Shown one piece after another: positions 1 to 64,000 of a stretch of 64,000 bases of DNA. Positions within the stretch are counted from its first letter, which is position 1. Every line of letters starts with the position of its first letter. Origin of the DNA: Arthrobacter sp. SLBN-112. GTDB lineage: Bacteria > Actinomycetota > Actinomycetes > Actinomycetales > Micrococcaceae. A model generated the notes under the pieces. The model was not told the DNA's origin. It made no database searches and was given only the letters and a program-made list of their open reading frames with translations. Position numbers and translations under genes: made by a program. The stretch covers positions 3,162,001 through 3,226,000 of the forward strand of contig NZ_VFMU01000001.1 of assembly GCF_006715225.1 (NCBI RefSeq), given 5' to 3'.

Positions 1-1
1 A

Positions 2-1102
2 ACCGGGCCGGTCGCCGGGTATGCCCTGGGTGCCGACGTTCCGGTCGCGACCTTCGCTGCCTTCGATAAGACACTGAACATCGGCTTTGGGCGGATGCTT
101 GATACCCGGCTTGTCACCGCCGTGACGGTGCGCACCTCACACCGCCGCCGGGGACTGCTGCGCCGCATGATGGTCGAGGAACTCGCGCTGGCGCGCCGGG
201 AAGGCCTGGCGATGGCGGCGCTGACTGCCTCCGAGGCCTCGATCTATCGCCGGTTCGGATACGGGGTGGCGACGCGGGAACAGTCCATCAAGGTCGACAC
301 CACCCGGCGCTTCGTGCTGAACCACGCAGCCACGGGGTGTACCGAGGTGGCCGACCCCAAGGTTCTCCTTGAGCTGGCCCCCAAGGTCTTTGAAAAGCTG
401 CACCGCCAAACCCCCGGTTCGGTCGGCCGGCACGAGTTCTACCGCCAGCTCGCCTCCGGATCCATCAGCCGTGCCGAGGACGACGATCCAAAGGTGAAGG
501 TTGCGCTGCACTACGGCACCGACGGCGAGGTGGACGGCTACGTCTCCTACAAGTTCGCCGGCTGGGACACCGCCCCGTACACCATGGAGGTTGTCGACTT
601 GGTGGCCGCCTCCCGGGAGGCCTATCTCGAACTGTGGCAGTACCTTGGCGCCATCGACCTTGTTGAGCGTGTCACGTGGGAAGAAGCGCCGGTGGATGAC
701 CCGCTGCCGTGGGCACTTGAGGACCCCCGCTGCGTGGAAGCCTCCGAACCCCGCGACATGCTGTGGCTTCGGATCCTGGATGTCCCGCAGGCCTTGTCGG
801 CGCGGCACTACCCGGCCGACGGCCGGCTGGTCCTCGACGTGGCGGACCCGCTGGGCCTCACGGCAGGAACTTTCGCCTTGGATGTCAAAGGCGGCCAGGC
901 CGCCGTCGAACCTGTGGCCGCGGGGGAGAAGGCCGACCTGGCTCTGGACGTCTCGGCGCTGTCCTCGATCTACCTCGGCGGAATCAGCCCCGTAACGCTC
1001 AAGGCGGCAGGCAAGGTCGGCGAGGCAACTCCCGGCGCAGCGTTCAAGGCGCAGCAGATGTTCACGGTGGAACGGGCAACACACTGCCTGACCCACTTCT
1101 GA
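2..1102 (+). CDS. Eis-like GNAT N-acetyltransferase, 5' end outside window
   Basis: The reading frame is open from the left edge, so 366 C-terminal residues are visible and roughly 40-50 N-terminal residues are probably missing (Eis-family proteins are about 400-420 aa). An acetyl-CoA pyrophosphate-binding loop, RRRGLLRRMM, lies near visible residues 48-57. A second GNAT-like module and an SCP2-like C-terminal domain follow, as in enhanced intracellular survival proteins. The protein ends in Phe; in mycobacterial Eis the C-terminal Phe carboxylate is the catalytic base, so the active-site terminus looks intact. The family acetylates amines, including aminoglycosides, in the cytosol; the substrate here is unknown. 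An internal ATG at 95 is not the true start, because conserved sequence continues upstream of it. Confidence 0.82.
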   Translation, partial: TGPVAGYALGADVPVATFAAFDKTLNIGFGRMLDTRLVTAVTVRTSHRRRGLLRRMMVEELALARREGLAMAALTASEASIYRRFGYGVATREQSIKVDTTRRFVLNHAATGCTEVADPKVLLELAPKVFEKLHRQTPGSVGRHEFYRQLASGSISRAEDDDPKVKVALHYGTDGEVDGYVSYKFAGWDTAPYTMEVVDLVAASREAYLELWQYLGAIDLVERVTWEEAPVDDPLPWALEDPRCVEASEPRDMLWLRILDVPQALSARHYPADGRLVLDVADPLGLTAGTFALDVKGGQAAVEPVAAGEKADLALDVSALSSIYLGGISPVTLKAAGKVGEATPGAAFKAQQMFTVERATHCLTHF

Positions 1103-1129
1103 TCTCCCCACGCGTCCCTGACACCCGCT

Positions 1130-1159
1130 TTGACCCGAATTGCGGGCAGCGACTAGAAT
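1130..1159 (+). promoter_or_regulatory. Predicted sigma-A promoter of rpsA
   Basis: TTGACC (1130-1135) and TAGAAT (1154-1159) are separated by 18 bp, close to the vegetative consensus. Transcription would start near 1166, giving a leader of about 175 nt before rpsA. A long leader suits autogenous control by S1, known in other bacteria; no specific structure is assigned here. The leader contains a GGATCC-GTC-GGATCC repeat at about 1242-1256. Confidence 0.6.
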
Positions 1160-1340
1160 AAACGGGCGTGTACCACGTGCACGCACTTGCGGTCCCTTGA
1201 GGGCTGCATTGAAAGCAATCCACAAAATCAGGATGACCCGGAGGATCCGTCGGATCCACCGCGAATCGCGCCTGCGTTCCATAACGCGGGCGTGCCGGTT
1301 TGCCTGACCGACTAACTATCCACAACGGAGCCCCTACTAC

Positions 1341-2816
1341 ATGACCATCACCTCCACCGAGAAGCCCGGTACCCCCGTAGTCGCGATTAACGACATCGGT
1401 ACCGCTGAGGACTTCCTCGCAGCTGTCGACGCCACCATCAAGTACTTCAACGACGGAGACCTCGTCGAAGGTACCGTCGTCAAGGTCGACCGCGACGAAG
1501 TCCTGCTCGACATCGGTTACAAGACCGAAGGTGTCATCCCCTCCCGCGAGCTTTCCATCAAGCACGACGTTGACCCCGGGGACGTTGTCTCCGTTGGCGA
1601 TCAGGTCGAAGCCCTGGTGCTCACCAAGGAAGACAAAGAAGGCCGTCTGATCCTCTCCAAGAAGCGCGCGCAGTACGAGCGTGCCTGGGGCGACATCGAG
1701 AAGGTCAAGGAAGAAGACGGTGTCGTCACCGGTACCGTCATCGAGGTTGTCAAGGGTGGTCTTATCCTCGACATCGGCCTGCGCGGCTTCCTGCCCGCAT
1801 CCCTCGTCGAGATGCGCCGTGTGCGCGACCTGGCTCCGTACATCGGTCAGCAGATCGAAGCCAAGATCATCGAGCTGGACAAGAACCGCAACAACGTGGT
1901 CCTGTCCCGCCGTGCATGGCTCGAGCAGACCCAGTCCGAGGTCCGCTCCACCTTCCTCAACAAGCTGGAAAAGGGCCAGGTCCGTCCCGGCGTTGTTTCC
2001 TCCATCGTCAACTTCGGTGCATTCGTGGACCTGGGCGGCGTAGACGGCCTGGTTCACGTTTCCGAGCTGTCCTGGAAGCACATCGACCACCCCTCCGAGG
2101 TTGTCGAAGTTGGCCAGGAAGTCACCGTCGAGGTTCTCGAGGTCGACCTGGACCGCGAGCGTGTTTCCCTGTCGCTCAAGGCTACGCAGGAAGATCCGTG
2201 GCAGACCTTCGCCCGCACCCACGCCCTCGGCCAGGTTGTTCCGGGTAAGGTCACCAAGCTGGTTCCGTTCGGCGCATTCGTTCGCGTTGAAGACGGCATC
2301 GAAGGCCTGGTCCACATCTCCGAGCTGGCAGTCCGCCACGTGGAGCTGGCCGAGCAGGTTGTCTCCGTTGGCGACGAACTGTTCGTCAAGGTCATCGACA
2401 TCGACCTGGAACGCCGCCGCATCTCGCTGTCCCTCAAGCAGGCCAACGAGGGCGTCGACGCAGACAGCACCGAATTCGATCCGGCTCTGTACGGCATGGC
2501 CGCAGAGTACGACGAAGAGGGCAACTACAAGTACCCCGAGGGCTTCGATCCCGAGTCCAACGAGTGGCTTGAAGGCTACGAGAACCAGCGCGCGGCCTGG
2601 GAGCAGCAGTACGCTGACGCCCAGACCCGCTGGGAAGCCCACAAGAAGCAGGTTGCCCAGCACGCTGCCGACGACGCTGCTGCTGCAACGTCCGGTGACA
2701 GCGATTCCGGCACCACCAGCTACTCCTCGGAGCCTGCTGCCACCGACACCGGTGCCGGCACCCTGGCTTCGGACGAGGCACTTGCTGCCCTGCGCGAGAA
2801 GCTGACCGGCAACTAA
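1341..2816 (+). CDS. rpsA: 30S ribosomal protein S1
   Basis: This 491-aa protein binds mRNA on the small ribosomal subunit and helps initiate translation. Four S1 (OB-fold) repeats are visible at about residues 36-105, 123-190, 209-277 and 294-362; the last two carry the typical FGAFVDLGG and FGAFVRVED cores followed by GLVHVSELS and GLVHISELA. Four domains rather than six is normal for actinobacteria. A low-complexity acidic and Ala/Ser/Thr-rich tail (about 370-491) follows. The ATG at 1341 is the first start in frame with conserved sequence. The gene is monocistronic: it has its own promoter and a strong terminator immediately downstream, and coaE and uvrB lie nearby as in mycobacteria. Confidence 0.98.
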   Translation: MTITSTEKPGTPVVAINDIGTAEDFLAAVDATIKYFNDGDLVEGTVVKVDRDEVLLDIGYKTEGVIPSRELSIKHDVDPGDVVSVGDQVEALVLTKEDKEGRLILSKKRAQYERAWGDIEKVKEEDGVVTGTVIEVVKGGLILDIGLRGFLPASLVEMRRVRDLAPYIGQQIEAKIIELDKNRNNVVLSRRAWLEQTQSEVRSTFLNKLEKGQVRPGVVSSIVNFGAFVDLGGVDGLVHVSELSWKHIDHPSEVVEVGQEVTVEVLEVDLDRERVSLSLKATQEDPWQTFARTHALGQVVPGKVTKLVPFGAFVRVEDGIEGLVHISELAVRHVELAEQVVSVGDELFVKVIDIDLERRRISLSLKQANEGVDADSTEFDPALYGMAAEYDEEGNYKYPEGFDPESNEWLEGYENQRAAWEQQYADAQTRWEAHKKQVAQHAADDAAAATSGDSDSGTTSYSSEPAATDTGAGTLASDEALAALREKLTGN

Positions 2817-2841
2817 TTGCCGCCGGCCCGGATTCCGGGCC

Positions 2842-2886
2842 AACGCAACAGACCCCCTGCCAACGGCAGGGGGTCTGTTGCGTTTA
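2842..2886. terminator. Strong intrinsic terminator after rpsA
   Basis: A perfect 20-bp stem (2842-2861 with 2865-2884) closes a 3-nt loop and ends in a short T run (GTTTAAT). It lies between the convergent rpsA and the GNAT gene on the minus strand and could serve both. Confidence 0.9.
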
Positions 2887-2924
2887 ATGCGGTGCGCCGG
2901 CTTCCTGTTGCAGCCAGCCTGTCC

Positions 2925-3425
2925 TTAGAGTTCGACGACGGCGCGAACTGTCCCGTCGCCGTCGAACATAAGGTGGGCGCCGGCTGAGGCAAGAAGGCGC
3001 CGGGCACCGGCATTGCCCGCCAAAGTGCGGGCGGTCACCCGGGACAGGCCAGCCCTGCGGGCCTCTTCGAGCACCAGATGCAAGGCTGCACCTCCGATCC
3101 CCTGCGACCGGAAACTCCGGCCAAGCCAGATGCCCGTCTCGGCCGACGGGGTGCCCGCACTGGTGTCGCGCTTGAGGCGCACCGAGCCGGCAATCCGGTC
3201 GCCGCTGAAGACGGCCCAGGATTTCTCCGCGGCGGGTCCATCCAGCCCGCCGGCGGCGGCGTGATGGTAGCTGTAGAACCAGGCGGTGCGCTCCAGGTTC
3301 CAGCTGGGACCGCCCAGCGGGGGCGCCACCTCATCCGGGGAGGCGTCGCGTTTGGCCAGCCGAAGCAGCTGGTCCGCTACAGTTTCGTCAACGTCCACCA
3401 GGGTCACATCAGGTGAGGGGTTCAT
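2925..3425 (-). CDS. GNAT family N-acetyltransferase
   Basis: The protein is 166 aa from the ATG at 3425, or 172 aa from an ATG at 3443; the inner start is preferred because a GGA-rich stretch precedes it and it overlaps the upstream yigZ-like gene less. The acetyl-CoA-binding motif is RSFRSQGIGGAAL at about residues 107-119, followed by the usual GNAT beta-bulge and a terminal segment with N-A-G-A-RRLL. Such single-domain GNATs transfer acetyl groups from acetyl-CoA to amines; nothing in the sequence indicates the substrate. It follows the IMPACT-family gene with a short overlap, so the two are probably co-transcribed. Confidence 0.78.
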   Translation of the reverse strand: MNPSPDVTLVDVDETVADQLLRLAKRDASPDEVAPPLGGPSWNLERTAWFYSYHHAAAGGLDGPAAEKSWAVFSGDRIAGSVRLKRDTSAGTPSAETGIWLGRSFRSQGIGGAALHLVLEEARRAGLSRVTARTLAGNAGARRLLASAGAHLMFDGDGTVRAVVEL

Positions 3426-4098
3426 CGATCCATTCCGTTCCATCGGCAGTGAGGCCGGCGGAGCCCGCCGTCAGCTGCAGGATGCGGTCGCTTGCGGCGG
3501 CAATCGCGTCAGCATGGTCCGGCACGGCAATGCGCAGCACCGTGTGCCGGTCCTGGTAACTGGTCTCGGCCATGACGGTGCCGGCGTCGCGCAGTTCGTT
3601 CTCCAGCCGGCCCGCGGCCGCGTGTGGTACGGCGGCGGAACAGATCCGGAGCCTGCTGCGGCGCACCAGGGGTGCCAGGTCCAGGGCTGCGGAGACCGAC
3701 TCGGAATAGGCCCGGACCAGGCCTCCGGCGCCGAGCAGGACACCGCCGAAATAACGCACGACGACGGCACTGACGTCACTGAGGTCGCTCACCCCGGGCG
3801 TCGTTTCACGCTTCAGCAGGGCCTCGAGCATGGGGATGCCGGCGGTCCCGGCGGGTTCCCCGTCATCGCTGGAACGCTGGATGCTGCGGTCCGGCCCGAT
3901 GACGAACGCCGAGCAGTGATGGCGGGCATCGTGGAACCCGCGGCGGAGGACCGCCACCAGGTCACGGGCCTCCTCCTCGGTCCCGGCCCTGCGCAGGACG
4001 GTGATGAACCGGGAGCGCTTAATTTCGAGTTCGTGCCGGAAGTCCCCGCCGGACGCCAGCGTGGTGTACGAGGTGGCCCGGCTGTCTTGCTCTTGCAT
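3409..4098 (-). CDS. YigZ/IMPACT family protein (UPF0029)
   Basis: The protein is 229 aa. The N-terminal domain carries the YigZ/IMPACT hallmarks: a KRSRFI segment near residue 27, ARHHCSAF, DDGEPAGTAGIP and VRYFGGVLLGAGGLVRAY. A C-terminal DUF1949-like domain follows. Eukaryotic IMPACT regulates the Gcn1/Gcn2 translation stress response; the bacterial role is uncertain. The ATG at 4098 is preferred over an upstream in-frame ATG at 4140 because a -10 box TAGACT (4111 to 4106 on the minus strand) ends 7 nt before it, consistent with a leaderless transcript. It is divergent from coaE, with only about 76 bp between the two starts. Confidence 0.85.
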   Translation of the reverse strand: MQEQDSRATSYTTLASGGDFRHELEIKRSRFITVLRRAGTEEEARDLVAVLRRGFHDARHHCSAFVIGPDRSIQRSSDDGEPAGTAGIPMLEALLKRETTPGVSDLSDVSAVVVRYFGGVLLGAGGLVRAYSESVSAALDLAPLVRRSRLRICSAAVPHAAAGRLENELRDAGTVMAETSYQDRHTVLRIAVPDHADAIAAASDRILQLTAGSAGLTADGTEWIDEPLT

Positions 4099-4105
4099 CC
4101 GCCCC

Positions 4106-4111
4106 AGTCTA
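4106..4111 (-). promoter_or_regulatory. -10 box of the yigZ-like gene, probably leaderless
   Basis: TAGACT on the minus strand is separated by 7 nt from the ATG at 4098, so the transcript would begin at or next to the start codon. No Shine-Dalgarno sequence can fit. Confidence 0.5.
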
Positions 4112-4162
4112 GGCCCACCCGCACACTGTCCCTCCTTCACTGAACACGGCTGCCCGGGCTAG

Positions 4163-4168
4163 TAGGCT
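4163..4168 (+). promoter_or_regulatory. -10 box of coaE, probably leaderless
   Basis: TAGGCT is followed by exactly 6 nt and the GTG start of coaE at 4175. This is the TANNNT-N6-start layout typical of leaderless actinobacterial mRNAs. Confidence 0.6.
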
Positions 4169-4174
4169 GGCGGC

Positions 4175-5389
4175 GTGCTGAAAATTGGACTGACGGGCGG
4201 GATCGCATCAGGTAAATCGGTGGTGGCCGCGCGGCTGCGGGAACGCGGCGCCGTGCTGGTGGACGCGGATGCCCTGGCACGGGAAGTGGTTGAGCCCGGA
4301 ACCGAAGGGCTGCGCCGGATCGTGGAGGAGTTTGGCGCGGACATGCTCGACGGCGCCGGGCGGCTTGACCGGGCACGGCTCGGCGCGGCGGTGTTCGGCA
4401 ACCAGGAGCGGCTGTCTGCGCTGAACGCCATCGTCCACCCCCTGGTCCGCGCCCGCGCAGCGGCCATCACGGCAGCAGCGCCGGACGATGCGATCGTGGT
4501 CCAGGACATCCCCCTGCTGGTGGAGACGGGGCAGGGGAGTGCCTTCCACCTGGTGCTGGTGGTGGATGCCCCGGATGACGTGCGGCTGCAGCGCATGCAG
4601 GAGCTGCGCGGCATGACCGCGGACGCGGCGCGTTCACGGATGGCCGCACAGGCCACGCGCGAGGCACGGCTGGCCGCTGCCGACGTCGTCCTGGACAACT
4701 CAGGGACAGTGCAGCAGCTGCTTGACCAGGTGGACAGGCTTTGGGACGGGCGGCTGGTGCCTTTTGCCCGCAACCTGGCGGCAGGGACCCGCGCCCCGCG
4801 GAACGGGGGACCGGTGCTGGAGCCGTACCGTGCGGAATGGGCTCAGCAGGCCGCGAGGATCGCGGCCCGGCTGGCGGCGTCCGCACCCGGACTCATCCTG
4901 GCCGTGGACCACATCGGCTCCACCTCCGTTCCCGGCCTGGCGGCCAAGGATGTCATTGACCTGCAGGTGGCGGTGCCGGACCTGGAGGCAGCGGCCAGGA
5001 TCGCACCGCACCTGGCTGCTGCCGGTTTCCCGGCGGTGCGGGGGATCGAAGCCGACACTCCGAAACCCAGCGCGGCAGATCAGTCCGAATGGCTGAAGCG
5101 GTTCCACGCCAACGCGGACCCGTGCCGTGCCGTGAACGTGCATGTCCGGGCGGCCGGCTCGGCCGGATGGCGTTACGCCCTGATGTTCCGGGACTGGCTG
5201 CGGAGCGATCCCTCCGCGCTCAAGCTTTACGCGGCACACAAGGCCGGGCTGGCAGCGCGCTTTGCCGGCGCGGACACCACCAGCGGATACGCCGAAGCCA
5301 AGGAACCCTGGTTCTCGGACGTGGCGTGGCCGCGGATGTCGGCCTGGGCGGAGGCAACGGGGTGGGTGCCGCCGTCGTACGCCTCGTGA
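4175..5389 (+). CDS. coaE: Dephospho-CoA kinase fused to a GrpB (UPF0157) domain
   Basis: This 404-aa bifunctional-looking protein starts at GTG 4175. Residues 1 to about 200 are dephospho-CoA kinase, which catalyses the last step of CoA synthesis (ATP-dependent 3'-phosphorylation of dephospho-CoA). They carry the P-loop GLTGGIASGKS near residues 4-14, the DADALAREV segment and the lid region with LQRM and the RSRMAAQ helix. Residues about 205-390 are a GrpB/UPF0157 domain with VDHIGSTSVPGL and DLQVAV, related to nucleotidyltransferase folds and of unproven function. The same fusion is known in mycobacteria (the Rv1631 type). It is divergent from the yigZ-like gene and followed 80 bp later by uvrB. 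Confidence 0.93.
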   Translation: MLKIGLTGGIASGKSVVAARLRERGAVLVDADALAREVVEPGTEGLRRIVEEFGADMLDGAGRLDRARLGAAVFGNQERLSALNAIVHPLVRARAAAITAAAPDDAIVVQDIPLLVETGQGSAFHLVLVVDAPDDVRLQRMQELRGMTADAARSRMAAQATREARLAAADVVLDNSGTVQQLLDQVDRLWDGRLVPFARNLAAGTRAPRNGGPVLEPYRAEWAQQAARIAARLAASAPGLILAVDHIGSTSVPGLAAKDVIDLQVAVPDLEAAARIAPHLAAAGFPAVRGIEADTPKPSAADQSEWLKRFHANADPCRAVNVHVRAAGSAGWRYALMFRDWLRSDPSALKLYAAHKAGLAARFAGADTTSGYAEAKEPWFSDVAWPRMSAWAEATGWVPPSYAS

Positions 5390-5457
5390 GGCAGGAACCC
5401 GGACGGGCGGCTGTTCGCCTGTAACGGACGGGCCCACCCACTGTCGGTGCCCGGTTG

Positions 5458-5463
5458 TAGATT
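5458..5463 (+). promoter_or_regulatory. -10 box of uvrB, probably leaderless
   Basis: TAGATT is followed by 6 nt and the ATG at 5470. There is no room for a ribosome binding site on a transcript starting 6-7 nt after the -10 box. No convincing LexA box was seen between 5390 and 5469. Confidence 0.6.
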
Positions 5464-5469
5464 AGATCC

Positions 5470-7569
<2,100 letters not shown>

Positions 7570-7606
7570 GGGCGGTGCCCTTTCCACGCAAGCTCCGCCT
7601 GGCAAA

Positions 7607-7636
7607 ACGGCGGGCACCCACCCGGGTGCCCGCCGT
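7607..7636. terminator. Bidirectional terminator between uvrB and the binding-protein gene
   Basis: A perfect 13-bp stem (7607-7619 with 7624-7636) closes a 4-nt ACCC loop. AAAA precedes it on one side and a modest T-containing stretch follows on the other. It separates two convergent genes. Confidence 0.8.
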
Positions 7637-7664
7637 CATGCTATTCCCTACTCTGCTGCGGCCT

Positions 7665-8990
7665 TTACTTCCTGGCCGAATCGATCATTCCCTTTGCTTC
7701 CTGCATCAGGCCCTTGGCTGCCTCAGCGGGGGATTTACGGTCGAACAGGACATCAGTGCTGTACCGCTGGATCAGCGCCTGCACCCCGGAGGAACCGGTG
7801 GGAGGCACCGGCGGACCGCTCTTCAGGTCCGGCTTGATGTCCTTCAGGAACGCCGCTGCCGCCTTGTCCGCGGGTGTAAGCAGCGGGTCAATTGCGGTCT
7901 GGACTTCAGAGTTGGTGGGGAAACCGCGCTCGGTCAGGATGGTCTTGGCCGCATCCAGGTTGTTGAGCATGTAGTTGACCACTTCGGCAGCTTCCTTCGG
8001 GTGCTTGCTGCGCGAGGATACTGACCAGAACATGGACGGCTTGTAGGACATGCCGTTCTCCTTGGCGCTGCCGGTGGAGCTGGGGGCGCGGAGGATCTTT
8101 ACGTCCGTCTTCAATGCTGACTGGAGGGCATTCACCTGGTTGGTCCACCACCAGGACATGGCCGTCTTGCCGGTGGCGAACAGGGTCTGTTCCACGGGGG
8201 CGCTGATGTCCTCGGTGGCAATGTTGGCCGGAGGGGCCGCACTTTGGTTGCGCAGGTTCAGCACGTTCTGGAAGAAGGACGTGGCGGTGTCTTCCTTGAA
8301 GCCCAGTCCTCCGTCTTCCGAGTACAGCGACTCGCCGTGCTGCATGGCCCAGGTGTTCAGGTCGGAGTCGGTCAGAGAGTAGGAACTGCCGTAATTTGTC
8401 TGTCCGGCCTTGCCCGCGGCCGCTGCGATCTGGGCGGCGGTCTTTGTGTAGTCGTCCCAGGTCCAGGTCATGTCGTCCGGGATGGGAACTCCGTAGTCCT
8501 GGAACATCTTGGTGTTGACCATTACGGCCTTGGCGTTCTGGCCGGTGCTCAGGCCGTACTGTTTGCCGCTGACCTGACCGGATTTGAGGGCGTCCTGGTC
8601 AATTTTGGACGTGTCGATGTTTTCCTGCTTGGACAGGTCCAGCAGTGCGCCGCGGCCACCATACTCGGCGATGTAGGCCTGGTCCATCTGGATCACGTCG
8701 GGCGAATCGTTGGCCGCCGTGGTGGTGGCCAGTTTGTCCCAGTAGCTGGTCCACACGCCAGGCTCAGCCTGGATCTTGATGTTGGGGTGCGACGCCTGGA
8801 ATGCATCGATCACCTGTTGTGTCTGTTTGTTCCGCAGGTCGTTCCCCCACCAGGTGAAGCGGACGGTGACGTTTCCTCCGCTGTCGCCCGAGGGCGACGG
8901 GGAGGATGAGCAGCCGCTGGCCAGCATGGCCAGCGCGGCGGCGGTGGCGAGGGCTTTGACCACCATGCCAGTGCGATGAGGAGTCTTCAT
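7665..8990 (-). CDS. Sugar-type ABC transporter substrate-binding lipoprotein
   Basis: This 441-aa family 1 extracellular solute-binding protein starts at ATG 8990. The signal peptide has a positive start (KTPHRTGMVVK), a hydrophobic stretch and the lipobox LASGC at about residues 23-27, so it is expected to be a surface lipoprotein. The mature part carries the usual carbohydrate-binder landmarks: WWGNDLRNK, FQASHPNIKI, PDVIQMDQAY, and WWWTNQ late in the protein. No permease or ATPase gene lies next to it, so it is an orphan binding protein here; the CUT1-type partners must be elsewhere. Two LacI-family operator-like palindromes upstream (9027-9050 and 9096-9109) suggest control by a sugar-responsive repressor, but no regulator gene is adjacent. 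Confidence 0.9.
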   Translation of the reverse strand: MKTPHRTGMVVKALATAAALAMLASGCSSSPSPSGDSGGNVTVRFTWWGNDLRNKQTQQVIDAFQASHPNIKIQAEPGVWTSYWDKLATTTAANDSPDVIQMDQAYIAEYGGRGALLDLSKQENIDTSKIDQDALKSGQVSGKQYGLSTGQNAKAVMVNTKMFQDYGVPIPDDMTWTWDDYTKTAAQIAAAAGKAGQTNYGSSYSLTDSDLNTWAMQHGESLYSEDGGLGFKEDTATSFFQNVLNLRNQSAAPPANIATEDISAPVEQTLFATGKTAMSWWWTNQVNALQSALKTDVKILRAPSSTGSAKENGMSYKPSMFWSVSSRSKHPKEAAEVVNYMLNNLDAAKTILTERGFPTNSEVQTAIDPLLTPADKAAAAFLKDIKPDLKSGPPVPPTGSSGVQALIQRYSTDVLFDRKSPAEAAKGLMQEAKGMIDSARK

Positions 8991-9026
8991 TGACCAACCT
9001 TGACTTTCTGGGACGGACACCGGGGA

Positions 9027-9050
9027 GGGTGAGAAAGCGTTTTCTCACCC
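9027..9050. promoter_or_regulatory. LacI-family operator-like palindrome (proximal)
   Basis: GGGTGAGAAA and TTTCTCACCC form perfect 10-bp arms around a 4-nt GCGT centre. The central AAGCGT/TT pattern resembles LacI/CcpA-family sites. It lies 37 bp upstream of the binding-protein start. Confidence 0.65.
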
Positions 9051-9095
9051 GGAAGAGATTATTTCAACCGCTTGTGCGGGCGTCAACGGTTTGGC

Positions 9096-9109
9096 GGAAA
9101 ACGTTATCC
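9096..9109. promoter_or_regulatory. Second LacI-type operator-like site (distal)
   Basis: GGAAAACGTTATCC has a central CG and near-symmetric arms (GGAAAA against GGATAA). Its centre lies about 64 bp, or six helical turns, from the centre of the 9027-9050 palindrome, a spacing compatible with looping between two bound repressors. Confidence 0.45.
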
Positions 9110-9168
9110 AAGCGATCCGGGTCGGCTGTCTGCCGGGCCTCCAGGCGCGCGCCGTCACCTGGCTGGGG

Positions 9169-9174
9169 TACAGT
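9169..9174 (+). promoter_or_regulatory. Possible -10 box for the terC transcript
   Basis: TACAGT lies about 10 bp before the 5' edge of the riboswitch, so transcription would start near 9181. No good -35 hexamer is visible. Confidence 0.35.
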
Positions 9175-9182
9175 TATAGGCA

Positions 9183-9298
9183 CGTAGGGGAGTATCCCAA
9201 GCGCTACGATCGTCAACACGCAGGGCATAGTTGCCCCGCCGGGCGTAGCGGGCCGCCACATCAGCACCAAGTGCACAGGCTGGCCGGAGAGACTTACA
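9183..9298 (+). promoter_or_regulatory. yybP-ykoY (Mn2+) riboswitch upstream of terC
   Basis: The RNA has the conserved 5' GGGGAGUA motif (9187-9194) and the 3' GAGAGA strand (9287-9292). These are closed by a P1 helix between GUAGG (9184-9188) and CUUAC (9293-9297). The rest folds into GC-rich arms between them. In the yybP-ykoY family, Mn2+ docks loops L1 and L3 and turns on Mn exporters of the MntP, P-type ATPase or TerC type. The terC ribosome binding site GAAAGG (9318-9323) lies just downstream, so translational or termination control are both possible. The assignment is from motif recognition, not a covariance-model score. Confidence 0.85.
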
Positions 9299-9330
9299 CC
9301 ATTCTTGTGTACCCTGCGAAAGGCTGCCCT

Positions 9331-10359
9331 GTGCTTGATTTGCCCGTTTGGTTCGAGGTTGGCTCGTTTGTCGTCCTCGGCCTGATTCTCCTGATCGATC
9401 TCCTCCTGGTGGTCCGGCGGCCGCACGAACCGTCCATGAAGGAAGCCGGTTTGTGGGTGGCCTTCTACGTCACCTTGGCCCTGGCCTTCGCCGGTGCCAT
9501 GTTTGCTTTCACCGGTCCGGAGTTCGGCAGCCAGTTCGTGGCCGGCTGGGTGACGGAATACAGCCTCAGCATCGACAACCTGTTCGTATTCATCATCATC
9601 ATGGCCAGGTTCTCGGTCCCGCGGAAATACCAGCAGGAAGTGCTGATGGTGGGAATCATCATCGCCCTGATCCTGCGCGGCATCTTCATCATGCTCGGCG
9701 CCATCGTCATCGAACAGTTCAGCTGGGTGTTCTACATCTTCGGTGCGTTCCTGCTGTGGACGGCCTGGAAGCAGGCCCAGGACGAAGGCGAGGAGGAAGA
9801 GGACCGGGAGAACCCGCTGATCGCCAAGATCCGCAAGGTCATCCCCATGTCGGAGAAGTTCGACGGCGGCAAGCTGCGTACAACGGTCAACGGCAAGAAG
9901 GTCTTCACCCCGATGGTGATCGTCTTCATCACCATCGGCCTTACGGACCTGCTGTTCGCGGTTGACTCCATTCCCGCCATCTTCGGCCTGACCCAGAGCC
10001 CCTTCATTGTCTTCACGGCCAACCTGTTCGCCCTGATGGGCCTGCGGCAGCTGTACTTCCTGCTCGGCGGCCTGATGAACCGGCTGATCTACCTGAAACA
10101 CGCGCTGTCCTTCATCCTCGCGTTCATCGGCGTCAAGCTTGTCCTGCACGCAATGCACGTCAACGAACTGCCCTTCATCAACGGCGGACAGCACATCGAA
10201 TGGGCTCCGGAGATCCCCACCTTTGTCTCCCTGGCCGTGATCGTGGGCACCATCATCATTGCCGTGGTCGCCAGCCTGCTCAGCTCCAAGGCCCAGGTTG
10301 CCATGATCGATCCCCGGCTTGAGGAAGACGCGCGCAAGAGCCACAGCGACGCCGAGTAG
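9331..10359 (+). CDS. TerC/Alx family integral membrane protein, probable Mn exporter
   Basis: This 342-aa polytopic membrane protein starts at GTG 9331, chosen because GAAAGG lies 7 nt upstream and the riboswitch ends before it; a longer frame from 9091 would run through the riboswitch. TerC hallmarks include EYSLSIDNLFVF near residues 72-83 and the second acidic motif in LTDLLFAVDSIPAIFG near 206-221. About eight to nine hydrophobic helices are visible, with a charged cytosolic loop (EGEEEEDRE) around residue 155. TerC proteins handle metal ions; the Mn riboswitch in front makes Mn2+ efflux, or metal loading of exported proteins, the likely role. The gene is monocistronic, with a terminator after it. 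Confidence 0.93.
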   Translation: MLDLPVWFEVGSFVVLGLILLIDLLLVVRRPHEPSMKEAGLWVAFYVTLALAFAGAMFAFTGPEFGSQFVAGWVTEYSLSIDNLFVFIIIMARFSVPRKYQQEVLMVGIIIALILRGIFIMLGAIVIEQFSWVFYIFGAFLLWTAWKQAQDEGEEEEDRENPLIAKIRKVIPMSEKFDGGKLRTTVNGKKVFTPMVIVFITIGLTDLLFAVDSIPAIFGLTQSPFIVFTANLFALMGLRQLYFLLGGLMNRLIYLKHALSFILAFIGVKLVLHAMHVNELPFINGGQHIEWAPEIPTFVSLAVIVGTIIIAVVASLLSSKAQVAMIDPRLEEDARKSHSDAE

Positions 10360-10384
10360 CGCCCGCCCACTCATTCAATCCGGG

Positions 10385-10414
10385 GGATCCCGGCCGCCTG
10401 CGCGGCCGGGATCC
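10385..10414 (+). terminator. Intrinsic terminator of terC
   Basis: A perfect 13-bp stem (10385-10397 with 10402-10414) closes a CTGC loop and is followed by TGCCTCTT. Confidence 0.8.
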
Positions 10415-10478
10415 TGCCTCTTAAACCCCTCCTGGAGGAAGCGGACCAAAACCCCTGTGGCGCCCGCCGCCACGGGAC

Positions 10479-10484
10479 TATGCT
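10479..10484 (+). promoter_or_regulatory. -10 box of the MFS gene, probably leaderless
   Basis: TATGCT is followed by exactly 6 nt and the ATG at 10491. No ribosome binding site is present between them. Confidence 0.6.
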
Positions 10485-10490
10485 CTGAAC

Positions 10491-11876
10491 ATGGCCCGCA
10501 CCCTTGTGATGGAGCAGGACGTGCGCCACGTGCAGCGGCGCACTGTCGTGCTTTTGAGCGTGGCCCAGGTCTTCAGTGGACTCGGGACTGGATCAACCGT
10601 GTCCATCGGCTCAATCCTGGCCGTAGAGCTTTCCGGTTCCAGTGCGTGGGCCGGTGCCGTGGCGACGGTCATGACCCTTGGGGCCTCCGCCGCGGCGCTG
10701 CCCCTGGCATCGCTTGCGGAGCGGCGTGGACGCCGGGCCGGGCAGGTGGCCGGTCTCTCGGCGGCTTTGGCAGGCGCCGTGCTGATGGTGCTGGCCGTTG
10801 TCTCCGGCCTCTTCGTCCTGTTGCTCCTGGGATCCGCGGGCATCGGCGTGGGCACGGCCGCCAGCCTGCAGGCAAGGTTTGCCGCCGTCGACCTTGCCGC
10901 CGCCGAGCACCGCGGGCGGGCATTGTCCACCGTCGTCTGGGCGGTAACTGTGGGCGCGGTGGCCGGGCCCAACCTGATCCAGCCGGGTGCAGCCGTGGGA
11001 GCAGCGCTGGGGCTGCCGCCGGTCGCGGGCCCGTTCGTGATTTCGGGCGCCGGACTCCTCATTGCCACGGTGATCCTGTTCACGGGCCTTCGCCCGGACC
11101 CGCTGCTGCTGGCCCGTCAACGTGCCGCCGCCAACGCTGCCGGAGTTTTCCCGCTTGCAGGAGGAGCCCCGGCAGGAGGAGCGCCCGCCGGGGCCGCCCC
11201 TGCCACTGACGCCGTGCCCGCAGTGGCGGCTGCCCGGGGCTCGCTCAGCCGCGGGTTGCGCGCCATCCGGGGCTCACGGACAGCCCTGCTGGCGGTGGCC
11301 GGCGTCGTGGCCGCGCATGCGGTGATGGTCGGCGTGATGTCGATGACGCCGCTGCACCTCCAGCACCTGGTGGAAGGACCCGGACCACATGCAGGGCATG
11401 TTGCCGAGGGGGACGTGCTGGTCATCATCGGCTTCACCATCTCGCTGCACATCGCCGGGATGTTTGCGCTCTCCCCGGTCATGGGCTGGCTGACCGACTG
11501 GGCCGGCAGGATGGAGACCATCATGATTGGTTTCGCGGTGCTGATCGCGGCCGTAGCTGTTGCCGGGTTCGGCCAGTCCTCCACCGCGGCAGTGGCCGTG
11601 GGGCTGGTCCTGCTGGGCATGGGCTGGTCCGCGGCGACGATCTCGGGCTCCACACTGCTGGCGGAGAGCGTGGGGCAGGAAGCCCGGGTGGCGGTCCAGG
11701 GTGTCTCCGACATGCTGATGGGCGCCGCCGGTGCCGTGGGCGGTGCCCTGTCCGGGCTGGTCCTGGGCTTCGCCGGCTATCTTGGCCTGAACCTGTTGGG
11801 CGGAGCCATCGGGGCGGCAGTCCTGGCCGCGGCGGTCGTCACCCGGCTGTCAGACCGGCAGTCAGCGCCCGCCTGA
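10491..11876 (+). CDS. Major facilitator superfamily transporter
   Basis: The protein is 461 aa, predominantly hydrophobic, with about twelve predicted membrane helices. The loop between helices 2 and 3 has the MFS motif A-like LAERRGRRAG at about residues 76-85. A Pro/Ala/Gly-rich cytosolic loop (about 220-245) links the two halves. The second half contains SPVMGWLTDWAGRMETIMIG-type sequence, the motif A equivalent of the C-terminal half. The family moves drugs, sugars or metabolites by proton coupling; the substrate cannot be told from sequence. The gene is probably transcribed alone. Its 3' end overlaps the convergent hydrolase gene by 15 bp, with no terminator between them. Confidence 0.88.
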   Translation: MARTLVMEQDVRHVQRRTVVLLSVAQVFSGLGTGSTVSIGSILAVELSGSSAWAGAVATVMTLGASAAALPLASLAERRGRRAGQVAGLSAALAGAVLMVLAVVSGLFVLLLLGSAGIGVGTAASLQARFAAVDLAAAEHRGRALSTVVWAVTVGAVAGPNLIQPGAAVGAALGLPPVAGPFVISGAGLLIATVILFTGLRPDPLLLARQRAAANAAGVFPLAGGAPAGGAPAGAAPATDAVPAVAAARGSLSRGLRAIRGSRTALLAVAGVVAAHAVMVGVMSMTPLHLQHLVEGPGPHAGHVAEGDVLVIIGFTISLHIAGMFALSPVMGWLTDWAGRMETIMIGFAVLIAAVAVAGFGQSSTAAVAVGLVLLGMGWSAATISGSTLLAESVGQEARVAVQGVSDMLMGAAGAVGGALSGLVLGFAGYLGLNLLGGAIGAAVLAAAVVTRLSDRQSAPA

Positions 11877-13208
11877 CCGCACCATGCCCAGCAGGCGCGC
11901 GAAGATCCTTTCGCCGTCGTCGGCGATTCCGTCGTGATGGAAGTCGGCCGTCTCCCAGACCTGCAGCCCGCGCACCGCTGCTGCAGTCCGCAGGGAAAGG
12001 TCCCGGTCCACGTAGATGTCGTCTGAGTACACCGCCGCTGCCACGGGAACTGTGTTCGCGGCCAATGCCCCAGCGCTGTACAGCGGCGTCCAGTCCTGCT
12101 TGGCGGCCAGCAGTTCCGCCACGTCCCGCAGCGGCCGGAGGGCGGGGTCCTGCTCGAAGTACCACGGGTAGACCATCTCGCCGGTAAGCAGCAGGGGATC
12201 GGCGTCCGGCCGGAACCACGGGTTCTCGCCGAGCATCCGCCAGGCGGACCAATTGGTTGCCTCCCCCTGGCCGTAGATGGATTCGTGCATCAACGCGTAC
12301 AGCGGGTTGGAGCGGCGGGAAACCACGCTTTGGAGCTGTTCCAGGAACGCATCGGAGAGCCGGGGTCCGGCGGCGGTTTCCACAAAGGCGTCCTCGAGCA
12401 GGTAGTGGAGGCCGTCCACGCGTGTGTTGCCGCCCAGGAACGCCCCGGCCATCTGGAACCGCTCCACGGTGAGGGGCCCGCCGTCGGGCAGGAATTCCGG
12501 TGTGGAGCGCAGGTGGCGGGCGATTCGCTCCACAACCTCCCTGTCCTCCGGATACCAGCGGAAGTACTCGTCGTTGCGGGCAGCCACCCGCTGGTACGTG
12601 GCCCGGTACACGTCATCCGCGCTGCCGGTGAGCGGGGCAAGCCCGCCCGTGATCAGGACTTCGCGCAGGCCCTCAGGTGCGAAGGACAGGTAGGTGAGCG
12701 CACAGAAGCCCCCGTAGCTCTGGCCGTAGATGGTCCAGGGCGGTGAGTCCAGCACCTGGCGGATCAGTTCCGCGTCCGCCACGATCGAGTCGGCCCTGAA
12801 GTGCTGCAGGTAGGCGGCCTGCTCCACTGCGGTTCCGCGGGCGGGCAGGGTGGTCCGGTCAAGGGGTGTGGAGAGCCCGGTGCCGCGCTGGTCAAGCATC
12901 AGGATGCGGAAGTCCTGTGCTGCGGCCTTGCCCCATCCGCCCAGGGAACCCCATCTGTTGCCGCGGCCGCCGGGGCCGCCCTGCAGGAAGAGGAGCCACG
13001 GCAGCTGCGACGCGGCCTCCTCGCTGTGCGCGGCTGAGACATACTCCCGGGCAAAAACGGTGATGGTTTCCGCGGAGCCGTCCATTGAAGCGAAATGGTC
13101 CAGGGGGACCGTGAAGTAGTGCTCCACGGTGCGCATGCCACGGAACTCATGCCGGGCCCTGATCTCATGCCCGGCCGCGATGGCCTGGCCCTGCCGCGCG
13201 TCAGCCAC
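11862..13208 (-). CDS. Alpha/beta hydrolase, proline iminopeptidase-like (peptidase S33 type)
   Basis: The protein is 448 aa from GTG 13208. The fold signature is clear: LFLQGGPGGRG (oxyanion loop, about residues 72-82), DQRGTGLS, and the nucleophile elbow GQSYGGF (about 162-168, Ser nucleophile). A helical cap follows, and a late Asp and His (ADFHHDG, about 424-430) can complete the triad. Prolyl aminopeptidases of this family remove N-terminal Pro; some members are general esterases. The start overlaps the stop codon of the upstream GNAT gene in the octamer GTGGCTGA, so translation is probably coupled. An inner ATG at 13136 is an alternative start. Confidence 0.88.
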   Translation of the reverse strand: MADARQGQAIAAGHEIRARHEFRGMRTVEHYFTVPLDHFASMDGSAETITVFAREYVSAAHSEEAASQLPWLLFLQGGPGGRGNRWGSLGGWGKAAAQDFRILMLDQRGTGLSTPLDRTTLPARGTAVEQAAYLQHFRADSIVADAELIRQVLDSPPWTIYGQSYGGFCALTYLSFAPEGLREVLITGGLAPLTGSADDVYRATYQRVAARNDEYFRWYPEDREVVERIARHLRSTPEFLPDGGPLTVERFQMAGAFLGGNTRVDGLHYLLEDAFVETAAGPRLSDAFLEQLQSVVSRRSNPLYALMHESIYGQGEATNWSAWRMLGENPWFRPDADPLLLTGEMVYPWYFEQDPALRPLRDVAELLAAKQDWTPLYSAGALAANTVPVAAAVYSDDIYVDRDLSLRTAAAVRGLQVWETADFHHDGIADDGERIFARLLGMVRSGGR

Positions 13209-13716
13209 GGGAGGAAGCGGGAAGGGACGTGCGGGACGGTGCCCGGCCGAACTGGTCCAGCGCTTCTCCAGTCAGCCTGAAGGTGGACCAGCCCTCCATG
13301 GGACGGGCTCCGAGGCGGCGGTAGAAATTGATGGAAGGCTCGTTCCAGTCCAGCACGCTCCATTCCACCCGTGCGTAGCCGTTTTCGACGGCGATGGCTG
13401 CAAGGTGCTGGAGCAGGGCCTTGCCGTGTCCTTCGCCGCGGGCTTCAGGACTGACGTACAGGTCTTCGAGGTAGATCCCGTGCACGCCCTCCCAGGTGGA
13501 GTAGTTCAGGAACCACAGTGCGAAGCCCTGCACCTCGCCCGCCGCGTTCTCGGCCATGGCCGCGAAGACGCGGGGGTTCCCGCCGAAGAGCACCTGCTCC
13601 AGCCGTTCGGGGGTGTTCCGGACGGCATCGGGTTCCTTCTCGTAATGGGCCAGTTCATGGATCATTCGGAGGATGGCGGGCACGTCATAAGGGGTTGCGG
13701 GGCGGATTACACTCAT
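13201..13716 (-). CDS. GNAT N-acetyltransferase, diamine/spermidine acetyltransferase-like
   Basis: This 171-aa single-domain GNAT begins MSVIRPATPYDV. IYLEDLYVSPEARGEGHGKAL (about residues 82-102) holds the acetyl-CoA-binding loop, and VLDWNEPSINFYRRLGA (about 121-137) matches eukaryotic and bacterial SSAT/thialysine acetyltransferases closely, which favours a polyamine or amino-acid-like amine substrate. It is the first gene of a two-gene unit with the alpha/beta hydrolase. The -10 box TAAGCT lies exactly 6 nt from its ATG, so the mRNA is probably leaderless. Confidence 0.85.
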   Translation of the reverse strand: MSVIRPATPYDVPAILRMIHELAHYEKEPDAVRNTPERLEQVLFGGNPRVFAAMAENAAGEVQGFALWFLNYSTWEGVHGIYLEDLYVSPEARGEGHGKALLQHLAAIAVENGYARVEWSVLDWNEPSINFYRRLGARPMEGWSTFRLTGEALDQFGRAPSRTSLPASSRG

Positions 13717-13722
13717 TGTTCG

Positions 13723-13728
13723 AGCTTA
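13723..13728 (-). promoter_or_regulatory. -10 box of the GNAT-hydrolase unit, probably leaderless
   Basis: TAAGCT on the minus strand is separated by 6 nt from the ATG at 13716. Confidence 0.55.
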
Positions 13729-13737
13729 CCGCCGGCG

Positions 13738-16281
13738 TCAGAGCCGGTTGACGTCCGTCACCCTGACCACCGCTGTTCCGGTGGCATCGGACGCGGCAAG
13801 ATCCACCTCCGCCGAGATGCCCCAGTCATGGTTGGCCGCCGGGTCGTCGAAAATCTGGCGGACCTTCCAGGTGCCGGGTTCTTCGGTGATGATAAGCAGG
13901 CCCGGCCCGCGGGCATCCGGCCCTGTCCCAATGTCATCGTGTTCGTCGAAGTAGTCGTCCAACGCGTCTTCCCAGCGTTCTGCACCCCAGCCGGAACCGG
14001 CGTCGAGCTCTCCCAGCGCGGCGGCGTCCTCATCCGCGAAAAGTTCCACGCGCCGGAACATCTCGTTGCGTACCATCACCCGGAACGCGCGGATATTGGA
14101 GGTGAGCGACGGCGGTGGAGGCGGCGGTGCGTCGTGCGGCGTCGGCGCCGCCCCGGATGCCAGTTCCTCCCATTCGTCCAGGAGGCTGGAGTCCACCTGC
14201 CGCACCAGCTCACCCAGCCAGGCCGTCAGGTCCGCCAGGTCCTCGCGGAGCATGTCCTGCGGAACTGTCTGTCGCAGCGCCTTGAAGGCATCGGCCAGGT
14301 ACCGCAGCACGATTCCTTCGGACCGGGCCAGGCCGTAGAACTGGACGAATTCACCAAAGTTCATGGCCCGCTCGTACATGTCCCGGACCACCGACTTGGG
14401 TGCCAGCTCGAAGTCTCCCACCCACGGCGCGGCCTTCCGGTACACCTCGAACGCTTCGCCCAGGATCTCGGCGAGCGGCTGGGGGTAGGTGACCTCGTCC
14501 AGCATGGCCATCCGCTGGTCGTAGTCGATGCCGTCGGCCTTCATGGCCGCTACCGCCTCGCCGCGCGCCTTCTTCTGCTGGGCGGACAGGATCTGCCGCG
14601 GTTTCTCCAGGGTCGCCTCGATCACGGAGACCACGTCCAGGGCGTACGACGGCGACTCCGGGTCAAGGAGTTCCAGTGCGGCAAGTGCGAAGGGGGAGAG
14701 CGGCTGGTTCAGGGCGAAGTTCGGCTGCAGGTGGACGGTCAGCCGGACGGAGCGGCCATCGGCGCCCTGTTCCTCCGGCGGGATCCGTTCGATGACCTCG
14801 GCGGCCAGCAGTTCCCGGTAAATGCCCAGGGCCTTCTTCATCAGCCGCAGCTGGGAGGAACGCGGCTCGTGGTTTTCGGTGAGCAGCCGCCGGGCCGCCG
14901 CGAACGGGTCGCCCGGCCGTTCCATCAGATTCATCAGCATGGCGTGCGTCACCGTGAAGCTGGACGTCAACGGGTCCGGCACCGATTCCACCAGTCGCTT
15001 GAATGTCGGCTCTCCCCAGGAAACAAAACCCTCGGGCGGCTTCTTCTTCACCACCTGGCGCAGCTTCTTTTGATCGTCCCCGAACTTGGCGGTGGCCTTG
15101 GCCATCGCCTTGACGTTCTCGATCACATGCTCGGGTGCCTGAACCACCACGGTCCCGGCGGTGTCGTAGCCCGCCCGCCCGGCCCGGCCCGCAATCTGGT
15201 GGAATTCGCGTGAGTTGAGCAGGCGGGTGCGGACGCCGTCGTACTTGCTCAACGCCGTGAGCAGCACAGTGCGGATGGGGACGTTGATGCCAACCCCCAG
15301 CGTGTCCGTGCCGCAGATAACCTTCAGCAGCCCCGCCTGCGCCAGCTGCTCCACCAGCCGGCGGTACTTGGGCAGCATTCCCGCGTGGTGCACGCCGATC
15401 CCGTGGCGCACCAGCCGGTTCAGCGTCTTCCCGAACCCGGCAGCGAAGCGGAAGTTGGCAATCAGCTCCGCGATCTTGTCCTTTTCCTCCCGGGTACAGA
15501 CGTTGATGCTCATCAGGTTCTGGGCGCGGTCGATGGCTTCGAGCTGGCTGAAATGCACCACGTAGACGGGCACCTGCCGGGTGGACAACAACTCCTCCAG
15601 CGTCTCGTGGACGGGAGTCTGGTGGTAGTAGTAGTGCAGCGGAATGGGCCGTTCGGCGGAGCTGACGGTGGTGGTGGCGCGGCCGGTCAGGTCTGTGAGC
15701 CCCGTTTCAAACCGGGTGACATCGCCCAGGGTGGCGGACATCAGCAGGAACTGCGCCTGTGGAAGCTCCAGCAGGGGGACCTGCCAGGCCCAGCCCCGCT
15801 GCGGGTCGGAGTAGAAGTGGAACTCGTCCATGATCACGGCGCCGAGTTCGGCTGCCGAACCTTCGCGCAGCGCGATGTTGGCCAGGATCTCTGCGGTGCA
15901 GCAGATGATGGGGGCATCCTGGTTCACCCCGGAGTCACCGGTGATCATGCCGACGTTCTCTGCGCCGAAGATCTCACAGAGCGCGAAGAATTTTTCGGAC
16001 ACCAGGGCTTTGATCGGAGCTGTGTAGTAGCTTCGCCGGCCTTGGGCCATTGCCTGGAAGTGCGCCGCAATGGCCACCAGGGATTTCCCGGACCCGGTGG
16101 GTGTGGCCAGAATGACGTTCGCCCCCGTTGCCAGCTCCATGATGGCCTCGTCCTGCGCCGGGTAGAGCGACAGGCCGCGGCTTTCCGTCCACTCCACAAA
16201 CCGGGTGTAAAGGGCGTCGGGGTCCACGGCGGCGGATTGGACGGGGGCGGACAGATCGCTCAGCTGGTCAACGAGTTTCAT
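13738..16281 (-). CDS. DEAD/DEAH-box RNA helicase with DUF3516 C-terminal domain
   Basis: This 847-aa superfamily 2 helicase starts at ATG 16281, seven codons inside a longer GTG frame. Motifs run in order: Walker A ATPTGSGKS (about residues 56-64), Walker B MDEFHFY, motif III SATLGD, and motif VI QIAGRAGRAGYD (about 380-391). The remaining C-terminal 400 residues are the DUF3516 region found in actinobacterial helicases. The family is related to Ski2/Mtr4-like helicases, suggesting a role in RNA processing or turnover, but this is untested for the actinobacterial group. It is on the minus strand, 22 bp upstream of the GNAT gene's start, and is probably a unit of its own. Confidence 0.88.
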   Translation of the reverse strand: MKLVDQLSDLSAPVQSAAVDPDALYTRFVEWTESRGLSLYPAQDEAIMELATGANVILATPTGSGKSLVAIAAHFQAMAQGRRSYYTAPIKALVSEKFFALCEIFGAENVGMITGDSGVNQDAPIICCTAEILANIALREGSAAELGAVIMDEFHFYSDPQRGWAWQVPLLELPQAQFLLMSATLGDVTRFETGLTDLTGRATTTVSSAERPIPLHYYYHQTPVHETLEELLSTRQVPVYVVHFSQLEAIDRAQNLMSINVCTREEKDKIAELIANFRFAAGFGKTLNRLVRHGIGVHHAGMLPKYRRLVEQLAQAGLLKVICGTDTLGVGINVPIRTVLLTALSKYDGVRTRLLNSREFHQIAGRAGRAGYDTAGTVVVQAPEHVIENVKAMAKATAKFGDDQKKLRQVVKKKPPEGFVSWGEPTFKRLVESVPDPLTSSFTVTHAMLMNLMERPGDPFAAARRLLTENHEPRSSQLRLMKKALGIYRELLAAEVIERIPPEEQGADGRSVRLTVHLQPNFALNQPLSPFALAALELLDPESPSYALDVVSVIEATLEKPRQILSAQQKKARGEAVAAMKADGIDYDQRMAMLDEVTYPQPLAEILGEAFEVYRKAAPWVGDFELAPKSVVRDMYERAMNFGEFVQFYGLARSEGIVLRYLADAFKALRQTVPQDMLREDLADLTAWLGELVRQVDSSLLDEWEELASGAAPTPHDAPPPPPPSLTSNIRAFRVMVRNEMFRRVELFADEDAAALGELDAGSGWGAERWEDALDDYFDEHDDIGTGPDARGPGLLIITEEPGTWKVRQIFDDPAANHDWGISAEVDLAASDATGTAVVRVTDVNRL

Positions 16282-16333
16282 TGACTTCAACCTTAGTGCC
16301 ACGTTGCGGGCGGATCGGGAGTCCGTTGGGGGT

Positions 16334-16339
16334 TAGGCT
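16334..16339 (+). promoter_or_regulatory. Possible -10 box for the methyltransferase gene
   Basis: TAGGCT lies 45 bp upstream of the chosen ATG and would give a leader of roughly 33 nt. No clear -35 hexamer is visible. Confidence 0.35.
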
Positions 16340-16378
16340 ACGCCTTGCCCGTGTGTGCGTCAGAACCTGGAGAATTTC

Positions 16379-17158
16379 ATGAAATGGGACCCCGCAAAGT
16401 ACGTCCAGTTCGGCGACTACCGGAACCGGCCGTTCTTCGATCTCACAGCCCGGATCCAGGCCGACGGGCCCGCCCGGGTGGCCGACCTTGGCTGCGGACC
16501 GGGGAACCTCACGGCCACCCTGGCTGAACGCTGGCCCGGCGCCATGGTCCTGGGCGTGGATTCCTCCGCGGAAATGCTGGCAAAGGCGGCACCCCTGGTG
16601 GAGGAAGGTTCCTCCCTTCAGTTCGAGCAGGCGGACATCGCCGACTGGATGCCGGCTCCGGATACGGACGTTGTGGTCACCAATGCAGCCCTGCAGTGGG
16701 TTCCGGGCCACCAGGACATGATGCGGAAATGGCTGGAGGTTCTCCGGCCGGGGGCCTGGTTCGCCATGCAGGTGCCCGGAAACTTCGATGCCCCCTCGCA
16801 CTCGCTCATGCGGGAGCTCGCGGGGTCGGACCGGTGGGCGGCGAAGCTGGACGGGGTGCTGCGGGGCGGCGAGTCAGTGGGGGAACCGGGGGACTACCTG
16901 GGGATCCTGCTCGAGGCCGGCTGTGCGGCGGACGCGTGGGAAACCACCTACCAGCAGGTCCTGCCCGGGCCGGACCCGGTGTTGGAATGGGTCCGGGGCA
17001 CGGCACTGCGGCCGGTCCTGGCCGTCCTCGATGATGACGACGCCGTGCGTTTCGAAGCCGAATACGCGGCCGCCCTGCGGGATGCCTACCCCGGCGGTGT
17101 CCATGGCACCATATTCCCGTTCCGCCGGATCTTCGCCGTGGGCCGCAAAGCGGGCTGA
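16379..17158 (+). CDS. tam: Trans-aconitate 2-methyltransferase-like SAM-dependent methyltransferase
   Basis: This 259-aa protein begins MKWDPAKYVQFGDYRNRPFF, the conserved opening of Tam. The ATG at 16379 is preferred over an upstream GTG because GGAG sits 6 nt in front of it. The Rossmann SAM-binding motif VADLGCGPGNLT is at about residues 33-44, followed by GVDSSAEML and DVVVTNAALQWV. Tam methylates trans-aconitate, a spontaneous by-product that inhibits aconitase, to its monomethyl ester in the cytosol. It stands alone upstream of the ABC exporter operon. Assignment rests on family resemblance; related enzymes with other small carboxylates cannot be excluded. Confidence 0.85.
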   Translation: MKWDPAKYVQFGDYRNRPFFDLTARIQADGPARVADLGCGPGNLTATLAERWPGAMVLGVDSSAEMLAKAAPLVEEGSSLQFEQADIADWMPAPDTDVVVTNAALQWVPGHQDMMRKWLEVLRPGAWFAMQVPGNFDAPSHSLMRELAGSDRWAAKLDGVLRGGESVGEPGDYLGILLEAGCAADAWETTYQQVLPGPDPVLEWVRGTALRPVLAVLDDDDAVRFEAEYAAALRDAYPGGVHGTIFPFRRIFAVGRKAG

Positions 17159-17188
17159 CTCCGCGCCCGCCGGATGGTTTTCCGCCCG

Positions 17189-17203
17189 GTCACAGGCTGT
17201 GAC
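17189..17203. promoter_or_regulatory. Perfect 15-bp palindrome in front of the ABC exporter operon
   Basis: GTCACAG-G-CTGTGAC is a perfect 7-bp inverted repeat around one base. It ends where the -35 region of the predicted -10 box at 17226-17231 would lie. It is a good candidate site for the GntR-family regulator encoded at the end of the same operon. Confidence 0.55.
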
Positions 17204-17225
17204 AGCAGTGGAAAGTGATCTGGCT

Positions 17226-17231
17226 TACAAT
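17226..17231 (+). promoter_or_regulatory. -10 box of the ABC exporter operon
   Basis: TACAAT matches the consensus well. The upstream palindrome occupies the -35 side, and no canonical -35 hexamer is visible at normal spacing. Confidence 0.5.
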
Positions 17232-17296
17232 GACGACTGTGGTGTAGGGGTCAAGCCGCCGGCCCCCTCTCGGCCCAGGCATTTACAGGGGGTATT

Positions 17297-19057
17297 TTGC
17301 TGGTCGGACTCATGAGGCGGCAGCTTGCCGGTCAATACGCGTACGTTGGGGCGATCGTTCTCCTCCAGCTGGTCCAGGCAGCGGCAAACCTGCTGCTTCC
17401 CACGGTGAACGCGGCCATCATCGACGATGGGATCGTTGCGGGCAAACCGGAGGTGATCTCGCGCCTTGGCGTGCTCATGGCCGCCATTGCCGTAGTGCAG
17501 GCGGCATCCGCCATTGCGGCGGGCTACCTTGGTGCGGTGGTGGCCATGCGGACGGGGCACCGCCTGCGGGCCGAGGTTTTCACCCGGATCCAGTCACTGT
17601 CCTCCCAGGACGTGGCCCTGTTCGGAACACAAAGCCTGACCACCCGGGCCACCAACGATGTCCAGCAGATCCAGGCTTTCGCTGTACTTGTCTTCACCAT
17701 GCTCTTTGCCGGGCCTGCCATGGGCATCGGCGGCATCGTCCTTGCCGTGCAGCAGGATGTGGTGTTGTCCCTGGTGGTAATCGTCATTGTGCCCCTGCTC
17801 TTGCTGATCATGTACCTGATCGTCCGGCGCCTGATTCCGCTCTACCGTGAGGGCCAGGACCTGCTGGACCGGTCGGGTGGGATCCTGCGCGAGCAGATCA
17901 TCGGTGTGGACGTCATCCGCGCCTTTGTCCGCCAGGGCCATGAGGTCCGGCGGTTCGCGGAGACCAACGCGGGATTGACCGCCAACAACCTGCAGTCTGC
18001 GCTCCTGGTGGCGGGGATGCTGCCCATGATCATGCTGGTGGTCAATACCAGCTCTGTTGCCGTCGTATGGTTCGGCGGGCACCGGATCCAGGCTGGGCTG
18101 ATGAACCTTGGCGCACTGACGGCGTTCATTGCCTACATCATGCAGATCCTGCTGGCGATCATGATGTCCATGTACGTCCTGATGACGGCGCCGCGTGCCG
18201 CAGTCTGCGCCGAACGCATCCAGGCGGTCCTGGAGACCGAGCCGTCAGTCCCCAATCCGGCCGGCCACAGCACGGCCGCGCCGGTGCAGCCCGGGACCGG
18301 CCTGCCAAAGCAGCCGGCAACGCTGGCGTTCCAAGGTGTTGCCTTCTCCTATCCGGGAGCAGAAGCGCCCGTGTTGGCGGATATCACCTTCACCGCGGCT
18401 CCCGGCACCACCACCGCAATCGTTGGCGCTACCGGAAGCGGCAAGACCACGCTGCTGAACCTGATTCCACGTTTCCTCGAGGCGACCAAAGGCAGCATCA
18501 CCCTGGCCGGCCACGACATCCGGGACCTGCCCCTGGACCAACTCCGCGCTGCCATGGCCATCGTGCCCCAGCACTCCCACCTGTTTACCGGAACCATCGC
18601 AGACAACCTGAGGATGGCGGCTCCTGACGCCACGGATGAGGAACTCTGGGCCGTCCTGGAGGCGGCCCAGACCATGCGGTTCATGCGCGACCTCCCGCTT
18701 GGGCTCGCAACCCCCGTTGGCCAGGGCGGTGCCAGCCTCTCTGGCGGGCAGCGGCAGCGGCTCTGCATCGCCAGGGCCCTGTTGCGCAAGGCGCCCCTGT
18801 ACCTCTTTGACGACAGCTTCTCCGCACTGGACTACGACACCGATACAAGGCTGCGGCAGGCCCTGGACCAGGCGCTCGCCGGCGCAACGGTCATCATTGT
18901 TGCCGAGCGCCTTTCCGCCGTGGAGGACGCGGACCGCATCCTGGTGCTCGACGACGGCCGGCTGGTTGCGCAGGGAACGCACCAGGAGCTGCTGGAAACG
19001 TCCGCCACCTACCGGGAAATCGCCGAATCCCAGCTCGCGCTGGACGGCACGCCGTGA
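17297..19057 (+). CDS. ABC exporter half-transporter with degenerate ATPase site
   Basis: The protein is 586 aa from TTG 17297, with AGGGGG just upstream; an ATG at 17312 is the alternative. The N-terminal ~310 residues form the six-helix exporter domain, followed by an ATPase domain with Walker A GATGSGKTT (about residues 376-384) and signature LSGGQRQR. The catalytic position after Walker B is Asp rather than Glu (LFDDSFSALD), and the switch His is Glu (VAERLS). Both changes mark the degenerate subunit of heterodimeric type IV exporters. Its intact signature completes the active site of the partner encoded next. Multidrug or lipid export is the usual role; the substrate is unknown. Confidence 0.9.
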   Translation: MLVGLMRRQLAGQYAYVGAIVLLQLVQAAANLLLPTVNAAIIDDGIVAGKPEVISRLGVLMAAIAVVQAASAIAAGYLGAVVAMRTGHRLRAEVFTRIQSLSSQDVALFGTQSLTTRATNDVQQIQAFAVLVFTMLFAGPAMGIGGIVLAVQQDVVLSLVVIVIVPLLLLIMYLIVRRLIPLYREGQDLLDRSGGILREQIIGVDVIRAFVRQGHEVRRFAETNAGLTANNLQSALLVAGMLPMIMLVVNTSSVAVVWFGGHRIQAGLMNLGALTAFIAYIMQILLAIMMSMYVLMTAPRAAVCAERIQAVLETEPSVPNPAGHSTAAPVQPGTGLPKQPATLAFQGVAFSYPGAEAPVLADITFTAAPGTTTAIVGATGSGKTTLLNLIPRFLEATKGSITLAGHDIRDLPLDQLRAAMAIVPQHSHLFTGTIADNLRMAAPDATDEELWAVLEAAQTMRFMRDLPLGLATPVGQGGASLSGGQRQRLCIARALLRKAPLYLFDDSFSALDYDTDTRLRQALDQALAGATVIIVAERLSAVEDADRILVLDDGRLVAQGTHQELLETSATYREIAESQLALDGTP

Positions 19058-20865
19058 CGGCGGTGGAAGAAGCCGGGGAGACGGCGCACAGTTTCTGGCC
19101 GACGGCTGGCAGGCTCCTTGGCCTGCTGCGCCCCTTCCGGCTGCAGATGATGGGTGCGGTGGCGGCAACCTGCGCCTTCGCAGGACTCAACGTTGCCGCC
19201 CCGAAGTACCTGGGCGATGCCACTGACGTGGTGGTGGATGGCATCTTCCAGGGAAGCCTTGACCAGCGCCTCGGAATCCTGCTCGGCGCCGTGGCCGTCA
19301 TGTACGTCTTTGCCTCCCTGTTTAACTGGATCCAGGGTGCGCTGACCGCACGCGCAGTGCAGGGACTCATGTACGGCCTGCGTGCAGCGGTCGAGGACAA
19401 GCTGCACCGCCTCCCTTCGACCTATTTCCGGCAACGCTCCCGTGGTGACGTCCTGAGCAGGGCCACCAATGACATCGACAACATTGCGCAGGCCCTGAAC
19501 CAGGTCCTGACCCAGCTCATCGTGTCGGTTCTGATGCTGTGCGGTTCCCTGGCCATGATGCTGTGGATCTCGCCGTTGCTGGCGGCCATTGCCATTGCCA
19601 GCGTTCCGGTTTCCACCTGGATCACCGTCCTGGTGGCCAGGCGGTCCCAGGAGCATTTCGCCAGGCAGTGGAAGGAAACGGGCGAGCTCAACGCATACGT
19701 GGAGGAATTCATCAGCGGGCATGAAGTCATCAAAGCTTTTGGCCGGCAGGCAGAGGCGGCGGAGGTGTTCAGGCGCAGCAACGGCCGCCTTGCCCGGGCA
19801 GCCGCCAAAGCCCAATACTCAGCCGGTGTGGTCCAGCCACTGATGGTGCTGATGTCCAACCTTAACTACATTGTTGTTGCCGTGGTGGGGGCGCTGCAGG
19901 TCATCGCCGGAACCATGACCATTGGCGGCGTCCAGGCATTCATTCAGTTCAGCCGGTTGTTCACCCAGCCGGTGGGACAGATCGGCGGGCTGCTGAACGT
20001 GATGCAGTCCTGCGCCGCATCCGCAGCACGGGTTTTCGTGCTCCTGGACGCCGGCGAAGACCCGCAGGAGCCCCCGGGCAAGGCAACCGGCGGTGCTGCA
20101 GCGGGCCGCATAGCCTTTCATGACGTCACGTTCGGCTATCCGGGCTCCGTGCCGGCGGTCCGCAACCTCACCTTCATGGTGGAGCCCGGCCAGGCAGTGG
20201 CCATCGTGGGACACACCGGCGCGGGCAAGAGCACTGTGGTGAACCTGCTTATGCGGTTCCTGGAACCTTCCTCGGGGCGGATCACCATGGGCGGAAGGGA
20301 CATCTCGGGCATTCCCCGCGACCAGCTGCGGGCCCGGTTCGGCGTCGTGCTTCAGGATTCCTGGCTCTTTGCGGGGACTATCAGGGAAAACATTGCCTAT
20401 GGCCTGCCCGGTGCCACGGATGCTGCCATCGTTGCCGCCGCCGAAGCCACCTACGCGGACCGTTTCATCAGGTCCCTGCCGCACGGCTACGGAACACTGC
20501 TGGAGAACGGCGGGGAGCCGCTCAGCCAGGGGCAGCGCCAGCTCATCACCATCGCCAGGGCCCAGCTTGCCGGGCGCAGCGTGCTGGTCCTGGATGAAGC
20601 CACCAGCTCCGTGGATTCCAGGACGGAGCTGCTCATCAGGCAGGCGATGCAGCGGCTACGCCAGGGACGGACCAGTTTCGTGATTGCCCACCGTTTGTCC
20701 ACCATCCGGAACGCTGATCTAATTCTCGTCATGGACCACGGACGCATCGTCGAGCAGGGCATGCATGGAAGCCTCCTTGCCGCCAACAGCTACTACGCCA
20801 CGCTGTACAACGCGCAGTTCGCCGAACGCGACGGCCGCGCCGGCGTTCTGGAGGGCGGCCTGTGA
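19054..20865 (+). CDS. ABC exporter half-transporter with canonical ATPase site
   Basis: The protein is 603 aa. GTG 19054 overlaps the stop codon of the preceding gene (GTGA), so the two subunits are translationally coupled. Six membrane helices occupy about residues 30-320. The ATPase domain has Walker A GHTGAGKST, a canonical Walker B with catalytic Glu (VLDEATSSVD) and the switch His (IAHRLS). Its signature is LSQGQRQL, with Gln replacing the second-position Gly. That is the complementary defect to the upstream subunit, so the pair should form one competent and one degenerate ATP site. It belongs to the heterodimeric multidrug-exporter group (BmrCD/TmrAB-like by layout). Confidence 0.92.
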   Translation: MTAVEEAGETAHSFWPTAGRLLGLLRPFRLQMMGAVAATCAFAGLNVAAPKYLGDATDVVVDGIFQGSLDQRLGILLGAVAVMYVFASLFNWIQGALTARAVQGLMYGLRAAVEDKLHRLPSTYFRQRSRGDVLSRATNDIDNIAQALNQVLTQLIVSVLMLCGSLAMMLWISPLLAAIAIASVPVSTWITVLVARRSQEHFARQWKETGELNAYVEEFISGHEVIKAFGRQAEAAEVFRRSNGRLARAAAKAQYSAGVVQPLMVLMSNLNYIVVAVVGALQVIAGTMTIGGVQAFIQFSRLFTQPVGQIGGLLNVMQSCAASAARVFVLLDAGEDPQEPPGKATGGAAAGRIAFHDVTFGYPGSVPAVRNLTFMVEPGQAVAIVGHTGAGKSTVVNLLMRFLEPSSGRITMGGRDISGIPRDQLRARFGVVLQDSWLFAGTIRENIAYGLPGATDAAIVAAAEATYADRFIRSLPHGYGTLLENGGEPLSQGQRQLITIARAQLAGRSVLVLDEATSSVDSRTELLIRQAMQRLRQGRTSFVIAHRLSTIRNADLILVMDHGRIVEQGMHGSLLAANSYYATLYNAQFAERDGRAGVLEGGL

Positions 20866-21242
20866 GCGCAGATGCCGGCTTCCCCGGATCCTGGCGGCCC
20901 AACCCCGCCAGCAGCGTTGCGCTGTTTGAGCAGCTGCGGCTCCAGGTCATCCACCTGGCGGACAGCGGGGCGCTGGCACCGGGCACCAGGCTGCCTGCCG
21001 TGCGGGCCCTTGCGGAGAAGCTCGATGTCGCCCCGCACACCGTGGCCAGGGCGTACAAGGAACTGGAAGCTGCCGGCATCGTTACCACCCGCGGCCGCAA
21101 CGGGACGGTGATTGCCGCACGGGATGAGCGGCTGGGAGGCCTGTCCGCCGCGGCTTCCGCCTACGCCGCCGTCGCCAAATCCCAAGGTGCCAGTTTCGCC
21201 GAGGCAGTGAAGATCCTGGCGGCCGCCTACGATGTTCCCTGA
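20862..21242 (+). CDS. GntR family (YtrA-type) transcriptional regulator
   Basis: This 126-aa protein starts at GTG 20862, overlapping the exporter stop codon in GTGA. The N-terminal winged helix-turn-helix (about residues 15-80) has the GntR pattern: LAPGTRLPAVRALAEKLDVA-like spacing, then HTVARAYKELEAAGIV and the wing TRGRNGT. Only about 45 residues follow, a short tail typical of the YtrA subgroup, which commonly controls adjacent ABC exporters and responds to cell-envelope drugs. It is the last gene of the three-gene operon. The palindrome at 17189-17203 in front of the operon is a plausible autoregulatory site. Confidence 0.9.
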   Translation: MSADAGFPGSWRPNPASSVALFEQLRLQVIHLADSGALAPGTRLPAVRALAEKLDVAPHTVARAYKELEAAGIVTTRGRNGTVIAARDERLGGLSAAASAYAAVAKSQGASFAEAVKILAAAYDVP

Positions 21243-21260
21243 CGGCGGAACCGTAAGTGT

Positions 21261-21276
21261 TCGAAAAAGTTTTCGA
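21261..21276. promoter_or_regulatory. LexA-type SOS box upstream of uvrA
   Basis: TCGAAA-AAGT-TTTCGA is an inverted repeat with perfect 6-bp arms. It differs from the actinobacterial SOS consensus TCGAAC-N4-GTTCGA only at the innermost base of each arm. It abuts the uvrA -10 box, so LexA binding would block initiation. Confidence 0.75.
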
Positions 21277-21277
21277 T

Positions 21278-21283
21278 TAGCAT
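21278..21283 (+). promoter_or_regulatory. -10 box of uvrA, probably leaderless
   Basis: TAGCAT is followed by exactly 6 nt and the GTG start at 21290. Confidence 0.55.
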
Positions 21284-21289
21284 AATGGG

Positions 21290-24214
21290 GTGCCTAAAGC
21301 CGTAGCTGAAGAAACCCCTGCCCCCTCCGCTTCCCCCGCTGTCCCCTCCGCTGCCGCACCGCAGCGCCCGGACCTCTCCCGCCTTGTGGTGAAGGGCGCG
21401 CGGGAGCACAACCTGCGCAACGTGGACCTCGACCTGCCGCGTGATGCCATGATCGTCTTCACGGGCCTGTCCGGATCCGGCAAGTCCTCGCTCGCGTTCG
21501 ACACGATCTTCGCCGAAGGCCAGCGCCGGTATGTCGAATCGCTGTCCGCCTATGCACGGCAGTTCCTTGGCCAGGTGGACAAGCCCGACGTCGACTTCAT
21601 CGAGGGCCTCTCCCCGGCGGTCTCCATCGACCAGAAATCCACCAGCAAAAACCCGCGGTCCACCGTAGGCACCATTACCGAGATCTACGACTACATGCGC
21701 CTGCTGTGGGCCCGTGTCGGCAGGCCGCACTGCCCCGTCTGTGGCGAACCAGTGTCCAAGCAGACGCCGCAGCAGATTGTGGACCAGCTCCTTGAACTCG
21801 ACGAGGGCACGCGCTTCCAGGTCCTGGCGCCGGTGGTGCGCGGACGCAAGGGCGAGTTCGTTGACCTCTTCAAGGAACTCAGCGCAAAGGGATACTCCAG
21901 GGCGCGGGTGGACGGCAACCTGGTCCAGTTGAGCGATCCCCCCAAGCTGGGCAAGCAGTTCAAGCACACCATCGAAGTGGTGGTGGACCGCCTGGTGGTC
22001 AAGGAAGGCATCAGCCAGCGGCTCACCGATTCCATCGAGACAGCCCTGGGACTGGCCGAGGGCCGGGTACTGGCGGAGTTCGTCGACCTTGAGGCCGACG
22101 ACCCCGGAAGGATCCGGGCGTTCTCCGAGAACCTCGCATGCCCCAACGAGCACCCGCTCGCCATCGACGAAATCGAGCCCCGGTCCTTCTCGTTCAACAA
22201 CCCCTTCGGCGCCTGCGCCGCCTGCAGCGGCATCGGCACCCGCCTCGAGGTGGACGAGGAACTCATCGTTCCCAACCCGGAACTGTCCCTGTCGGAGGGC
22301 GCCATCGCCCCCTGGTCCATGGGCACCGCCACCACCGAATACTGGAACCGGCTCCTCGAAGGCCTGGCAAAGGAAATCGGCTTCTCCATGACCACGCCAT
22401 GGGAGAAGCTGGGCAAGGACGTGCGCCAGACCATCCTGCACGGCAAGGACCACAAGGTAGTGGTGCAGTACCGCAACCGCTTCGGCCGCGAACGCAAATA
22501 CAGCACGGGTTTTGAAGGTGCCATCCAGTACGTCCACCGCAAGCATGGCGAGACTGATTCCGACTGGGCCCGCGACCGCTACGAGGAATACATGCGGCAG
22601 GTTCCCTGCCCCGCCTGCAACGGCGCGCGGCTCAACCCGGCATCCCTGTCGGTGCTGATCAACGGCAAGTCCATCGCCGAGGTTGCGGCCCTGCCAATGC
22701 GGGACTGCGCAGAGTTCCTGAACAACCTGGTCCTGACCGGGCGTGAAGCACAGATCGCCCACCAGGTCCTCAAGGAGATCCAGGCCCGCCTGACCTTCCT
22801 GCTGGACGTGGGCCTTGAATACCTCAACCTTGAGCGCCCCTCCGCCACCCTTTCCGGCGGTGAAGCCCAGCGTATCCGGCTTGCCACCCAGATCGGTTCC
22901 GGCCTGGTGGGCGTCCTCTACGTCCTCGACGAACCCTCCATTGGCCTGCACCAGCGCGACAACCGCCGGCTCATTGAAACCCTCACCCGGCTCCGCGACA
23001 TGGGCAACACCCTTATCGTGGTCGAGCACGACGAGGACACCATCCACGTGGCCGACTGGATCGTGGACATCGGGCCCGGTGCCGGCGAGCACGGCGGGCA
23101 GGTGGTCCACTCGGGGACGTACAAGGAACTGCTGGACAACAGGGAATCGCTGACCGGCGACTACCTGTCCGGCCGCAAGGCCATCGAGGTGCCCAAGAAG
23201 CGCCGCAAGTACGACAAGAAGCGCGAGATCAAAGTGGTTGGGGCGCGGGAGAACAACCTCGTGAACGTCGACGCCGCCTTCCCGCTGGGGCTCTTCACCG
23301 CGGTGACCGGCGTGAGTGGTTCGGGCAAGTCGACACTCGTCAACGAAATCCTCTACAAGGTGCTGGCGAACAAGCTCAACGGCGCCAAGCAGGTGGCCGG
23401 GCGGCACAAGACGGTACAGGGCCTGGAGCACCTGGACAAGGTGGTCCATGTGGACCAGAGCCCCATCGGCCGGACCCCCCGCTCCAACCCGGCCACCTAC
23501 ACGGGGGTCTTCGACAACATCCGCAAGCTTTTCGCCGAGACCACAGAGGCCAAGGTCCGCGGCTACCTTCCCGGCCGCTTCTCGTTCAACGTCAAAGGCG
23601 GCCGCTGCGAGGCATGCTCCGGCGACGGCACGCTGAAGATCGAAATGAACTTCCTGCCTGACGTCTACGTCCCCTGCGAGGTGTGCCACGGTGCCCGCTA
23701 CAACCGGGAGACCCTTGAGGTGCACTACAAGGGCAAGACCATCGCCGACGTCCTCAACATGCCCATCGAAGAGGGCGCCGAGTTCTTCGCGGCGTTCTCA
23801 CCCATCGCACGGCACCTGAACACCCTGGTTGACGTGGGACTCGGATATGTCCGCCTGGGACAGCCTGCAACCACCCTCTCCGGCGGTGAAGCCCAGCGCG
23901 TCAAGCTCGCGGCGGAACTCCAGAAGCGGTCCAACGGACGCAGCATCTATGTCCTGGACGAGCCCACCACGGGCCTGCACTTCGAGGACATCCGCAAGCT
24001 GCTCATGGTCCTGCAGGGGCTGGTAGACAAGGGCAATACGGTGATCACCATCGAGCACAACCTCGACGTCATCAAGAGTGCCGACTGGCTGGTTGACCTC
24101 GGGCCCGACGGCGGTTCGGGCGGCGGCCAGGTTGTCGCCGCCGGAACCCCGGAGCAGGTGGCAAAGTCCACCACCAGCCACACGGGGAAGTTCCTCGCCG
24201 AAATACTTGGCTGA
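21290..24214 (+). CDS. uvrA: Excinuclease ABC subunit A
   Basis: This 974-aa damage-sensing ATPase of nucleotide excision repair starts at GTG 21290, 6 nt after a -10 box. It has two ABC-type ATPase halves: Walker [10 protein letters not shown] (about residue 60) with signature LSGGEAQRI, and Walker [10 protein letters not shown] (about residue 675) with signature LSGGEAQRV. The C-terminal zinc module is canonical (CEACSGDG ... [10 protein letters not shown]). In the N-terminal zinc module the first Cys pair is replaced by CPNEH, followed by CAAC after the [10 protein letters not shown] segment. This variant appears to be usual in actinobacteria. A disordered Pro/Ala/Ser-rich N-terminus (about 1-25) precedes the first domain. 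SOS regulation is likely. Confidence 0.98.
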
Positions 24215-24293
24215 GTGGGGGAAATTCCTGCGAAGTATTCCTCCGCGGGAATGCGAGTTTCAGGCACTCCTGCTGTCGTGAGAAACTAACCCG

Positions 24294-25010
24294 GTGACTT
24301 CAACAACAGTGCCCGTGATCTTTGACCTGGACGGCACTCTTGTCGACCCTGCAGGTGGAATAACCGAGGGGATTGCCTCAGCCCTCCGCGGACTGGGACT
24401 CCCGGTTCCCGGCCAGGACCTGCTTGATGCGATGATCGGCCCCAAGCTGAGCGATTCCCTGCTCAACGTGGCAAAGGTGCCGGCGGACCGCCTGGAAGAG
24501 GTGGTCCGCCGGTACCGCGAACACTATGTGTCCACGGGGATAGCCCAAAGCCGGCTGTACCCGGGCATCCGCGACATCCTTGAATCCTTCGCCGCAGCGG
24601 GACAGCCCGTGGCAGTAGCCACCCAAAAGCCCCAGCGGCTGGCGCATAAAGTGCTGGCACACCATGGCATCGACGCCCTCTTCCACGGCATCCACGGTTC
24701 CGCCGATGATGAAGCGGCAGTGGAAGGCGTCCCGCTGGGCAAGACCCAGATCATCGCCGCGGCCCTGCGGGACCTGGACACGCGACACGCCATCATGGTG
24801 GGGGACCGCGCGCAGGATGTGTCCGGCGCGATCGCCAACGGACTGGACTGCATCGGTGTCGCCTGGGGGTTCGCCCCGGACGGTGAACTGGAAGATGCCG
24901 GCTCTGTGGCCGTCGTCAGCACCCACGGGGAACTGGTGGCGGTCATCGAGCGGCTGCAGGCTCTCCACGCTGCGGCAATGAGCGGGGTGAGCCACGATGG
25001 AAATGTTTGA
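24294..25010 (+). CDS. HAD-family hydrolase, phosphoglycolate phosphatase-like
   Basis: This 238-aa protein starts at GTG 24294. Motif I is VIFDLDGTLVDP (about residues 6-17), with the catalytic Asp pair; motif II is the Thr in VAVATQKPQ; motif III/IV is KTQIIAAAL followed by MVGDRAQDVSGA (about 163-174). A helical cap inserts after motif I, as in the subfamily IA phosphatases (Gph, PpaX and beta-phosphoglucomutase relatives). The physiological phosphate ester cannot be fixed from sequence. The gene overlaps the following acyltransferase by 14 bp, so the two are co-transcribed; a link to glycerol-phosphate or lipid metabolism is possible but inferred. Confidence 0.88.
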   Translation: MTSTTVPVIFDLDGTLVDPAGGITEGIASALRGLGLPVPGQDLLDAMIGPKLSDSLLNVAKVPADRLEEVVRRYREHYVSTGIAQSRLYPGIRDILESFAAAGQPVAVATQKPQRLAHKVLAHHGIDALFHGIHGSADDEAAVEGVPLGKTQIIAAALRDLDTRHAIMVGDRAQDVSGAIANGLDCIGVAWGFAPDGELEDAGSVAVVSTHGELVAVIERLQALHAAAMSGVSHDGNV

Positions 25011-25665
25011 TGCCGTCCGCTGGACCACACGCAACCTGATTTCCGGCACCTGCCGGCCCACCGTCGTCGGCCTGGAAAACGTCCCCTCCGACGGCCCCTT
25101 CATCGTGGCTCCCAACCACCTGTCCTTCTTCGACAGCGTGATTGTGCAGGCACTCATGCCCAGGCCGGTCGCGTTTTTTGCCAAAGCCGAATATTTCACC
25201 ACCGGCGGCGTCAAGGGCAAGGTCATGAAGGCCTTCTTCGAATCCGTGGGCTCCATCCCGGTAGAGCGCGGCGAACAGGCCGCCAGTGTCCAGGCGCTCA
25301 AAACGCTCCTGGACATCCTTGAGGCAGGCCGCGGCATCGGGATCTACCCGGAGGGAACCCGTTCCCGTGACGGCATCCTCTACCGGGGACGCACCGGCGT
25401 CGGCTGGCTGGCGCTCACCACCGGGGCGCCGGTGATTCCTGTGGGCCTGATCGGCACCGAGAAGCTCCAGCGTGCCGGCGAAAAGGGAGTCAGGCCACAG
25501 CACTTCACCATGAAAGTGGGGGAGCCGCTGTACTTCGACAAGACCGGGCCCGACCATTCCCTCCCCGCCCGTAGGGAAGTCACGGACCGGATCATGGATG
25601 CGATTGCCGAGCTCAGCGGCCAGCAACGCTCCACCAGCTACAACCAGAGCAAGATCGCAGAATAG
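24997..25665 (+). CDS. PlsC-like lysophospholipid acyltransferase
   Basis: The protein is 222 aa. It has the acyltransferase HX4D motif in NHLSFFD (about residues 37-43) and the EGTRSRDG substrate-phosphate motif (about 115-122), with the VGLIGTEKLQ block further on. These define the LPLAT/PlsC family, which acylates 1-acyl-glycerol-3-phosphate or related lipids at the inner face of the membrane. There is no strong transmembrane helix; a short amphipathic N-terminus may anchor it. It overlaps the upstream HAD gene by 14 bp and ends 43 bp before uvrC, which has its own -10 box. Cells usually carry several paralogues, so the exact lipid substrate is unknown. Confidence 0.88.
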   Translation: MEMFDAVRWTTRNLISGTCRPTVVGLENVPSDGPFIVAPNHLSFFDSVIVQALMPRPVAFFAKAEYFTTGGVKGKVMKAFFESVGSIPVERGEQAASVQALKTLLDILEAGRGIGIYPEGTRSRDGILYRGRTGVGWLALTTGAPVIPVGLIGTEKLQRAGEKGVRPQHFTMKVGEPLYFDKTGPDHSLPARREVTDRIMDAIAELSGQQRSTSYNQSKIAE

Positions 25666-25696
25666 CCCCATGGCAAGCAGACCGGGTGCGACTCAG

Positions 25697-25702
25697 TAGA
25701 CT
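25697..25702 (+). promoter_or_regulatory. -10 box of uvrC, probably leaderless
   Basis: TAGACT is followed by exactly 6 nt and the GTG start at 25709. No LexA box was seen next to it. Confidence 0.58.
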
Positions 25703-25708
25703 TGATAG

Positions 25709-27709
25709 GTGGCAAATCCAGCAAGTTACCGGCCCAAAACCGGTGAAATCCCCACCAACCCGGGCGTTTACCGTTTCCGTGATCCGCACGGCCGGGTCAT
25801 CTATGTCGGCAAAGCGAAAAGCCTCCGGTCCCGGCTGAACTCCTATTTCGCCAACCCGGCCGGACTGCTGCCCAAGACCTACGCCATGGTCCACGCGGCC
25901 AGCAGCGTCGAGTGGACCGTGGTTGGCAGCGAGCTGGAGTCGCTGCAGCTCGAATACACCTGGATCAAGGAATTCAAACCCCGTTTCAACGTGGTGTTCC
26001 GGGATGACAAAACCTATCCCTACCTTGCCGTGACCATGAGCGAGAAATACCCCCGGGTACAGGTCATGCGGGGGGACAAGCGCAAAGGGACCCGCTACTT
26101 CGGCCCCTACACTGCCGGTGCCATCCGCGAAACCATGGATACCCTGCTCCGCGTCTTCCCCGTCCGGAGCTGCAGCGCCGGCGTCTTCAAGCGCGCGGAG
26201 GCCAGCGGACGGCCCTGCCTGCTGGGATACATCGACAAGTGCTCCGCCCCGTGTGTCGGGCGGATCTCGCCGGAAGACCACCGGGCGCTGGCTGAGGATT
26301 TCTGTGCCTTCATGGGCGGCGAGGCCAAGCGTTTCATCACCAAGCTGGAAAAGCAGATGGCCGACGCCGTGGGGAAACTCGATTACGAGCACGCCGCCCG
26401 GTTGCGGGACGACATCACCGCCCTGCGCAAGGTCTTCGAGCGGAACGCAGTGGTGCTGGCCGAGGACACCGACGCCGACGTTTTTGCCCTGCATGAAGAC
26501 GAACTGGAAGCCGCCGTGCAGGTATTCCATGTCCGCGGCGGCAGGATCCGGGGCCAGCGCGGCTGGGTGGTGGAAAAGGTGGAGGACTTCAGCACTCCGG
26601 ATCTGGTGGAGCATCTGCTGCAGCAGGTCTACGGCGAGGACGGCGACACCCATGGCCGGCTGCCCCGCGAAGTCCTGGTCCCCGTGGCGCCCAGCAATGC
26701 GGAGGACCTTGCCCAGTGGCTGGGCGGCATCCGTGGTGCCAAGGTGGACATCCGGGTGCCGCAGCGCGGAGACAAGGCGGCGCTGATGTCCACGGTCCGC
26801 GAGAACGCCGAGCACGCGCTGAAACTCCACAAGACGCGGCGCGCCGGGGACATCACCGTCAGGTCCCAGGCCCTCCAGGAACTCCAGGAAGCGCTGGACC
26901 TGCCAGTGCCCCTGCTCCGGATTGAATGCTTCGACGTCTCCCATGTCCAGGGCACCAACGTGGTGGCATCCATGGTGGTGGTGGAGGACGGGCTGCCCAA
27001 GAAGTCCGATTACCGCAAGTTCTCCATCACCGGCCCCGCGGCGGCCGATGACACCGCGGCCATGCATGACGTCCTGACGCGGCGGTTCCGCCATTACCTG
27101 CAGGACAAGTCTGCCCAGGTGGACGAATCCGTCCTGGCCTCCGACGGCCAGGAGGCGGCACCGGGTGCGGCCGTGCTGGACACCACCACGCCTGCCCCCA
27201 AGGCAAAATTCGCCTACCCGCCCAACCTTGTGGTGGTGGACGGCGGGCAGCCGCAGGTGAACGCTGCGGCCCGTGCCCTAAGGGACCTGGGCATCGACGA
27301 CGTCTATGTCGTGGGCCTGGCCAAGCGGCTGGAGGAAGTGTGGCTTCCGGACAGCGACTTCCCCGTCATCCTGCCCCGCACGTCCCAGGGGCTGTACCTG
27401 CTGCAGCGGATCCGTGACGAGGCGCACCGCTTCGCCATCACCTTCCACCGGCAAAAGCGGGGCAAGGCCATGACGGTGTCGGCACTCGACGCCGTTCCGG
27501 GCCTCGGCGCCTCCAAGCGGAAAGCCCTGCTGGCCCACTTTGGCTCGGTCAAGGGCGTCAAGGCCGCCACCGTGGAAGAGCTGGCGCAGGCAAAGGGGAT
27601 TGGTCCGGCACTGGCCACTGCCATCGTGAACCACTTCGCGTCCGACGGACCCGAGGCCGTTACCGTGCCGGCGATCAACATGACCACCGGCGAAATCATC
27701 GAGACTTAG
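25709..27709 (+). CDS. uvrC: Excinuclease ABC subunit C
   Basis: This 666-aa dual-incision nuclease of nucleotide excision repair starts at GTG 25709. It has an N-terminal GIY-YIG nuclease domain (PGVYRFRD ... [14 protein letters not shown], about residues 14-40), a UVR motif ([20 protein letters not shown], about 212-231) that contacts UvrB, the RNase H-like endonuclease core ([18 protein letters not shown] with catalytic Asp residues) and C-terminal helix-hairpin-helix repeats ([13 protein letters not shown], about 595-607). A Pro/Ala-rich loop near 470-500 is an insertion of the type common in actinobacteria. It precedes rapZ-yvcK-whiA, the conserved actinobacterial order. Confidence 0.98.
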
Positions 27710-27794
27710 CGCCTGTCCCCGAAACTTAGCTAGGGTAAAGGACGGGCAGCGCCATCGCGGTGCCGGCGGACAACGAGGAAACGGGGCAGGCTTC

Positions 27795-28718
27795 ATGGCA
27801 GACACGACGGCGGGATCCGGAGCGGATCAGGACGGGCTGGAGCCCGTCAAACCGCTCGAAGCGGAGCTGCTGGTGGTCACCGGAATGTCCGGCGCCGGGC
27901 GGAGCACCGCCGCGGACGCCCTGGAAGACCACGGCTGGTATGTCGTGGAAAACCTCCCGCCCCAGATGCTGGGCACGCTGGCGGAGCTCGTCTCACACGC
28001 CCCGCAATCGATTCCCCGGCTCGCAGTAGTGATCGATGTCCGCAGCAAGGGCCTCTTCGCGGACATCCGCGCGGCCCTGGGGGCTCTCGCCGCGAGCGGG
28101 GTCACCTTCCGTGTCCTGTTCCTTGATGCCAGCGACAACGTCCTGGTCCGGAGATTCGAACAGGGGCGCCGGCCGCACCCGCTGCAGGGCGGTGGACGCA
28201 TCCTGGACGGCATCGCTGCTGAACGCGAGCTGCTGCAGGAACTGCGCGACAGCTCCGACGTCGTCCTGGACACCTCCAACTACAACGTCCACGGCCTGGC
28301 CACCGCCATCACTGAACTGTTCAGCGAAACCGGTCCGGTGGCCCTGCGGCTGAACGTCATGAGCTTTGGCTTCAAATACGGACTGCCGGTGGACGCGAAC
28401 TACGTTGCCGACGTCAGGTTCATTCCCAACCCGCACTGGGTGCCGCAGCTGCGTCCGCAGACCGGCCTGGACAAGGACGTCAGCGACTACGTGCTGGAGG
28501 CCGAGGGCGTCAAGAACTTCGTGGACCGCTACGTCCTGGCCCTGGAACCCGTCCTGGAGGGGTACCGCCGGGAGAACAAGCACTACGCCACGATCGCCGT
28601 CGGCTGCACGGGCGGCAAACATCGCTCCGTGGCCGTTGCAGTGGAGCTGTCCAAGAAACTTGCGCAGTACCCGCGGGTCACGGTGACCACCGCGCACCGG
28701 GATCTGGGCCGCGAATAA
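27795..28718 (+). CDS. rapZ: RNase adapter/nucleotide-binding protein RapZ (YvcJ)
   Basis: The protein is 307 aa. It has an N-terminal P-loop kinase-like domain with Walker [11 protein letters not shown] at about residues 34-43 and a RapZ C-terminal domain with [18 protein letters not shown] and the [11 protein letters not shown] loop (about 272-282). In E. coli RapZ binds glucosamine-6-phosphate and controls the glmS-regulating small RNAs; in Gram-positive bacteria YvcJ is a nucleotide-binding protein of less certain role. The gene sits immediately before yvcK and whiA (TAATG overlap with yvcK), the conserved cassette linking peptidoglycan-precursor sensing and cell division. A weak -10 box TAGGGT lies at 27731-27736. 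Confidence 0.95.
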
Positions 28719-29737
28719 TGGCCCTGTTCACCGGAGCCCTGCCCCTGGTGCCGCCCGCCACCGGCAAGGGCTCGGGCCAGCAGGACAAGGGCCCCAACGT
28801 GGTGGCTTTGGGCGGCGGGCACGGCCTGGCGGCCTCGCTGTCCGCGCTGCGCCTGCTAACCTCCGAACTCACCGCGGTGGTCACGGTGGCGGACGACGGC
28901 GGCTCCTCCGGGCGTCTGCGCGAGGAGTACGGCGTCCTTCCGCCGGGAGACCTCCGGATGGCCCTGTCCGCGCTCTGCGACGACACCGACTGGGGCCGCA
29001 CCTGGCGCGACGTCATGCAGCACCGGTTCCGCGCAGGGAAGGGACCCGGCGGTTCGCTGGACGAGCACGCCATGGGGAACCTGCTGATCGTCACCCTGTG
29101 GGAGCTGCTGGGCGATACCGTTGCCGGGCTCAAATGGGCGGGCGCCCTGCTCGGCGCCCGCGGCCAGGTCCTGCCGATGTCCACCGTCCCGCTCACCATT
29201 GAAGGTGATGTGCGGGTGACCGCCCCGGACGGCGGAACGGCACTGCAGACCATCCACGGCCAGGCGCGGTGCGCGGTGGCCGGTTCGCTCGAGGAAGTCC
29301 GGCTCCTGCCCAAAGCGGCGCCGGCCTGCACGGACGCCTTGACCGCCATTGAGCTGGCGGACTGGGTGGTCCTTGGCCCTGGGTCCTGGTACACCTCAGT
29401 CCTGCCGCACCTGCTCCTGCCGGAGATGCGCCAGGCCCTCTGCAGCACGCCCGCCAAGCGCTGCCTGACCATGAACCTCGCCACGGACACCAAGGAAACC
29501 ACCGGCATGACGGCGGCGGACCACCTCCACGTCCTTCGTCGCTACGCCCCGGAGTTCAGCGTGGACGTGGTCCTGGCCGACCCCACGTCCGTACCGGACC
29601 GGCAGGAGTTCGAGAAGGCAGCCGGCATGATCGGGGCAGAGGTGGTCTTGGGTAAAGTAGGGGCGTCGGGACGCCGCCCTGTCCACGAGCCGCTGCGGCT
29701 GGCGACGGCGTACCAGGACATTTTTGGGAACAGTTAG
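28718..29737 (+). CDS. yvcK: YvcK/CuvA family UDP-sugar-binding protein (gluconeogenesis factor)
   Basis: The protein is 339 aa. It is a CofD-like/YvcK-fold protein with VVALGGGHGLAASLSALR at about residues 27-44, VADDGGSSGRLREE (about 59-72), GDLRMALSAL and GPGSWYTSVLPHLL. The family binds UDP-GlcNAc-type nucleotide sugars and is needed for correct morphology on gluconeogenic carbon in Bacillus and for cell-wall homeostasis in mycobacteria. The ATG shares its A with the last base of the rapZ stop (TAATG), so translation is coupled; whiA follows 9 nt after its stop. The first ~25 residues are a variable, Gly/Pro-rich lead. Confidence 0.95.
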   Translation: MALFTGALPLVPPATGKGSGQQDKGPNVVALGGGHGLAASLSALRLLTSELTAVVTVADDGGSSGRLREEYGVLPPGDLRMALSALCDDTDWGRTWRDVMQHRFRAGKGPGGSLDEHAMGNLLIVTLWELLGDTVAGLKWAGALLGARGQVLPMSTVPLTIEGDVRVTAPDGGTALQTIHGQARCAVAGSLEEVRLLPKAAPACTDALTAIELADWVVLGPGSWYTSVLPHLLLPEMRQALCSTPAKRCLTMNLATDTKETTGMTAADHLHVLRRYAPEFSVDVVLADPTSVPDRQEFEKAAGMIGAEVVLGKVGASGRRPVHEPLRLATAYQDIFGNS

Positions 29738-29746
29738 GAAGGTGCC

Positions 29747-30727
29747 ATGGCACTGACAGCATCAGTCAAGGAAGAACTGTCCCGTCTGGACATCAAGAAG
29801 TCATCAGTGCGCAAGGCCGAAGTCTCCGCCATGCTCCGGTTCGCCGGGGGACTGCACATTATTTCCGGCCGGATCGTGATCGAGGCGGAAGTCGACCTCG
29901 CCTCGACGGCCCGCAGGCTCCGGGCCGCGATCGCCGAGGTCTACGGACACCAGAGCGAGATCATCGTGGTGTCGGCCGGCGGACTCCGGCGCGCCAGCCG
30001 CTACGTGGTCCGCGTGGTCCGGGACGGCGAGGCGCTTGCCCGCCAGACCGGTCTCCTGGACGGCCGGGGACGCCCCGTGCGCGGCCTGCCGTCCGCCGTC
30101 GTCAACGGGTCCGCGGCAGATGCCGAAGCCGTATGGCGCGGAGCCTTCTTGGCCCACGGCTCACTCACGGAGCCTGGCCGGTCATCTTCGCTTGAGGTCA
30201 CCTGCCCGGGGCCGGAATCGGCGCTGGCCCTGGTGGGCGCGGCCCGCCGGCTGGACATCCAGGCCAAGGCCCGGGAAGTCAGGGGAGTGGACCGCGTGGT
30301 CATCCGTGACGGCGACACCATTGCCGCGCTCCTGACCCGCATGGGAGCGCACGACGCGCTGATGGTGTGGGAGGAACGCCGTATGCGCAAGGAGGTCAGG
30401 GCCACCGCCAACCGGCTCGCCAACTTCGACGACGCCAACCTACGGCGTTCCGCGCAGGCAGCAGTGGCCGCAGGGGCAAGGGTGGACCGGGCGCTGGAGA
30501 TCCTGGGCGATGACGTTCCGGACCACCTCAAGTACGCGGGCGAACTGCGGGTGGCGCACAAACAGGCAAGCCTGGACGAGCTGGGCCGCCTTGCCGATCC
30601 GGTCATGACCAAGGACGCAATTGCCGGCAGGATCCGCCGCTTGCTGGCCATGGCGGACAAACGCGCGCTTGACCTGGGCATTCCCGGAACGGACGCCAAT
30701 GTGACGCCCGAAATGCTGGACGAGTAA
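29747..30727 (+). CDS. whiA: DNA-binding protein WhiA
   Basis: The protein is 326 aa. It has a degenerate LAGLIDADG homing-endonuclease-like N-terminal fold (about residues 1-210) and a C-terminal helix-turn-helix ([22 protein letters not shown] region, about 277-300). In Streptomyces WhiA works with WhiB to activate cell-division and sporulation genes; in non-sporulating actinobacteria and Firmicutes it influences division and chromosome segregation. The ribosome binding site AGGAAGG precedes the ATG at 29747. It is the last gene of the rapZ-yvcK-whiA group. Length and architecture are normal. Confidence 0.97.
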
Positions 30728-30735
30728 CCGCCCCA

Positions 30736-30741
30736 TAGAAT
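30736..30741 (+). promoter_or_regulatory. -10 box of sodA
   Basis: TAGAAT lies 9 bp after the whiA stop codon and would give a leader of about 80 nt for sodA. No clear -35 hexamer is visible. Confidence 0.45.
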
Positions 30742-30828
30742 CAAAAATAATTCCGGGCACCAGCTGTCCGGATGCACAATCCGAGAGTTACCAACCGGGC
30801 CTGCGGGTCCACGATATTGGAGGATTTT

Positions 30829-31455
30829 GTGACCGAGTACGTTTTGCCGGAACTCAGCTACGACTACGCCGCCCTCGAACCGCACATCTCTGCGCGGATC
30901 ATGGAACTGCACCACAGCAAGCACCACGCCACCTACGTGGCCGGCGCCAACAACGCCCTGGCCCAGCTGGCCGAGGCGCGCGAAAAGGGCGACTTCGCCA
31001 ACATCAACCGCCTCTCCAAGGACCTCGCGTTCCACACCGGCGGCCACATCAACCACTCTGTGTTCTGGAAGAACCTCTCCCCGGACGGCGGCGACAAGCC
31101 CGAGGGCGAGCTCGCGGCCGCCATCGACGACGCCTTCGGCTCCTTCGATGCCTTCCGTGCACAGTTCTCCGCCGCGGCACTTGGCCTGCAGGGCTCCGGC
31201 TGGGGCTTCCTGGCCTACGAACCCATCGGCGGCAACCTGGTCATCGAGCAGCTCTACGACCAGCAGGGCAACACGGCACTGGGCACCACCCCGCTGCTGA
31301 TGCTGGACATGTGGGAGCACGCCTTCTACCTGGACTACGTGAACGTGAAGGCCGACTACGTCAAGGCGTTCTGGAACATCGTCAACTGGGCGGACGTCGC
31401 CCAGCGCTTCGAGGCAGCACGCACCAACGCCACGGGCCTCATCACCCTCCCGTAG
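30829..31455 (+). CDS. sodA: Superoxide dismutase, Fe/Mn family
   Basis: This 208-aa protein starts at GTG 30829, with GGAGG 5 nt upstream; an ATG-led longer frame from 30772 adds only unconserved residues. The metal ligands are visible as the His in ELHHSKHH, the His in [10 protein letters not shown], and the Asp and His of [11 protein letters not shown]. It dismutates superoxide to hydrogen peroxide and oxygen in the cytosol. The preference for Mn or Fe cannot be decided confidently from sequence. It is monocistronic, between whiA and a strong terminator. The nearby Mn-riboswitch-controlled terC belongs to a separate unit but shares the Mn/oxidative-stress theme. Confidence 0.97.
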
Positions 31456-31520
31456 TGACCGGCGTTATGCCCCGCTGTAACAAACTTCACATTCGGACTT
31501 AAATCGGCCGGGATGTGGAC

Positions 31521-31550
31521 GGTCCGCCCCCGCACTTGCGGGGGCGGACC
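31521..31550 (+). terminator. Intrinsic terminator of sodA
   Basis: A perfect 13-bp GC-rich stem (31521-31533 with 31538-31550) closes an ACTT loop. The tail has few T residues. Confidence 0.75.
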
Positions 31551-31560
31551 CAGTTAAACG

Positions 31561-31566
31561 TAAGAT
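31561..31566 (+). promoter_or_regulatory. Possible -10 box of the gap operon
   Basis: TAAGAT would place the transcript start near 31571-31573, at the base of the hairpin 31571-31617. A TTGCGG at 31536-31541, inside the sodA terminator, is a weak -35 candidate with 19-bp spacing. Confidence 0.4.
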
Positions 31567-31570
31567 AGGT

Positions 31571-31617
31571 CACGGAAGGCGGTTAGCCTTCAGCAATGAG
31601 GCTGGTCGCCCTCCGTG
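31571..31617 (+). promoter_or_regulatory. Long stem-loop in the gap leader
   Basis: Arms 31571-31589 and 31599-31617 pair at 18 of 19 positions (three of them G-U, one A-C mismatch) around a 9-nt loop. No T run follows, so it is not an ordinary terminator. If the -10 box at 31561 is used, the gap mRNA would begin with this hairpin. A second small hairpin, GTGCTT-CTGA-AAGCAC (31683-31698), lies directly before the gap ribosome binding site. Confidence 0.65.
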
Positions 31618-31621
31618 TTAA

Positions 31622-32725
<1,104 letters not shown>

Positions 32726-32735
32726 GGTTAGACAC

Positions 32736-33962
32736 ATGACATCTCACACCCTCAACGAACTGATCGCTGAAGGTGTCCGCGGGCGGTACATTCTGGTTCG
32801 AAGTGACCTGAATGTGCCGCTCGACGGCTCTACAGTCACTGATGATGGCCGTATCAAGGCCTCCCTGCCAGTGCTGCAAAAGCTCACGGACGCCGGTGCC
32901 CGCGTGCTGGTTACAGCCCACCTCGGACGCCCCAAGGGCGCCCCGGAAGACAAGTACTCCCTCCGCCCCGCAGTGGACCGCCTCGCCGAACTGGCGGGCT
33001 TCAAGGTCACCCTGGCTGCCGACACCGTCGGCGATGCCGCCAAGGCGGCCGCCGCAACCCTGCAGGACGGCGAGGCCCTTGTCCTCGAGAACGTCCGCTT
33101 CGACGCCCGCGAGACCAGCAAGGATGACGCTGAACGCGGAACCTTCGCGGATGAACTCGTGGCATTGACCGGCGGCAACGGCGCCTACGTGGACGACGCC
33201 TTCGGTGCCGTCCACCGCAAGCATGCCAGTGTCTACGACGTCGCCACCCGGCTCCCGTCATACCAGGGCGACCTGGTGCACACCGAGGTGGAAGTCCTCC
33301 GGAAGCTGACCACTGACACCCAGCGTCCCTACGTGGTGGTGCTCGGCGGGTCCAAGGTCTCGGACAAGCTTGCAGTGATCGACAACCTGATCGGCAAGGC
33401 TGACACCATCCTGGTGGGCGGCGGCATGCTCTTCACGTTCCTGGCGGCAGCCGGCCACAAGGTTGGCTCGAGCCTCCTTGAGGAGGACCAGATCCCTGTC
33501 GTCAAGGACTACCTGAAGCGCGCAGCCGACGCCGGAACCGAATTCGTGGTGCCCACGGACGTGGTGGTGGCAGAGAAGTTCGCTGCCGACGCCAAGCACG
33601 AAACCGTGGCGGCAGACGCGATTGAAGGCAGCAGCTTCGGCGCCCAGGGCATCGGCCTGGACATTGGGCCCGATACCGCGGCTGCCTTTTCCGAACGGAT
33701 CAAGGGCGCGCGGACGGTCTTCTGGAACGGTCCCATGGGCGTCTTCGAGTTCGCCGCGTTCTCGGCAGGTACCCGTGCCATCGCGCAGGCCCTGACCGAA
33801 ACTGAGGGATTCACCGTGGTGGGCGGCGGCGATTCTGCTGCCGCAGTGCGGACACTGGGATTCAGTGATGACCAGTTCGGCCATATTTCCACCGGCGGCG
33901 GTGCCAGCCTTGAGTACCTTGAAGGCAAGGAACTGCCCGGCCTGAGCGTCCTGGACCGCTAG
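32736..33962 (+). CDS. pgk: Phosphoglycerate kinase
   Basis: The protein is 408 aa from ATG 32736; the frame stays open further upstream, but conservation starts here ([23 protein letters not shown]). The substrate-binding N-domain has [10 protein letters not shown] and TAHLGRPKG; the nucleotide domain has [19 protein letters not shown] and GGGDSAAAV. It transfers phosphate from 1,3-bisphosphoglycerate to ADP. It lies 10 bp downstream of gap. No good ribosome binding site is visible, which agrees with translational coupling or with the leaderless internal -10 box at 32723. Confidence 0.98.
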
Positions 33963-34020
33963 AAGCAGGCCGGTAAGACCACCGCTGCTGACCACAAGCA
34001 ACCGGACTTCACAGTCCTCC

Positions 34021-34053
34021 GGCCGGCAGGTTGCCCGCGGCAGCCTGCCGGCC
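34021..34053 (+). other. Inverted repeat between pgk and tpiA
   Basis: GGCCGGCAGG (34021-34030) and CCTGCCGGCC (34044-34053) form a perfect 10-bp stem around a 13-nt loop, just 22 bp before the tpiA ribosome binding site. It could be an mRNA-processing or attenuation structure that tunes tpiA relative to pgk. No T run follows. Confidence 0.6.
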
Positions 34054-34084
34054 GCACCCATATCAAGAACTTTTTGGAGATTAC

Positions 34085-34900
34085 GTGACTACGTCAACGA
34101 ACGGCGCTTTTGACCGCAAGCCCTTCATCGCGGGCAACTGGAAAATGAACATGGACCACGTGCAGGGCATCACGCTCCTGCAGAAGCTGGCCTGGACCCT
34201 CTCCGACGCCAAGCACGACTACAGCCGCGTTGAGGTGGCCGTCTTCCCGCCGTTCACGGACCTCCGCGGTGTCCAGACCCTGGTCCAGGGCGACGACCTG
34301 CAGGTCGCCTACGGTGGCCAGGACCTGTCGCAGTTCGACTCGGGAGCCTACACCGGTGACATCTCGGGGCAGTTCCTGAACAAGCTCGGCTGCAAGTACG
34401 TCCTGGTAGGCCACAGCGAACGCCGGACCATCCACAACGAATCCGACGAGGTCCTCAACGCCAAGGTCAAAGCTGCCTTCAAGCACAACCTGGTTCCCGT
34501 GCTCTGCGTCGGCGAAGGCCTGGAGATCCGCCAGGCCGGAACGCACGTGGACCACACGCTGCAGCAGCTCCGCGCCGGCGTGGCCGGGCTCACCAACGAG
34601 CAGGCCGCCGAACTGGTGGTAGCCTACGAACCCGTTTGGGCGATCGGCACCGGCGAAGTGGCAGGACCGGAGGACGCCCAGGAAATGTGCGCCGCCATCC
34701 GCGCCGAGCTGGAGTCGCTGTTCGGAGCGGAAACGGCCGGCAAAACCCGCCTGCTCTACGGCGGCTCGGTGAAGGCCAACAACGCGGCCGCGATCCTTCA
34801 GGAACGCGACGTGGACGGTCTGCTGGTGGGCGGCGCAAGCCTGGACCCGGCCGAGTTTGCTAATATTGTCAGGTTCGAGAGCCACCTGGTCACGGACTAG
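34085..34900 (+). CDS. tpiA: Triosephosphate isomerase
   Basis: This 271-aa TIM barrel starts at GTG 34085, with GGAGA 4 nt upstream. Catalytic residues are visible: the Asn-Lys pair in AGNWKMN (about residues 16-22), the His of VGHSERR and the Glu of [12 protein letters not shown]. The phosphate-binding loop GGASLDP is near the C-terminus. It interconverts dihydroxyacetone phosphate and glyceraldehyde-3-phosphate. It is third in the gap-pgk-tpiA-secG order typical of actinobacteria. Confidence 0.98.
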
Positions 34901-34948
34901 TCCGTAGCCAGCCAATACTCCCGCAATCCCAACTTCTGAAAGGCCGTC

Positions 34949-35206
34949 GTGGACGTTCTTCATGTCATTCTGCAGATCCTCTTGGGGATCACCAGCCTCC
35001 TTCTGACGCTGCTGATCCTCCTGCACAAGGGACGCGGCGGCGGGTTGTCCGATATGTTCGGCGGCGGCATGAGCTCGGGCCTCAGCTCTTCAGGTGTGGC
35101 AGAACGAAACCTCAATCGCTTCACCATCATCCTGGGCGTCACCTGGGGCGTGGTGATCATTGCCCTCGGCCTGATCATGCGGTTCAGCGGGACCGGGGAT
35201 TCCTGA
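34949..35206 (+). CDS. secG: Preprotein translocase subunit SecG
   Basis: This 85-aa protein starts at GTG 34949, with GAAAGG upstream. It has two hydrophobic helices (about residues 3-22 and 54-75) separated by the Gly-rich SecG loop GRGGGLSDMFGGGMSS (about 28-43). SecG associates with SecYE in the membrane and assists protein export. It ends the glycolytic operon, as in mycobacteria, and is followed by a strong terminator. Confidence 0.96.
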   Translation: MDVLHVILQILLGITSLLLTLLILLHKGRGGGLSDMFGGGMSSGLSSSGVAERNLNRFTIILGVTWGVVIIALGLIMRFSGTGDS

Positions 35207-35260
35207 CCCCTGCTGGACAAGGTCCTTTAGGCCCTGCCGGTCATTAGGCCTGCGAATTAG

Positions 35261-35300
35261 ACTGTGGCTGTCGGTTTACCCGGCAGCCACAGTCTTGTTT
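35261..35300 (+). terminator. Terminator of the gap-pgk-tpiA-secG operon
   Basis: A 14-position stem (35261-35274 with 35280-35293, one G-U pair) closes a TTTAC loop and is followed by CTTGTTT. Confidence 0.88.
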
Positions 35301-35343
35301 AAGCTGCAGGTCCGCCGGCGCTCCCTTCGAGGCAGGAGTCGTT

Positions 35344-35742
35344 ATGGTCCACCCATCATCCGGGTTCCGGGGCACCCGCGCCGGCGTGACGGCAGGGTCC
35401 GGTTCGAGCCTGCAGTCCACCGACGCCTCGCCGTCACGTCCGCTTCCGCGGATCCGCGTGTCCTATTGGTGCGCCAAGGGGCACGAGACGCAGCCCGTGT
35501 TCCTGAAGATGCCGGAGGACCAGATTCCCACGATGTGGGACTGCAGGCGCTGCGGTGCTCCTGCTTCCCGGGACGGCCGTGCCGCGGCAGCTGACGACCC
35601 CTTCGACGACGGCTACAAAAGCCACCTGGAATACGTTAAAGAACGGCGCTCCGGCCAGGACGCCGAAGCTGTCCTGGCCGGAGCGCTGGAAAAATTACGC
35701 GCCCGCGGCGTCCTTCCGGACCAACTGCTGCGGGACCCGTGA
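35344..35742 (+). CDS. rbpA: RNA polymerase-binding protein RbpA
   Basis: This 132-aa actinobacterial transcription factor starts at ATG 35344, with AGGAG 5 nt upstream. It has a variable N-terminal tail (about 1-35), the core beta domain with a zinc-site-like pattern (WCAKGHE, then CRRCGAP), the basic linker and the C-terminal sigma-interaction helix (YKSHLEYVKERRS, about 91-103) followed by an extra helical tail. RbpA stabilises open complexes formed by principal sigma factors. It is somewhat longer than the ~110-125 aa usual for the family. Its 3' end overlaps the convergent pgl gene by 48 bp. Confidence 0.92.
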   Translation: MVHPSSGFRGTRAGVTAGSGSSLQSTDASPSRPLPRIRVSYWCAKGHETQPVFLKMPEDQIPTMWDCRRCGAPASRDGRAAAADDPFDDGYKSHLEYVKERRSGQDAEAVLAGALEKLRARGVLPDQLLRDP

Positions 35743-36513
35743 GGCGGCGTTCTCGTCGATCAGCCACAGGGTACGGGACGTTCCCCGGGGACCGGAGGCC
35801 GGTACCTGAACCGGGTTGGCTCCAGCCAGTGCCAGTCCCACCGCACCTGCCTTGTCTTCCCCGGCCACAACCATCCATACCTCCGCCGCCGTATTAATGG
35901 CAGGCAGGGTAAGGGAGATCCGCAGCGGCGGCGGCTTGGGCGAGTTCCTGACGCCCACCACCGTGCGCTCCTTTTCACGGATGCCGGCCTGTTCCGGGAA
36001 CAGTGATGCAATATGTGCGTCAGGTCCTACGCCGAGCAGCACCACATCCAGCCGGGGGAGTGCGGAGGGTTCCTCCGGCCGGTCGTCGGACATGTCAGCC
36101 GCATGCTCGGCTGCAGCAGCTTCCCGCAACCGGCGTGCGTAGTCCTCGGCGGCTTCTTCCGGGGTGTCGAAATCATCTGCGGAACCAGGGGAGTGCACCC
36201 GGTCCGGGTCCACGGGAATGTGGGACAGCAACGCGTCGAACGCCTGCCTGGTGTTCCGCTCAGGATCGGCGGACCCCACGAAACGTTCGTCACCCCACCA
36301 GAAGTTGACCTTGGACCAGTCGACGGCGGGCGCTGCCGGCGAATCCGCAACAGCCTTCAACGTGCCAATCCCCACGGTTCCCCCGGTTAGCACCACGGTG
36401 GCTTCGCCGTACTTGTCCTGTACATCAACGAGCTTGGTGATCAGGCGTGCCGCGATGGCGGCCATGAGGACTGACGAATCCGGATGGATGCTTACTCGTG
36501 GGTCAACGCTCAC
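35695..36513 (-). CDS. pgl: 6-phosphogluconolactonase
   Basis: This 272-aa protein starts at GTG 36513, overlapping the end of opcA by 11 bp, with AAGGAG upstream inside opcA. Family landmarks are VLTGGTVGIGTLKAV (about residues 40-54), NFWWGDERFV (about 70-79) and GVGPDAHIASLFP (about 161-173). It hydrolyses 6-phosphogluconolactone to 6-phosphogluconate. It is the last gene of the tkt-tal-pgi-zwf-opcA-pgl operon and acts immediately after Zwf. Confidence 0.96.
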   Translation of the reverse strand: MSVDPRVSIHPDSSVLMAAIAARLITKLVDVQDKYGEATVVLTGGTVGIGTLKAVADSPAAPAVDWSKVNFWWGDERFVGSADPERNTRQAFDALLSHIPVDPDRVHSPGSADDFDTPEEAAEDYARRLREAAAAEHAADMSDDRPEEPSALPRLDVVLLGVGPDAHIASLFPEQAGIREKERTVVGVRNSPKPPPLRISLTLPAINTAAEVWMVVAGEDKAGAVGLALAGANPVQVPASGPRGTSRTLWLIDENAASRVPQQLVRKDAAGA

Positions 36514-37444
36514 TGGGTCGGACGCTCCTTAGATTGGTACGTGGCAGTCCAATAGTAATCACTTCCCCAAAGACTTCGTCCGGGTCGAGGCGGCGGAGTT
36601 CTTCGGCGAGGCAGTCGCGGAGGCTGCGCCGTGGCAGCGAGATGCGCTGGGCGGGCTGGCCTGGTTGGGTCAGCTCCGCCACGGAGAGTCCGGGGCGGAA
36701 GAGCTGGACGTCACCGCCGGGGCGGGTGAGCCGGACGCGGCGGATGCCGGTTCCGGCGGGGTCCGCGACGATGGTGACTGGGGCATCCAGGGTCAGGGTG
36801 AGCCACGCTGCGAGCAGGATGGTGGACGGTGAGTCCGAGGCGCCTTCGACCGCGACGGCCGTGACCGGGGAGGAGTCCACCCCATCCAGGGCCGCAGCGA
36901 GCTGGATCCGCCAGTTGGTCAGCCGGGTCCAGGCGAGGTCGGTGTCGCCGGCCTTGTAGGTGCCGTGGATCCGTTCCAATGCCGCCTGGGGGTCCGGTTC
37001 GTTGGCGGAGTCGGTGATCCTGCGGTGCGCGATCGCACCGATGGAGGTTTCGCAGGCGTTCTCCGGGGCACCGTGCGGCCACCAGGCCACGATCGGGGCG
37101 TCCGGAAGCAGCAGCGCGGCCACCAGGGACTCGGACTCGTGGGCCAGCTGGCCGTAGCCGCGCAGGACGATGACTTCCGAGGCGCCGGCGTCCCCGCCGA
37201 CCCGGATCTGGGCGTCGAGCCGGTCCTCGCTATCTTTCCCGGCGTCGGCCAGGACGATGATCCGGCAGGGGTGTTCCCGGCTGGCGTCGTTCGCGGCCTC
37301 GATTGCTTCTTCCTCAAGGCCGGACTTGGTCACCACCACCAGGGTCAGGACCCGGCCCAGGGCAATCACGCCGCCCTGCTCGCGCAGGGCCATGAGTTTC
37401 TTGGACACCTTCGATGTGGTGGTGTCGGGCAGGTTAACGATCAT
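36503..37444 (-). CDS. opcA: Glucose-6-phosphate dehydrogenase assembly protein OpcA
   Basis: The protein is 313 aa. It matches the actinobacterial/cyanobacterial OpcA family, which is needed for full activity of glucose-6-phosphate dehydrogenase. Visible conserved segments are the N-terminal TSKVSKKLMALREQGG and a WWPHGAPENAC segment around residue 120. Its ATG overlaps the zwf stop (ATGA), and it overlaps pgl at its other end, so zwf, opcA and pgl are tightly coupled. No enzymatic motif is seen; a scaffold role is expected. Confidence 0.95.
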   Translation of the reverse strand: MIVNLPDTTTSKVSKKLMALREQGGVIALGRVLTLVVVTKSGLEEEAIEAANDASREHPCRIIVLADAGKDSEDRLDAQIRVGGDAGASEVIVLRGYGQLAHESESLVAALLLPDAPIVAWWPHGAPENACETSIGAIAHRRITDSANEPDPQAALERIHGTYKAGDTDLAWTRLTNWRIQLAAALDGVDSSPVTAVAVEGASDSPSTILLAAWLTLTLDAPVTIVADPAGTGIRRVRLTRPGGDVQLFRPGLSVAELTQPGQPAQRISLPRRSLRDCLAEELRRLDPDEVFGEVITIGLPRTNLRSVRPSER

Positions 37445-39000
37445 GGCCTTCTCCAGGTTCGTCCGTCACGGGCCAGCAGCTCGTCAGCAGAGGCCGGCCC
37501 CCAGGAGCCGGGGGCGTAGGGCTCGGGCTGTTCTGCCAGGGAGGCCCAGTATTCCTCGAACGGGTCGAGGATCTTCCAGGACAGCTCCACTTCCTCATGC
37601 CGCGGGAACAGCGGCGGCTCGCCCAGGAGCACGTCCAGGATCAGCCGCTCGTAGGCCTCGGGCGAGGACTCGGTGAAGGAGTGGCCGTAGCCGAAGTCCA
37701 TGGTGACATCCCGGACTTCCATCTGGGTGCCGGGGACCTTGGAACCGAACCGTATCGTCACACCCTCGTCAGGCTGGACCCGGATTACTACCGCGTTCTG
37801 CCCGAAATCGTCCTCGCCGTGGTCACGGAACAGCAGGTTGGGGGCGCGCTTGAAGACGACGGCGATTTCCGTCACCCGCCGCCCCAGGCGCTTGCCCGCA
37901 CGGAGGTAGAAGGGGACTCCGGACCAGCGGCGGGTGTGGATGTCCACGCGGACCGCAGCGTAGGTCTCGGTAGTGGAATCGGCCGGGATGCCTTCTTCCT
38001 CCAGGTAGCCCTGGACCTGCTCGCCGCCCTGCCAGCCGCCGGTGAATTGTCCGCGCGCGGAGTGCGTGGACAGGTCCTCCGGAAGCTTGACCGCGGCGAG
38101 GACCTTTTCCTTCTCGGCCCGCAGGTCATCGGCGTTGAACGAGATCGGCTCCTCCATCGCCGTGAGCGCCAGCAGCTGCAGCAGGTGGTTCTGGATCACG
38201 TCGCGGGCCGCACCCACGCCGTCGTAATACCCCGCCCGGCCGCCGGTGCCGATGTCCTCCGCCATGGTGATCTGGACGTGGTCCACGTAGTTGGCGTTCC
38301 ACAACGGTTCGAACAACTGGTTAGCGAAACGCAGTGCCAGGATGTTCTGCACCGTTTCCTTGCCCAGGTAGTGGTCGATCCGGAACACCGCGTCCGGCGG
38401 GAACACCGACTCGACGATGTCGTTCAGCTTCCGGGCCGACTCCAGGTCGTGCCCGAACGGCTTTTCGATCACCACGCGCCGCCACTTATCCCCGTCGGCC
38501 TGCGCCAGGCCGTGCTTGGACAACTGCCGGCAGACCTGCTCGAACGCCTTGGGCGGGATCGACAGATAGAACGCATGGTTCCCGCGGGTGCCGCGGACAT
38601 CGTCGAGTTCCTTGATCGTCTCACCCAACCGCTCAAAGGCGGCATCGTCGTCGAACTCGCCCTGGACAAACCGGATGCCCTCTGACAACTGGTTCCAGAC
38701 GGCCTCATCAAAGGGCGTACGGGCGTGCGCCTGCACGGAAGCCTTCACCTCGGCGGCGAAATCCTCCTTGTCCCACTCCCGGCGGGCAAAACCCACCAAC
38801 GCGAAACTCGGCGGCAACAGCCCGCGGTTGGCAAGGTCGTACACAGCCGGCATCAACTTCTTCCGGGCAAGGTCACCCGTCACCCCAAAGAGGACCAACG
38901 ACGACGGACCGGCAATCCGGTTCAAACGGCGGTCACGGGGGTCACGCAGCGGATTACGACCGCGGCCCGCGCCCTTCCTGCCGTATTCAGTTTCTGGCAT
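37441..39000 (-). CDS. zwf: Glucose-6-phosphate 1-dehydrogenase
   Basis: The protein is 519 aa. It has the nucleotide-binding motif LFGVTGDLARKKL (about residues 37-49), the substrate-binding and catalytic segment RIDHYLGKE (about 217-225) with the active-site His, and EKPFGHDLESA before it. It oxidises glucose-6-phosphate to 6-phosphogluconolactone, producing NADPH at the entry to the oxidative pentose phosphate pathway. It follows pgi by 15 bp and is coupled to opcA through ATGA. Length and motifs are normal. Confidence 0.98.
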   Translation of the reverse strand: MPETEYGRKGAGRGRNPLRDPRDRRLNRIAGPSSLVLFGVTGDLARKKLMPAVYDLANRGLLPPSFALVGFARREWDKEDFAAEVKASVQAHARTPFDEAVWNQLSEGIRFVQGEFDDDAAFERLGETIKELDDVRGTRGNHAFYLSIPPKAFEQVCRQLSKHGLAQADGDKWRRVVIEKPFGHDLESARKLNDIVESVFPPDAVFRIDHYLGKETVQNILALRFANQLFEPLWNANYVDHVQITMAEDIGTGGRAGYYDGVGAARDVIQNHLLQLLALTAMEEPISFNADDLRAEKEKVLAAVKLPEDLSTHSARGQFTGGWQGGEQVQGYLEEEGIPADSTTETYAAVRVDIHTRRWSGVPFYLRAGKRLGRRVTEIAVVFKRAPNLLFRDHGEDDFGQNAVVIRVQPDEGVTIRFGSKVPGTQMEVRDVTMDFGYGHSFTESSPEAYERLILDVLLGEPPLFPRHEEVELSWKILDPFEEYWASLAEQPEPYAPGSWGPASADELLARDGRTWRRP

Positions 39001-39015
39001 GGTTGCTTCTGTGCC

Positions 39016-40647
39016 TTAGCTTTCGGTGGCGGACGCGCGGGTGGACAGGGCAGCAGCAATGTCCTGCAGCTGCGCCACGCCGGCGGCACGGTCGGTGAGG
39101 TGGAGGCGCAGCACGGGGCGGCCGTGACCAGCCAGGACCTGGGCGTCGCCTGCAGCCTGCGCGGCGATGAGCTCGCCGAAGCTGAAGGGCCGGTCCGGGA
39201 TCCCCAGGTCCTCGGCGGGCGTCGCCGTGACCTGCAGGAAGACGCCAATGGCGGGTCCACCCTTGTGGAATTGGCCGGTGGAGTGCAGGAAGCGCGGGCC
39301 CCAGCCGAACGTCACCGGACGGCCGGTGGCGGCGGCCAGTTCGTCCCGGATGCCCTCCAGGTTGGCGAAGGCCAGCCGGTCAAAGTACGCCTGGACGCTC
39401 AGGTAGCTGTCAGCCGCCAGGGTGCCCAGCAGGGCCTTGACAGCGCCCTCCGCGGTGGCAGCGTTTCCGAGCCAGTCCCCGCCGCGCACCTCAATGGCGC
39501 CGTCGACGAACGCTGCAGGCGTGGGCTCGGGCTGGGCGTCCAGGAGTCCGCGCGCTGCCACCTTGGCGGCCTCAACGTCAGGCTGGTCGAAGGGGTTGAT
39601 GCCCAGGAGCCGCCCGGCAACGGCCGTGGCGAATTCCCAGACCATCATCTGGGTGGCAAGGCCGCCGGCAATGGCCACCTGGTTGTCGCCGGGTTCGACG
39701 TCGGCATCCGCGGCCACGAGCCGGACCACCAGGACGTCGGGGGCGCCAGAGGTTACCTCCGGGGCATCCGGACCCGCGACGACCGGCAGGATGCCGGTTC
39801 CCAGCTTGCCGGTGGATTCAGCGATGAGCTGTTCAGCCCAATCGGCGAAACCAACAATGCCGGAGCCGTCCTCGGCAATGACGATCTTGTTCCGCAAGGG
39901 GCTGGTTCCGCCCAGCGCGGCGCCCAGGGCCAGCCCGATGTTTTCGGGGGCGTCATCGTTCAGGATTTCGGCAGCTTCCTCAGCCTCGTCCAGGAACGCC
40001 TGGATATCCACGCCGGCCAGGCCCGAAGGAACCAGGCCGAACGCCGTGAGCGCGGAGTAGCGGCCGCCGACATTGGGGTCGGCGTTGAAGACAGCGCGGT
40101 AGCCCGCTTCCCGGGAGGCCTTGTCCAGCGGGGAGCCCGGGTCCGTCACGATGATGGTCCGGCTCTTGGCGTCCAAGCCGGCCTGGGTGAAGGCCTGCTC
40201 GAAAATCCGGCGCTGCGAGTCGGTTTCCAGGGTGGAGCCGGACTTGGACGAGACAACGATCGCGGTCTGCGCCAGCCGGTCAGCCAGGGCAGCACGGACC
40301 TGGTCCGGGTCCGTGCTGTCCAGCACTGTCAGCTCGACGCCGGCGGTGCCAGCGATAACCTCGGGGGCCAGCGAGGATCCGCCCATGCCGCAAAGCACAA
40401 TCCTGCTGACGCCCTCGGCGCGCAGGGCGTCCCGGAGTTCCAGGATGTCCTTGACCAAAGGCTGCGAGACTGTTGCCGCCTCCACCCATCCGAGGCGGAT
40501 TGCCGACTCGGATTCGGCGTCGGGACCCCACAGGGTGTGGTCCTTCGCGAAGATCCGGGTGGCGACCCGCTCCTCGACGAGGGCGGGAAGGTGCTGGTCA
40601 AGCGCCTGCTGGGCAGCGCCGGTGGCGTCGAAGCTGAGAGTGCTCAT
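39016..40647 (-). CDS. pgi: Glucose-6-phosphate isomerase
   Basis: This 543-aa protein is divergent from the classical E. coli type but clearly a two-SIS-domain phosphoglucose isomerase: CGMGGSSLAPEV (about residues 89-100), SSKSGSTLET (about 132-141, phosphate site), GGRYSALTAFG and the later Glu-containing helix. It interconverts glucose-6-phosphate and fructose-6-phosphate. It sits between tal and zwf in the minus-strand operon, so hexose-phosphate flow into the pentose phosphate pathway is encoded as one unit. The tal stop lies 5 bp upstream of its ATG. Confidence 0.95.
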   Translation of the reverse strand: MSTLSFDATGAAQQALDQHLPALVEERVATRIFAKDHTLWGPDAESESAIRLGWVEAATVSQPLVKDILELRDALRAEGVSRIVLCGMGGSSLAPEVIAGTAGVELTVLDSTDPDQVRAALADRLAQTAIVVSSKSGSTLETDSQRRIFEQAFTQAGLDAKSRTIIVTDPGSPLDKASREAGYRAVFNADPNVGGRYSALTAFGLVPSGLAGVDIQAFLDEAEEAAEILNDDAPENIGLALGAALGGTSPLRNKIVIAEDGSGIVGFADWAEQLIAESTGKLGTGILPVVAGPDAPEVTSGAPDVLVVRLVAADADVEPGDNQVAIAGGLATQMMVWEFATAVAGRLLGINPFDQPDVEAAKVAARGLLDAQPEPTPAAFVDGAIEVRGGDWLGNAATAEGAVKALLGTLAADSYLSVQAYFDRLAFANLEGIRDELAAATGRPVTFGWGPRFLHSTGQFHKGGPAIGVFLQVTATPAEDLGIPDRPFSFGELIAAQAAGDAQVLAGHGRPVLRLHLTDRAAGVAQLQDIAAALSTRASATES

Positions 40648-40652
40648 GGGTG

Positions 40653-41768
40653 TTAGGAAGCCTTCCGTGCAGAGGCGAGGGCGCCTTCGACGTCCGCCAG
40701 CAGTTCCTTCCAGCTGGCCACGAACTTGTCCAGGCCTTCGGTTTCAAGGAGTGCTACGACGTCGTTGTAGGAGATCCCCAGCTTTTCCAGGGCGTCGAGG
40801 GTGGCGTTTGCTTCGTCATAGGTGCCGGTGACCGTGTCACCGGTAACCACGCCGTGGTCGAAGGTGGCATCCAGGGTCTTCTCCGGCATGGTGTTCACCA
40901 CGCCGGGGGCAACGAGCTCGGTGACGTAGAGGGTGTCCGGGTAGGCCGGGTCCTTCACGCCGGTGGAAGCCCACAGGGGGCGCTGGGGGAGTGCCCCTGC
41001 GTCAGCAAGCAGGGCCCAGCGTTCGGTGGCGAAGAGCTCTTCGTAGACCTGGTAGGCCAGGCGGGCGTTGGCCAGGCCGGCCTTGCCCTTGAGCGCCTTT
41101 GCCTCGTCGGTGCCGATCTTGTCCAGGCGCTTGTCGATTTCGCTGTCCACGCGGGAGACGAAGAAGGAGGCCACGGAGTGGATCTTCGAGAGGTCGTGGC
41201 CGTTTTCCCTGGCCTGCTCCAGGCCGGACTGGAAGGCGTTGATGACCGCACGGTAGCGCTCCAGCGAGAAGATCAGGGTCACGTTGACGCTGATGCCCTC
41301 GGCCAGGGTTGCCGTGATGGCCTCGAGGCCTTCGATCGTTGCCGGGATTTTGATGTGGACGTTGTCCTTGTTGACACGCTGGGAGAGGTGCTTGGCCTCC
41401 GCGATGGTTCCTGCGGTGTCCCAGGCCAGGCGCGGGTCAACTTCGATGGAGACGCGGCCGTCAACGCCCCTGGTGGCGGCGGCCACCGGTGCGAACAGGT
41501 CGCAGGCGTCGGCGACGTCGGTGGTGGTGATCTCGAAGATCGTGTCCTCCACGCTGGCACCTTCTGCTGCCTTGCGGGCAATGATGTGGTCGTAGTCAGT
41601 GCCGGAGGTGATGGCGGCGTGGAAGATGGACGGGTTGGTGGTCACACCAACCACGTTCTTCTCTTCGATGAGCTTGCGGAGGGTGCCGGTCTGCAGGCGT
41701 CCGCGGGAAAGGTCATCGAGCCAGATGGAGACTCCGGCGTCGGAGAGCTGCTGGGTGGGAGTAGTCAT
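40653..41768 (-). CDS. tal: Transaldolase
   Basis: This 371-aa protein is of the longer actinobacterial/cyanobacterial transaldolase type. NPSIFHAAI and the Schiff-base Lys in [12 protein letters not shown] (about residues 137-148) are visible, with the phosphate-binding [12 protein letters not shown] segment further on. It transfers a dihydroxyacetone unit between sugar phosphates in the non-oxidative pentose phosphate pathway. It is second in the operon, 27 bp after tkt, with AGGAGATACG in front of the ATG at 41768. Confidence 0.97.
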
Positions 41769-41795
41769 TTTTCGTATCTCCTAAAAGTTTGGGTT

Positions 41796-43922
41796 TCAGG
41801 CCTGGAGGCTGGAGAGGGAGTCCTTGGCGGCGGCAGCAACGGCTTCTGCCGTAATGCCGAACTCCTGGAACAGCCGCTTGTAGTCGGCGGAAGCGCCGTA
41901 GTGCTCAAGGCTCACGGAACGGCCGGCATCGCCGACGAATTCACGCCAGGTCAGGGCCAATCCGGCTTCCACCGACACGCGTGCCTTGACGGCGGCGGGC
42001 AGGACGGATTCGCGGTAGGAGCTGTCCTGCTTCTTGAACCACTCCACGCACGGCATGGAAACCACCCGGGCTGCAATGCCTTCGGCCTGGAGGGCTTCGC
42101 GGGCCTGGACGGCCAGCTGGACCTCGGAGCCGGTGGCAATGAGGATCACGTCGGCCGGTACCGTGGCGCCGTCCTTCGATGCCTCGGCCAGGACGTAGCC
42201 GCCCTTTGCCACACCCGCGGTGGAGGCGAAGGTGTCGCCGTCGGCGTCGCCCTCGCCGCGTTCCCAGGTGGGAATGTTCTGGCGGGTGAGGACGATGCCT
42301 GCCGGGTTGGCGTGGTTTTCCAGCATGGTCTTCCAGGCAGCGGCCACTTCGTTGGCGTCACCGGGACGGACCACGTCCAGGCCCACGATCGCCCGGAGCG
42401 AGGCGAGCTGCTCCACCGGCTGGTGGGTGGGGCCGTCCTCGCCCAGGCCGATGGAGTCGTGCGTCCAGACATACAGCGACGGAACACCCATCAGGGCACC
42501 CAAGCGGATGGCCGGACGCTGGTAGTCGCTGAAGATCAGGAAGGTTCCGGAGAACGCACGGGTGTTGCCCGCCAGGCTGATGCCGTTCACGATTGACGCC
42601 GCGGCGTGCTCGCGGATGCCGAAGTGCAGCACCCGGCCATAGGGGTTTCCGGACCAGGCGCCGGTCTGCTTGGAAGCCGGCACGAAGGACGGGGAGCCTT
42701 CAATGGTGGTGTTGTTGGACTCTGCAAGGTCGGCGGAGCCGCCCCAGAGTTCGGGCATGACCGGGCCCAGGGCGTTGAGGACCTTGCCCGATGCTGCGCG
42801 GGTGGAAACGTCCTTGCCGGCCGGGAAGACCGGAAGGGCTGCGTCGATGCCCTCCGGAAGTTCCTGCGCTTCGATGCGCTGCAGGAGTGCTGCGCCCTCC
42901 GGGTTGGCTGCTTGCCAGGCATTGAAGGACTCTTCCCATTCCTTGCGCTCGGACGCGCCGCGCTCCACCACCTGGCGGGCGTGGTCAAGGACTTCCTGGT
43001 CCACCTGGAAGGACTTGGCGGTGTCGAAGCCCAGGACCTCCTTCAATGCGGCCACCTCGTCGGCACCGAGGGCGGAACCGTGGATCTTCCCGGTGTTCTG
43101 CTTCTTGGGTGCGGGGTAACCGATGATGGTGCGCAACGAAATGATGGACGGCTTGGAGGTTTCGGCCTTGGCGGCGAGCAGGGCGCTGTAGAGCTCCTGG
43201 ACGTCTTCCTTGTATTCGCCGGTCCGGGTCCAGTCCACCCGCTGCGTGTGCCAGCCGTACGCTTCGTAACGCTTCAGGACGTCTTCGGTGAAGGCGATGT
43301 CGGTGTCGTCCTCGATGGAGATGTGGTTCTCGTCGTAGATGACCACGAGGTTGCCGAGTTCCTGGTGGCCGGCCAGCGAGGAAGCCTCGGCCGTGACGCC
43401 TTCCTGGAGGTCGCCGTCGGAAGCGATGACCCAAATGGTGTGGTCAAACGGCGATTCGCCGGCGGGGGCGTCGGCGTCGAACAGGCCGCGCTGGCGGCGC
43501 TGCGAGTAAGCGAAGCCCACGGAGGATGCAAGGCCCTGGCCCAGCGGGCCGGTGGTGATCTCAACGCCGGCGGTGTGCTTGTACTCGGGGTGTCCCGGGG
43601 TCAGCGAACCCCAGGTGCGGAGCGCCTCCAGGTCCTTCAGCTCCAGGCCGTAGCCGGAGAGGAACAGCTGGATGTAGAGGGTGAGCGAGGTGTGGCCGGG
43701 GGACAGCACGAAGCGGTCGCGGCCCAGCCACTGCGGATCGCGCGGGTCATGGCGCATCAGCTTCTGGAAAAGCAGGTAGGCGGCCGGCGCAAGGCTCATG
43801 GCGGTTCCTGGGTGGCCGTTGCCCACCTTCTCCACGGCGTCTGCAGCCAGGACGCGGATGGTATCCACGGCGCGCTGGTCCAAGCTGGTCCATGACAGTT
43901 CTTGCTTATCCAAATGTGGCAC
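41796..43922 (-). CDS. tkt: Transketolase
   Basis: The protein is 708 aa from GTG 43922, which begins PHLDKQELSWTSLDQRAVDT; the frame is open a further 52 codons upstream, but that part is not conserved. The thiamine diphosphate motif is ASDGDLQEGVTAE ... YDENHISI (about residues 159-190), with active-site His residues in GNGHPGTAMS. The pyrimidine domain has the REHAAASIVNG Glu that activates the cofactor. It exchanges two-carbon units in the pentose phosphate pathway and heads the operon. Confidence 0.96.
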   Translation of the reverse strand: MPHLDKQELSWTSLDQRAVDTIRVLAADAVEKVGNGHPGTAMSLAPAAYLLFQKLMRHDPRDPQWLGRDRFVLSPGHTSLTLYIQLFLSGYGLELKDLEALRTWGSLTPGHPEYKHTAGVEITTGPLGQGLASSVGFAYSQRRQRGLFDADAPAGESPFDHTIWVIASDGDLQEGVTAEASSLAGHQELGNLVVIYDENHISIEDDTDIAFTEDVLKRYEAYGWHTQRVDWTRTGEYKEDVQELYSALLAAKAETSKPSIISLRTIIGYPAPKKQNTGKIHGSALGADEVAALKEVLGFDTAKSFQVDQEVLDHARQVVERGASERKEWEESFNAWQAANPEGAALLQRIEAQELPEGIDAALPVFPAGKDVSTRAASGKVLNALGPVMPELWGGSADLAESNNTTIEGSPSFVPASKQTGAWSGNPYGRVLHFGIREHAAASIVNGISLAGNTRAFSGTFLIFSDYQRPAIRLGALMGVPSLYVWTHDSIGLGEDGPTHQPVEQLASLRAIVGLDVVRPGDANEVAAAWKTMLENHANPAGIVLTRQNIPTWERGEGDADGDTFASTAGVAKGGYVLAEASKDGATVPADVILIATGSEVQLAVQAREALQAEGIAARVVSMPCVEWFKKQDSSYRESVLPAAVKARVSVEAGLALTWREFVGDAGRSVSLEHYGASADYKRLFQEFGITAEAVAAAAKDSLSSLQA

Positions 43923-44431
43923 GAAAACCGGGCCCCTCTCTGTGCTGATGGCGGCGGTACACCGGCTCCGTTTAAGGGCGCACTGTGTGGCGCCCGCTGC
44001 GGTGTGTACCAGCCGTTCACCATCGAAACGTTGATCCTTGCATTCAGTCACGGACAGCAGCGGGAATGCGTTTTCCACCGCTTTCTTGCTGCGTGCTGAT
44101 CTGGTGACAGCTTAGCTCGTATCCATTCTCCGGGCGGGCCATATCTCACGTTTTGGACGCAATTTCCCCTTTTGTGAATCAGCATTCCGACCGGTTGAGT
44201 TAATCTGCTCGAATGGGCCCGTGAGCAATCAATTGCGCATATGGAAGGGCCGGGACGGGGCCTGCGGCGCGGTATGATATTCGGAGGCCAACGCCGGATG
44301 GGCATCGCTATCGCCGCCGGGGTTTCCCGACTGTTGCACGCTCTTGGAGCATTTCCTCCCTTTGTGCCGTGCCCGGGTCCGGGCCGCACGACCGGAGCTG
44401 CATTGCCAGCCTCAACTGCCACACAGAACGG
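43923..44431. other. Long divergent intergenic region between tkt and ctaB
   Basis: About 509 bp separate the two divergent starts. No conserved gene is recognised. A 64-codon frame at 44241-44435 has no good start context and is probably spurious. A TATGAT -10 box (44273-44278) could serve ctaB. Minus-strand candidates such as TAAGCT (44114 to 44109) could serve tkt, but none is convincing. The stretch 44370-44392 can form a short GC-rich hairpin. Confidence 0.5.
44273..44278 (+). promoter_or_regulatory. Possible -10 box of ctaB
   Basis: TATGAT is close to consensus. It would give a leader of about 145 nt before GTG 44432. No matching -35 hexamer is clear. Confidence 0.4.
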
Positions 44432-45391
44432 GTGACTGCCACCGTGAGCACTACAGATACGCCGCTGAACGCATCCCGGGCCTCCGGCGCCGGGTTTGCC
44501 CGTAAGGCCAAGGCGTATCTCGCCCTCACCAAGCCACGCGTGATCGAACTGCTCCTGGTCAGCACCCTGCCCACGATGATCTATGCCGAACGGGGCTTCC
44601 CGTCCATCGGGTTGATCCTGGCCACGCTGGTTGGCGGCGCCTTTGCAGCCGGCAGCGCAGGCGCGTTCAACTGCTACATCGACCGCGACATCGACAAGCT
44701 GATGCACCGTACGGAAAACCGGCCCCTGGTCACCGGCGAAGTCACCCCGCGGGAGGCCCTGGTCTTCTCCTGGCTGCTGGGCGCGGCCTCGATCGTGATC
44801 CTTTGGTTCGGCGCCAATCCTCTCTCGGCCTGGCTTGGGCTGGCCGCCATCTTCTTCTACGTTGTCATCTACACGATGATCCTCAAGCGGCGCACTGCGC
44901 AGAACATCGTCTGGGGCGGTGCCGCCGGCTGCTTCCCGGTGCTGATTGCGTGGGCTGCCGTCACCAACTCCGTCGAGTGGCCGGCGGTCATCCTGTTCAT
45001 GGTGATCTTCCTGTGGACCCCGCCGCACTACTGGCCCCTGTCCATGCGCTACGGCGAGGACTACCGGAACGCCAACGTCCCCATGCTCGGAGCCATCGCC
45101 GGCGCCAAGGTGGTGTCCGTCCAGGTGGTCCTGTACGCCTGGGCCATGGTGGCCTGCTCGCTGCTGATGATTCCGGGCGGAGGTGCCGGTTGGGTCTACA
45201 CCGTCACCGCCATCCTTGCCGGTGCATGGTTCCTTTACGAATCACACGCCCTTTACGCCCGCGCCCAGCGCGAGGACATCCAGGACAAGCGCGCCATGAA
45301 GGTGTTCCACGGTTCCATCAGCTACCTCACCCTGCTGTTCATCGCCCTGGCGGTGGACCCGTTCGTCGGGCATGCAATCATCGCCGGTTAG
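44432..45391 (+). CDS. ctaB: Protoheme IX farnesyltransferase (heme O synthase)
   Basis: The protein is 319 aa from GTG 44432 (or 315 aa from GTG 44444). It is a UbiA-superfamily prenyltransferase with about nine membrane helices. The first Asp-rich site is [15 protein letters not shown] (about residues 77-91), with a second polar loop at [23 protein letters not shown] is the typical CtaB motif. It attaches farnesyl to heme b to make heme O, the precursor that CtaA (minus strand at 47.9-48.9 kb) converts to heme A for cytochrome oxidase. It is divergent from tkt, as in mycobacteria. Confidence 0.96.
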
Positions 45392-45480
45392 GCCAAGGCA
45401 ACAGCCATGGCGGCTCCCACCTCATGGTGGAGGCCGCCGTTTGCTTTAACTACATGCCGCCCGCGTTGGTTTGACCTTCT

Positions 45481-45518
45481 TGTCATATCCGTCACTTTAG
45501 CTGTCATCGCCAATGACA
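45481..45518. promoter_or_regulatory. TGTCAT repeats upstream of the SulP-carbonic anhydrase gene
   Basis: TGTCAT (45502-45507) and ATGACA (45513-45518) form an inverted repeat with a 5-bp spacer. A further TGTCAT lies at 45481-45486, and CTTGTCAT/ATGACAAG form a wider 8-bp inverted pair. TTGACC at 45471-45476 may be a -35 element. This looks like a regulator-binding cluster; the protein is unknown. Confidence 0.45.
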
Positions 45519-45566
45519 AGATGCTTACGGTGGACGGGAACCTTCCCTCGACCCAAGGAGATTCCC

Positions 45567-47834
45567 ATGGAAGCCCGTCCCTCCGCAGTCCCCGCGCCCA
45601 GCCACAGCCCGCCGGGAGGGAAAGGAGACCGCGGCCGCTTCAGATTCCCCCGGCCGCCGTTTGCCGCCCATCTTGGTGCCGACGTACCGGCATCCCTGGT
45701 GGTGTTCCTGGTGGCCCTCCCGCTCTCGCTCGGCATCGCAGCCGCGTCGGGAGCACCCATCATGGCCGGACTCATTGCCGCAGCCGTTGGCGGAATCGTG
45801 GCGGGAAGCCTTGGTGGCTCACCGCTGCAGGTGAGCGGACCCGCAGCGGGCCTTACCGTCGTCGTTGCCGGCCTGGTCCAGGAGTTCGGCTGGCAGGTGA
45901 CCTGCGCAATCACCGCAGCCGCCGGCGTCGTGCAGCTCCTGTTGGGCATCAGCCGCGTGGGCAGGGCCGCCCTGGCGGTTTCGCCGGTAGTTGTCAAGGC
46001 AATGCTCGCCGGCATCGGCGTCACCATCATCCTGCAGCAGCTCCACGTACTCCTCGGGGCAAAGCCGGCAGGCTCGGCCCTCGAGAACCTCGCGGCACTG
46101 CCGGCAGCCATCACCAGCCTGGAACTGCACGCGGCCCTGCTGGGGCTCGCCGTCGTGGCAATCCTCCTGTGCTGGAAGTTCATGCCCGCCGCGGTCCGGC
46201 GAATTCCCGGGCCGCTGGCCGCCGTCGCCGCAGGCACGTCACTGGCCGTGGCCTTTGCACCCGGTGTCGAACGCATCTCCCTGGACGGCTCAATCTTCGA
46301 TGCGATCGCCCTCCCGCAACTCCCCGACAGCAACTGGCGCGCCTTCGCCTTCGCCGTCCTGACCATGGCACTGATCGCCAGCATCGAATCCCTCCTGTCC
46401 GCCGTCGCCGTGGACAAGATGCAAACCGGTCCGCGCACCAACCTGAACAGGGAGCTCATCGGCCAGGGCACGGCCAACATCGTTTCCGGTTCACTGGGCG
46501 GACTGCCCGTCACGGGGGTTATTGTCCGCAGCGCCACGAATGTGGAGGCGGGTGCGGCCACCCGGGCCTCTGCCGTGCTGCATGGTGTTTGGGTCCTTGC
46601 GTTTTCTGCCCTCTTTGCGGGGCTGATCCAGCTGATTCCGCTGGCCGTCCTGGCCGGACTGCTGGTAGTCATCGGCGCGCGCCTGATCAAGGTGGCAGAC
46701 ATCCGGACCAGCCTGCGCACCGGGGATCTGCCGATTTATGCCGTGACCCTCATTTGCGTGGTGTTCCTGAACCTGCTTGAGGGCGTCATGATCGGCCTGG
46801 CCCTCGCAGCTGCCAGCGTGCTGTGGCGCGTGCTGCGGGCCCCCATCCACGCACACCGTCCCGCCGCGCCATCGTCGCTCTGGCGCGTGACCATCGCCGG
46901 CTCGTGCAGCTTCTTCGCGCTGCCAAAACTCAACGGAGTCCTGCAGTCCGTCCCCGCTGCCGCGGACGTTGTAGTGGAGCTCAACGCCGACTACGTTGAC
47001 CATTCCTTCCGGGAAGCCCTGCTCGCCTGGCAGCGCCAGCACCAGGCTGAGGGCGGCACCGTGAATCTTGAGGAGCACGGCAACACGGTGTTCCAGGACG
47101 CTGCGCACCAGGCGCCCAGGCGCGCAGAAGCCACCGAGCTGCCCCTGCCACCGCGGACGGAGCCGTTGCTGCAGGGCATCAACAAATACCACCGCCGGTT
47201 TGCCCATCAGGTCCGTCCGCTGGTGCATGATCTGACAGAGGGGCAAAGTCCGGACAGCCTTTTCGTGGCCTGCGTCGACTCCCGCGTCAATCCGAACCTG
47301 ATCACCAGCAGTGGCCCGGGAGACCTGCTCACGCTGCGGAACATTGGCAACGTGGTGTGCAGCCACGGCCAGGACGCTTCGATCGACTCGGCCCTGTCCT
47401 TCGCCGTCAAGGGACTGGGGGTGCAGTCGCTGGTCATCTGCGGACACTCGAACTGCGGTGCCATGAAGGCGCTGCTCGCAGAAGCCGACGGCGGCGACCA
47501 CAGTTCCCTTGACCCGGCGTTCGGGCAATGGCTGGAGCACGCCCGGCCGAGTTACACGCAACTGCTTGCCGGGCATCCGGTGGGCAGACAGGCCGCGGCA
47601 GCCGGTTACAGCACTGTTGACCAGCTGGCGATGGTCAATGTGGCCGTGCAGCTGGCAAAGCTGCAGAACCATGCGGTGGCGGGCCCGGTGCTGGCGGACG
47701 GGAAGGTGCAGGCCACGGGCCTGTTCTATGACATTGCCACGGCGCAGGTCCTCCAGATCACAGCCGATGGCATCGAGAACCTTGACCCCGCCTGCGACGC
47801 CGCGTTTCAGGTCAAGGCTTTCGCGGAACGGTAA
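45567..47834 (+). CDS. SulP-family anion transporter fused to a beta-carbonic anhydrase
   Basis: This 755-aa protein starts at ATG 45567, with AAGGAG upstream. Residues about 30-430 are a SulP membrane domain (PASLVVFLVALPLSLGIA near the start, many helices), followed by a reduced STAS-like stretch (about 445-520). Residues about 540-755 form a beta-carbonic anhydrase: VACVDSRVNP (Zn-binding Cys and the Asp-Arg dyad), LRNIGNVV, and CGHSNCGAMKAL (Zn-binding His and Cys). The fusion couples CO2/bicarbonate interconversion at the membrane to anion movement, so bicarbonate is the likely substrate. It is a stand-alone gene between ctaB and a terminator. Confidence 0.94.
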   Translation: MEARPSAVPAPSHSPPGGKGDRGRFRFPRPPFAAHLGADVPASLVVFLVALPLSLGIAAASGAPIMAGLIAAAVGGIVAGSLGGSPLQVSGPAAGLTVVVAGLVQEFGWQVTCAITAAAGVVQLLLGISRVGRAALAVSPVVVKAMLAGIGVTIILQQLHVLLGAKPAGSALENLAALPAAITSLELHAALLGLAVVAILLCWKFMPAAVRRIPGPLAAVAAGTSLAVAFAPGVERISLDGSIFDAIALPQLPDSNWRAFAFAVLTMALIASIESLLSAVAVDKMQTGPRTNLNRELIGQGTANIVSGSLGGLPVTGVIVRSATNVEAGAATRASAVLHGVWVLAFSALFAGLIQLIPLAVLAGLLVVIGARLIKVADIRTSLRTGDLPIYAVTLICVVFLNLLEGVMIGLALAAASVLWRVLRAPIHAHRPAAPSSLWRVTIAGSCSFFALPKLNGVLQSVPAAADVVVELNADYVDHSFREALLAWQRQHQAEGGTVNLEEHGNTVFQDAAHQAPRRAEATELPLPPRTEPLLQGINKYHRRFAHQVRPLVHDLTEGQSPDSLFVACVDSRVNPNLITSSGPGDLLTLRNIGNVVCSHGQDASIDSALSFAVKGLGVQSLVICGHSNCGAMKALLAEADGGDHSSLDPAFGQWLEHARPSYTQLLAGHPVGRQAAAAGYSTVDQLAMVNVAVQLAKLQNHAVAGPVLADGKVQATGLFYDIATAQVLQITADGIENLDPACDAAFQVKAFAER

Positions 47835-47864
47835 TGTCCCTGGCCTCTTAAAGGAGCCCGAAAC

Positions 47865-47906
47865 CGGCAGGCGCCCCGGTCCCATCCGGGGCCGGGGCGC
47901 CTGCCG
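47865..47906. terminator. Bidirectional terminator between the SulP gene and ctaA
   Basis: A 15-bp stem (47865-47879 with 47892-47906) closes a 12-nt loop and is followed by CGCTTTTA. It separates two convergent genes. Confidence 0.85.
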
Positions 47907-47929
47907 CGCTTTTATCGGGGAGCGTTCGC

Positions 47930-48892
47930 CTAATTCGCTGCCCTGGAGGAGTCCAGGGGACTGGAGTGGGCGATGTCCCAGGCGTTCGTTGACGCCGTCA
48001 TCAGCAGGGCGGCGCCGAGCATGTGGGCCGCCACCAGCAGCGCCGGAATGCCGTTGTAGTACTGCGTGAAGCCGATGATGGCCTGGAGCACGGTGACGCC
48101 CAGGAGTGCCAGGACTGCCGTCCGGAAGGGCCCCTTGATGCCGCGCCTGAAAACCAGCACCAGGGCCACCAGGGTTCCGGCGGTGACCAAGTAGGCCGGC
48201 ACGGCATGGATGTGGGAGAACAGATCCCAGTCCAGGTCGTTGCGCGGAGCATCAGCGTCACCGGCGTGCGGACCCGCACCCGTAACCACCACGCCGAGCA
48301 TCACGGCGACGGCGGAGAAAAGGGCGACGGCGGCCGTCACCGGGCGCAGGGCAGCGGGCAGCGCGGCGGGCCGGGAGGCAAGGAAGCGGCCGGTCCGTCC
48401 GAAGGCCCGGTTGACCAGCAGCGTGGCGAATACCACCAGCGCCATGGAAACCAGGAAGTGCAGCCCAACAACCCAAGGGTTGAGGTTGGTGAGGACGGTG
48501 ACGCCGCCAATCACTGCCTGGGCGGGAATGCTGGCCAGCAGGCCCAGGGCCAGGAGGAAGAGGTCCCTCCGTTCCTTCCGCAGGTTCCACAGATACACCA
48601 GCATCAGGGCAGCAACGGCGGCCAGCGCGAACGTCAGGAGCCGGTTGCCGAATTCGATGAAGCCGTGGATGCCCATCTCCGGTGTGTTCACCAGCGAGTC
48701 CGTGGTGCACCGGGGCCAGGTGGGGCAGCCAAGGCCCGATGCCGTCAGGCGAACTGCGCCGCCGGTGACCACCAGGAGCGTCTGGCCGATCAGGGAGGCG
48801 ACGGCGAGGCGGCGGATCCTGGCGTCCACGGTGCGTGGGAGCCGCGATGCCAGGCGGCCGGCGAGTTGGGGGAGGCGTGAAGCCGTGGTCAC
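47930..48892 (-). CDS. ctaA: Heme A synthase (CtaA/COX15)
   Basis: The protein is 320 aa from GTG 48892. It has eight hydrophobic helices in two four-helix halves, with heme-ligand His residues in GIHGFIEFGNR, VVGLHFLVS, SHIHAVPAY and AAHMLGA. The first extracellular loop has the Cys pair of SGLGCPTWPRC, typical of type-1 CtaA. It oxidises the heme O methyl to give heme A, following CtaB. It begins 7 bp after the ABC permease stop codon, so it is the third gene of that operon. Confidence 0.95.
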   Translation of the reverse strand: MTTASRLPQLAGRLASRLPRTVDARIRRLAVASLIGQTLLVVTGGAVRLTASGLGCPTWPRCTTDSLVNTPEMGIHGFIEFGNRLLTFALAAVAALMLVYLWNLRKERRDLFLLALGLLASIPAQAVIGGVTVLTNLNPWVVGLHFLVSMALVVFATLLVNRAFGRTGRFLASRPAALPAALRPVTAAVALFSAVAVMLGVVVTGAGPHAGDADAPRNDLDWDLFSHIHAVPAYLVTAGTLVALVLVFRRGIKGPFRTAVLALLGVTVLQAIIGFTQYYNGIPALLVAAHMLGAALLMTASTNAWDIAHSSPLDSSRAAN

Positions 48893-48899
48893 GATTATC

Positions 48900-49667
48900 T
48901 CAATTCCACTTGAACCAACGGATGGCTGCGGCTCCGGCGATAACCGTCCAGAGCAACAGGATGAGGGCAGCGCCGCCATTTACGGCGCCAGCCAGGAAGG
49001 CGGCCCGCATCGATTCGCCCAGGGCGCCGGACGGCAGGTAGTGCACAACGGCCTGCGCCGCGGCAGGGAGTCTTTCGGCGGGGATCACGATGCCGCCCAG
49101 GGAGCCGAGGAGGATCCACAGCAGGTTGGTGATGGCCAGCGTGGCCTCCGGCCGGACTGTTCCGGCCACCAGCAGCCCCAGTGCGGTGAAAGCCGCCGCG
49201 CCCAGCGCGAGCAGTGCCAGCCCCGGCAGCCAGCCCGCCGCCGTCGGCTGCCATCCCAGCGCCAGGGCTACCAGCCCCACCACCACCACCTGCAGGCACA
49301 GCACGGCCAGGACCGAAAGGACCTTGCCGGCGATAAGGCCGCCACGGCCCAGCGGCGTGGTGGACAGGAACCGGAGCACGCCGTAGCGGCGGTCGAAGCC
49401 GGTGGCGATGCCCTGGCCGGTGAACGCCGTGGACATCGCGCACAGGGCGAGGATTCCCGGAACCGCCACATTGATGCGGCTGGAGCCCATTCCGTCCAGG
49501 AAAGGGGTCACCGTCAGGCCGACCAGCGCCAGCAGCGGCAGCACCACTGCAAGGATCAGCTGTTCGCCGTTCCGCAGCATCGTCAGCGCCTCGTATTTGC
49601 CCTGCAACATGACGCGGCGCAACAGGGGGGCCGGCTGCTGCGTCTCCCGCATTGCTGCCGTGCTCAT
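48900..49667 (-). CDS. ABC-2 type transporter permease
   Basis: The protein is 255 aa. It has six predicted membrane helices and the ABC-2 pattern, with a GIATGFDRRYGVLRFLSTTPLG-type cytosolic segment (about residues 75-96) and late GGIVIPAERLP. Its ATG overlaps the stop of the ATPase gene (ATGA), and ctaA follows 7 bp after its stop. The same ATPase-permease-ctaA order is conserved in actinobacteria next to suf genes, which points to a role linked to heme or cytochrome oxidase biogenesis; the cargo is unproven. Confidence 0.9.
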   Translation of the reverse strand: MSTAAMRETQQPAPLLRRVMLQGKYEALTMLRNGEQLILAVVLPLLALVGLTVTPFLDGMGSSRINVAVPGILALCAMSTAFTGQGIATGFDRRYGVLRFLSTTPLGRGGLIAGKVLSVLAVLCLQVVVVGLVALALGWQPTAAGWLPGLALLALGAAAFTALGLLVAGTVRPEATLAITNLLWILLGSLGGIVIPAERLPAAAQAVVHYLPSGALGESMRAAFLAGAVNGGAALILLLWTVIAGAAAIRWFKWN

Positions 49668-50632
49668 CGGATGTCCTTTCCCGAAATGTCCAGAAAGACG
49701 TCTTCAAGGCTACGCGCCTGGAGGCTCATTGAAGCGGGCATGACGCCCTTCGCTTCCCACCACTGCGCCAGGGCGGAGAGGTGGCGCGGGGTCAGGGCGC
49801 CGGTGACGGTGTAGCTTCCGGCGCGGGATTCGGAAACGTCCACGTCGTCCGGCAGTGCCGCAGCCAGGTCCAGGCCGGCCGGGGCCTCGAACACCAGCGT
49901 TCGGATGTGCTCGCCGCCCTGGGCGGCGGCCGGGCTGCGCTGCAGCAGCTCCTGCACTGTCCCTTCGGCAACGTTGCGGCCGCCGTCGATAATGTATACG
50001 TAGTCCGCCAGGCGCTGGGCGTCGTCCATGAGGTGGGTGGTGAGGATGATCCCCATCCCGCTGTCCCGCAGCTCGGCGATCAGGTCGAAGACCAGCTGCC
50101 GGGACTGCGGGTCCAGTCCGGCGCTCGGCTCGTCAAGGAAGAGGACTTCCGGCCTGCCGATGAGGGCGGCGGCGAGAGCCAGGCGCTGTTTCTGGCCGCC
50201 GGACAGCCTGCGGACGCTGGTACGGCTGAAGGCGTCGATGCCCAGCCTGCCCACCAGGTCCTCCAGGGGCCACGGGCGGGCATACAGCCCTGCGATGTGC
50301 CGCAGCAGTGGCAGGGGCCGTGCCGACGGCGGGAGGCCACCGTCCTGCAGCATCACACCGACGCGGGAACGCAGTTCAGCGCCTGCCGCCGCAGGGTCCT
50401 GACCCAGCAGTGAGATGCTGCCGCCGTTGCGTTTCTGCAGGCCCTGGGCGCATTCGAGTGTGGTGGTCTTTCCGGCGCCGTTCGCGCCCAGGAGCGCGGT
50501 TACCTGTCCGCGCTCCGCGATCAGTGAAACGCCGCTGACAACCCTGAGCATCTTTCCATCGAGACTGGAAAGGGGGCCAACGTCCTTGATGAGCCCATGG
50601 ATGGACAGGACGGGGGACTGGGGGAATCGCAC
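49664..50632 (-). CDS. ABC transporter ATP-binding protein (DrrA-like)
   Basis: The protein is 322 aa from GTG 50632. Two consecutive GTG codons exist; the inner one is exactly 6 nt from the TAGAAT -10 box and is preferred. It has Walker A LLGANGAGKTTT (about residues 47-58), signature RLSGGQKQRL (about 142-151), Walker B LFLDEPSAGLD and the switch His in LTTHLMDDA. The C-terminal ~90 residues form the accessory domain usual for ABC-2 exporters. It pairs with the permease encoded next and is divergent from sufR. Confidence 0.92.
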   Translation of the reverse strand: MRFPQSPVLSIHGLIKDVGPLSSLDGKMLRVVSGVSLIAERGQVTALLGANGAGKTTTLECAQGLQKRNGGSISLLGQDPAAAGAELRSRVGVMLQDGGLPPSARPLPLLRHIAGLYARPWPLEDLVGRLGIDAFSRTSVRRLSGGQKQRLALAAALIGRPEVLFLDEPSAGLDPQSRQLVFDLIAELRDSGMGIILTTHLMDDAQRLADYVYIIDGGRNVAEGTVQELLQRSPAAAQGGEHIRTLVFEAPAGLDLAAALPDDVDVSESRAGSYTVTGALTPRHLSALAQWWEAKGVMPASMSLQARSLEDVFLDISGKDIR

Positions 50633-50638
50633 CACAGT

Positions 50639-50644
50639 ATTCTA
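50639..50644 (-). promoter_or_regulatory. -10 box of the ABC-ctaA operon, probably leaderless
   Basis: TAGAAT on the minus strand is followed by 6 nt and the GTG at 50632. Confidence 0.6.
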
Positions 50645-50657
50645 CGGGATGTAGTAT
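50639..50657. promoter_or_regulatory. Inverted repeat between the divergent ABC-ctaA and suf promoters
   Basis: ATTCTAC (50639-50645) and GTAGTAT (50651-50657) pair at 6 of 7 positions around GGGAT. The element covers the minus-strand TAGAAT and a plus-strand TAGTAT -10 candidate (50652-50657). It is a candidate SufR operator controlling both directions. Confidence 0.45.
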
Positions 50658-50758
50658 TTCCCGATGTCCGCACCGGCTGCGCGGCTGGGGCAGCCAAGGT
50701 CAGCCTGCCCTTACTGGAGTGCGGGACGAAATTACGACATGATTGTGTTGTGTATTCC

Positions 50759-51544
50759 ATGACCAACGCTACTGCTGTGCCTGTGGCCGGTGCCGCGGCA
50801 TCCAGTCCTGTGGCTGATGCCGACGAGCGCACCCGGGACCGGGTCCTCGCTGCCGTCCTGGAACACGGACCTGTCAGCGCGGCCGAGCTCGGAGACATGC
50901 TGGGGTTCACCCCGGCCGCTGTCCGGCGCCACCTGGACCACCTCTCCCGTGCCGGAGTCATTGAGGTCAAGAAGGTGGCCAAGCCCGGAGCAGGTGCCGG
51001 CCGTCCCGCCCGCCGCTACGTCCTGAGCTCCCAGGGCCAGTCCAGCCTGGGCAACGACTACCTGGACATCGCCGCCCTTGCGCTCCAGCAGCTGCAAAAG
51101 GTGGCCGGCCCGGATGCGGTGCGCGCCTTCGCCGAGGAGCGTTTTGCGGATATGGAGCGCCGCTACGCACCCGAAATCGAGCAGGCCGGGCCGGACATCC
51201 GGGACCGTGCAAATGCACTCGCAGCCGCCCTGACCCGCGACAACTTCGTCGCCTCCGCCGCGTCCATCGAGGCAAAGGCACCGCTGCCCGCCGCACTCTC
51301 GAGCGTGCAGCTCTGCCAGGGCCACTGCCCCATCCAGCAGCTGGCGGCCCGCTTCCCTGTATTCTGCGACGTCGAAACCGAAGTTTTCTCAAGGCTGGTG
51401 GGCGTTGACGTCCGACGCCTCTCCACCCTGGCGCGCGGCGGCCACGTCTGCACCACCCACATTCCTACAGGCAGGCTGTCTGCCAAGCCGGCCACTGCGC
51501 CGGCCGCAGCCCCCGCCAGCCTGGACGAAGTAACCAACCATTAG
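50759..51544 (+). CDS. sufR: SufR-family Fe-S-sensing transcriptional regulator
   Basis: The protein is 261 aa from ATG 50759; the frame is open upstream but not conserved there. The N-terminal winged helix-turn-helix (about residues 28-85: [20 protein letters not shown]) is DeoR/ArsR-like. The C-terminal half has Cys residues in [16 protein letters not shown] and GGHVCTTH, as expected for cluster ligands. SufR proteins repress suf genes when holding a cluster. It is the first gene of the suf operon; the sufB ribosome binding site follows directly. It is homologous to the Rv1460-type repressor. Confidence 0.93.
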
Positions 51545-51558
51545 TAAGAAAGGCCGTG

Positions 51559-53022
51559 ATGACGGACCAACTATCAGAGAAAGCAGTAGCCGAAAACACT
51601 GTGATCTCGGAGATTCTGGAAAAGAATCCCGAGCTCCACGGCATCGGCAACTACGAGTACGGGTGGGCTGACAAGAACGACGTCGGCGCCAACGCACGCC
51701 GTGGGCTCAGCGAAGAAGTCGTCCGGGACATTTCGGCCAAGAAGAGCGAGCCGGAGTGGATGCTTGACCTGCGCCTCAAGGGCCTGAAGTACTTCGACCG
51801 CAAGCCCATGCCCACGTGGGGTGCGGACCTGTCGGGTATCGACTTCGACAACATCAAGTACTTCGTCCGTTCCACCGAGAAGCAGGCTGCCTCCTGGGAC
51901 GACCTCCCCGAAGACATCAAGAACACCTACGACAAGCTGGGCATCCCCGAGGCCGAGAAGCAGCGCCTGGTTTCCGGCGTCGCCGCCCAGTACGAGTCCG
52001 AGGTTGTCTACCACCAGCTGCGCGAGGACCTTGAGCGGCAGGGCGTCATCTTCCTGGACACCGACACCGCGTTGAAGGAACATCCGGAGATCTTCCAGGA
52101 GTACTTCGGCACCGTCATCCCCGTGGGCGACAACAAGTTCGCCTCGCTGAACACCTCTGTCTGGTCCGGCGGCTCCTTTGTCTATGTTCCCAAGGGCGTC
52201 CACGTGGACATCCCCCTGCAGGCATACTTCCGCATCAACACCGAAAACATGGGCCAGTTCGAGCGGACCCTGATCATCGCGGACGAGGATTCCTACGTCC
52301 ACTACATTGAGGGCTGCACGGCTCCCATTTACACGTCGGATTCCCTGCACTCCGCAGTGGTGGAAATCATCGTGAAGAAGGGCGCCCGGGTCCGCTACAC
52401 CACCATCCAGAACTGGTCCAACAACGTGTACAACCTGGTGACCAAGCGTGCCATCTGCGAAGAAGGCGCCACCATGGAATGGGTCGACGGCAACATCGGC
52501 TCCAAGGTCACCATGAAGTACCCGGCCGTGTACCTGGTGGGCGAGCACGCCAAGGGTGAGACCCTGTCCATCGCGTTCGCCGGCGAAGGCCAGCACCAGG
52601 ACACCGGCTCCAAGATGGTGCACATTGCGCCGAACACCAAGAGCTCGATCATCTCCAAGTCCGTGGCGCGCGGCGGCGGACGCGCAGCATACCGCGGCCT
52701 GGTCCAGGTCCGTGAAGGCGCCAAGCACTCCGCCAACACCGTCCGCTGTGACGCGCTGCTCGTTGACACCATCAGCCGCTCGGACACCTACCCGTACATC
52801 GACATCCGTGAGGACGACGTTGTGATGGGCCATGAGGCAACTGTTTCCCGGGTCAGCGAAGAGCAGCTCTTCTACCTGATGTCCCGCGGCATGCGCGAAG
52901 ACGAAGCCATGGCGATGATCGTGCGCGGCTTCATCGAGCCGATTGCCCGCGAGCTCCCCATGGAGTACGCACTTGAGCTGAACCGCCTCATTGAACTGCA
53001 GATGGAAGGGTCCGTCGGATAA
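51559..53022 (+). CDS. sufB: Fe-S cluster assembly protein SufB
   Basis: The protein is 487 aa from ATG 51559 (GAAAGG 5 nt upstream; a GTG at 51556 directly precedes it). It is a right-handed beta-helix scaffold of the SufBCD complex, with conserved [36 protein letters not shown] (cluster/persulfide Cys) and [13 protein letters not shown] near the end. No intein is present, unlike the mycobacterial Rv1461 type. It is second in the operon and 2 bp from sufD. Confidence 0.97.
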
Positions 53023-53024
53023 CG

Positions 53025-54308
53025 ATGACTGAAATCACTACTGAAAAGGCACGCATCGGCGCGCCCTCAGCCCAGCCGTTCATTGACGGCTTCACCGAAG
53101 AGGGCGAGAGCCTCTCACCGATCAACGCCAACGGCAAGGCCCCGCTTGCGGGCGCTTCAGCCAAGAGCCACTCCCACGGCGGCGGCGTCGGCGTACCGGA
53201 CAGCTCACGTGCCGGCCGGCTGACGTCCTACAAGCTCGCTGACTTCAAGCCGCTCACCGGCATGGAGGAGGACTGGCGCTTCACCCCGCTCAAGCGCCTC
53301 CGCGGCCTTCACTCGGAGGTCCTGTCCGGCGCGGCTCCCACCGTGATCGTCAAGGGCCCGGAGGGCGTTGTTGTCGAGGGCGTCGGCCGCGACGACCAGC
53401 GGATCGGTACCGCCGGTATCCCCGAGGACCGTGTCTCCGCCAACGCCTGGGAGAACTTCGCCCAGGCCACGGTGGTGACCATCCCCGCGGAGTTCGAAGC
53501 CTTGACGGAGATCACCGTCGACATCGAAGGCACGTCCCTCGACGCTGCCGCGCAGCACCTGGTGATCGTCGCCGAAAAGTTCTCCAAGGCTGTTGTGGTC
53601 CTGAACCACAAGGGCTCCGCCGTGGTCTCGGAAAACGTTGAAATCATCGTCGAAGACGGTGCCAACCTCACGGTTGTCTCGCTCCAGGAATGGAACGACG
53701 ACGCTGTCCATGCCTCCTCCCAGCAGGCAAAGATCGGCCGCGACGCCAAGCTCAAGCACGTCATGGTGAGCCTTGGTGGGGACCTGGTGCGCGTCACGCC
53801 GTCGGCCCGCTTCACCGCCCCCGGTGGCGAGGCCGAACTGTTCGGCCTGTACTTCGCCGACGCCGGCCAGCACCTTGAGCAGCGTCTCTTCGTTGACCAC
53901 GCGGTACCCAACTGCAAGTCCAACGTCCTCTACAAGGGTGCCCTGCAGGGCCGCAACGCCCACGCTGTCTGGGTTGGTGACGTCCTGATCCGCAAGGAAG
54001 CAGAAGGCACCGACACCTACGAGGCCAACCGCAACCTGCTGCTCACCGACGGTGCCCGCGCCGACTCGGTGCCCAACCTCGAAATCGAGACAGGGCTGAT
54101 CGAGGGTGCAGGCCACGCCAGCGCCACCGGCCGGATGGATGACGAGCACCTGTTCTACCTGATGGCCCGCGGCATCCCCGAGGATGTTGCCCGCCGACTG
54201 GTGGTCCGGGGCTTCCTGAACGAAATCATCCAGCAGATCAAGGTCCCCTCCATCGAGGAGCGGCTGAGCGAGGCTGTTGAGCACGAACTCGCACTGACGG
54301 ACAACTAG
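53025..54308 (+). CDS. sufD: Fe-S cluster assembly protein SufD
   Basis: The protein is 427 aa. The N-terminal ~60 residues are variable and include SKSHSHGGG. A SufB-like beta-helix core follows, ending with HLFYLMARGIPEDVARRLVVRG (in two blocks around residues 375-397) and a helical C-terminus. SufD partners SufB on the SufC2 ATPase. The conserved DEEHLFYLMARG-type segment that docks SufC is present. ATG 53025 is 2 bp after the sufB stop codon. Confidence 0.96.
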   Translation: MTEITTEKARIGAPSAQPFIDGFTEEGESLSPINANGKAPLAGASAKSHSHGGGVGVPDSSRAGRLTSYKLADFKPLTGMEEDWRFTPLKRLRGLHSEVLSGAAPTVIVKGPEGVVVEGVGRDDQRIGTAGIPEDRVSANAWENFAQATVVTIPAEFEALTEITVDIEGTSLDAAAQHLVIVAEKFSKAVVVLNHKGSAVVSENVEIIVEDGANLTVVSLQEWNDDAVHASSQQAKIGRDAKLKHVMVSLGGDLVRVTPSARFTAPGGEAELFGLYFADAGQHLEQRLFVDHAVPNCKSNVLYKGALQGRNAHAVWVGDVLIRKEAEGTDTYEANRNLLLTDGARADSVPNLEIETGLIEGAGHASATGRMDDEHLFYLMARGIPEDVARRLVVRGFLNEIIQQIKVPSIEERLSEAVEHELALTDN

Positions 54309-54331
54309 AAGCTACGGAGCACGGTTTTCAG

Positions 54332-54691
54332 ATGACTGACCAGCCAAAGGGCGAGCTTGTCTGCAAGGTGGACGAAATCCAGGTGAAGCAGGCGCTGCGG
54401 ATCCTGATCGACGACTACCCTGTGGCGATCGTCAAGGATTCCATGGGGGAGATCCACGCGATCGGCGACACCTGCTCGCACGCGGACATTTCACTGGCCG
54501 AAGGTGACGTGGAGGGCTGCACCATCGAATGCTGGGGCCATGGCTCGCAGTTCGACCTCCGCAGCGGCCAGCCGCTGCAGCTGCCCGCCTACGATCCCGT
54601 CCCGGTATTCGCCGTCGAGATCGCAGGGGATGAGGTCTACGTGGACGTCACCAACGTCCTCAACGGCGCCGAAGCTCCGAACTTCAGCTAG
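54332..54691 (+). CDS. Rieske [2Fe-2S] ferredoxin-like protein of the suf operon
   Basis: The protein is 119 aa. The Rieske ligands are clear: Cys-x-His in DTCSHADISL (about residues 49-58) and Cys-x2-His in ECWGHGSQFD (about 69-78). It resembles the small ferredoxin components of non-heme iron oxygenases. In actinobacterial suf operons it commonly sits between sufD and sufC and may supply electrons for cluster assembly or act as a cluster recipient; this role is inferred from context. It is 23 bp after sufD. Confidence 0.93.
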   Translation: MTDQPKGELVCKVDEIQVKQALRILIDDYPVAIVKDSMGEIHAIGDTCSHADISLAEGDVEGCTIECWGHGSQFDLRSGQPLQLPAYDPVPVFAVEIAGDEVYVDVTNVLNGAEAPNFS

Positions 54692-54773
54692 CACCACAGA
54701 ATTACGAACCACACTTCCAGACACAGAGCGCACCGCAGCCGGCAGGCGCGGCGCAGAGGAGAGAACAAGACAT

Positions 54774-55568
54774 ATGTCTACTCTTGAGATCAAGGACCTG
54801 CACGTCAGCATTGAGACGGAACAGGGCACCAAGGAAATCCTGAAGGGCGTCAGCCTGACCATCCGCACCGGCGAAACCCACGCCATCATGGGCCCGAACG
54901 GTTCCGGCAAGTCGACCCTGGCCTCCACTATCGCCGGGCATCCCCGCTACAACGTGACCAGCGGCTCCATCACCCTGGACGGCGAGGACGTGCTGGAGAT
55001 GAGCGTGGACGAGCGTGCCCGCGCCGGCGTCTTCCTGGCCATGCAGTATCCGGTGGAGGTCCCCGGTGTCAGCATGACCAACTTCCTGCGTACCGCGAAG
55101 ACCGCCATCGACGGCGAAGCCCCCAAGCTGCGCACCTGGACCAAGGACGTCAAGGCTGCCATGGAGCAGCTGCGCATCGACGCTGACTTCGCCCAGCGCA
55201 ACGTCAACGAAGGCTTCTCCGGCGGTGAGAAGAAGCGCGTGGAGATCCTGCAGCTCGAGCTCTTCAAGCCCAAGTTCGCGGTCCTTGACGAGACCGACTC
55301 CGGCCTGGACGTTGACGCCCTGAAGGTCGTTTCCGAAGGCGTCAACCGCGCCCACGCCGACGGCAACATGGGCACGCTGCTCATCACCCACTACACGCGG
55401 ATCCTGCGCTACATCAAGCCTGACTTTGTGCACGTGTTCGTGGACGGCCAGGTTGTGGAGGAAGGCGGCCCCGAGCTGGCCGACCGCCTCGAGGAAGAAG
55501 GCTACGACCGCTACGCCAAGGGCGCCGGCGCTGCCACCATTGCCGCTGAAGCCGCAGTACAGGCCTAG
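54774..55568 (+). CDS. sufC: Fe-S cluster assembly ATPase SufC
   Basis: The protein is 264 aa from ATG 54774, with AGGAGAG upstream. It is an ABC-type cytosolic ATPase with Walker A GPNGSGKST (about residues 40-48), signature GFSGGEKKRVEIL (about 148-160), Walker B with the SufC-typical LDETDSGLDVDAL, and the switch His in LLITHYTR. It drives conformational change of SufBD during cluster assembly. It is separated from the Rieske gene by about 80 bp with no terminator. Confidence 0.97.
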   Translation: MSTLEIKDLHVSIETEQGTKEILKGVSLTIRTGETHAIMGPNGSGKSTLASTIAGHPRYNVTSGSITLDGEDVLEMSVDERARAGVFLAMQYPVEVPGVSMTNFLRTAKTAIDGEAPKLRTWTKDVKAAMEQLRIDADFAQRNVNEGFSGGEKKRVEILQLELFKPKFAVLDETDSGLDVDALKVVSEGVNRAHADGNMGTLLITHYTRILRYIKPDFVHVFVDGQVVEEGGPELADRLEEEGYDRYAKGAGAATIAAEAAVQA

Positions 55569-55580
55569 TTAGGACTTGTC

Positions 55581-55913
55581 ATGACCGAAATCAAGCCGGG
55601 CCGTACGGCCCTGGAGGACGTCGAAGAGGCGCTCAAGGACGTCATCGATCCTGAGCTCGGCGTGAACGTCGTGGACCTTGGGCTGTTGTACGGCCTGAAG
55701 TACTCCGACGACGACGGTGCGCTCCTGATCGACATGACCCTCACCACCGCTGCCTGCCCGCTCACCGATGTGCTCGAGGAGCAGGTAGGCCAGGCGCTGG
55801 ATGGCGTCGTGGACGATTGGCGCCTCAACTGGGTATGGATGCCGCCATGGGGTCCCGAGCGGATCACCGACGATGGCAAGGACCAGATGAGGGCCCTCGG
55901 CTTCAACATCTAG
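55581..55913 (+). CDS. sufT: SufT/MIP18-family metal-sulfur cluster assembly factor (DUF59)
   Basis: This 110-aa protein has the DUF59 signature DPELGVNVVDLGLLYG (about residues 22-37), MTLTTAACPLTD with the conserved Cys, and the terminal WMPPWGPERITDDGK segment. The family helps mature Fe-S proteins. It starts 12 bp after the sufC stop codon and ends the operon. In many relatives sufS and sufU lie between sufC and this gene; here they are absent. Confidence 0.94.
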   Translation: MTEIKPGRTALEDVEEALKDVIDPELGVNVVDLGLLYGLKYSDDDGALLIDMTLTTAACPLTDVLEEQVGQALDGVVDDWRLNWVWMPPWGPERITDDGKDQMRALGFNI

Positions 55914-55929
55914 TCCCCACGGCTTTAGT

Positions 55930-55979
55930 ACGACGACGGCGGGTCACCTTCCTAGGGGAAGGTGACCCGCCGTCGTCGT
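55930..55979 (+). terminator. Very strong terminator of the suf operon
   Basis: A perfect 23-bp stem (55930-55952 with 55957-55979) closes a TAGG loop and is followed by TTCCCC. It has few T residues, but the hairpin is exceptionally stable. Confidence 0.85.
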
Positions 55980-55991
55980 TCCCCACTCCCT

Positions 55992-56164
55992 CCCCAATCT
56001 CGCAAGCTCGATTGGGGCCCCTCGGGAGCGTGGGCCCACCCACCACCAATCGATTGCTCCATAACTGTCGTTATCACGCGTGAAAACGGCAGGTATGTGG
56101 GCCCACGCCGGCAGGGTTCCCTGGCCGAGCTTGCGAGGCTAGGGGCCGGTGGGGAGCAATCGAT
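55992..56164. repeat. Intergenic composite inverted-repeat element
   Basis: Three 12-bp motifs recur in opposite orientation: CTCGCAAGCTCG (55999-56010) with 56126-56137, GCGTGGGCCCAC (56028-56039) with 56097-56108, and ATCGATTGCTCC (56049-56060) with 56153-56164. The left end also forms an 8-bp hairpin, CCCCAATC/GATTGGGG (55992-55999 with 56010-56017). The order is A-B-C then B'-A'-C', so the right half looks like an inverted copy whose last motif begins another unit. No coding sequence is present. This resembles a REP- or MITE-like element. Confidence 0.75.
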
Positions 56165-56168
56165 GGGG

Positions 56169-57050
56169 TTAGAGGGTGGCGGCGCTGAAGGTGTCGCACT
56201 GCTTCATGTCGCCGGACTGGTAGCCCCGGGTGAACCAGCGCTGGCGTTCTTCACTGGAACCATGCGTCCAGCCCTCAGGAGAGACCCGGCCGGTGGCTGC
56301 TTTCTGGATCCGGTCATCGCCCACCGATGCGGCGGCGGACAACGCATCGTTCACATCCTGCTCGGTGAGCGGTTCCAGGTACGGCTGTCCGGTGGCGGGA
56401 TCCGGGGTGGTGGACGCGTACTTGGCCCATAGGCCTGCGTAGCAGTCGGCCTGCAGTTCGGTGCGGACGGAACCGGACTCCGGTCCCTGCGGATCCTGCT
56501 GCGCCCGCCCCAGGTCGCCGAGGACGTTCTGGATGTGGTGGCCGAATTCGTGGGCCACCACGTACTCCTGGGCCAGGGGGCCGCCGGAGGAACCAAAGCG
56601 GTCCACCAGTTCCTGGAAGAAACCGGGATCGAAGTAGGCGGTGGTGTCCGTGGGGCAGTAGAAGGGGCCCACATCGGACGTTGCGGATCCGCAACCGGTG
56701 TTGGTGCCGCCGCTGAAGATCACTGCCTCCGGGCGGGGGTACTGCACGTTGTACTGCTTCAGGTAGCCGGGCCAGAACGCGTTTAGGCTGTTGACGGTGC
56801 CGGTGATCCGGCAGTCAAGCCGCGCATCGGCGTCCGCCCCGGTGTTGCAGGCCGGCGCCGTGCCTTGGGACTGTCCGGCGGTTCCGCCGTCAGTCAGGCC
56901 TCCGAGCATGTTCGGGTTGATGCCCAGCAGGAGCGCAACGAGCAGCACCAGGCCGCCACCGATTCCGCCACCGATTTTCACGCCGGTGCCCATGCCCCGC
57001 CGGTCCTGGACCTGGGAGGGATCAAGCTGCACGTTGTCATTGAAACTCAT
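56169..57050 (-). CDS. Neutral zinc metallopeptidase (YpfJ/KPN_02809 family)
   Basis: The protein is 293 aa from ATG 57050. One membrane helix (about residues 25-43, GGGIGGGLVLLVALLLGI) follows a short cytosolic N-terminus with RRGMG. The extracytoplasmic domain has VVAHEFGHHIQN (about 166-177; the zinc-binding HEFGH motif) and ELQADCYAGLWA (about 197-208), which supplies the third ligand. FYCPTDTTAYFDPGFF is also typical of the family. The substrate is unknown. The -10 box TATTGT lies 6 nt from the ATG, so the mRNA is probably leaderless; the gene is divergent from the acyl-CoA synthetase. Confidence 0.92.
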   Translation of the reverse strand: MSFNDNVQLDPSQVQDRRGMGTGVKIGGGIGGGLVLLVALLLGINPNMLGGLTDGGTAGQSQGTAPACNTGADADARLDCRITGTVNSLNAFWPGYLKQYNVQYPRPEAVIFSGGTNTGCGSATSDVGPFYCPTDTTAYFDPGFFQELVDRFGSSGGPLAQEYVVAHEFGHHIQNVLGDLGRAQQDPQGPESGSVRTELQADCYAGLWAKYASTTPDPATGQPYLEPLTEQDVNDALSAAASVGDDRIQKAATGRVSPEGWTHGSSEERQRWFTRGYQSGDMKQCDTFSAATL

Positions 57051-57056
57051 ATCGTC

Positions 57057-57062
57057 ACAATA
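57057..57062 (-). promoter_or_regulatory. -10 box of the metallopeptidase gene, probably leaderless
   Basis: TATTGT on the minus strand is followed by 6 nt and the ATG at 57050. Confidence 0.5.
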
Positions 57063-57096
57063 CCCGCGGGCCGGGGGCTCAACCCACGACGGCCGG

Positions 57097-57102
57097 TAAA
57101 GT
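57097..57102 (+). promoter_or_regulatory. -10 box of the acyl-CoA synthetase-thiolase unit, probably leaderless
   Basis: TAAAGT is followed by 6 nt and the GTG at 57109. It faces the metallopeptidase -10 box, with only 34 bp between them. Confidence 0.58.
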
Positions 57103-57108
57103 TGGTTC

Positions 57109-58515
57109 GTGCCTTTCCTCGACAAGATCCAGCTCTGGGCTGGGCAACGGCCGCACGACACCGCCGTGGTCATCGCCGGGCGGCGCCTGGCCTGGGCGGA
57201 GCTGCTGGAGTCCGCCGCTGGACTGGTGCCGGAAACGAAGTCAGTCACCACCTTGTGCGAGTCCAACTCCGTGGACTTCGCCGTGAAGTTCGCTGCCGCC
57301 GTGGCCGGAGGCCGCCAATGCGCGGTCCTGGATCCGTCCTGGCCCGCACCCCTGCAGGAGGACATTGTCCAGCGGGTGGAGGCCTGCGCCGTTCCGGCCC
57401 CGGTCTCCCCGGATGATGGCCTGGCTGATGGCCCGCCTGACGCCAGCTTCCTCATCGGCCTGACCTCCGGAACCACGTCTGTGCCCAAGGCATTCACGCG
57501 TTCCCGGCGGTCGTGGCAGCAGTCCTTCGACGCCTCGATCGAGTTTTTCGGGCTTCGGCAGGATGACGTCACGCTGGCGCCCGGCCCGCTGGCCGCCAGC
57601 CTGAACCTTTACGCCCTGGCCGAATGCCTCTACGCCGGGTCCGAGTTCCAGACGCTGGAAACGTTCGACGTCGGCGACGTCCACGCTGCCATCACGCATG
57701 ACAGGGTGACGCGCCTGGTCCTGGTGCCCACCATGCTGCGGATGCTCAGCGAACGCGGGATGACGGGGTGCGTGGACGCTTCCGGAATCCGCACCATCAT
57801 CTGTGCCGGCTCCAAGCTCGACGCCCGCACCCTTGAAGCGGCCCGTCGCTGGGCCCCGAACGCCACCATTTACGAGTACTACGGCGCCTCCGAGCTGAGC
57901 TTCGTCTCCGGCCTTGGCCTGGCCCCAGGGCAGGACGCCGCCGCGGGCGGCACCGGAATCGGGCGGCCCTTTCCCGGCGTCGACGTCCGGATCCTGGACG
58001 ACGACGCCTCCGTGGTTCCGGCCGGTGGCTACGGCAACATCTGCGTCCGCAGCGGCATGGTGAGCAACGGCTACCTGTGGGGCGATGACGGCGAGGCGCT
58101 GCGGTCCTTTGGCGACTGGTACACGGTGGGGGACCAGGGCTACCTTCTTGACGGGGAGCTGCACATCCTTGGCCGCCGCGCCGATATGATCCTTACCGCC
58201 GGACGGAACGTCTACCCGCACGAGGTGGAATTGGCCCTGGCCGCAGTCCCCGGCGTTGCGGCAGCGGTGGCCGCCGGCATGCCGGACGATCTGCGGGGCC
58301 AGCGGATAGTGGCGGGAGTGGTGGCGTCCCATGGCGGGCTTACGGCAACGCAGCTGCGGGCCGGGCTGGAGGACATCCTGTCCCGGCACAAGCGGCCCCT
58401 GCAGTACTACCTCCTGCCGGAACTTCCCACCACAGACCGCGGAAAGGTCAGCCGGAGCCTCCTGATGGAGTGGATCAGTGCCCGGGACCCCAGGGCACGG
58501 GCCCTTGGTGGCTGA
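57109..58515 (+). CDS. AMP-dependent acyl-CoA synthetase/ligase
   Basis: This 468-aa protein starts at GTG 57109. It is an ANL-superfamily enzyme: P-loop LTSGTTSVPKAF (about residues 121-132), YEYYGASELS (about 255-264), the hinge/Asp segment with DWYTVGDQGYL, GRRADMILTAGRNVYPHEVE (about 358-377) and the catalytic C-terminal Lys in TDRGKVSR. It activates a carboxylic acid as acyl-AMP and forms a thioester. It is short for the family, with a reduced N-terminal domain. It overlaps the thiolase gene by 8 bp, and a biotin transporter lies convergent to the pair; the acid substrate is unknown. Confidence 0.9.
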   Translation: MPFLDKIQLWAGQRPHDTAVVIAGRRLAWAELLESAAGLVPETKSVTTLCESNSVDFAVKFAAAVAGGRQCAVLDPSWPAPLQEDIVQRVEACAVPAPVSPDDGLADGPPDASFLIGLTSGTTSVPKAFTRSRRSWQQSFDASIEFFGLRQDDVTLAPGPLAASLNLYALAECLYAGSEFQTLETFDVGDVHAAITHDRVTRLVLVPTMLRMLSERGMTGCVDASGIRTIICAGSKLDARTLEAARRWAPNATIYEYYGASELSFVSGLGLAPGQDAAAGGTGIGRPFPGVDVRILDDDASVVPAGGYGNICVRSGMVSNGYLWGDDGEALRSFGDWYTVGDQGYLLDGELHILGRRADMILTAGRNVYPHEVELALAAVPGVAAAVAAGMPDDLRGQRIVAGVVASHGGLTATQLRAGLEDILSRHKRPLQYYLLPELPTTDRGKVSRSLLMEWISARDPRARALGG

Positions 58516-59707
58516 GATTCTGCCGGCCGGGCTCCTGCCGGCGGACCGCCAGCCCGTGATCATCGCCGCACGCCGGACGCCGGTGTGCCCCGTCAACGGA
58601 GCCCTTCGGACCCTTCGGGCACATGAACTGCTGGCGCCGGTCCTGCGCGGCCTGGTCGCCGAACTGTCATTGGATCCGGAGTCTGTTGCCGACGTCGTGA
58701 TCGGCAACGCAGTGGGCGGCGGTGGAAACGTGGCCAGGCTCGCCCTGCTGGAGGCAGGACTGCCCGTCACCGTGCCCGGGATCACCGTGGACCGGCAATG
58801 CGGTTCAGGCCTGGACGCCATCGTCCTCGCCGCCCGGCTCGTTGCGGCCGGTGGCAGCCCGCTCTTTCTGGCAGGGGGAGTGGAGAGCACCAGTACCGCG
58901 CCCCTGCGCGCCCACCGGAAGGACGACGGCGGCCCGGAGTTCTACCGCCGCGCCCAGTTTGTGCCGGCGGGCTTTGGCGATCCGGACATGGGCGTCGCGG
59001 CGGAAACAGTGGCGGAGCAATACGGCGTGGGCAGGGACCGCCAGGATGCCTTTGCGCTGGCCAGCCACCGGAAAGCCCTGGCGGCGGTCAGGGAGGGGCG
59101 GTTTGCCGACGAAATAGTGCCGCTGGACACCGCTGCGGGGACCGTTTCCTCCGATGGCGGACCGCGCGCCGGCCTCAGCCCCGCCATTATGGCGCGGTTC
59201 GCTGCCGCCTTCGTGCCGGGGGGAACCGTCACTGCCGGAAACTCCTGCTTCGACGCAGACGCCGCATCCGCCGTCGTCATTACCTCCCTTGAGCGCGCGC
59301 GCCAACTGGGGGCACACGATGGCCTGCTGGTGCGCGGCACAAGCACCGCGGGTGTGGCCCCGCAGGTGCTGGGGATTGGTGCTGCCCCCGCGGCCCGGGA
59401 GGTGCTGGCCGGAGCCGGCGTATCAGCAGGGGAGGTGGACCTGGTGGAATTCAATGAGGCCTTCGCATCCCAGACACTTGCCTGCCTGGACCAGTTGGGC
59501 ATTGATGCCGGGCGGGTGAACCTGGACGGCGGCGCGCTGGCGCTGGGACATGCCTATGGCGCGTCCGGCGCGGTCCTGGTGACGCGGCTGCTGGCCCAGG
59601 CGCGGAGAGCCGGCCGTCCAGGAATGTTGGGGCTGGCGATGATCAGCATGGCCGGTGGAATGGGGACCGCGGCACTGCTTGAGTACTGCGTGCCGGCACA
59701 AGCCTGA
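58508..59707 (+). CDS. Thiolase family protein with altered second catalytic Cys
   Basis: The protein is 399 aa from GTG 58508, coupled to the synthetase stop codon in GTGGCTGA (alternative GTG at 58478). The acyl-accepting Cys is present in DRQCGSGLDA (about residues 95-104), and the His of ALGHAYGASG (about 348) is present, although the usual GHP is GHA. The second catalytic Cys, normally in the CIGGG block, is Ser here (GLAMISMAGGMG, about 376-387). Thiolases condense or cleave beta-ketoacyl-CoA. The replacement suggests reduced or changed Claisen chemistry. Confidence 0.88.
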   Translation: MAEILPAGLLPADRQPVIIAARRTPVCPVNGALRTLRAHELLAPVLRGLVAELSLDPESVADVVIGNAVGGGGNVARLALLEAGLPVTVPGITVDRQCGSGLDAIVLAARLVAAGGSPLFLAGGVESTSTAPLRAHRKDDGGPEFYRRAQFVPAGFGDPDMGVAAETVAEQYGVGRDRQDAFALASHRKALAAVREGRFADEIVPLDTAAGTVSSDGGPRAGLSPAIMARFAAAFVPGGTVTAGNSCFDADAASAVVITSLERARQLGAHDGLLVRGTSTAGVAPQVLGIGAAPAAREVLAGAGVSAGEVDLVEFNEAFASQTLACLDQLGIDAGRVNLDGGALALGHAYGASGAVLVTRLLAQARRAGRPGMLGLAMISMAGGMGTAALLEYCVPAQA

Positions 59708-59710
59708 CCT

Positions 59711-60343
59711 TCAGGTTGGCTGGTCCTCGGCCTCGCCCAGGCCGCGGGCGGCAAGCGCTTCGCCGGTTTGGCGGGCGTAGGCCACGGAGGTGATGAAGAC
59801 CGGCAGCACCAGTGCCCGGGGGTTGCGTTCCAGGCCCCTGGCCCGGGCCGAGTCCCGGACGTCGGCGAACGTACCGGCGATGAACGGGATGCTGCGAAGC
59901 ATGATACCAATGGTCAGGGCGAAGCGTTCCGGATCGGCACCCAGCCTCTTGAAGGGACTCGCCGCCCGGACAACGCCGTCCAGGAGCCGTTGAATTGGAG
60001 TGGTGGCGGTAAGCAGGGACGCTGCCACGACGCAGACCAGGATGTTCAGCACGATCCGCGTCGCGGTGGGCCCGCCCAGCTGCCACCACTGGAAGAGGCC
60101 GATGGCCAGCAGCACCGGGGCGAGCGGCCGGACGGCACCCCACAGCCGCTTCACGCCGGTGCCGGCCGCCAGGAACAGGCCGGTGAGAACGGCCAGCACC
60201 GCTGCCGAAATACGCCAGTCCACGATGATGAAGGACGCCAGCCCGCAGGCGAAGACCAGCGCAAACTTCAGCGCCAGTGGCGTCCGGTGCAGGAGGGAAT
60301 TGCCCGGCACATAGTTGGCCAGGAGGAATCCGTGGCCCCTCAT
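59711..60343 (-). CDS. bioN: ECF transporter transmembrane subunit EcfT (BioN)
   Basis: The protein is 210 aa from ATG 60343, which overlaps the ecfA stop (ATGA). It has four to five hydrophobic helices and the cytosolic coupling helices with Ala-Arg-Gly motifs (SARARGL, about residue 166, and a later LAARGLGE). EcfT links the BioY substrate-binding protein to the ATPase. It is the last gene of bioY-bioM-bioN and ends 3 bp from the convergent thiolase stop codon. Confidence 0.92.
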   Translation of the reverse strand: MRGHGFLLANYVPGNSLLHRTPLALKFALVFACGLASFIIVDWRISAAVLAVLTGLFLAAGTGVKRLWGAVRPLAPVLLAIGLFQWWQLGGPTATRIVLNILVCVVAASLLTATTPIQRLLDGVVRAASPFKRLGADPERFALTIGIMLRSIPFIAGTFADVRDSARARGLERNPRALVLPVFITSVAYARQTGEALAARGLGEAEDQPT

Positions 60344-61071
60344 TGCGCCTCCCGTCCTGCCGGGTGGAGGGTCTGCAGGCACCACGAACGGTAGGCTGCC
60401 ACGGCTTCGGCGGGGGCGCCGTCGAATGCCACGCGGCCCGCTTCGATGACCAGGACGCGGTCCATCTCCAAGGCCAGGTCAAGGTCATGGGTGGACATAA
60501 TGATCTGCTGGTCCAGGGTGGCCAGTGTCCTACGAAGCAGCTCGCGGTTGCGCAGGTCAAGCAGGGTGGAGGGTTCGTCAAGGACCAGCACCGCCGGATC
60601 CACGGCGAGCACGGCGGCGAGCGCCATCAGTTGCCGTTCGCCGCCGGATAGCTCGTAGATGCTCTGGTCCGCCAAGTGAAGGAGTCCCAGCCGGCCAAGC
60701 GCTGCCTCAGCCTGGCGGCACCGTTCCGGGCCGTTCTTCACGGAGCGCCGCAGGGACAGTTCCACGTCCTCCCTGCCGGTGGGCATCACCAGCTGGGAGA
60801 GGGGATCGGTGAAGACGAAGCCGACGTTCCGCCTGACTTTCCGCACGGCACGCACTGTGTCGTCGCCGTCGACCGCCACCCTGCCGTGGGTTGGCTGGAT
60901 GAGCCCGTTGACCAGGCGCAACAGCGTGGATTTGCCGGAGCCGTTGGCGCCGATGATGCCCACGCGTGCTTCCTCGAGCCGGAGGGTCACTGCGTCGAGG
61001 AGGACTTTGGGTTGCGGGGAGTTCTCCGTTTCGACGGCGACGGACACCTGGTCAAAGGTCACTACGGGCAT
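60340..61071 (-). CDS. bioM: ECF transporter ATPase (BioM)
   Basis: The protein is 243 aa from ATG 61071. It has Walker A IIGANGSGKSTLL (about residues 38-50), the Q-loop FTDPLSQLVMP, signature YELSGGERQLMAL, Walker B VLVLDEPSTLLD and the switch His of MSTHDLDLAL. It powers biotin uptake with BioN and BioY. It starts 11 bp after the bioY stop codon and is translationally coupled to bioN. Confidence 0.93.
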   Translation of the reverse strand: MPVVTFDQVSVAVETENSPQPKVLLDAVTLRLEEARVGIIGANGSGKSTLLRLVNGLIQPTHGRVAVDGDDTVRAVRKVRRNVGFVFTDPLSQLVMPTGREDVELSLRRSVKNGPERCRQAEAALGRLGLLHLADQSIYELSGGERQLMALAAVLAVDPAVLVLDEPSTLLDLRNRELLRRTLATLDQQIIMSTHDLDLALEMDRVLVIEAGRVAFDGAPAEAVAAYRSWCLQTLHPAGREAQ

Positions 61072-61082
61072 GGCGATGGGTC

Positions 61083-61727
61083 CTAGGCGCTTTCGGTTGC
61101 CAGGGCACGGCGGCGCACGCGGCGCACCAGGACGTCGGGGAAGGCCCGGTGAAGCGCTACGGCGATTACGGCCGCGAGGACATTCTTGATGATGTCCCCC
61201 GGGTAGAAGATGAGGTCGCTCAGGAAGGCCTGCTCGAGGGTTGCCTTGGAGTTCAGGGCGATGCCCACGATGCCCAGCGAGTGCACCACCACGATGCTGG
61301 TGACCGTGGCGGACAGGAAGAACCAGAGGGCGCGAGCCTTGGTGGTGCGCTTGATCACTACAGTGGCCAGCCATCCCACGATGCCCGCGGCGATGGGGAA
61401 GGCGATGATGTAGCCGGCGGAGGGCACGGCAAGGATGCCCAGGCCGCTGCGGCCCTGGCTGAAGATGGGGAGGCCGGCGAGCCCAAGGAGGGTGTACAGG
61501 CCGACGGCGGCGAAACCGCGCGCCGGGCCCAGCACCAGTCCGGTGAGCATGACAGCCAGCGTCTGGAAGGTGATGGGGACGCCGAAGCCGTTCAGGGCCA
61601 GTCCCGGCACCAGGGCCGCGCCGGCGACGAGGGCGGCAAAAACGGCGATGAGCCCCAGGTCGGTGCCGTTCCAGCGGCGGCGCTCCGTCCGCGGGCTGTT
61701 CTTCGGGGTGGTATCGGTGTTGCTCAT
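61083..61727 (-). CDS. bioY: Biotin transporter substrate-binding component BioY
   Basis: The protein is 214 aa from ATG 61727, with AGGACC upstream. Six hydrophobic helices are visible, with the family segments FGVPITFQTLAVMLTGLVLG (about residues 48-67) and GLGILAVPSAGYIIAFP (about 94-110), plus the ACC-type loop near FYPGDIIKN. BioY binds biotin with very high affinity within the ECF complex. It heads the bioYMN operon. TGTACA repeats flank its -10 box (61745-61768), so biotin-responsive control is plausible. Confidence 0.95.
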   Translation of the reverse strand: MSNTDTTPKNSPRTERRRWNGTDLGLIAVFAALVAGAALVPGLALNGFGVPITFQTLAVMLTGLVLGPARGFAAVGLYTLLGLAGLPIFSQGRSGLGILAVPSAGYIIAFPIAAGIVGWLATVVIKRTTKARALWFFLSATVTSIVVVHSLGIVGIALNSKATLEQAFLSDLIFYPGDIIKNVLAAVIAVALHRAFPDVLVRRVRRRALATESA

Positions 61728-61744
61728 GGTGGTCCTGTCGAGGT

Positions 61745-61768
61745 TGTACAAGCGGAATCTAATGTACA
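61745..61768. promoter_or_regulatory. Paired TGTACA sites around the bioY -10 box
   Basis: Two identical self-complementary TGTACA hexamers (61745-61750 and 61763-61768) have start positions 18 bp apart and enclose a minus-strand TAGATT (61761 to 61756). This is a candidate operator for a biotin-responsive regulator. Confidence 0.5.
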
Positions 61769-61795
61769 GCCGACGCTACCGGGGTGGAACGGGGC

Positions 61796-62263
61796 TCATT
61801 TTGTAGGGGATCTACTAAACAGGGGACCCGGGGCTTTGGGCCGGGCACAAGGACCCTCCAAATATGTGGACTTCGGAGCTTTGGCGGTGTTTGTTGCCTG
61901 CGCTCTTTGCCGCCAATCGCCAATAACGAGTGTGCTGGCGGCTGCTTCGATCACGTCGTCGGTGATGTTTTCGAGCTGGTTGGTCTTCAGTACACGGGTG
62001 ATCCGAGGGAAGAGTCGTTCAAGCAGCCGGAAGTTGCCGCGAGTGATCCGCTCGATCGCGGCGATTGCCTGGGCGTCGGTGAAGTCGTCCGGATCGAGTG
62101 GCCTGCCGACTCGTTTCCAGTGCCGTTCGAGGGCGAACAGGAGCTCGTCGCGACCCAGGGCCCGGTAGCGGTGGATGCATCGAGCTGGAGCTTCGCGTCC
62201 TGCCCCGATGTTACCGACGCGTAGATACCCAAGGTGTCCCAACCGGTCATCGTGCCTCAGCAA
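61796..62263 (-). pseudogene. Remnant of a TniB/ExeA-type transposition ATPase
   Basis: About 155 codons are open without a credible start. Residues matching RYRALGRDELLFALERHW, DDFTDAQAIAAIERITRGNF and RLLERLFPRI, followed by an ITDDVIEAA...LVIG segment, look like the C-terminal lid of AAA+ helper ATPases that accompany DDE transposases. The Walker A and B part is missing, and the first ~28 codons are not recognisable. The last ~45 codons after LVIG also look unrelated. It is best read as a decayed end of a mobile element. No terminal inverted repeats or target duplications were identified. Confidence 0.55.
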
Positions 62264-62561
62264 CCCTCAGCCAGCACCGGCCTGAGACGATTCGCGGTGA
62301 GACATTTTTCCAAGACACGGTGCGGCCCGGCAGGACGCGTTCCTCTGCCCCTCTGCGAGACGCGACGCCGGTGTCTCGACAAGCTGTTGCTTTTCGGTAC
62401 GCTGCCTTCACTTAGCCGCGTATCCCAACTCACCCGGGGCCCGCGGCGCCTGCCAAGTACGGAGGATGACGAGGTAACCGTGGGCTCTCTGGCCGTTCTG
62501 TCAAGATGAGGTGACCAACGGTCCACTCGGTGCTTGACGTACTCAACCCCATCAGGGATCC
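62264..62561. other. Degenerate region between the ATPase remnant and the membrane protein gene
   Basis: About 300 bp with no convincing gene, promoter or repeat. Base composition is patchier than in the core regions. A minus-strand frame through it has no conserved content. It is probably mobile-element or RHS-locus debris. Confidence 0.4.
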
Positions 62562-62750
62562 CTACTTTCGCCGCGATCTCGTGGAGTATAGGAGCACCAG
62601 CACGGGAATGGGCAACAGATAGAGTGCAGACACGATGGCGTCTCCCCACCGGGGGATCCCGTAGAAAAGAACAAACACCAAGAATCCCAACACCAGAGCG
62701 ATCATAGATCCGATCACGACGATCAGAGCTCGTTTGCGTCCATTCAGCAT
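62562..62750 (-). CDS. Small two-helix membrane protein overlapping the RHS gene, candidate immunity protein
   Basis: This 62-aa protein starts at ATG 62750, inside the last codons of the RHS gene (7-bp overlap across its TGA), which implies coupled translation. The layout is a short basic N-terminus (MLNGRKRA), helix 1 at about residues 9-30 (ALIVVIGSMIALVLGFLVFV), a short polar turn with IPRWGD, helix 2 at about residues 37-56, then a basic tail STRSRRK. I recognise no family. Its position behind a polymorphic-toxin-like RHS tail and its membrane nature fit an immunity protein against a membrane-acting toxin; this is inference. Confidence 0.6.
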   Translation of the reverse strand: MLNGRKRALIVVIGSMIALVLGFLVFVLFYGIPRWGDAIVSALYLLPIPVLVLLYSTRSRRK

Positions 62751-64000
62751 TCGAAAATTCCTCTCCAAACACCGGCAGCAGCGCCAAATATTGCTCCCCC
62801 GGTGGCGGCTGTACCCCAGGCGAGTGTCCCTCCCGGCCCGGCGAAGTTTGCCCACCAAGCTGCACCCCCGGCCATTATTGCTCCCGAACCAGCGTTGATG
62901 CCCATCAGTTGCCCGTAGCATTGCTGCACAGGATTCGGGCCAGTCGCCGCACCGCAAGCATTCCAGGAATAGCAACCGGATGTGGGGGAGTCGATAGTAC
63001 AAACCCCGTAAGCGTCGCACCAGTCCAGACCCGTCGGGTCGGTGTTGTTGATGGGATTAGCGCCCGCATAGAGGTAAACATTGATTTCTTGGCCTGAGGG
63101 GTCGGGTTGGGTGAAGCGGCCGCGGGCGGGATGGTAGTAGCGGGCTCCGAATTTCATGCGGTTGCTGGTCGTGTCGTTGTAGCCGCCAGCGTAAGTCCAG
63201 GGGTTGGTGGCGGCACTGGTTCCGGTGGTGCCGGTGTCGTCTCCCCAGGAGTCGTAGCTGTAGGTGGCGGCTTTGGCCTGGGTGCTGTCGGTGAGCAGGA
63301 TGGTCGAGCCGAGCGCGTCGGTGGTGTAGTAGTAGCTTGCCCCGCCGTTTGTGCGCATGCTGATGAGCGTACCTCCGGGGTCTCGGATGAACGAGGTTGT
63401 TCCGCTGGTCTTGGTCTGTTGGGTGACGCCGAGGGAGCCGTTGAGGAACGAGGATGAGCCGGCGGTGAGGCGTTCGTCGTTGCGGGTGCCGGCGTAGGTG
63501 TAGTTCGTGGTGGTGGTGCCGTTGGTGCCGGCGGTGAATTGGTTGAAGACGTTGTAGGTCACGTTTGAGGCGGAGCCGCCGTCGATGAAGTTGCCGTTCG
63601 CGTCGTAGGTGTATTTGGTGGCTCCTGTGGTCGGTGTGGAGCAGTTCCCGTTGGTGGGGCCGTACCAGCAGAGCTGGTCCGCGGCGTTGTAGGTGGAATA
63701 GCTGGTGGCGGTCCCGGTCTTGGCTGCGCTGAGCCGGTTGCTGTTGGCGTCATAGGTCCAGGATTCCGTGACCGTGCCCGTGACGGCGGAGGTGAGTCGG
63801 TTGAGTTTGTCGTATCCGTAGGTGGTGACCGCGCCGGTGTCCGTGGTCATGGTCTTCCGCTGGGCGCCGTCCTTGGCCCCGTTCAGGGTGTAGGTGTACG
63901 CGCGTTTGGCCAGGACCGTGTTGCCGGTGTTGGTCGCGGTGATGGCCGTGATCTTGCCCGCCCCGTCGTAGGTGGTGGTGTTCTTCACCCCGTTGGGGTA
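62744..64000 (-). CDS. RHS/YD-repeat protein, C-terminal part, 5' end outside window
   Basis: The frame is open to the right edge, so 418 codons of a larger gene are visible. YD-type repeats are clear (YGYDKLNRLTSAV, WTYDANSNRLSAA, YTYDANGNF), followed by the RHS-associated core GARYYHPARGRFTQPDPSG and YLYAGANPINNTDPTG. After DPTG comes a 94-residue variable tail (about 63028 to 62747) with six Cys and a Gly/Ala/Trp-rich hydrophobic end (WWANFAGPGG, GGAIFGAAAGVWRG). RHS proteins build a shell that delivers such tails as toxins. The tail matches no family I know. The N-terminal export or anchoring part is not in the window. Confidence 0.9.
   Translation of the reverse strand, partial: YPNGVKNTTTYDGAGKITAITATNTGNTVLAKRAYTYTLNGAKDGAQRKTMTTDTGAVTTYGYDKLNRLTSAVTGTVTESWTYDANSNRLSAAKTGTATSYSTYNAADQLCWYGPTNGNCSTPTTGATKYTYDANGNFIDGGSASNVTYNVFNQFTAGTNGTTTTNYTYAGTRNDERLTAGSSSFLNGSLGVTQQTKTSGTTSFIRDPGGTLISMRTNGGASYYYTTDALGSTILLTDSTQAKAATYSYDSWGDDTGTTGTSAATNPWTYAGGYNDTTSNRMKFGARYYHPARGRFTQPDPSGQEINVYLYAGANPINNTDPTGLDWCDAYGVCTIDSPTSGCYSWNACGAATGPNPVQQCYGQLMGINAGSGAIMAGGAAWWANFAGPGGTLAWGTAATGGAIFGAAAGVWRGIFEC

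Follow-up and report, generated by a model that had tools for sequence, protein, structure and literature searches.

A short, cysteine-rich tail on an Arthrobacter RHS protein as a candidate membrane toxin with an overlapping putative immunity gene

The RHS protein, its tail and the overlapping gene

The window analysed here, a stretch of 64,000 nucleotides from the genome of Arthrobacter sp. SLBN-112, ends inside the gene of a large RHS protein. The frame on the minus strand is open from 62744 to 64000 and runs past the window as one open reading frame of 1497 residues, P0001 (L002:2744-7237), in a genome that consists of a single contig of 4.40 Mb. The features at this end of the window are as follows.

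62744..64000, minus strand: C-terminal 418 residues of P0001, an RHS/YD-repeat protein (PF05593, E 1.4e-34; TIGR01643)
63026..63256, minus strand: Rhs_assc_core TIGR03696, residues 1328-1404, model positions 1-76 of 76, E 1.4e-17
63029..63103, minus strand: DPSG-X17-DPTG, counterpart of the RHS aspartyl-protease motif (PMC10684867)
62744..63028, minus strand: variable tail, a candidate membrane toxin, 94 residues (L to C) followed by TGA; 93 residues after the predicted cut
62918..63019, minus strand: Cys-rich leader of the tail with the first five Cys (tail residues 4, 10, 19, 25 and 37)
62747..62917, minus strand: Gly/Ala/Trp-rich segment of 56 residues and the terminal Cys
62888..62914, minus strand: glycine-zipper match GxxxGxxxG, tail residues 39-47, read from the sequence
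62759..62797, minus strand: glycine-zipper match GxxxGxxxGxxxG, tail residues 78-90, read from the sequence
62760..62766, minus strand: GGAGAGG, Shine-Dalgarno-like, 9 bases before the ATG of P0002 and inside the tail reading frame
62562..62750, minus strand: P0002, 62 residues, two hydrophobic segments and basic termini; candidate cognate immunity protein

The RHS_repeat (PF05593) and YD_repeat_2x matches and the entire TIGR03696 model all lie upstream of the tail, which therefore begins at the end of the core model. With its YD/RHS repeats followed by a full-length Rhs-associated core, P0001 has the architecture that defines RHS/YD polymorphic toxins. Its N-terminus appears, by inspection, to be a signal peptide. 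No PAAR or VgrG model matched P0001 in profile searches against Pfam and NCBIfam, and no Pfam family matched ahead of the RHS repeats at E 0.1. Besides the cysteines of the tail, the protein has eight further ones, arranged in the repeat region as four close pairs that are 8, 5, 12 and 9 residues apart.

RHS shells are reported to cut themselves after DPxGL and to keep the tail inside (PMC10684867). By analogy, P0001 is expected to be cut after DPTGL, between codons 63026-63028 and 63023-63025. The two DPxG motifs of P0001 are spaced by 17 residues, compared with 18 in the DPXGX18DPXG motif, which many enterobacterial RHS proteins share, and 19 in Tse5, where the cut falls between Leu1168 and Ile1169 (PMC10684867). 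The X17 spacing occurs in 51 of the 77 anchored core ends in the survey described below, and the pattern is unmatched in 26. The best PDB matches of the P0001 core are 9pt5 and 9ifo, two chains deposited as teneurin-like protein. In alignments with the P0001 core, the shell chains 9ifo_A and 8qja_A stop at the aligned DPxGL and 8h8a_A stops one residue past the aligned DPTG; for the Tse5 shell, the match table, which comes without an alignment, puts the end of chain 8cp6_B at the same profile position. Because the P0001 core aligns to solved shells up to the cut point, a 93-residue peptide is the expected product.

The preliminary description of this locus had reported a 94-residue tail after DPTG, with six cysteines and a last half rich in Gly, Ala and Trp, and had likened it to a membrane-inserting peptide or bacteriocin more than to an enzyme. 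The sequence confirms the first point and agrees with the second. The cysteines lie at tail residues 4, 10, 19, 25, 37 and 94, and the 56 residues between the last two comprise 15 Gly, 14 Ala and 4 Trp, with one Arg and one Glu. The five-Cys leader suggests a small folded part ahead of the Gly-rich part; one guess is that it serves in receptor binding or entry. The whole tail contains three GxxxGxxxG matches, overlaps counted, against 0.62 in shuffled sequences (3.1% of shuffles are as high), and one GxxxGxxxGxxxG match (8.5% of shuffles as high). The glycine-zipper excess of this particular tail is marginal. Its best Kyte-Doolittle mean over 19 residues is 1.24, where the usual cut-off for a membrane helix is 1.6; this is the fourth-lowest value among the 63 short tails of our survey, 46 of which exceed 1.6.

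P0002 follows with a start codon that overlaps the tail stop (ATGCTGA). The ATG begins 7 bases upstream of where the stop codon ends. In its longest form the reading frame starts at -25, and it is open along its whole length. The 600 bases ahead of the tail have a G+C content of 62%, the tail itself 61% and P0002 about 54%; averaged over the 63 short tails, the values are 63% for the core, 60% for the tail and 54% for the 200 bases that follow. About 0.5 kb downstream lies a stretch that, read by eye, looks like a broken transposon.

Tail exchange, even cysteine numbers and partner genes

The query used to find relatives in the genus, the family and the class was the 105-residue stretch that finishes at the core end. 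Of the 206 genus genomes 26 matched, at 37 places; the family added 15 new places (23 of 395 genomes matched) and the class 26 (21 of 394), giving 78 core ends, all of which were read. One of these has no anchor (G026), one is broken within the core (G161), and two with tails of 15 and 17 residues were set aside. The rest carry 11 tails longer than 110 residues and 63 tails of 21-110 residues. Short length is thus usual, at 63 of the 74 intact tails above 20 residues. The broken core G161:C1:1926936 contributes a false 33-residue row to the counts over 64 rows given below and is excluded from those over 63; a further place in G098 (L097) lies outside the 78.

Identity to the P0001 core end ranges from 43 to 91% among the other core ends, and the 63 short tails fall into 40 sequence clusters. 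Even the nearest relative, G112, with 91-92% core identity, has a tail and a partner unrelated to those of P0001. In comparisons with seven relatives, the DNA similarity breaks off 5-57 bases ahead of the tail. Across 38 relatives, identity per residue reaches 1.00 at the G of DPTG and 0.87 at the L that follows, then drops to 0.34 and 0.00. A conserved core is therefore joined to unrelated tails among relatives, with the break at DPxG, and homology ends at DPxGL, as would be expected if the tail is an exchangeable C-terminal module, which is how it had been described beforehand.

Sixty-one of the 63 short intact tails contain an even, non-zero number of cysteines (2, 4 or 6), and none contains 0 or 1. 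Two cysteines are found in 49 tails, four in 10 and six in two; the two odd tails, in G077 and G386, have three each, and the second half of the former looks out of frame. Counted by cluster, 38 of 40 are all even. Length-matched C-terminal pieces of 213 other reading frames in the same loci served as controls; these are putative genes, chosen mechanically as the longest non-overlapping frames of at least 150 residues. Of the control pieces, 82 have no cysteine and 64 have one, and an even number is found in 43 of the 131 with at least one and in 43 of the 67 with at least two. Measured against this last rate, chance would give 61 of 63 tails with a probability of 5e-10 and 38 of 40 clusters with 5e-6, values that are guides only, as rows and clusters may still be related. 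The long tails break the rule, with 3 of 11 even. The 80 core residues before the tail have no cysteine in 35 of the 63 cases, one in 26 and two in two. Internal pairing of the cysteines would account for even numbers across the 40 clusters.

The most frequent arrangement, seen in 35 of 64 rows with the false G161 row included, has one cysteine no more than 12 residues from the start of the tail and another no more than 12 from its end. In the 49 two-Cys tails the cysteines span 3 to 71 residues, with a median of 42, and in some they are close together. Gly and Ala make up 37% of residues over 65 tail rows. GxxxGxxxGxxxG occurs in 28 of 64 tails, one of the 64 being the false G161 row, compared with a mean of 4.7 and a maximum of 10 in shuffles. 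Six-Cys tails are rare (2 of 63), and the five-Cys leader of the P0001 tail is unusual. A subset of the relatives' tails, about 100 residues long with four cysteines (e.g. in L140, L152, L154 and L155), is Gly/Ser-rich with few hydrophobic runs and may work through a different fold. Tails of this length with four cysteines and a GEVC-type start look beta-rich rather than helical, so one mechanism may not fit all.

Profile searches with the tail alone had been proposed in the preliminary description. They found no longer known toxin of which it would be a truncated version, and no convincing relative either. Among 1699 protein-database candidates retrieved with the 418-residue piece none matched the tail at E 1, and the same holds for 838 candidates retrieved with the full protein. 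In the genome contigs of 84,980 species, 160 pattern matches were obtained and none was confirmed. Within 150 of the 206 genus genomes, the tail found its own copy at 2.3e-58, and hits in a further 42 genomes, with E between 0.003 and 0.1, are read as chance. Plasmids, Pfam, NCBIfam, PHROGs and PDB gave no convincing relative, and even at E 10 the tail had no match in Pfam. For P0002, the protein database returned its own copy only, the 150 genus genomes gave weak matches in six others (best E 2.4e-4), and the family libraries Pfam, NCBIfam and PHROGs gave weak matches only. With 94 residues, six cysteines and a partner with two hydrophobic segments, the P0001 tail has the layout of the class, and its membership rests on layout, not sequence, because these searches found no homologue.

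Homology with the Cys-leader tails of G205, G099, G050 and G033 was considered. It is not claimed, because the best match of the P0001 tail in shuffled alignments (z 5.1) is the Gly-rich tail of G189 and because the tail stands alone in blastp clustering. The protein itself is also missing from the protein-database matches, and the database representative may carry another tail.

These data bear on the possibility, also raised beforehand, that the tail is a truncated or decayed leftover of a longer toxin, of which the hydrophobic pre-toxin region alone remains. The transposon-like stretch about 0.5 kb downstream, seen by eye, and the two broken core ends among the 78 would be in keeping with such decay. 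The locus itself argues against it: the tail stays in frame up to its stop codon, which overlaps a gene with its own Shine-Dalgarno-like site, GGAGAGG, and P0002 is fully open. Six is an even number of cysteines, short length is usual among the relatives, and no relative whose tail continues into a longer domain was found in the protein database, the genomes or the plasmids. We consider a decayed remnant highly improbable.

A linked small gene had also been pointed out at the locus, and comparable genes are found throughout the survey. As a partner we counted any reading frame of 45-200 residues with at least two hydrophobic segments that starts -60 to +200 bases from the tail stop. By this rule, a partner follows 50 of the 63 short tails, P0002 included, compared with 12 of the 213 control frames (Fisher p 3e-31); with partners limited to at most 110 residues the counts are 44 of 63 and 9 of 213. 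Two of the 13 tails that lack a partner by the rule have a one-segment partner of another type (G112 and G189). Partners are diverse, and their similarity covaries with that of the tails (Mantel r 0.32, maximum of 1000 permutations 0.24; 63 pairs, with long tails and one-segment partners among them). G112 and G189 have tails and partners that are alike, on cores 91 and 66% identical to that of P0001, and the same holds for G033 and G090:C23, whose cores are 73 and 45% identical to it.

Core-end/tail units follow one another in L071, L145 and L156. In G050 (L071), three more units of core fragment, tail and partner stand in series after the main gene. At least two core ends per locus are present in G189, G123, G035, G161, G109 and G259, not all of them with a partner. 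Displaced core/tail cassettes of this sort are characteristic of CDI and RHS toxin systems.

A quite different role for the hydrophobic tail would be to serve the RHS shell as a membrane anchor or a folding plug, with P0002 as an accessory holder or exporter and no toxin involved. Secreted proteins can indeed be anchored by hydrophobic tails, and the toxicity of this tail is a prediction from sequence. Anchors would be expected to stay alike, yet the 63 tails form 40 clusters on core ends that are 43-91% identical; partners covary with tails, and the displaced units in series resemble known toxin-immunity systems. Taken together, this makes an anchor or plug very unlikely.

Proposed mechanism and known systems

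We think it reasonably probable that the secreted RHS shell carries a toxin-immunity module in which the tail acts as the toxin, namely as a disulfide-bonded membrane peptide, and P0002 as the immunity protein. The sequences contribute the parts themselves, the sharp junction, the even cysteine numbers, the linked partner and the exchange of modules. It is the shell precedents, together with even cysteine numbers and two-helix partners like those of CDI, that lead us to read the tail as a membrane-acting disulfide peptide and P0002 as immunity protein.

In the mechanism we propose, P0001 would be exported through its signal peptide, recognized by inspection, and would fold into a YD shell. The C-terminal plug would cut the chain after DPTGL and leave the 93-residue peptide loaded within the shell. 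As P0001 appears to be exported, the cysteines could pair outside the cell; the six would form disulfides there and staple the Gly/Ala-rich part. At a rival cell, the peptide would enter the cytoplasmic membrane from outside and exert its toxicity by an ion leak, probably through helix packing along the glycine zippers. P0002, a predicted two-helix membrane protein made from the overlapping start codon, would sit in the membrane of the producer and block solely its cognate toxin.

By analogy, the closest parallel to P0001 is BiTLP, the teneurin-like protein (TLP) of B. inaquosorum, to which P0001 is likened by its YD/core part alone. Both have a YD shell, an RHS core cut site and a 93-residue fragment, predicted in the case of P0001. 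In BiTLP the cleaved, hydrophobic C-terminal fragment (2145-2237) remains enclosed by the shell, and it permeabilises E. coli only if a signal peptide directs it out of the cytoplasm (PMC13018210). Immunity genes adjoin TLP genes, and TLPs are reported in few species, with Actinomycetota among the phyla (PMC13018210). Unlike in our reading, one cysteine of the BiTLP tail is bonded to the FN-plug of the shell (PMC13018210), so even numbers need not mean internal pairs. For other TLPs, the sections of that paper used here report mainly enzymatic tails, and they mention neither a short even-Cys class nor two-helix partners (PMC13018210).

Contact-dependent inhibition offers a second parallel. In the CdiA-CT/CdiI systems of the E. 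coli EC93 type, very diverse glycine-zipper tails are followed by a small two-helix immunity protein, and the CdiI proteins of CDI ionophores are membrane proteins of 72-100 residues with cognate specificity (PMC11630599). These systems are Gram-negative and use a CdiA carrier with an entry domain and a five-helix bundle (PMC11630599), whereas P0001 has an RHS shell as carrier and a 93-residue tail, in a class with even cysteine numbers in nearly all short tails. As its carrier is RHS and not CdiA, the tail is not a member of the CDI ionophores, but it may work like one. The disulfide of BiTLP and those predicted in CDI make the even-Cys reading a little less special.

CDI also bears on the idea that the immunity logic holds but the toxic tail hits a membrane-bound target (a transporter, ATP synthase, lipid II or the Sec channel) and does not itself form a leak. 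CDI ionophores need specific inner-membrane proteins, and a disulfide is predicted in some CDI entry domains (PMC11630599). The Cys-rich leader of the P0001 tail could correspondingly be an entry or receptor-binding part, and the low hydropathy of the tail would fit. The 56-residue Gly/Ala-rich segment and the class-wide zipper excess point instead to insertion, and we regard action on a membrane-bound target as rather unlikely.

In Tse5 of Pseudomonas aeruginosa, too, an RHS shell acts as chaperone for a pore-forming tail that is released by a DPXG...DPXG plug cut (PMC10684867). Tse5 differs in its 149-residue tail and type VI delivery (PMC10684867), where P0001 has an apparent signal peptide; the words 'disulfide' and 'cysteine' are absent from the main text of the Tse5 paper (PMC10684867). 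TelE and EsxX are Gram-positive toxins that destabilise or depolarise membranes and have a C-terminal glycine zipper (PMC10434224, PMC12744356). EsxX acts from outside as well and has a membrane immunity pair, ExiCD (PMC12744356). The two differ from P0001 in their LXG carriers and type VIIb secretion, and the TelE immunity protein TipE has no membrane segment; in the main texts of both papers (PMC10434224, PMC12744356) the words 'cysteine' and 'disulfide' do not occur. The W-TIP domain of polymorphic toxins is likewise small and hydrophobic, with two predicted membrane helices, and is a predicted pore former (Zhang et al. 2012, PMC3482391). Compared with the tail by description, it is confined to proteobacteria and carries RxxR and W-TIP motifs (PMC3482391); in the portion of this 2012 survey used here, the words 'disulfide' and 'cysteine-rich' are absent.

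A pore-forming RHS tail would, according to the preliminary description, have a different mode of action. Membrane action by an RHS tail is not new, because Tse5 (PMC10684867) and BiTLP (PMC13018210) are published cases. Membrane-damaging RHS tails are thus already known, as are two-helix immunity proteins and, in CDI and LXG toxins, glycine-zipper tails. A search of titles and the beginnings of abstracts in the open-access literature, with subscription papers and preprints outside its scope, found no description of short actinobacterial RHS tails with even cysteine numbers. The logic of the system is ordinary; its layout, apparent spread and diversity are new.

A layout rule and its test in a second family

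Because many of these tails are isolated in sequence, similarity searches miss them: 97 short tails from the survey and the second sample described below form 43 clusters. They can be found by layout instead, as an RHS core end followed by a short tail, an even cysteine number and a small two-helix partner. More tentatively, at about even odds in our judgement, actinomycetes may hold a very large and mostly undescribed set of bacteriocin-sized, disulfide-stapled membrane peptides that would be produced, cleaved and transported within secreted YD shells, with private two-helix immunity proteins. The even-Cys rule would then mark toxins that fold and act outside the cell, and the set would be a Gram-positive counterpart of the CDI ionophores in which the shell replaces CdiA. 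Diverse actinobacterial tails built to one plan point to a large, little-described set of bacterial weapons. If this is true, they would amount to a catalogue of toxin-immunity pairs for studying how Gram-positive soil bacteria fight, and equally to a catalogue of small disulfide peptides with antibacterial activity. Whether a YD shell keeps a hydrophobic peptide soluble until it reaches the membrane, as proposed for Tse5, becomes a testable question.

For a genus of another family (g64), it was set beforehand that at least 90% of short tails should have even cysteine numbers and at least 50% a partner. There, 29 of 150 genomes matched, at 40 places, three of which were already in the first sample. 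Among the 37 new places, G1031:C50 has no anchor, G1030 runs into N and one tail has 131 residues, leaving 34 short tails. Cysteine numbers are even in 32 of these (two in 24 tails, four in 8), and the other two are hydrophobic tails without cysteine. A partner by the rule is present in 19 of 34 and absent in 15. The prediction held, the partner part only just, in a sample of just 12 clusters, of which 10 are all even. Loci with at least two core ends, not all of these with a partner, also occur in this family (G1038 and G1017). Over both samples, 97 of the 109 intact tails above 20 residues are short, 93 of these 97 have even cysteine numbers, and 39 of the 43 clusters are all even.

The RHS protein ahead of its tail

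In its N-terminal part, preceding the YD repeats, the 1497-residue RHS protein P0001 contains three repeats around RVVDTR / RIYDT motifs, recognized by eye (L002:6150-7000, minus strand, in the protein's own locus extending beyond the window). These repeats gave no match in Pfam at an E-value of 0.1, and they may perhaps form a surface-binding part. The repeat region between residues 886 and 1199 holds eight cysteines arranged as four close pairs (886/894, 966/971, 1052/1064 and 1190/1199). Such close pairs would be expected in an extracellular, disulfide-containing protein.

Flanking genes and mobile-element pieces

The RHS gene and its tail are flanked by the following features.

L002:7989-10601, plus strand: gene divergent from the RHS gene, upstream and beyond the window, encoding an 870-residue protein with LGFP-like repeats (by eye)
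Window 61796-62263, minus strand: stretch of broken mobile-element sequence, some 0.5 kb downstream of the P0001 tail
Window 60340-61751, minus strand: further downstream, genes for a BioY-type transporter component and an ABC ATPase

No link between the transporter genes and the RHS tail finding is visible. By eye, the pieces of the broken stretch look like a resolvase and a transposition ATPase; a Pfam search of this stretch returned no match. Among the relatives' RHS loci, L085, L084, L083 and L077 carry resolvase-like N-termini at a distance of 0.4-0.9 kb on the downstream side of the tail, and L082, L111, L104 and L087 carry them at other places. Such pieces are perhaps part of a module exchange route.

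Other tails and cassettes in relatives

A second tail type of 96-108 residues, with four cysteines, is Gly/Ser-rich and not hydrophobic (L140, L145, L152, L154, L155, L156, L157 and L162, also L073, L076, L106 and L124). Many of these tails begin with a GEVCxxxC-like motif and end in one resembling GKCS...YTF, and eight of the twelve are followed by a partner, a small ORF with two hydrophobic segments. They possibly adopt a small beta fold. Three mutually similar longer tails (L093, L107 and L110; 153-174 residues, three cysteines each) sit on distant cores, with two-segment partners of 149-176 residues. In another relative (L071, G050 C1:414000-426000), a single full RHS gene is followed by three tandem cassettes of core fragment, tail and partner, all different from one another.
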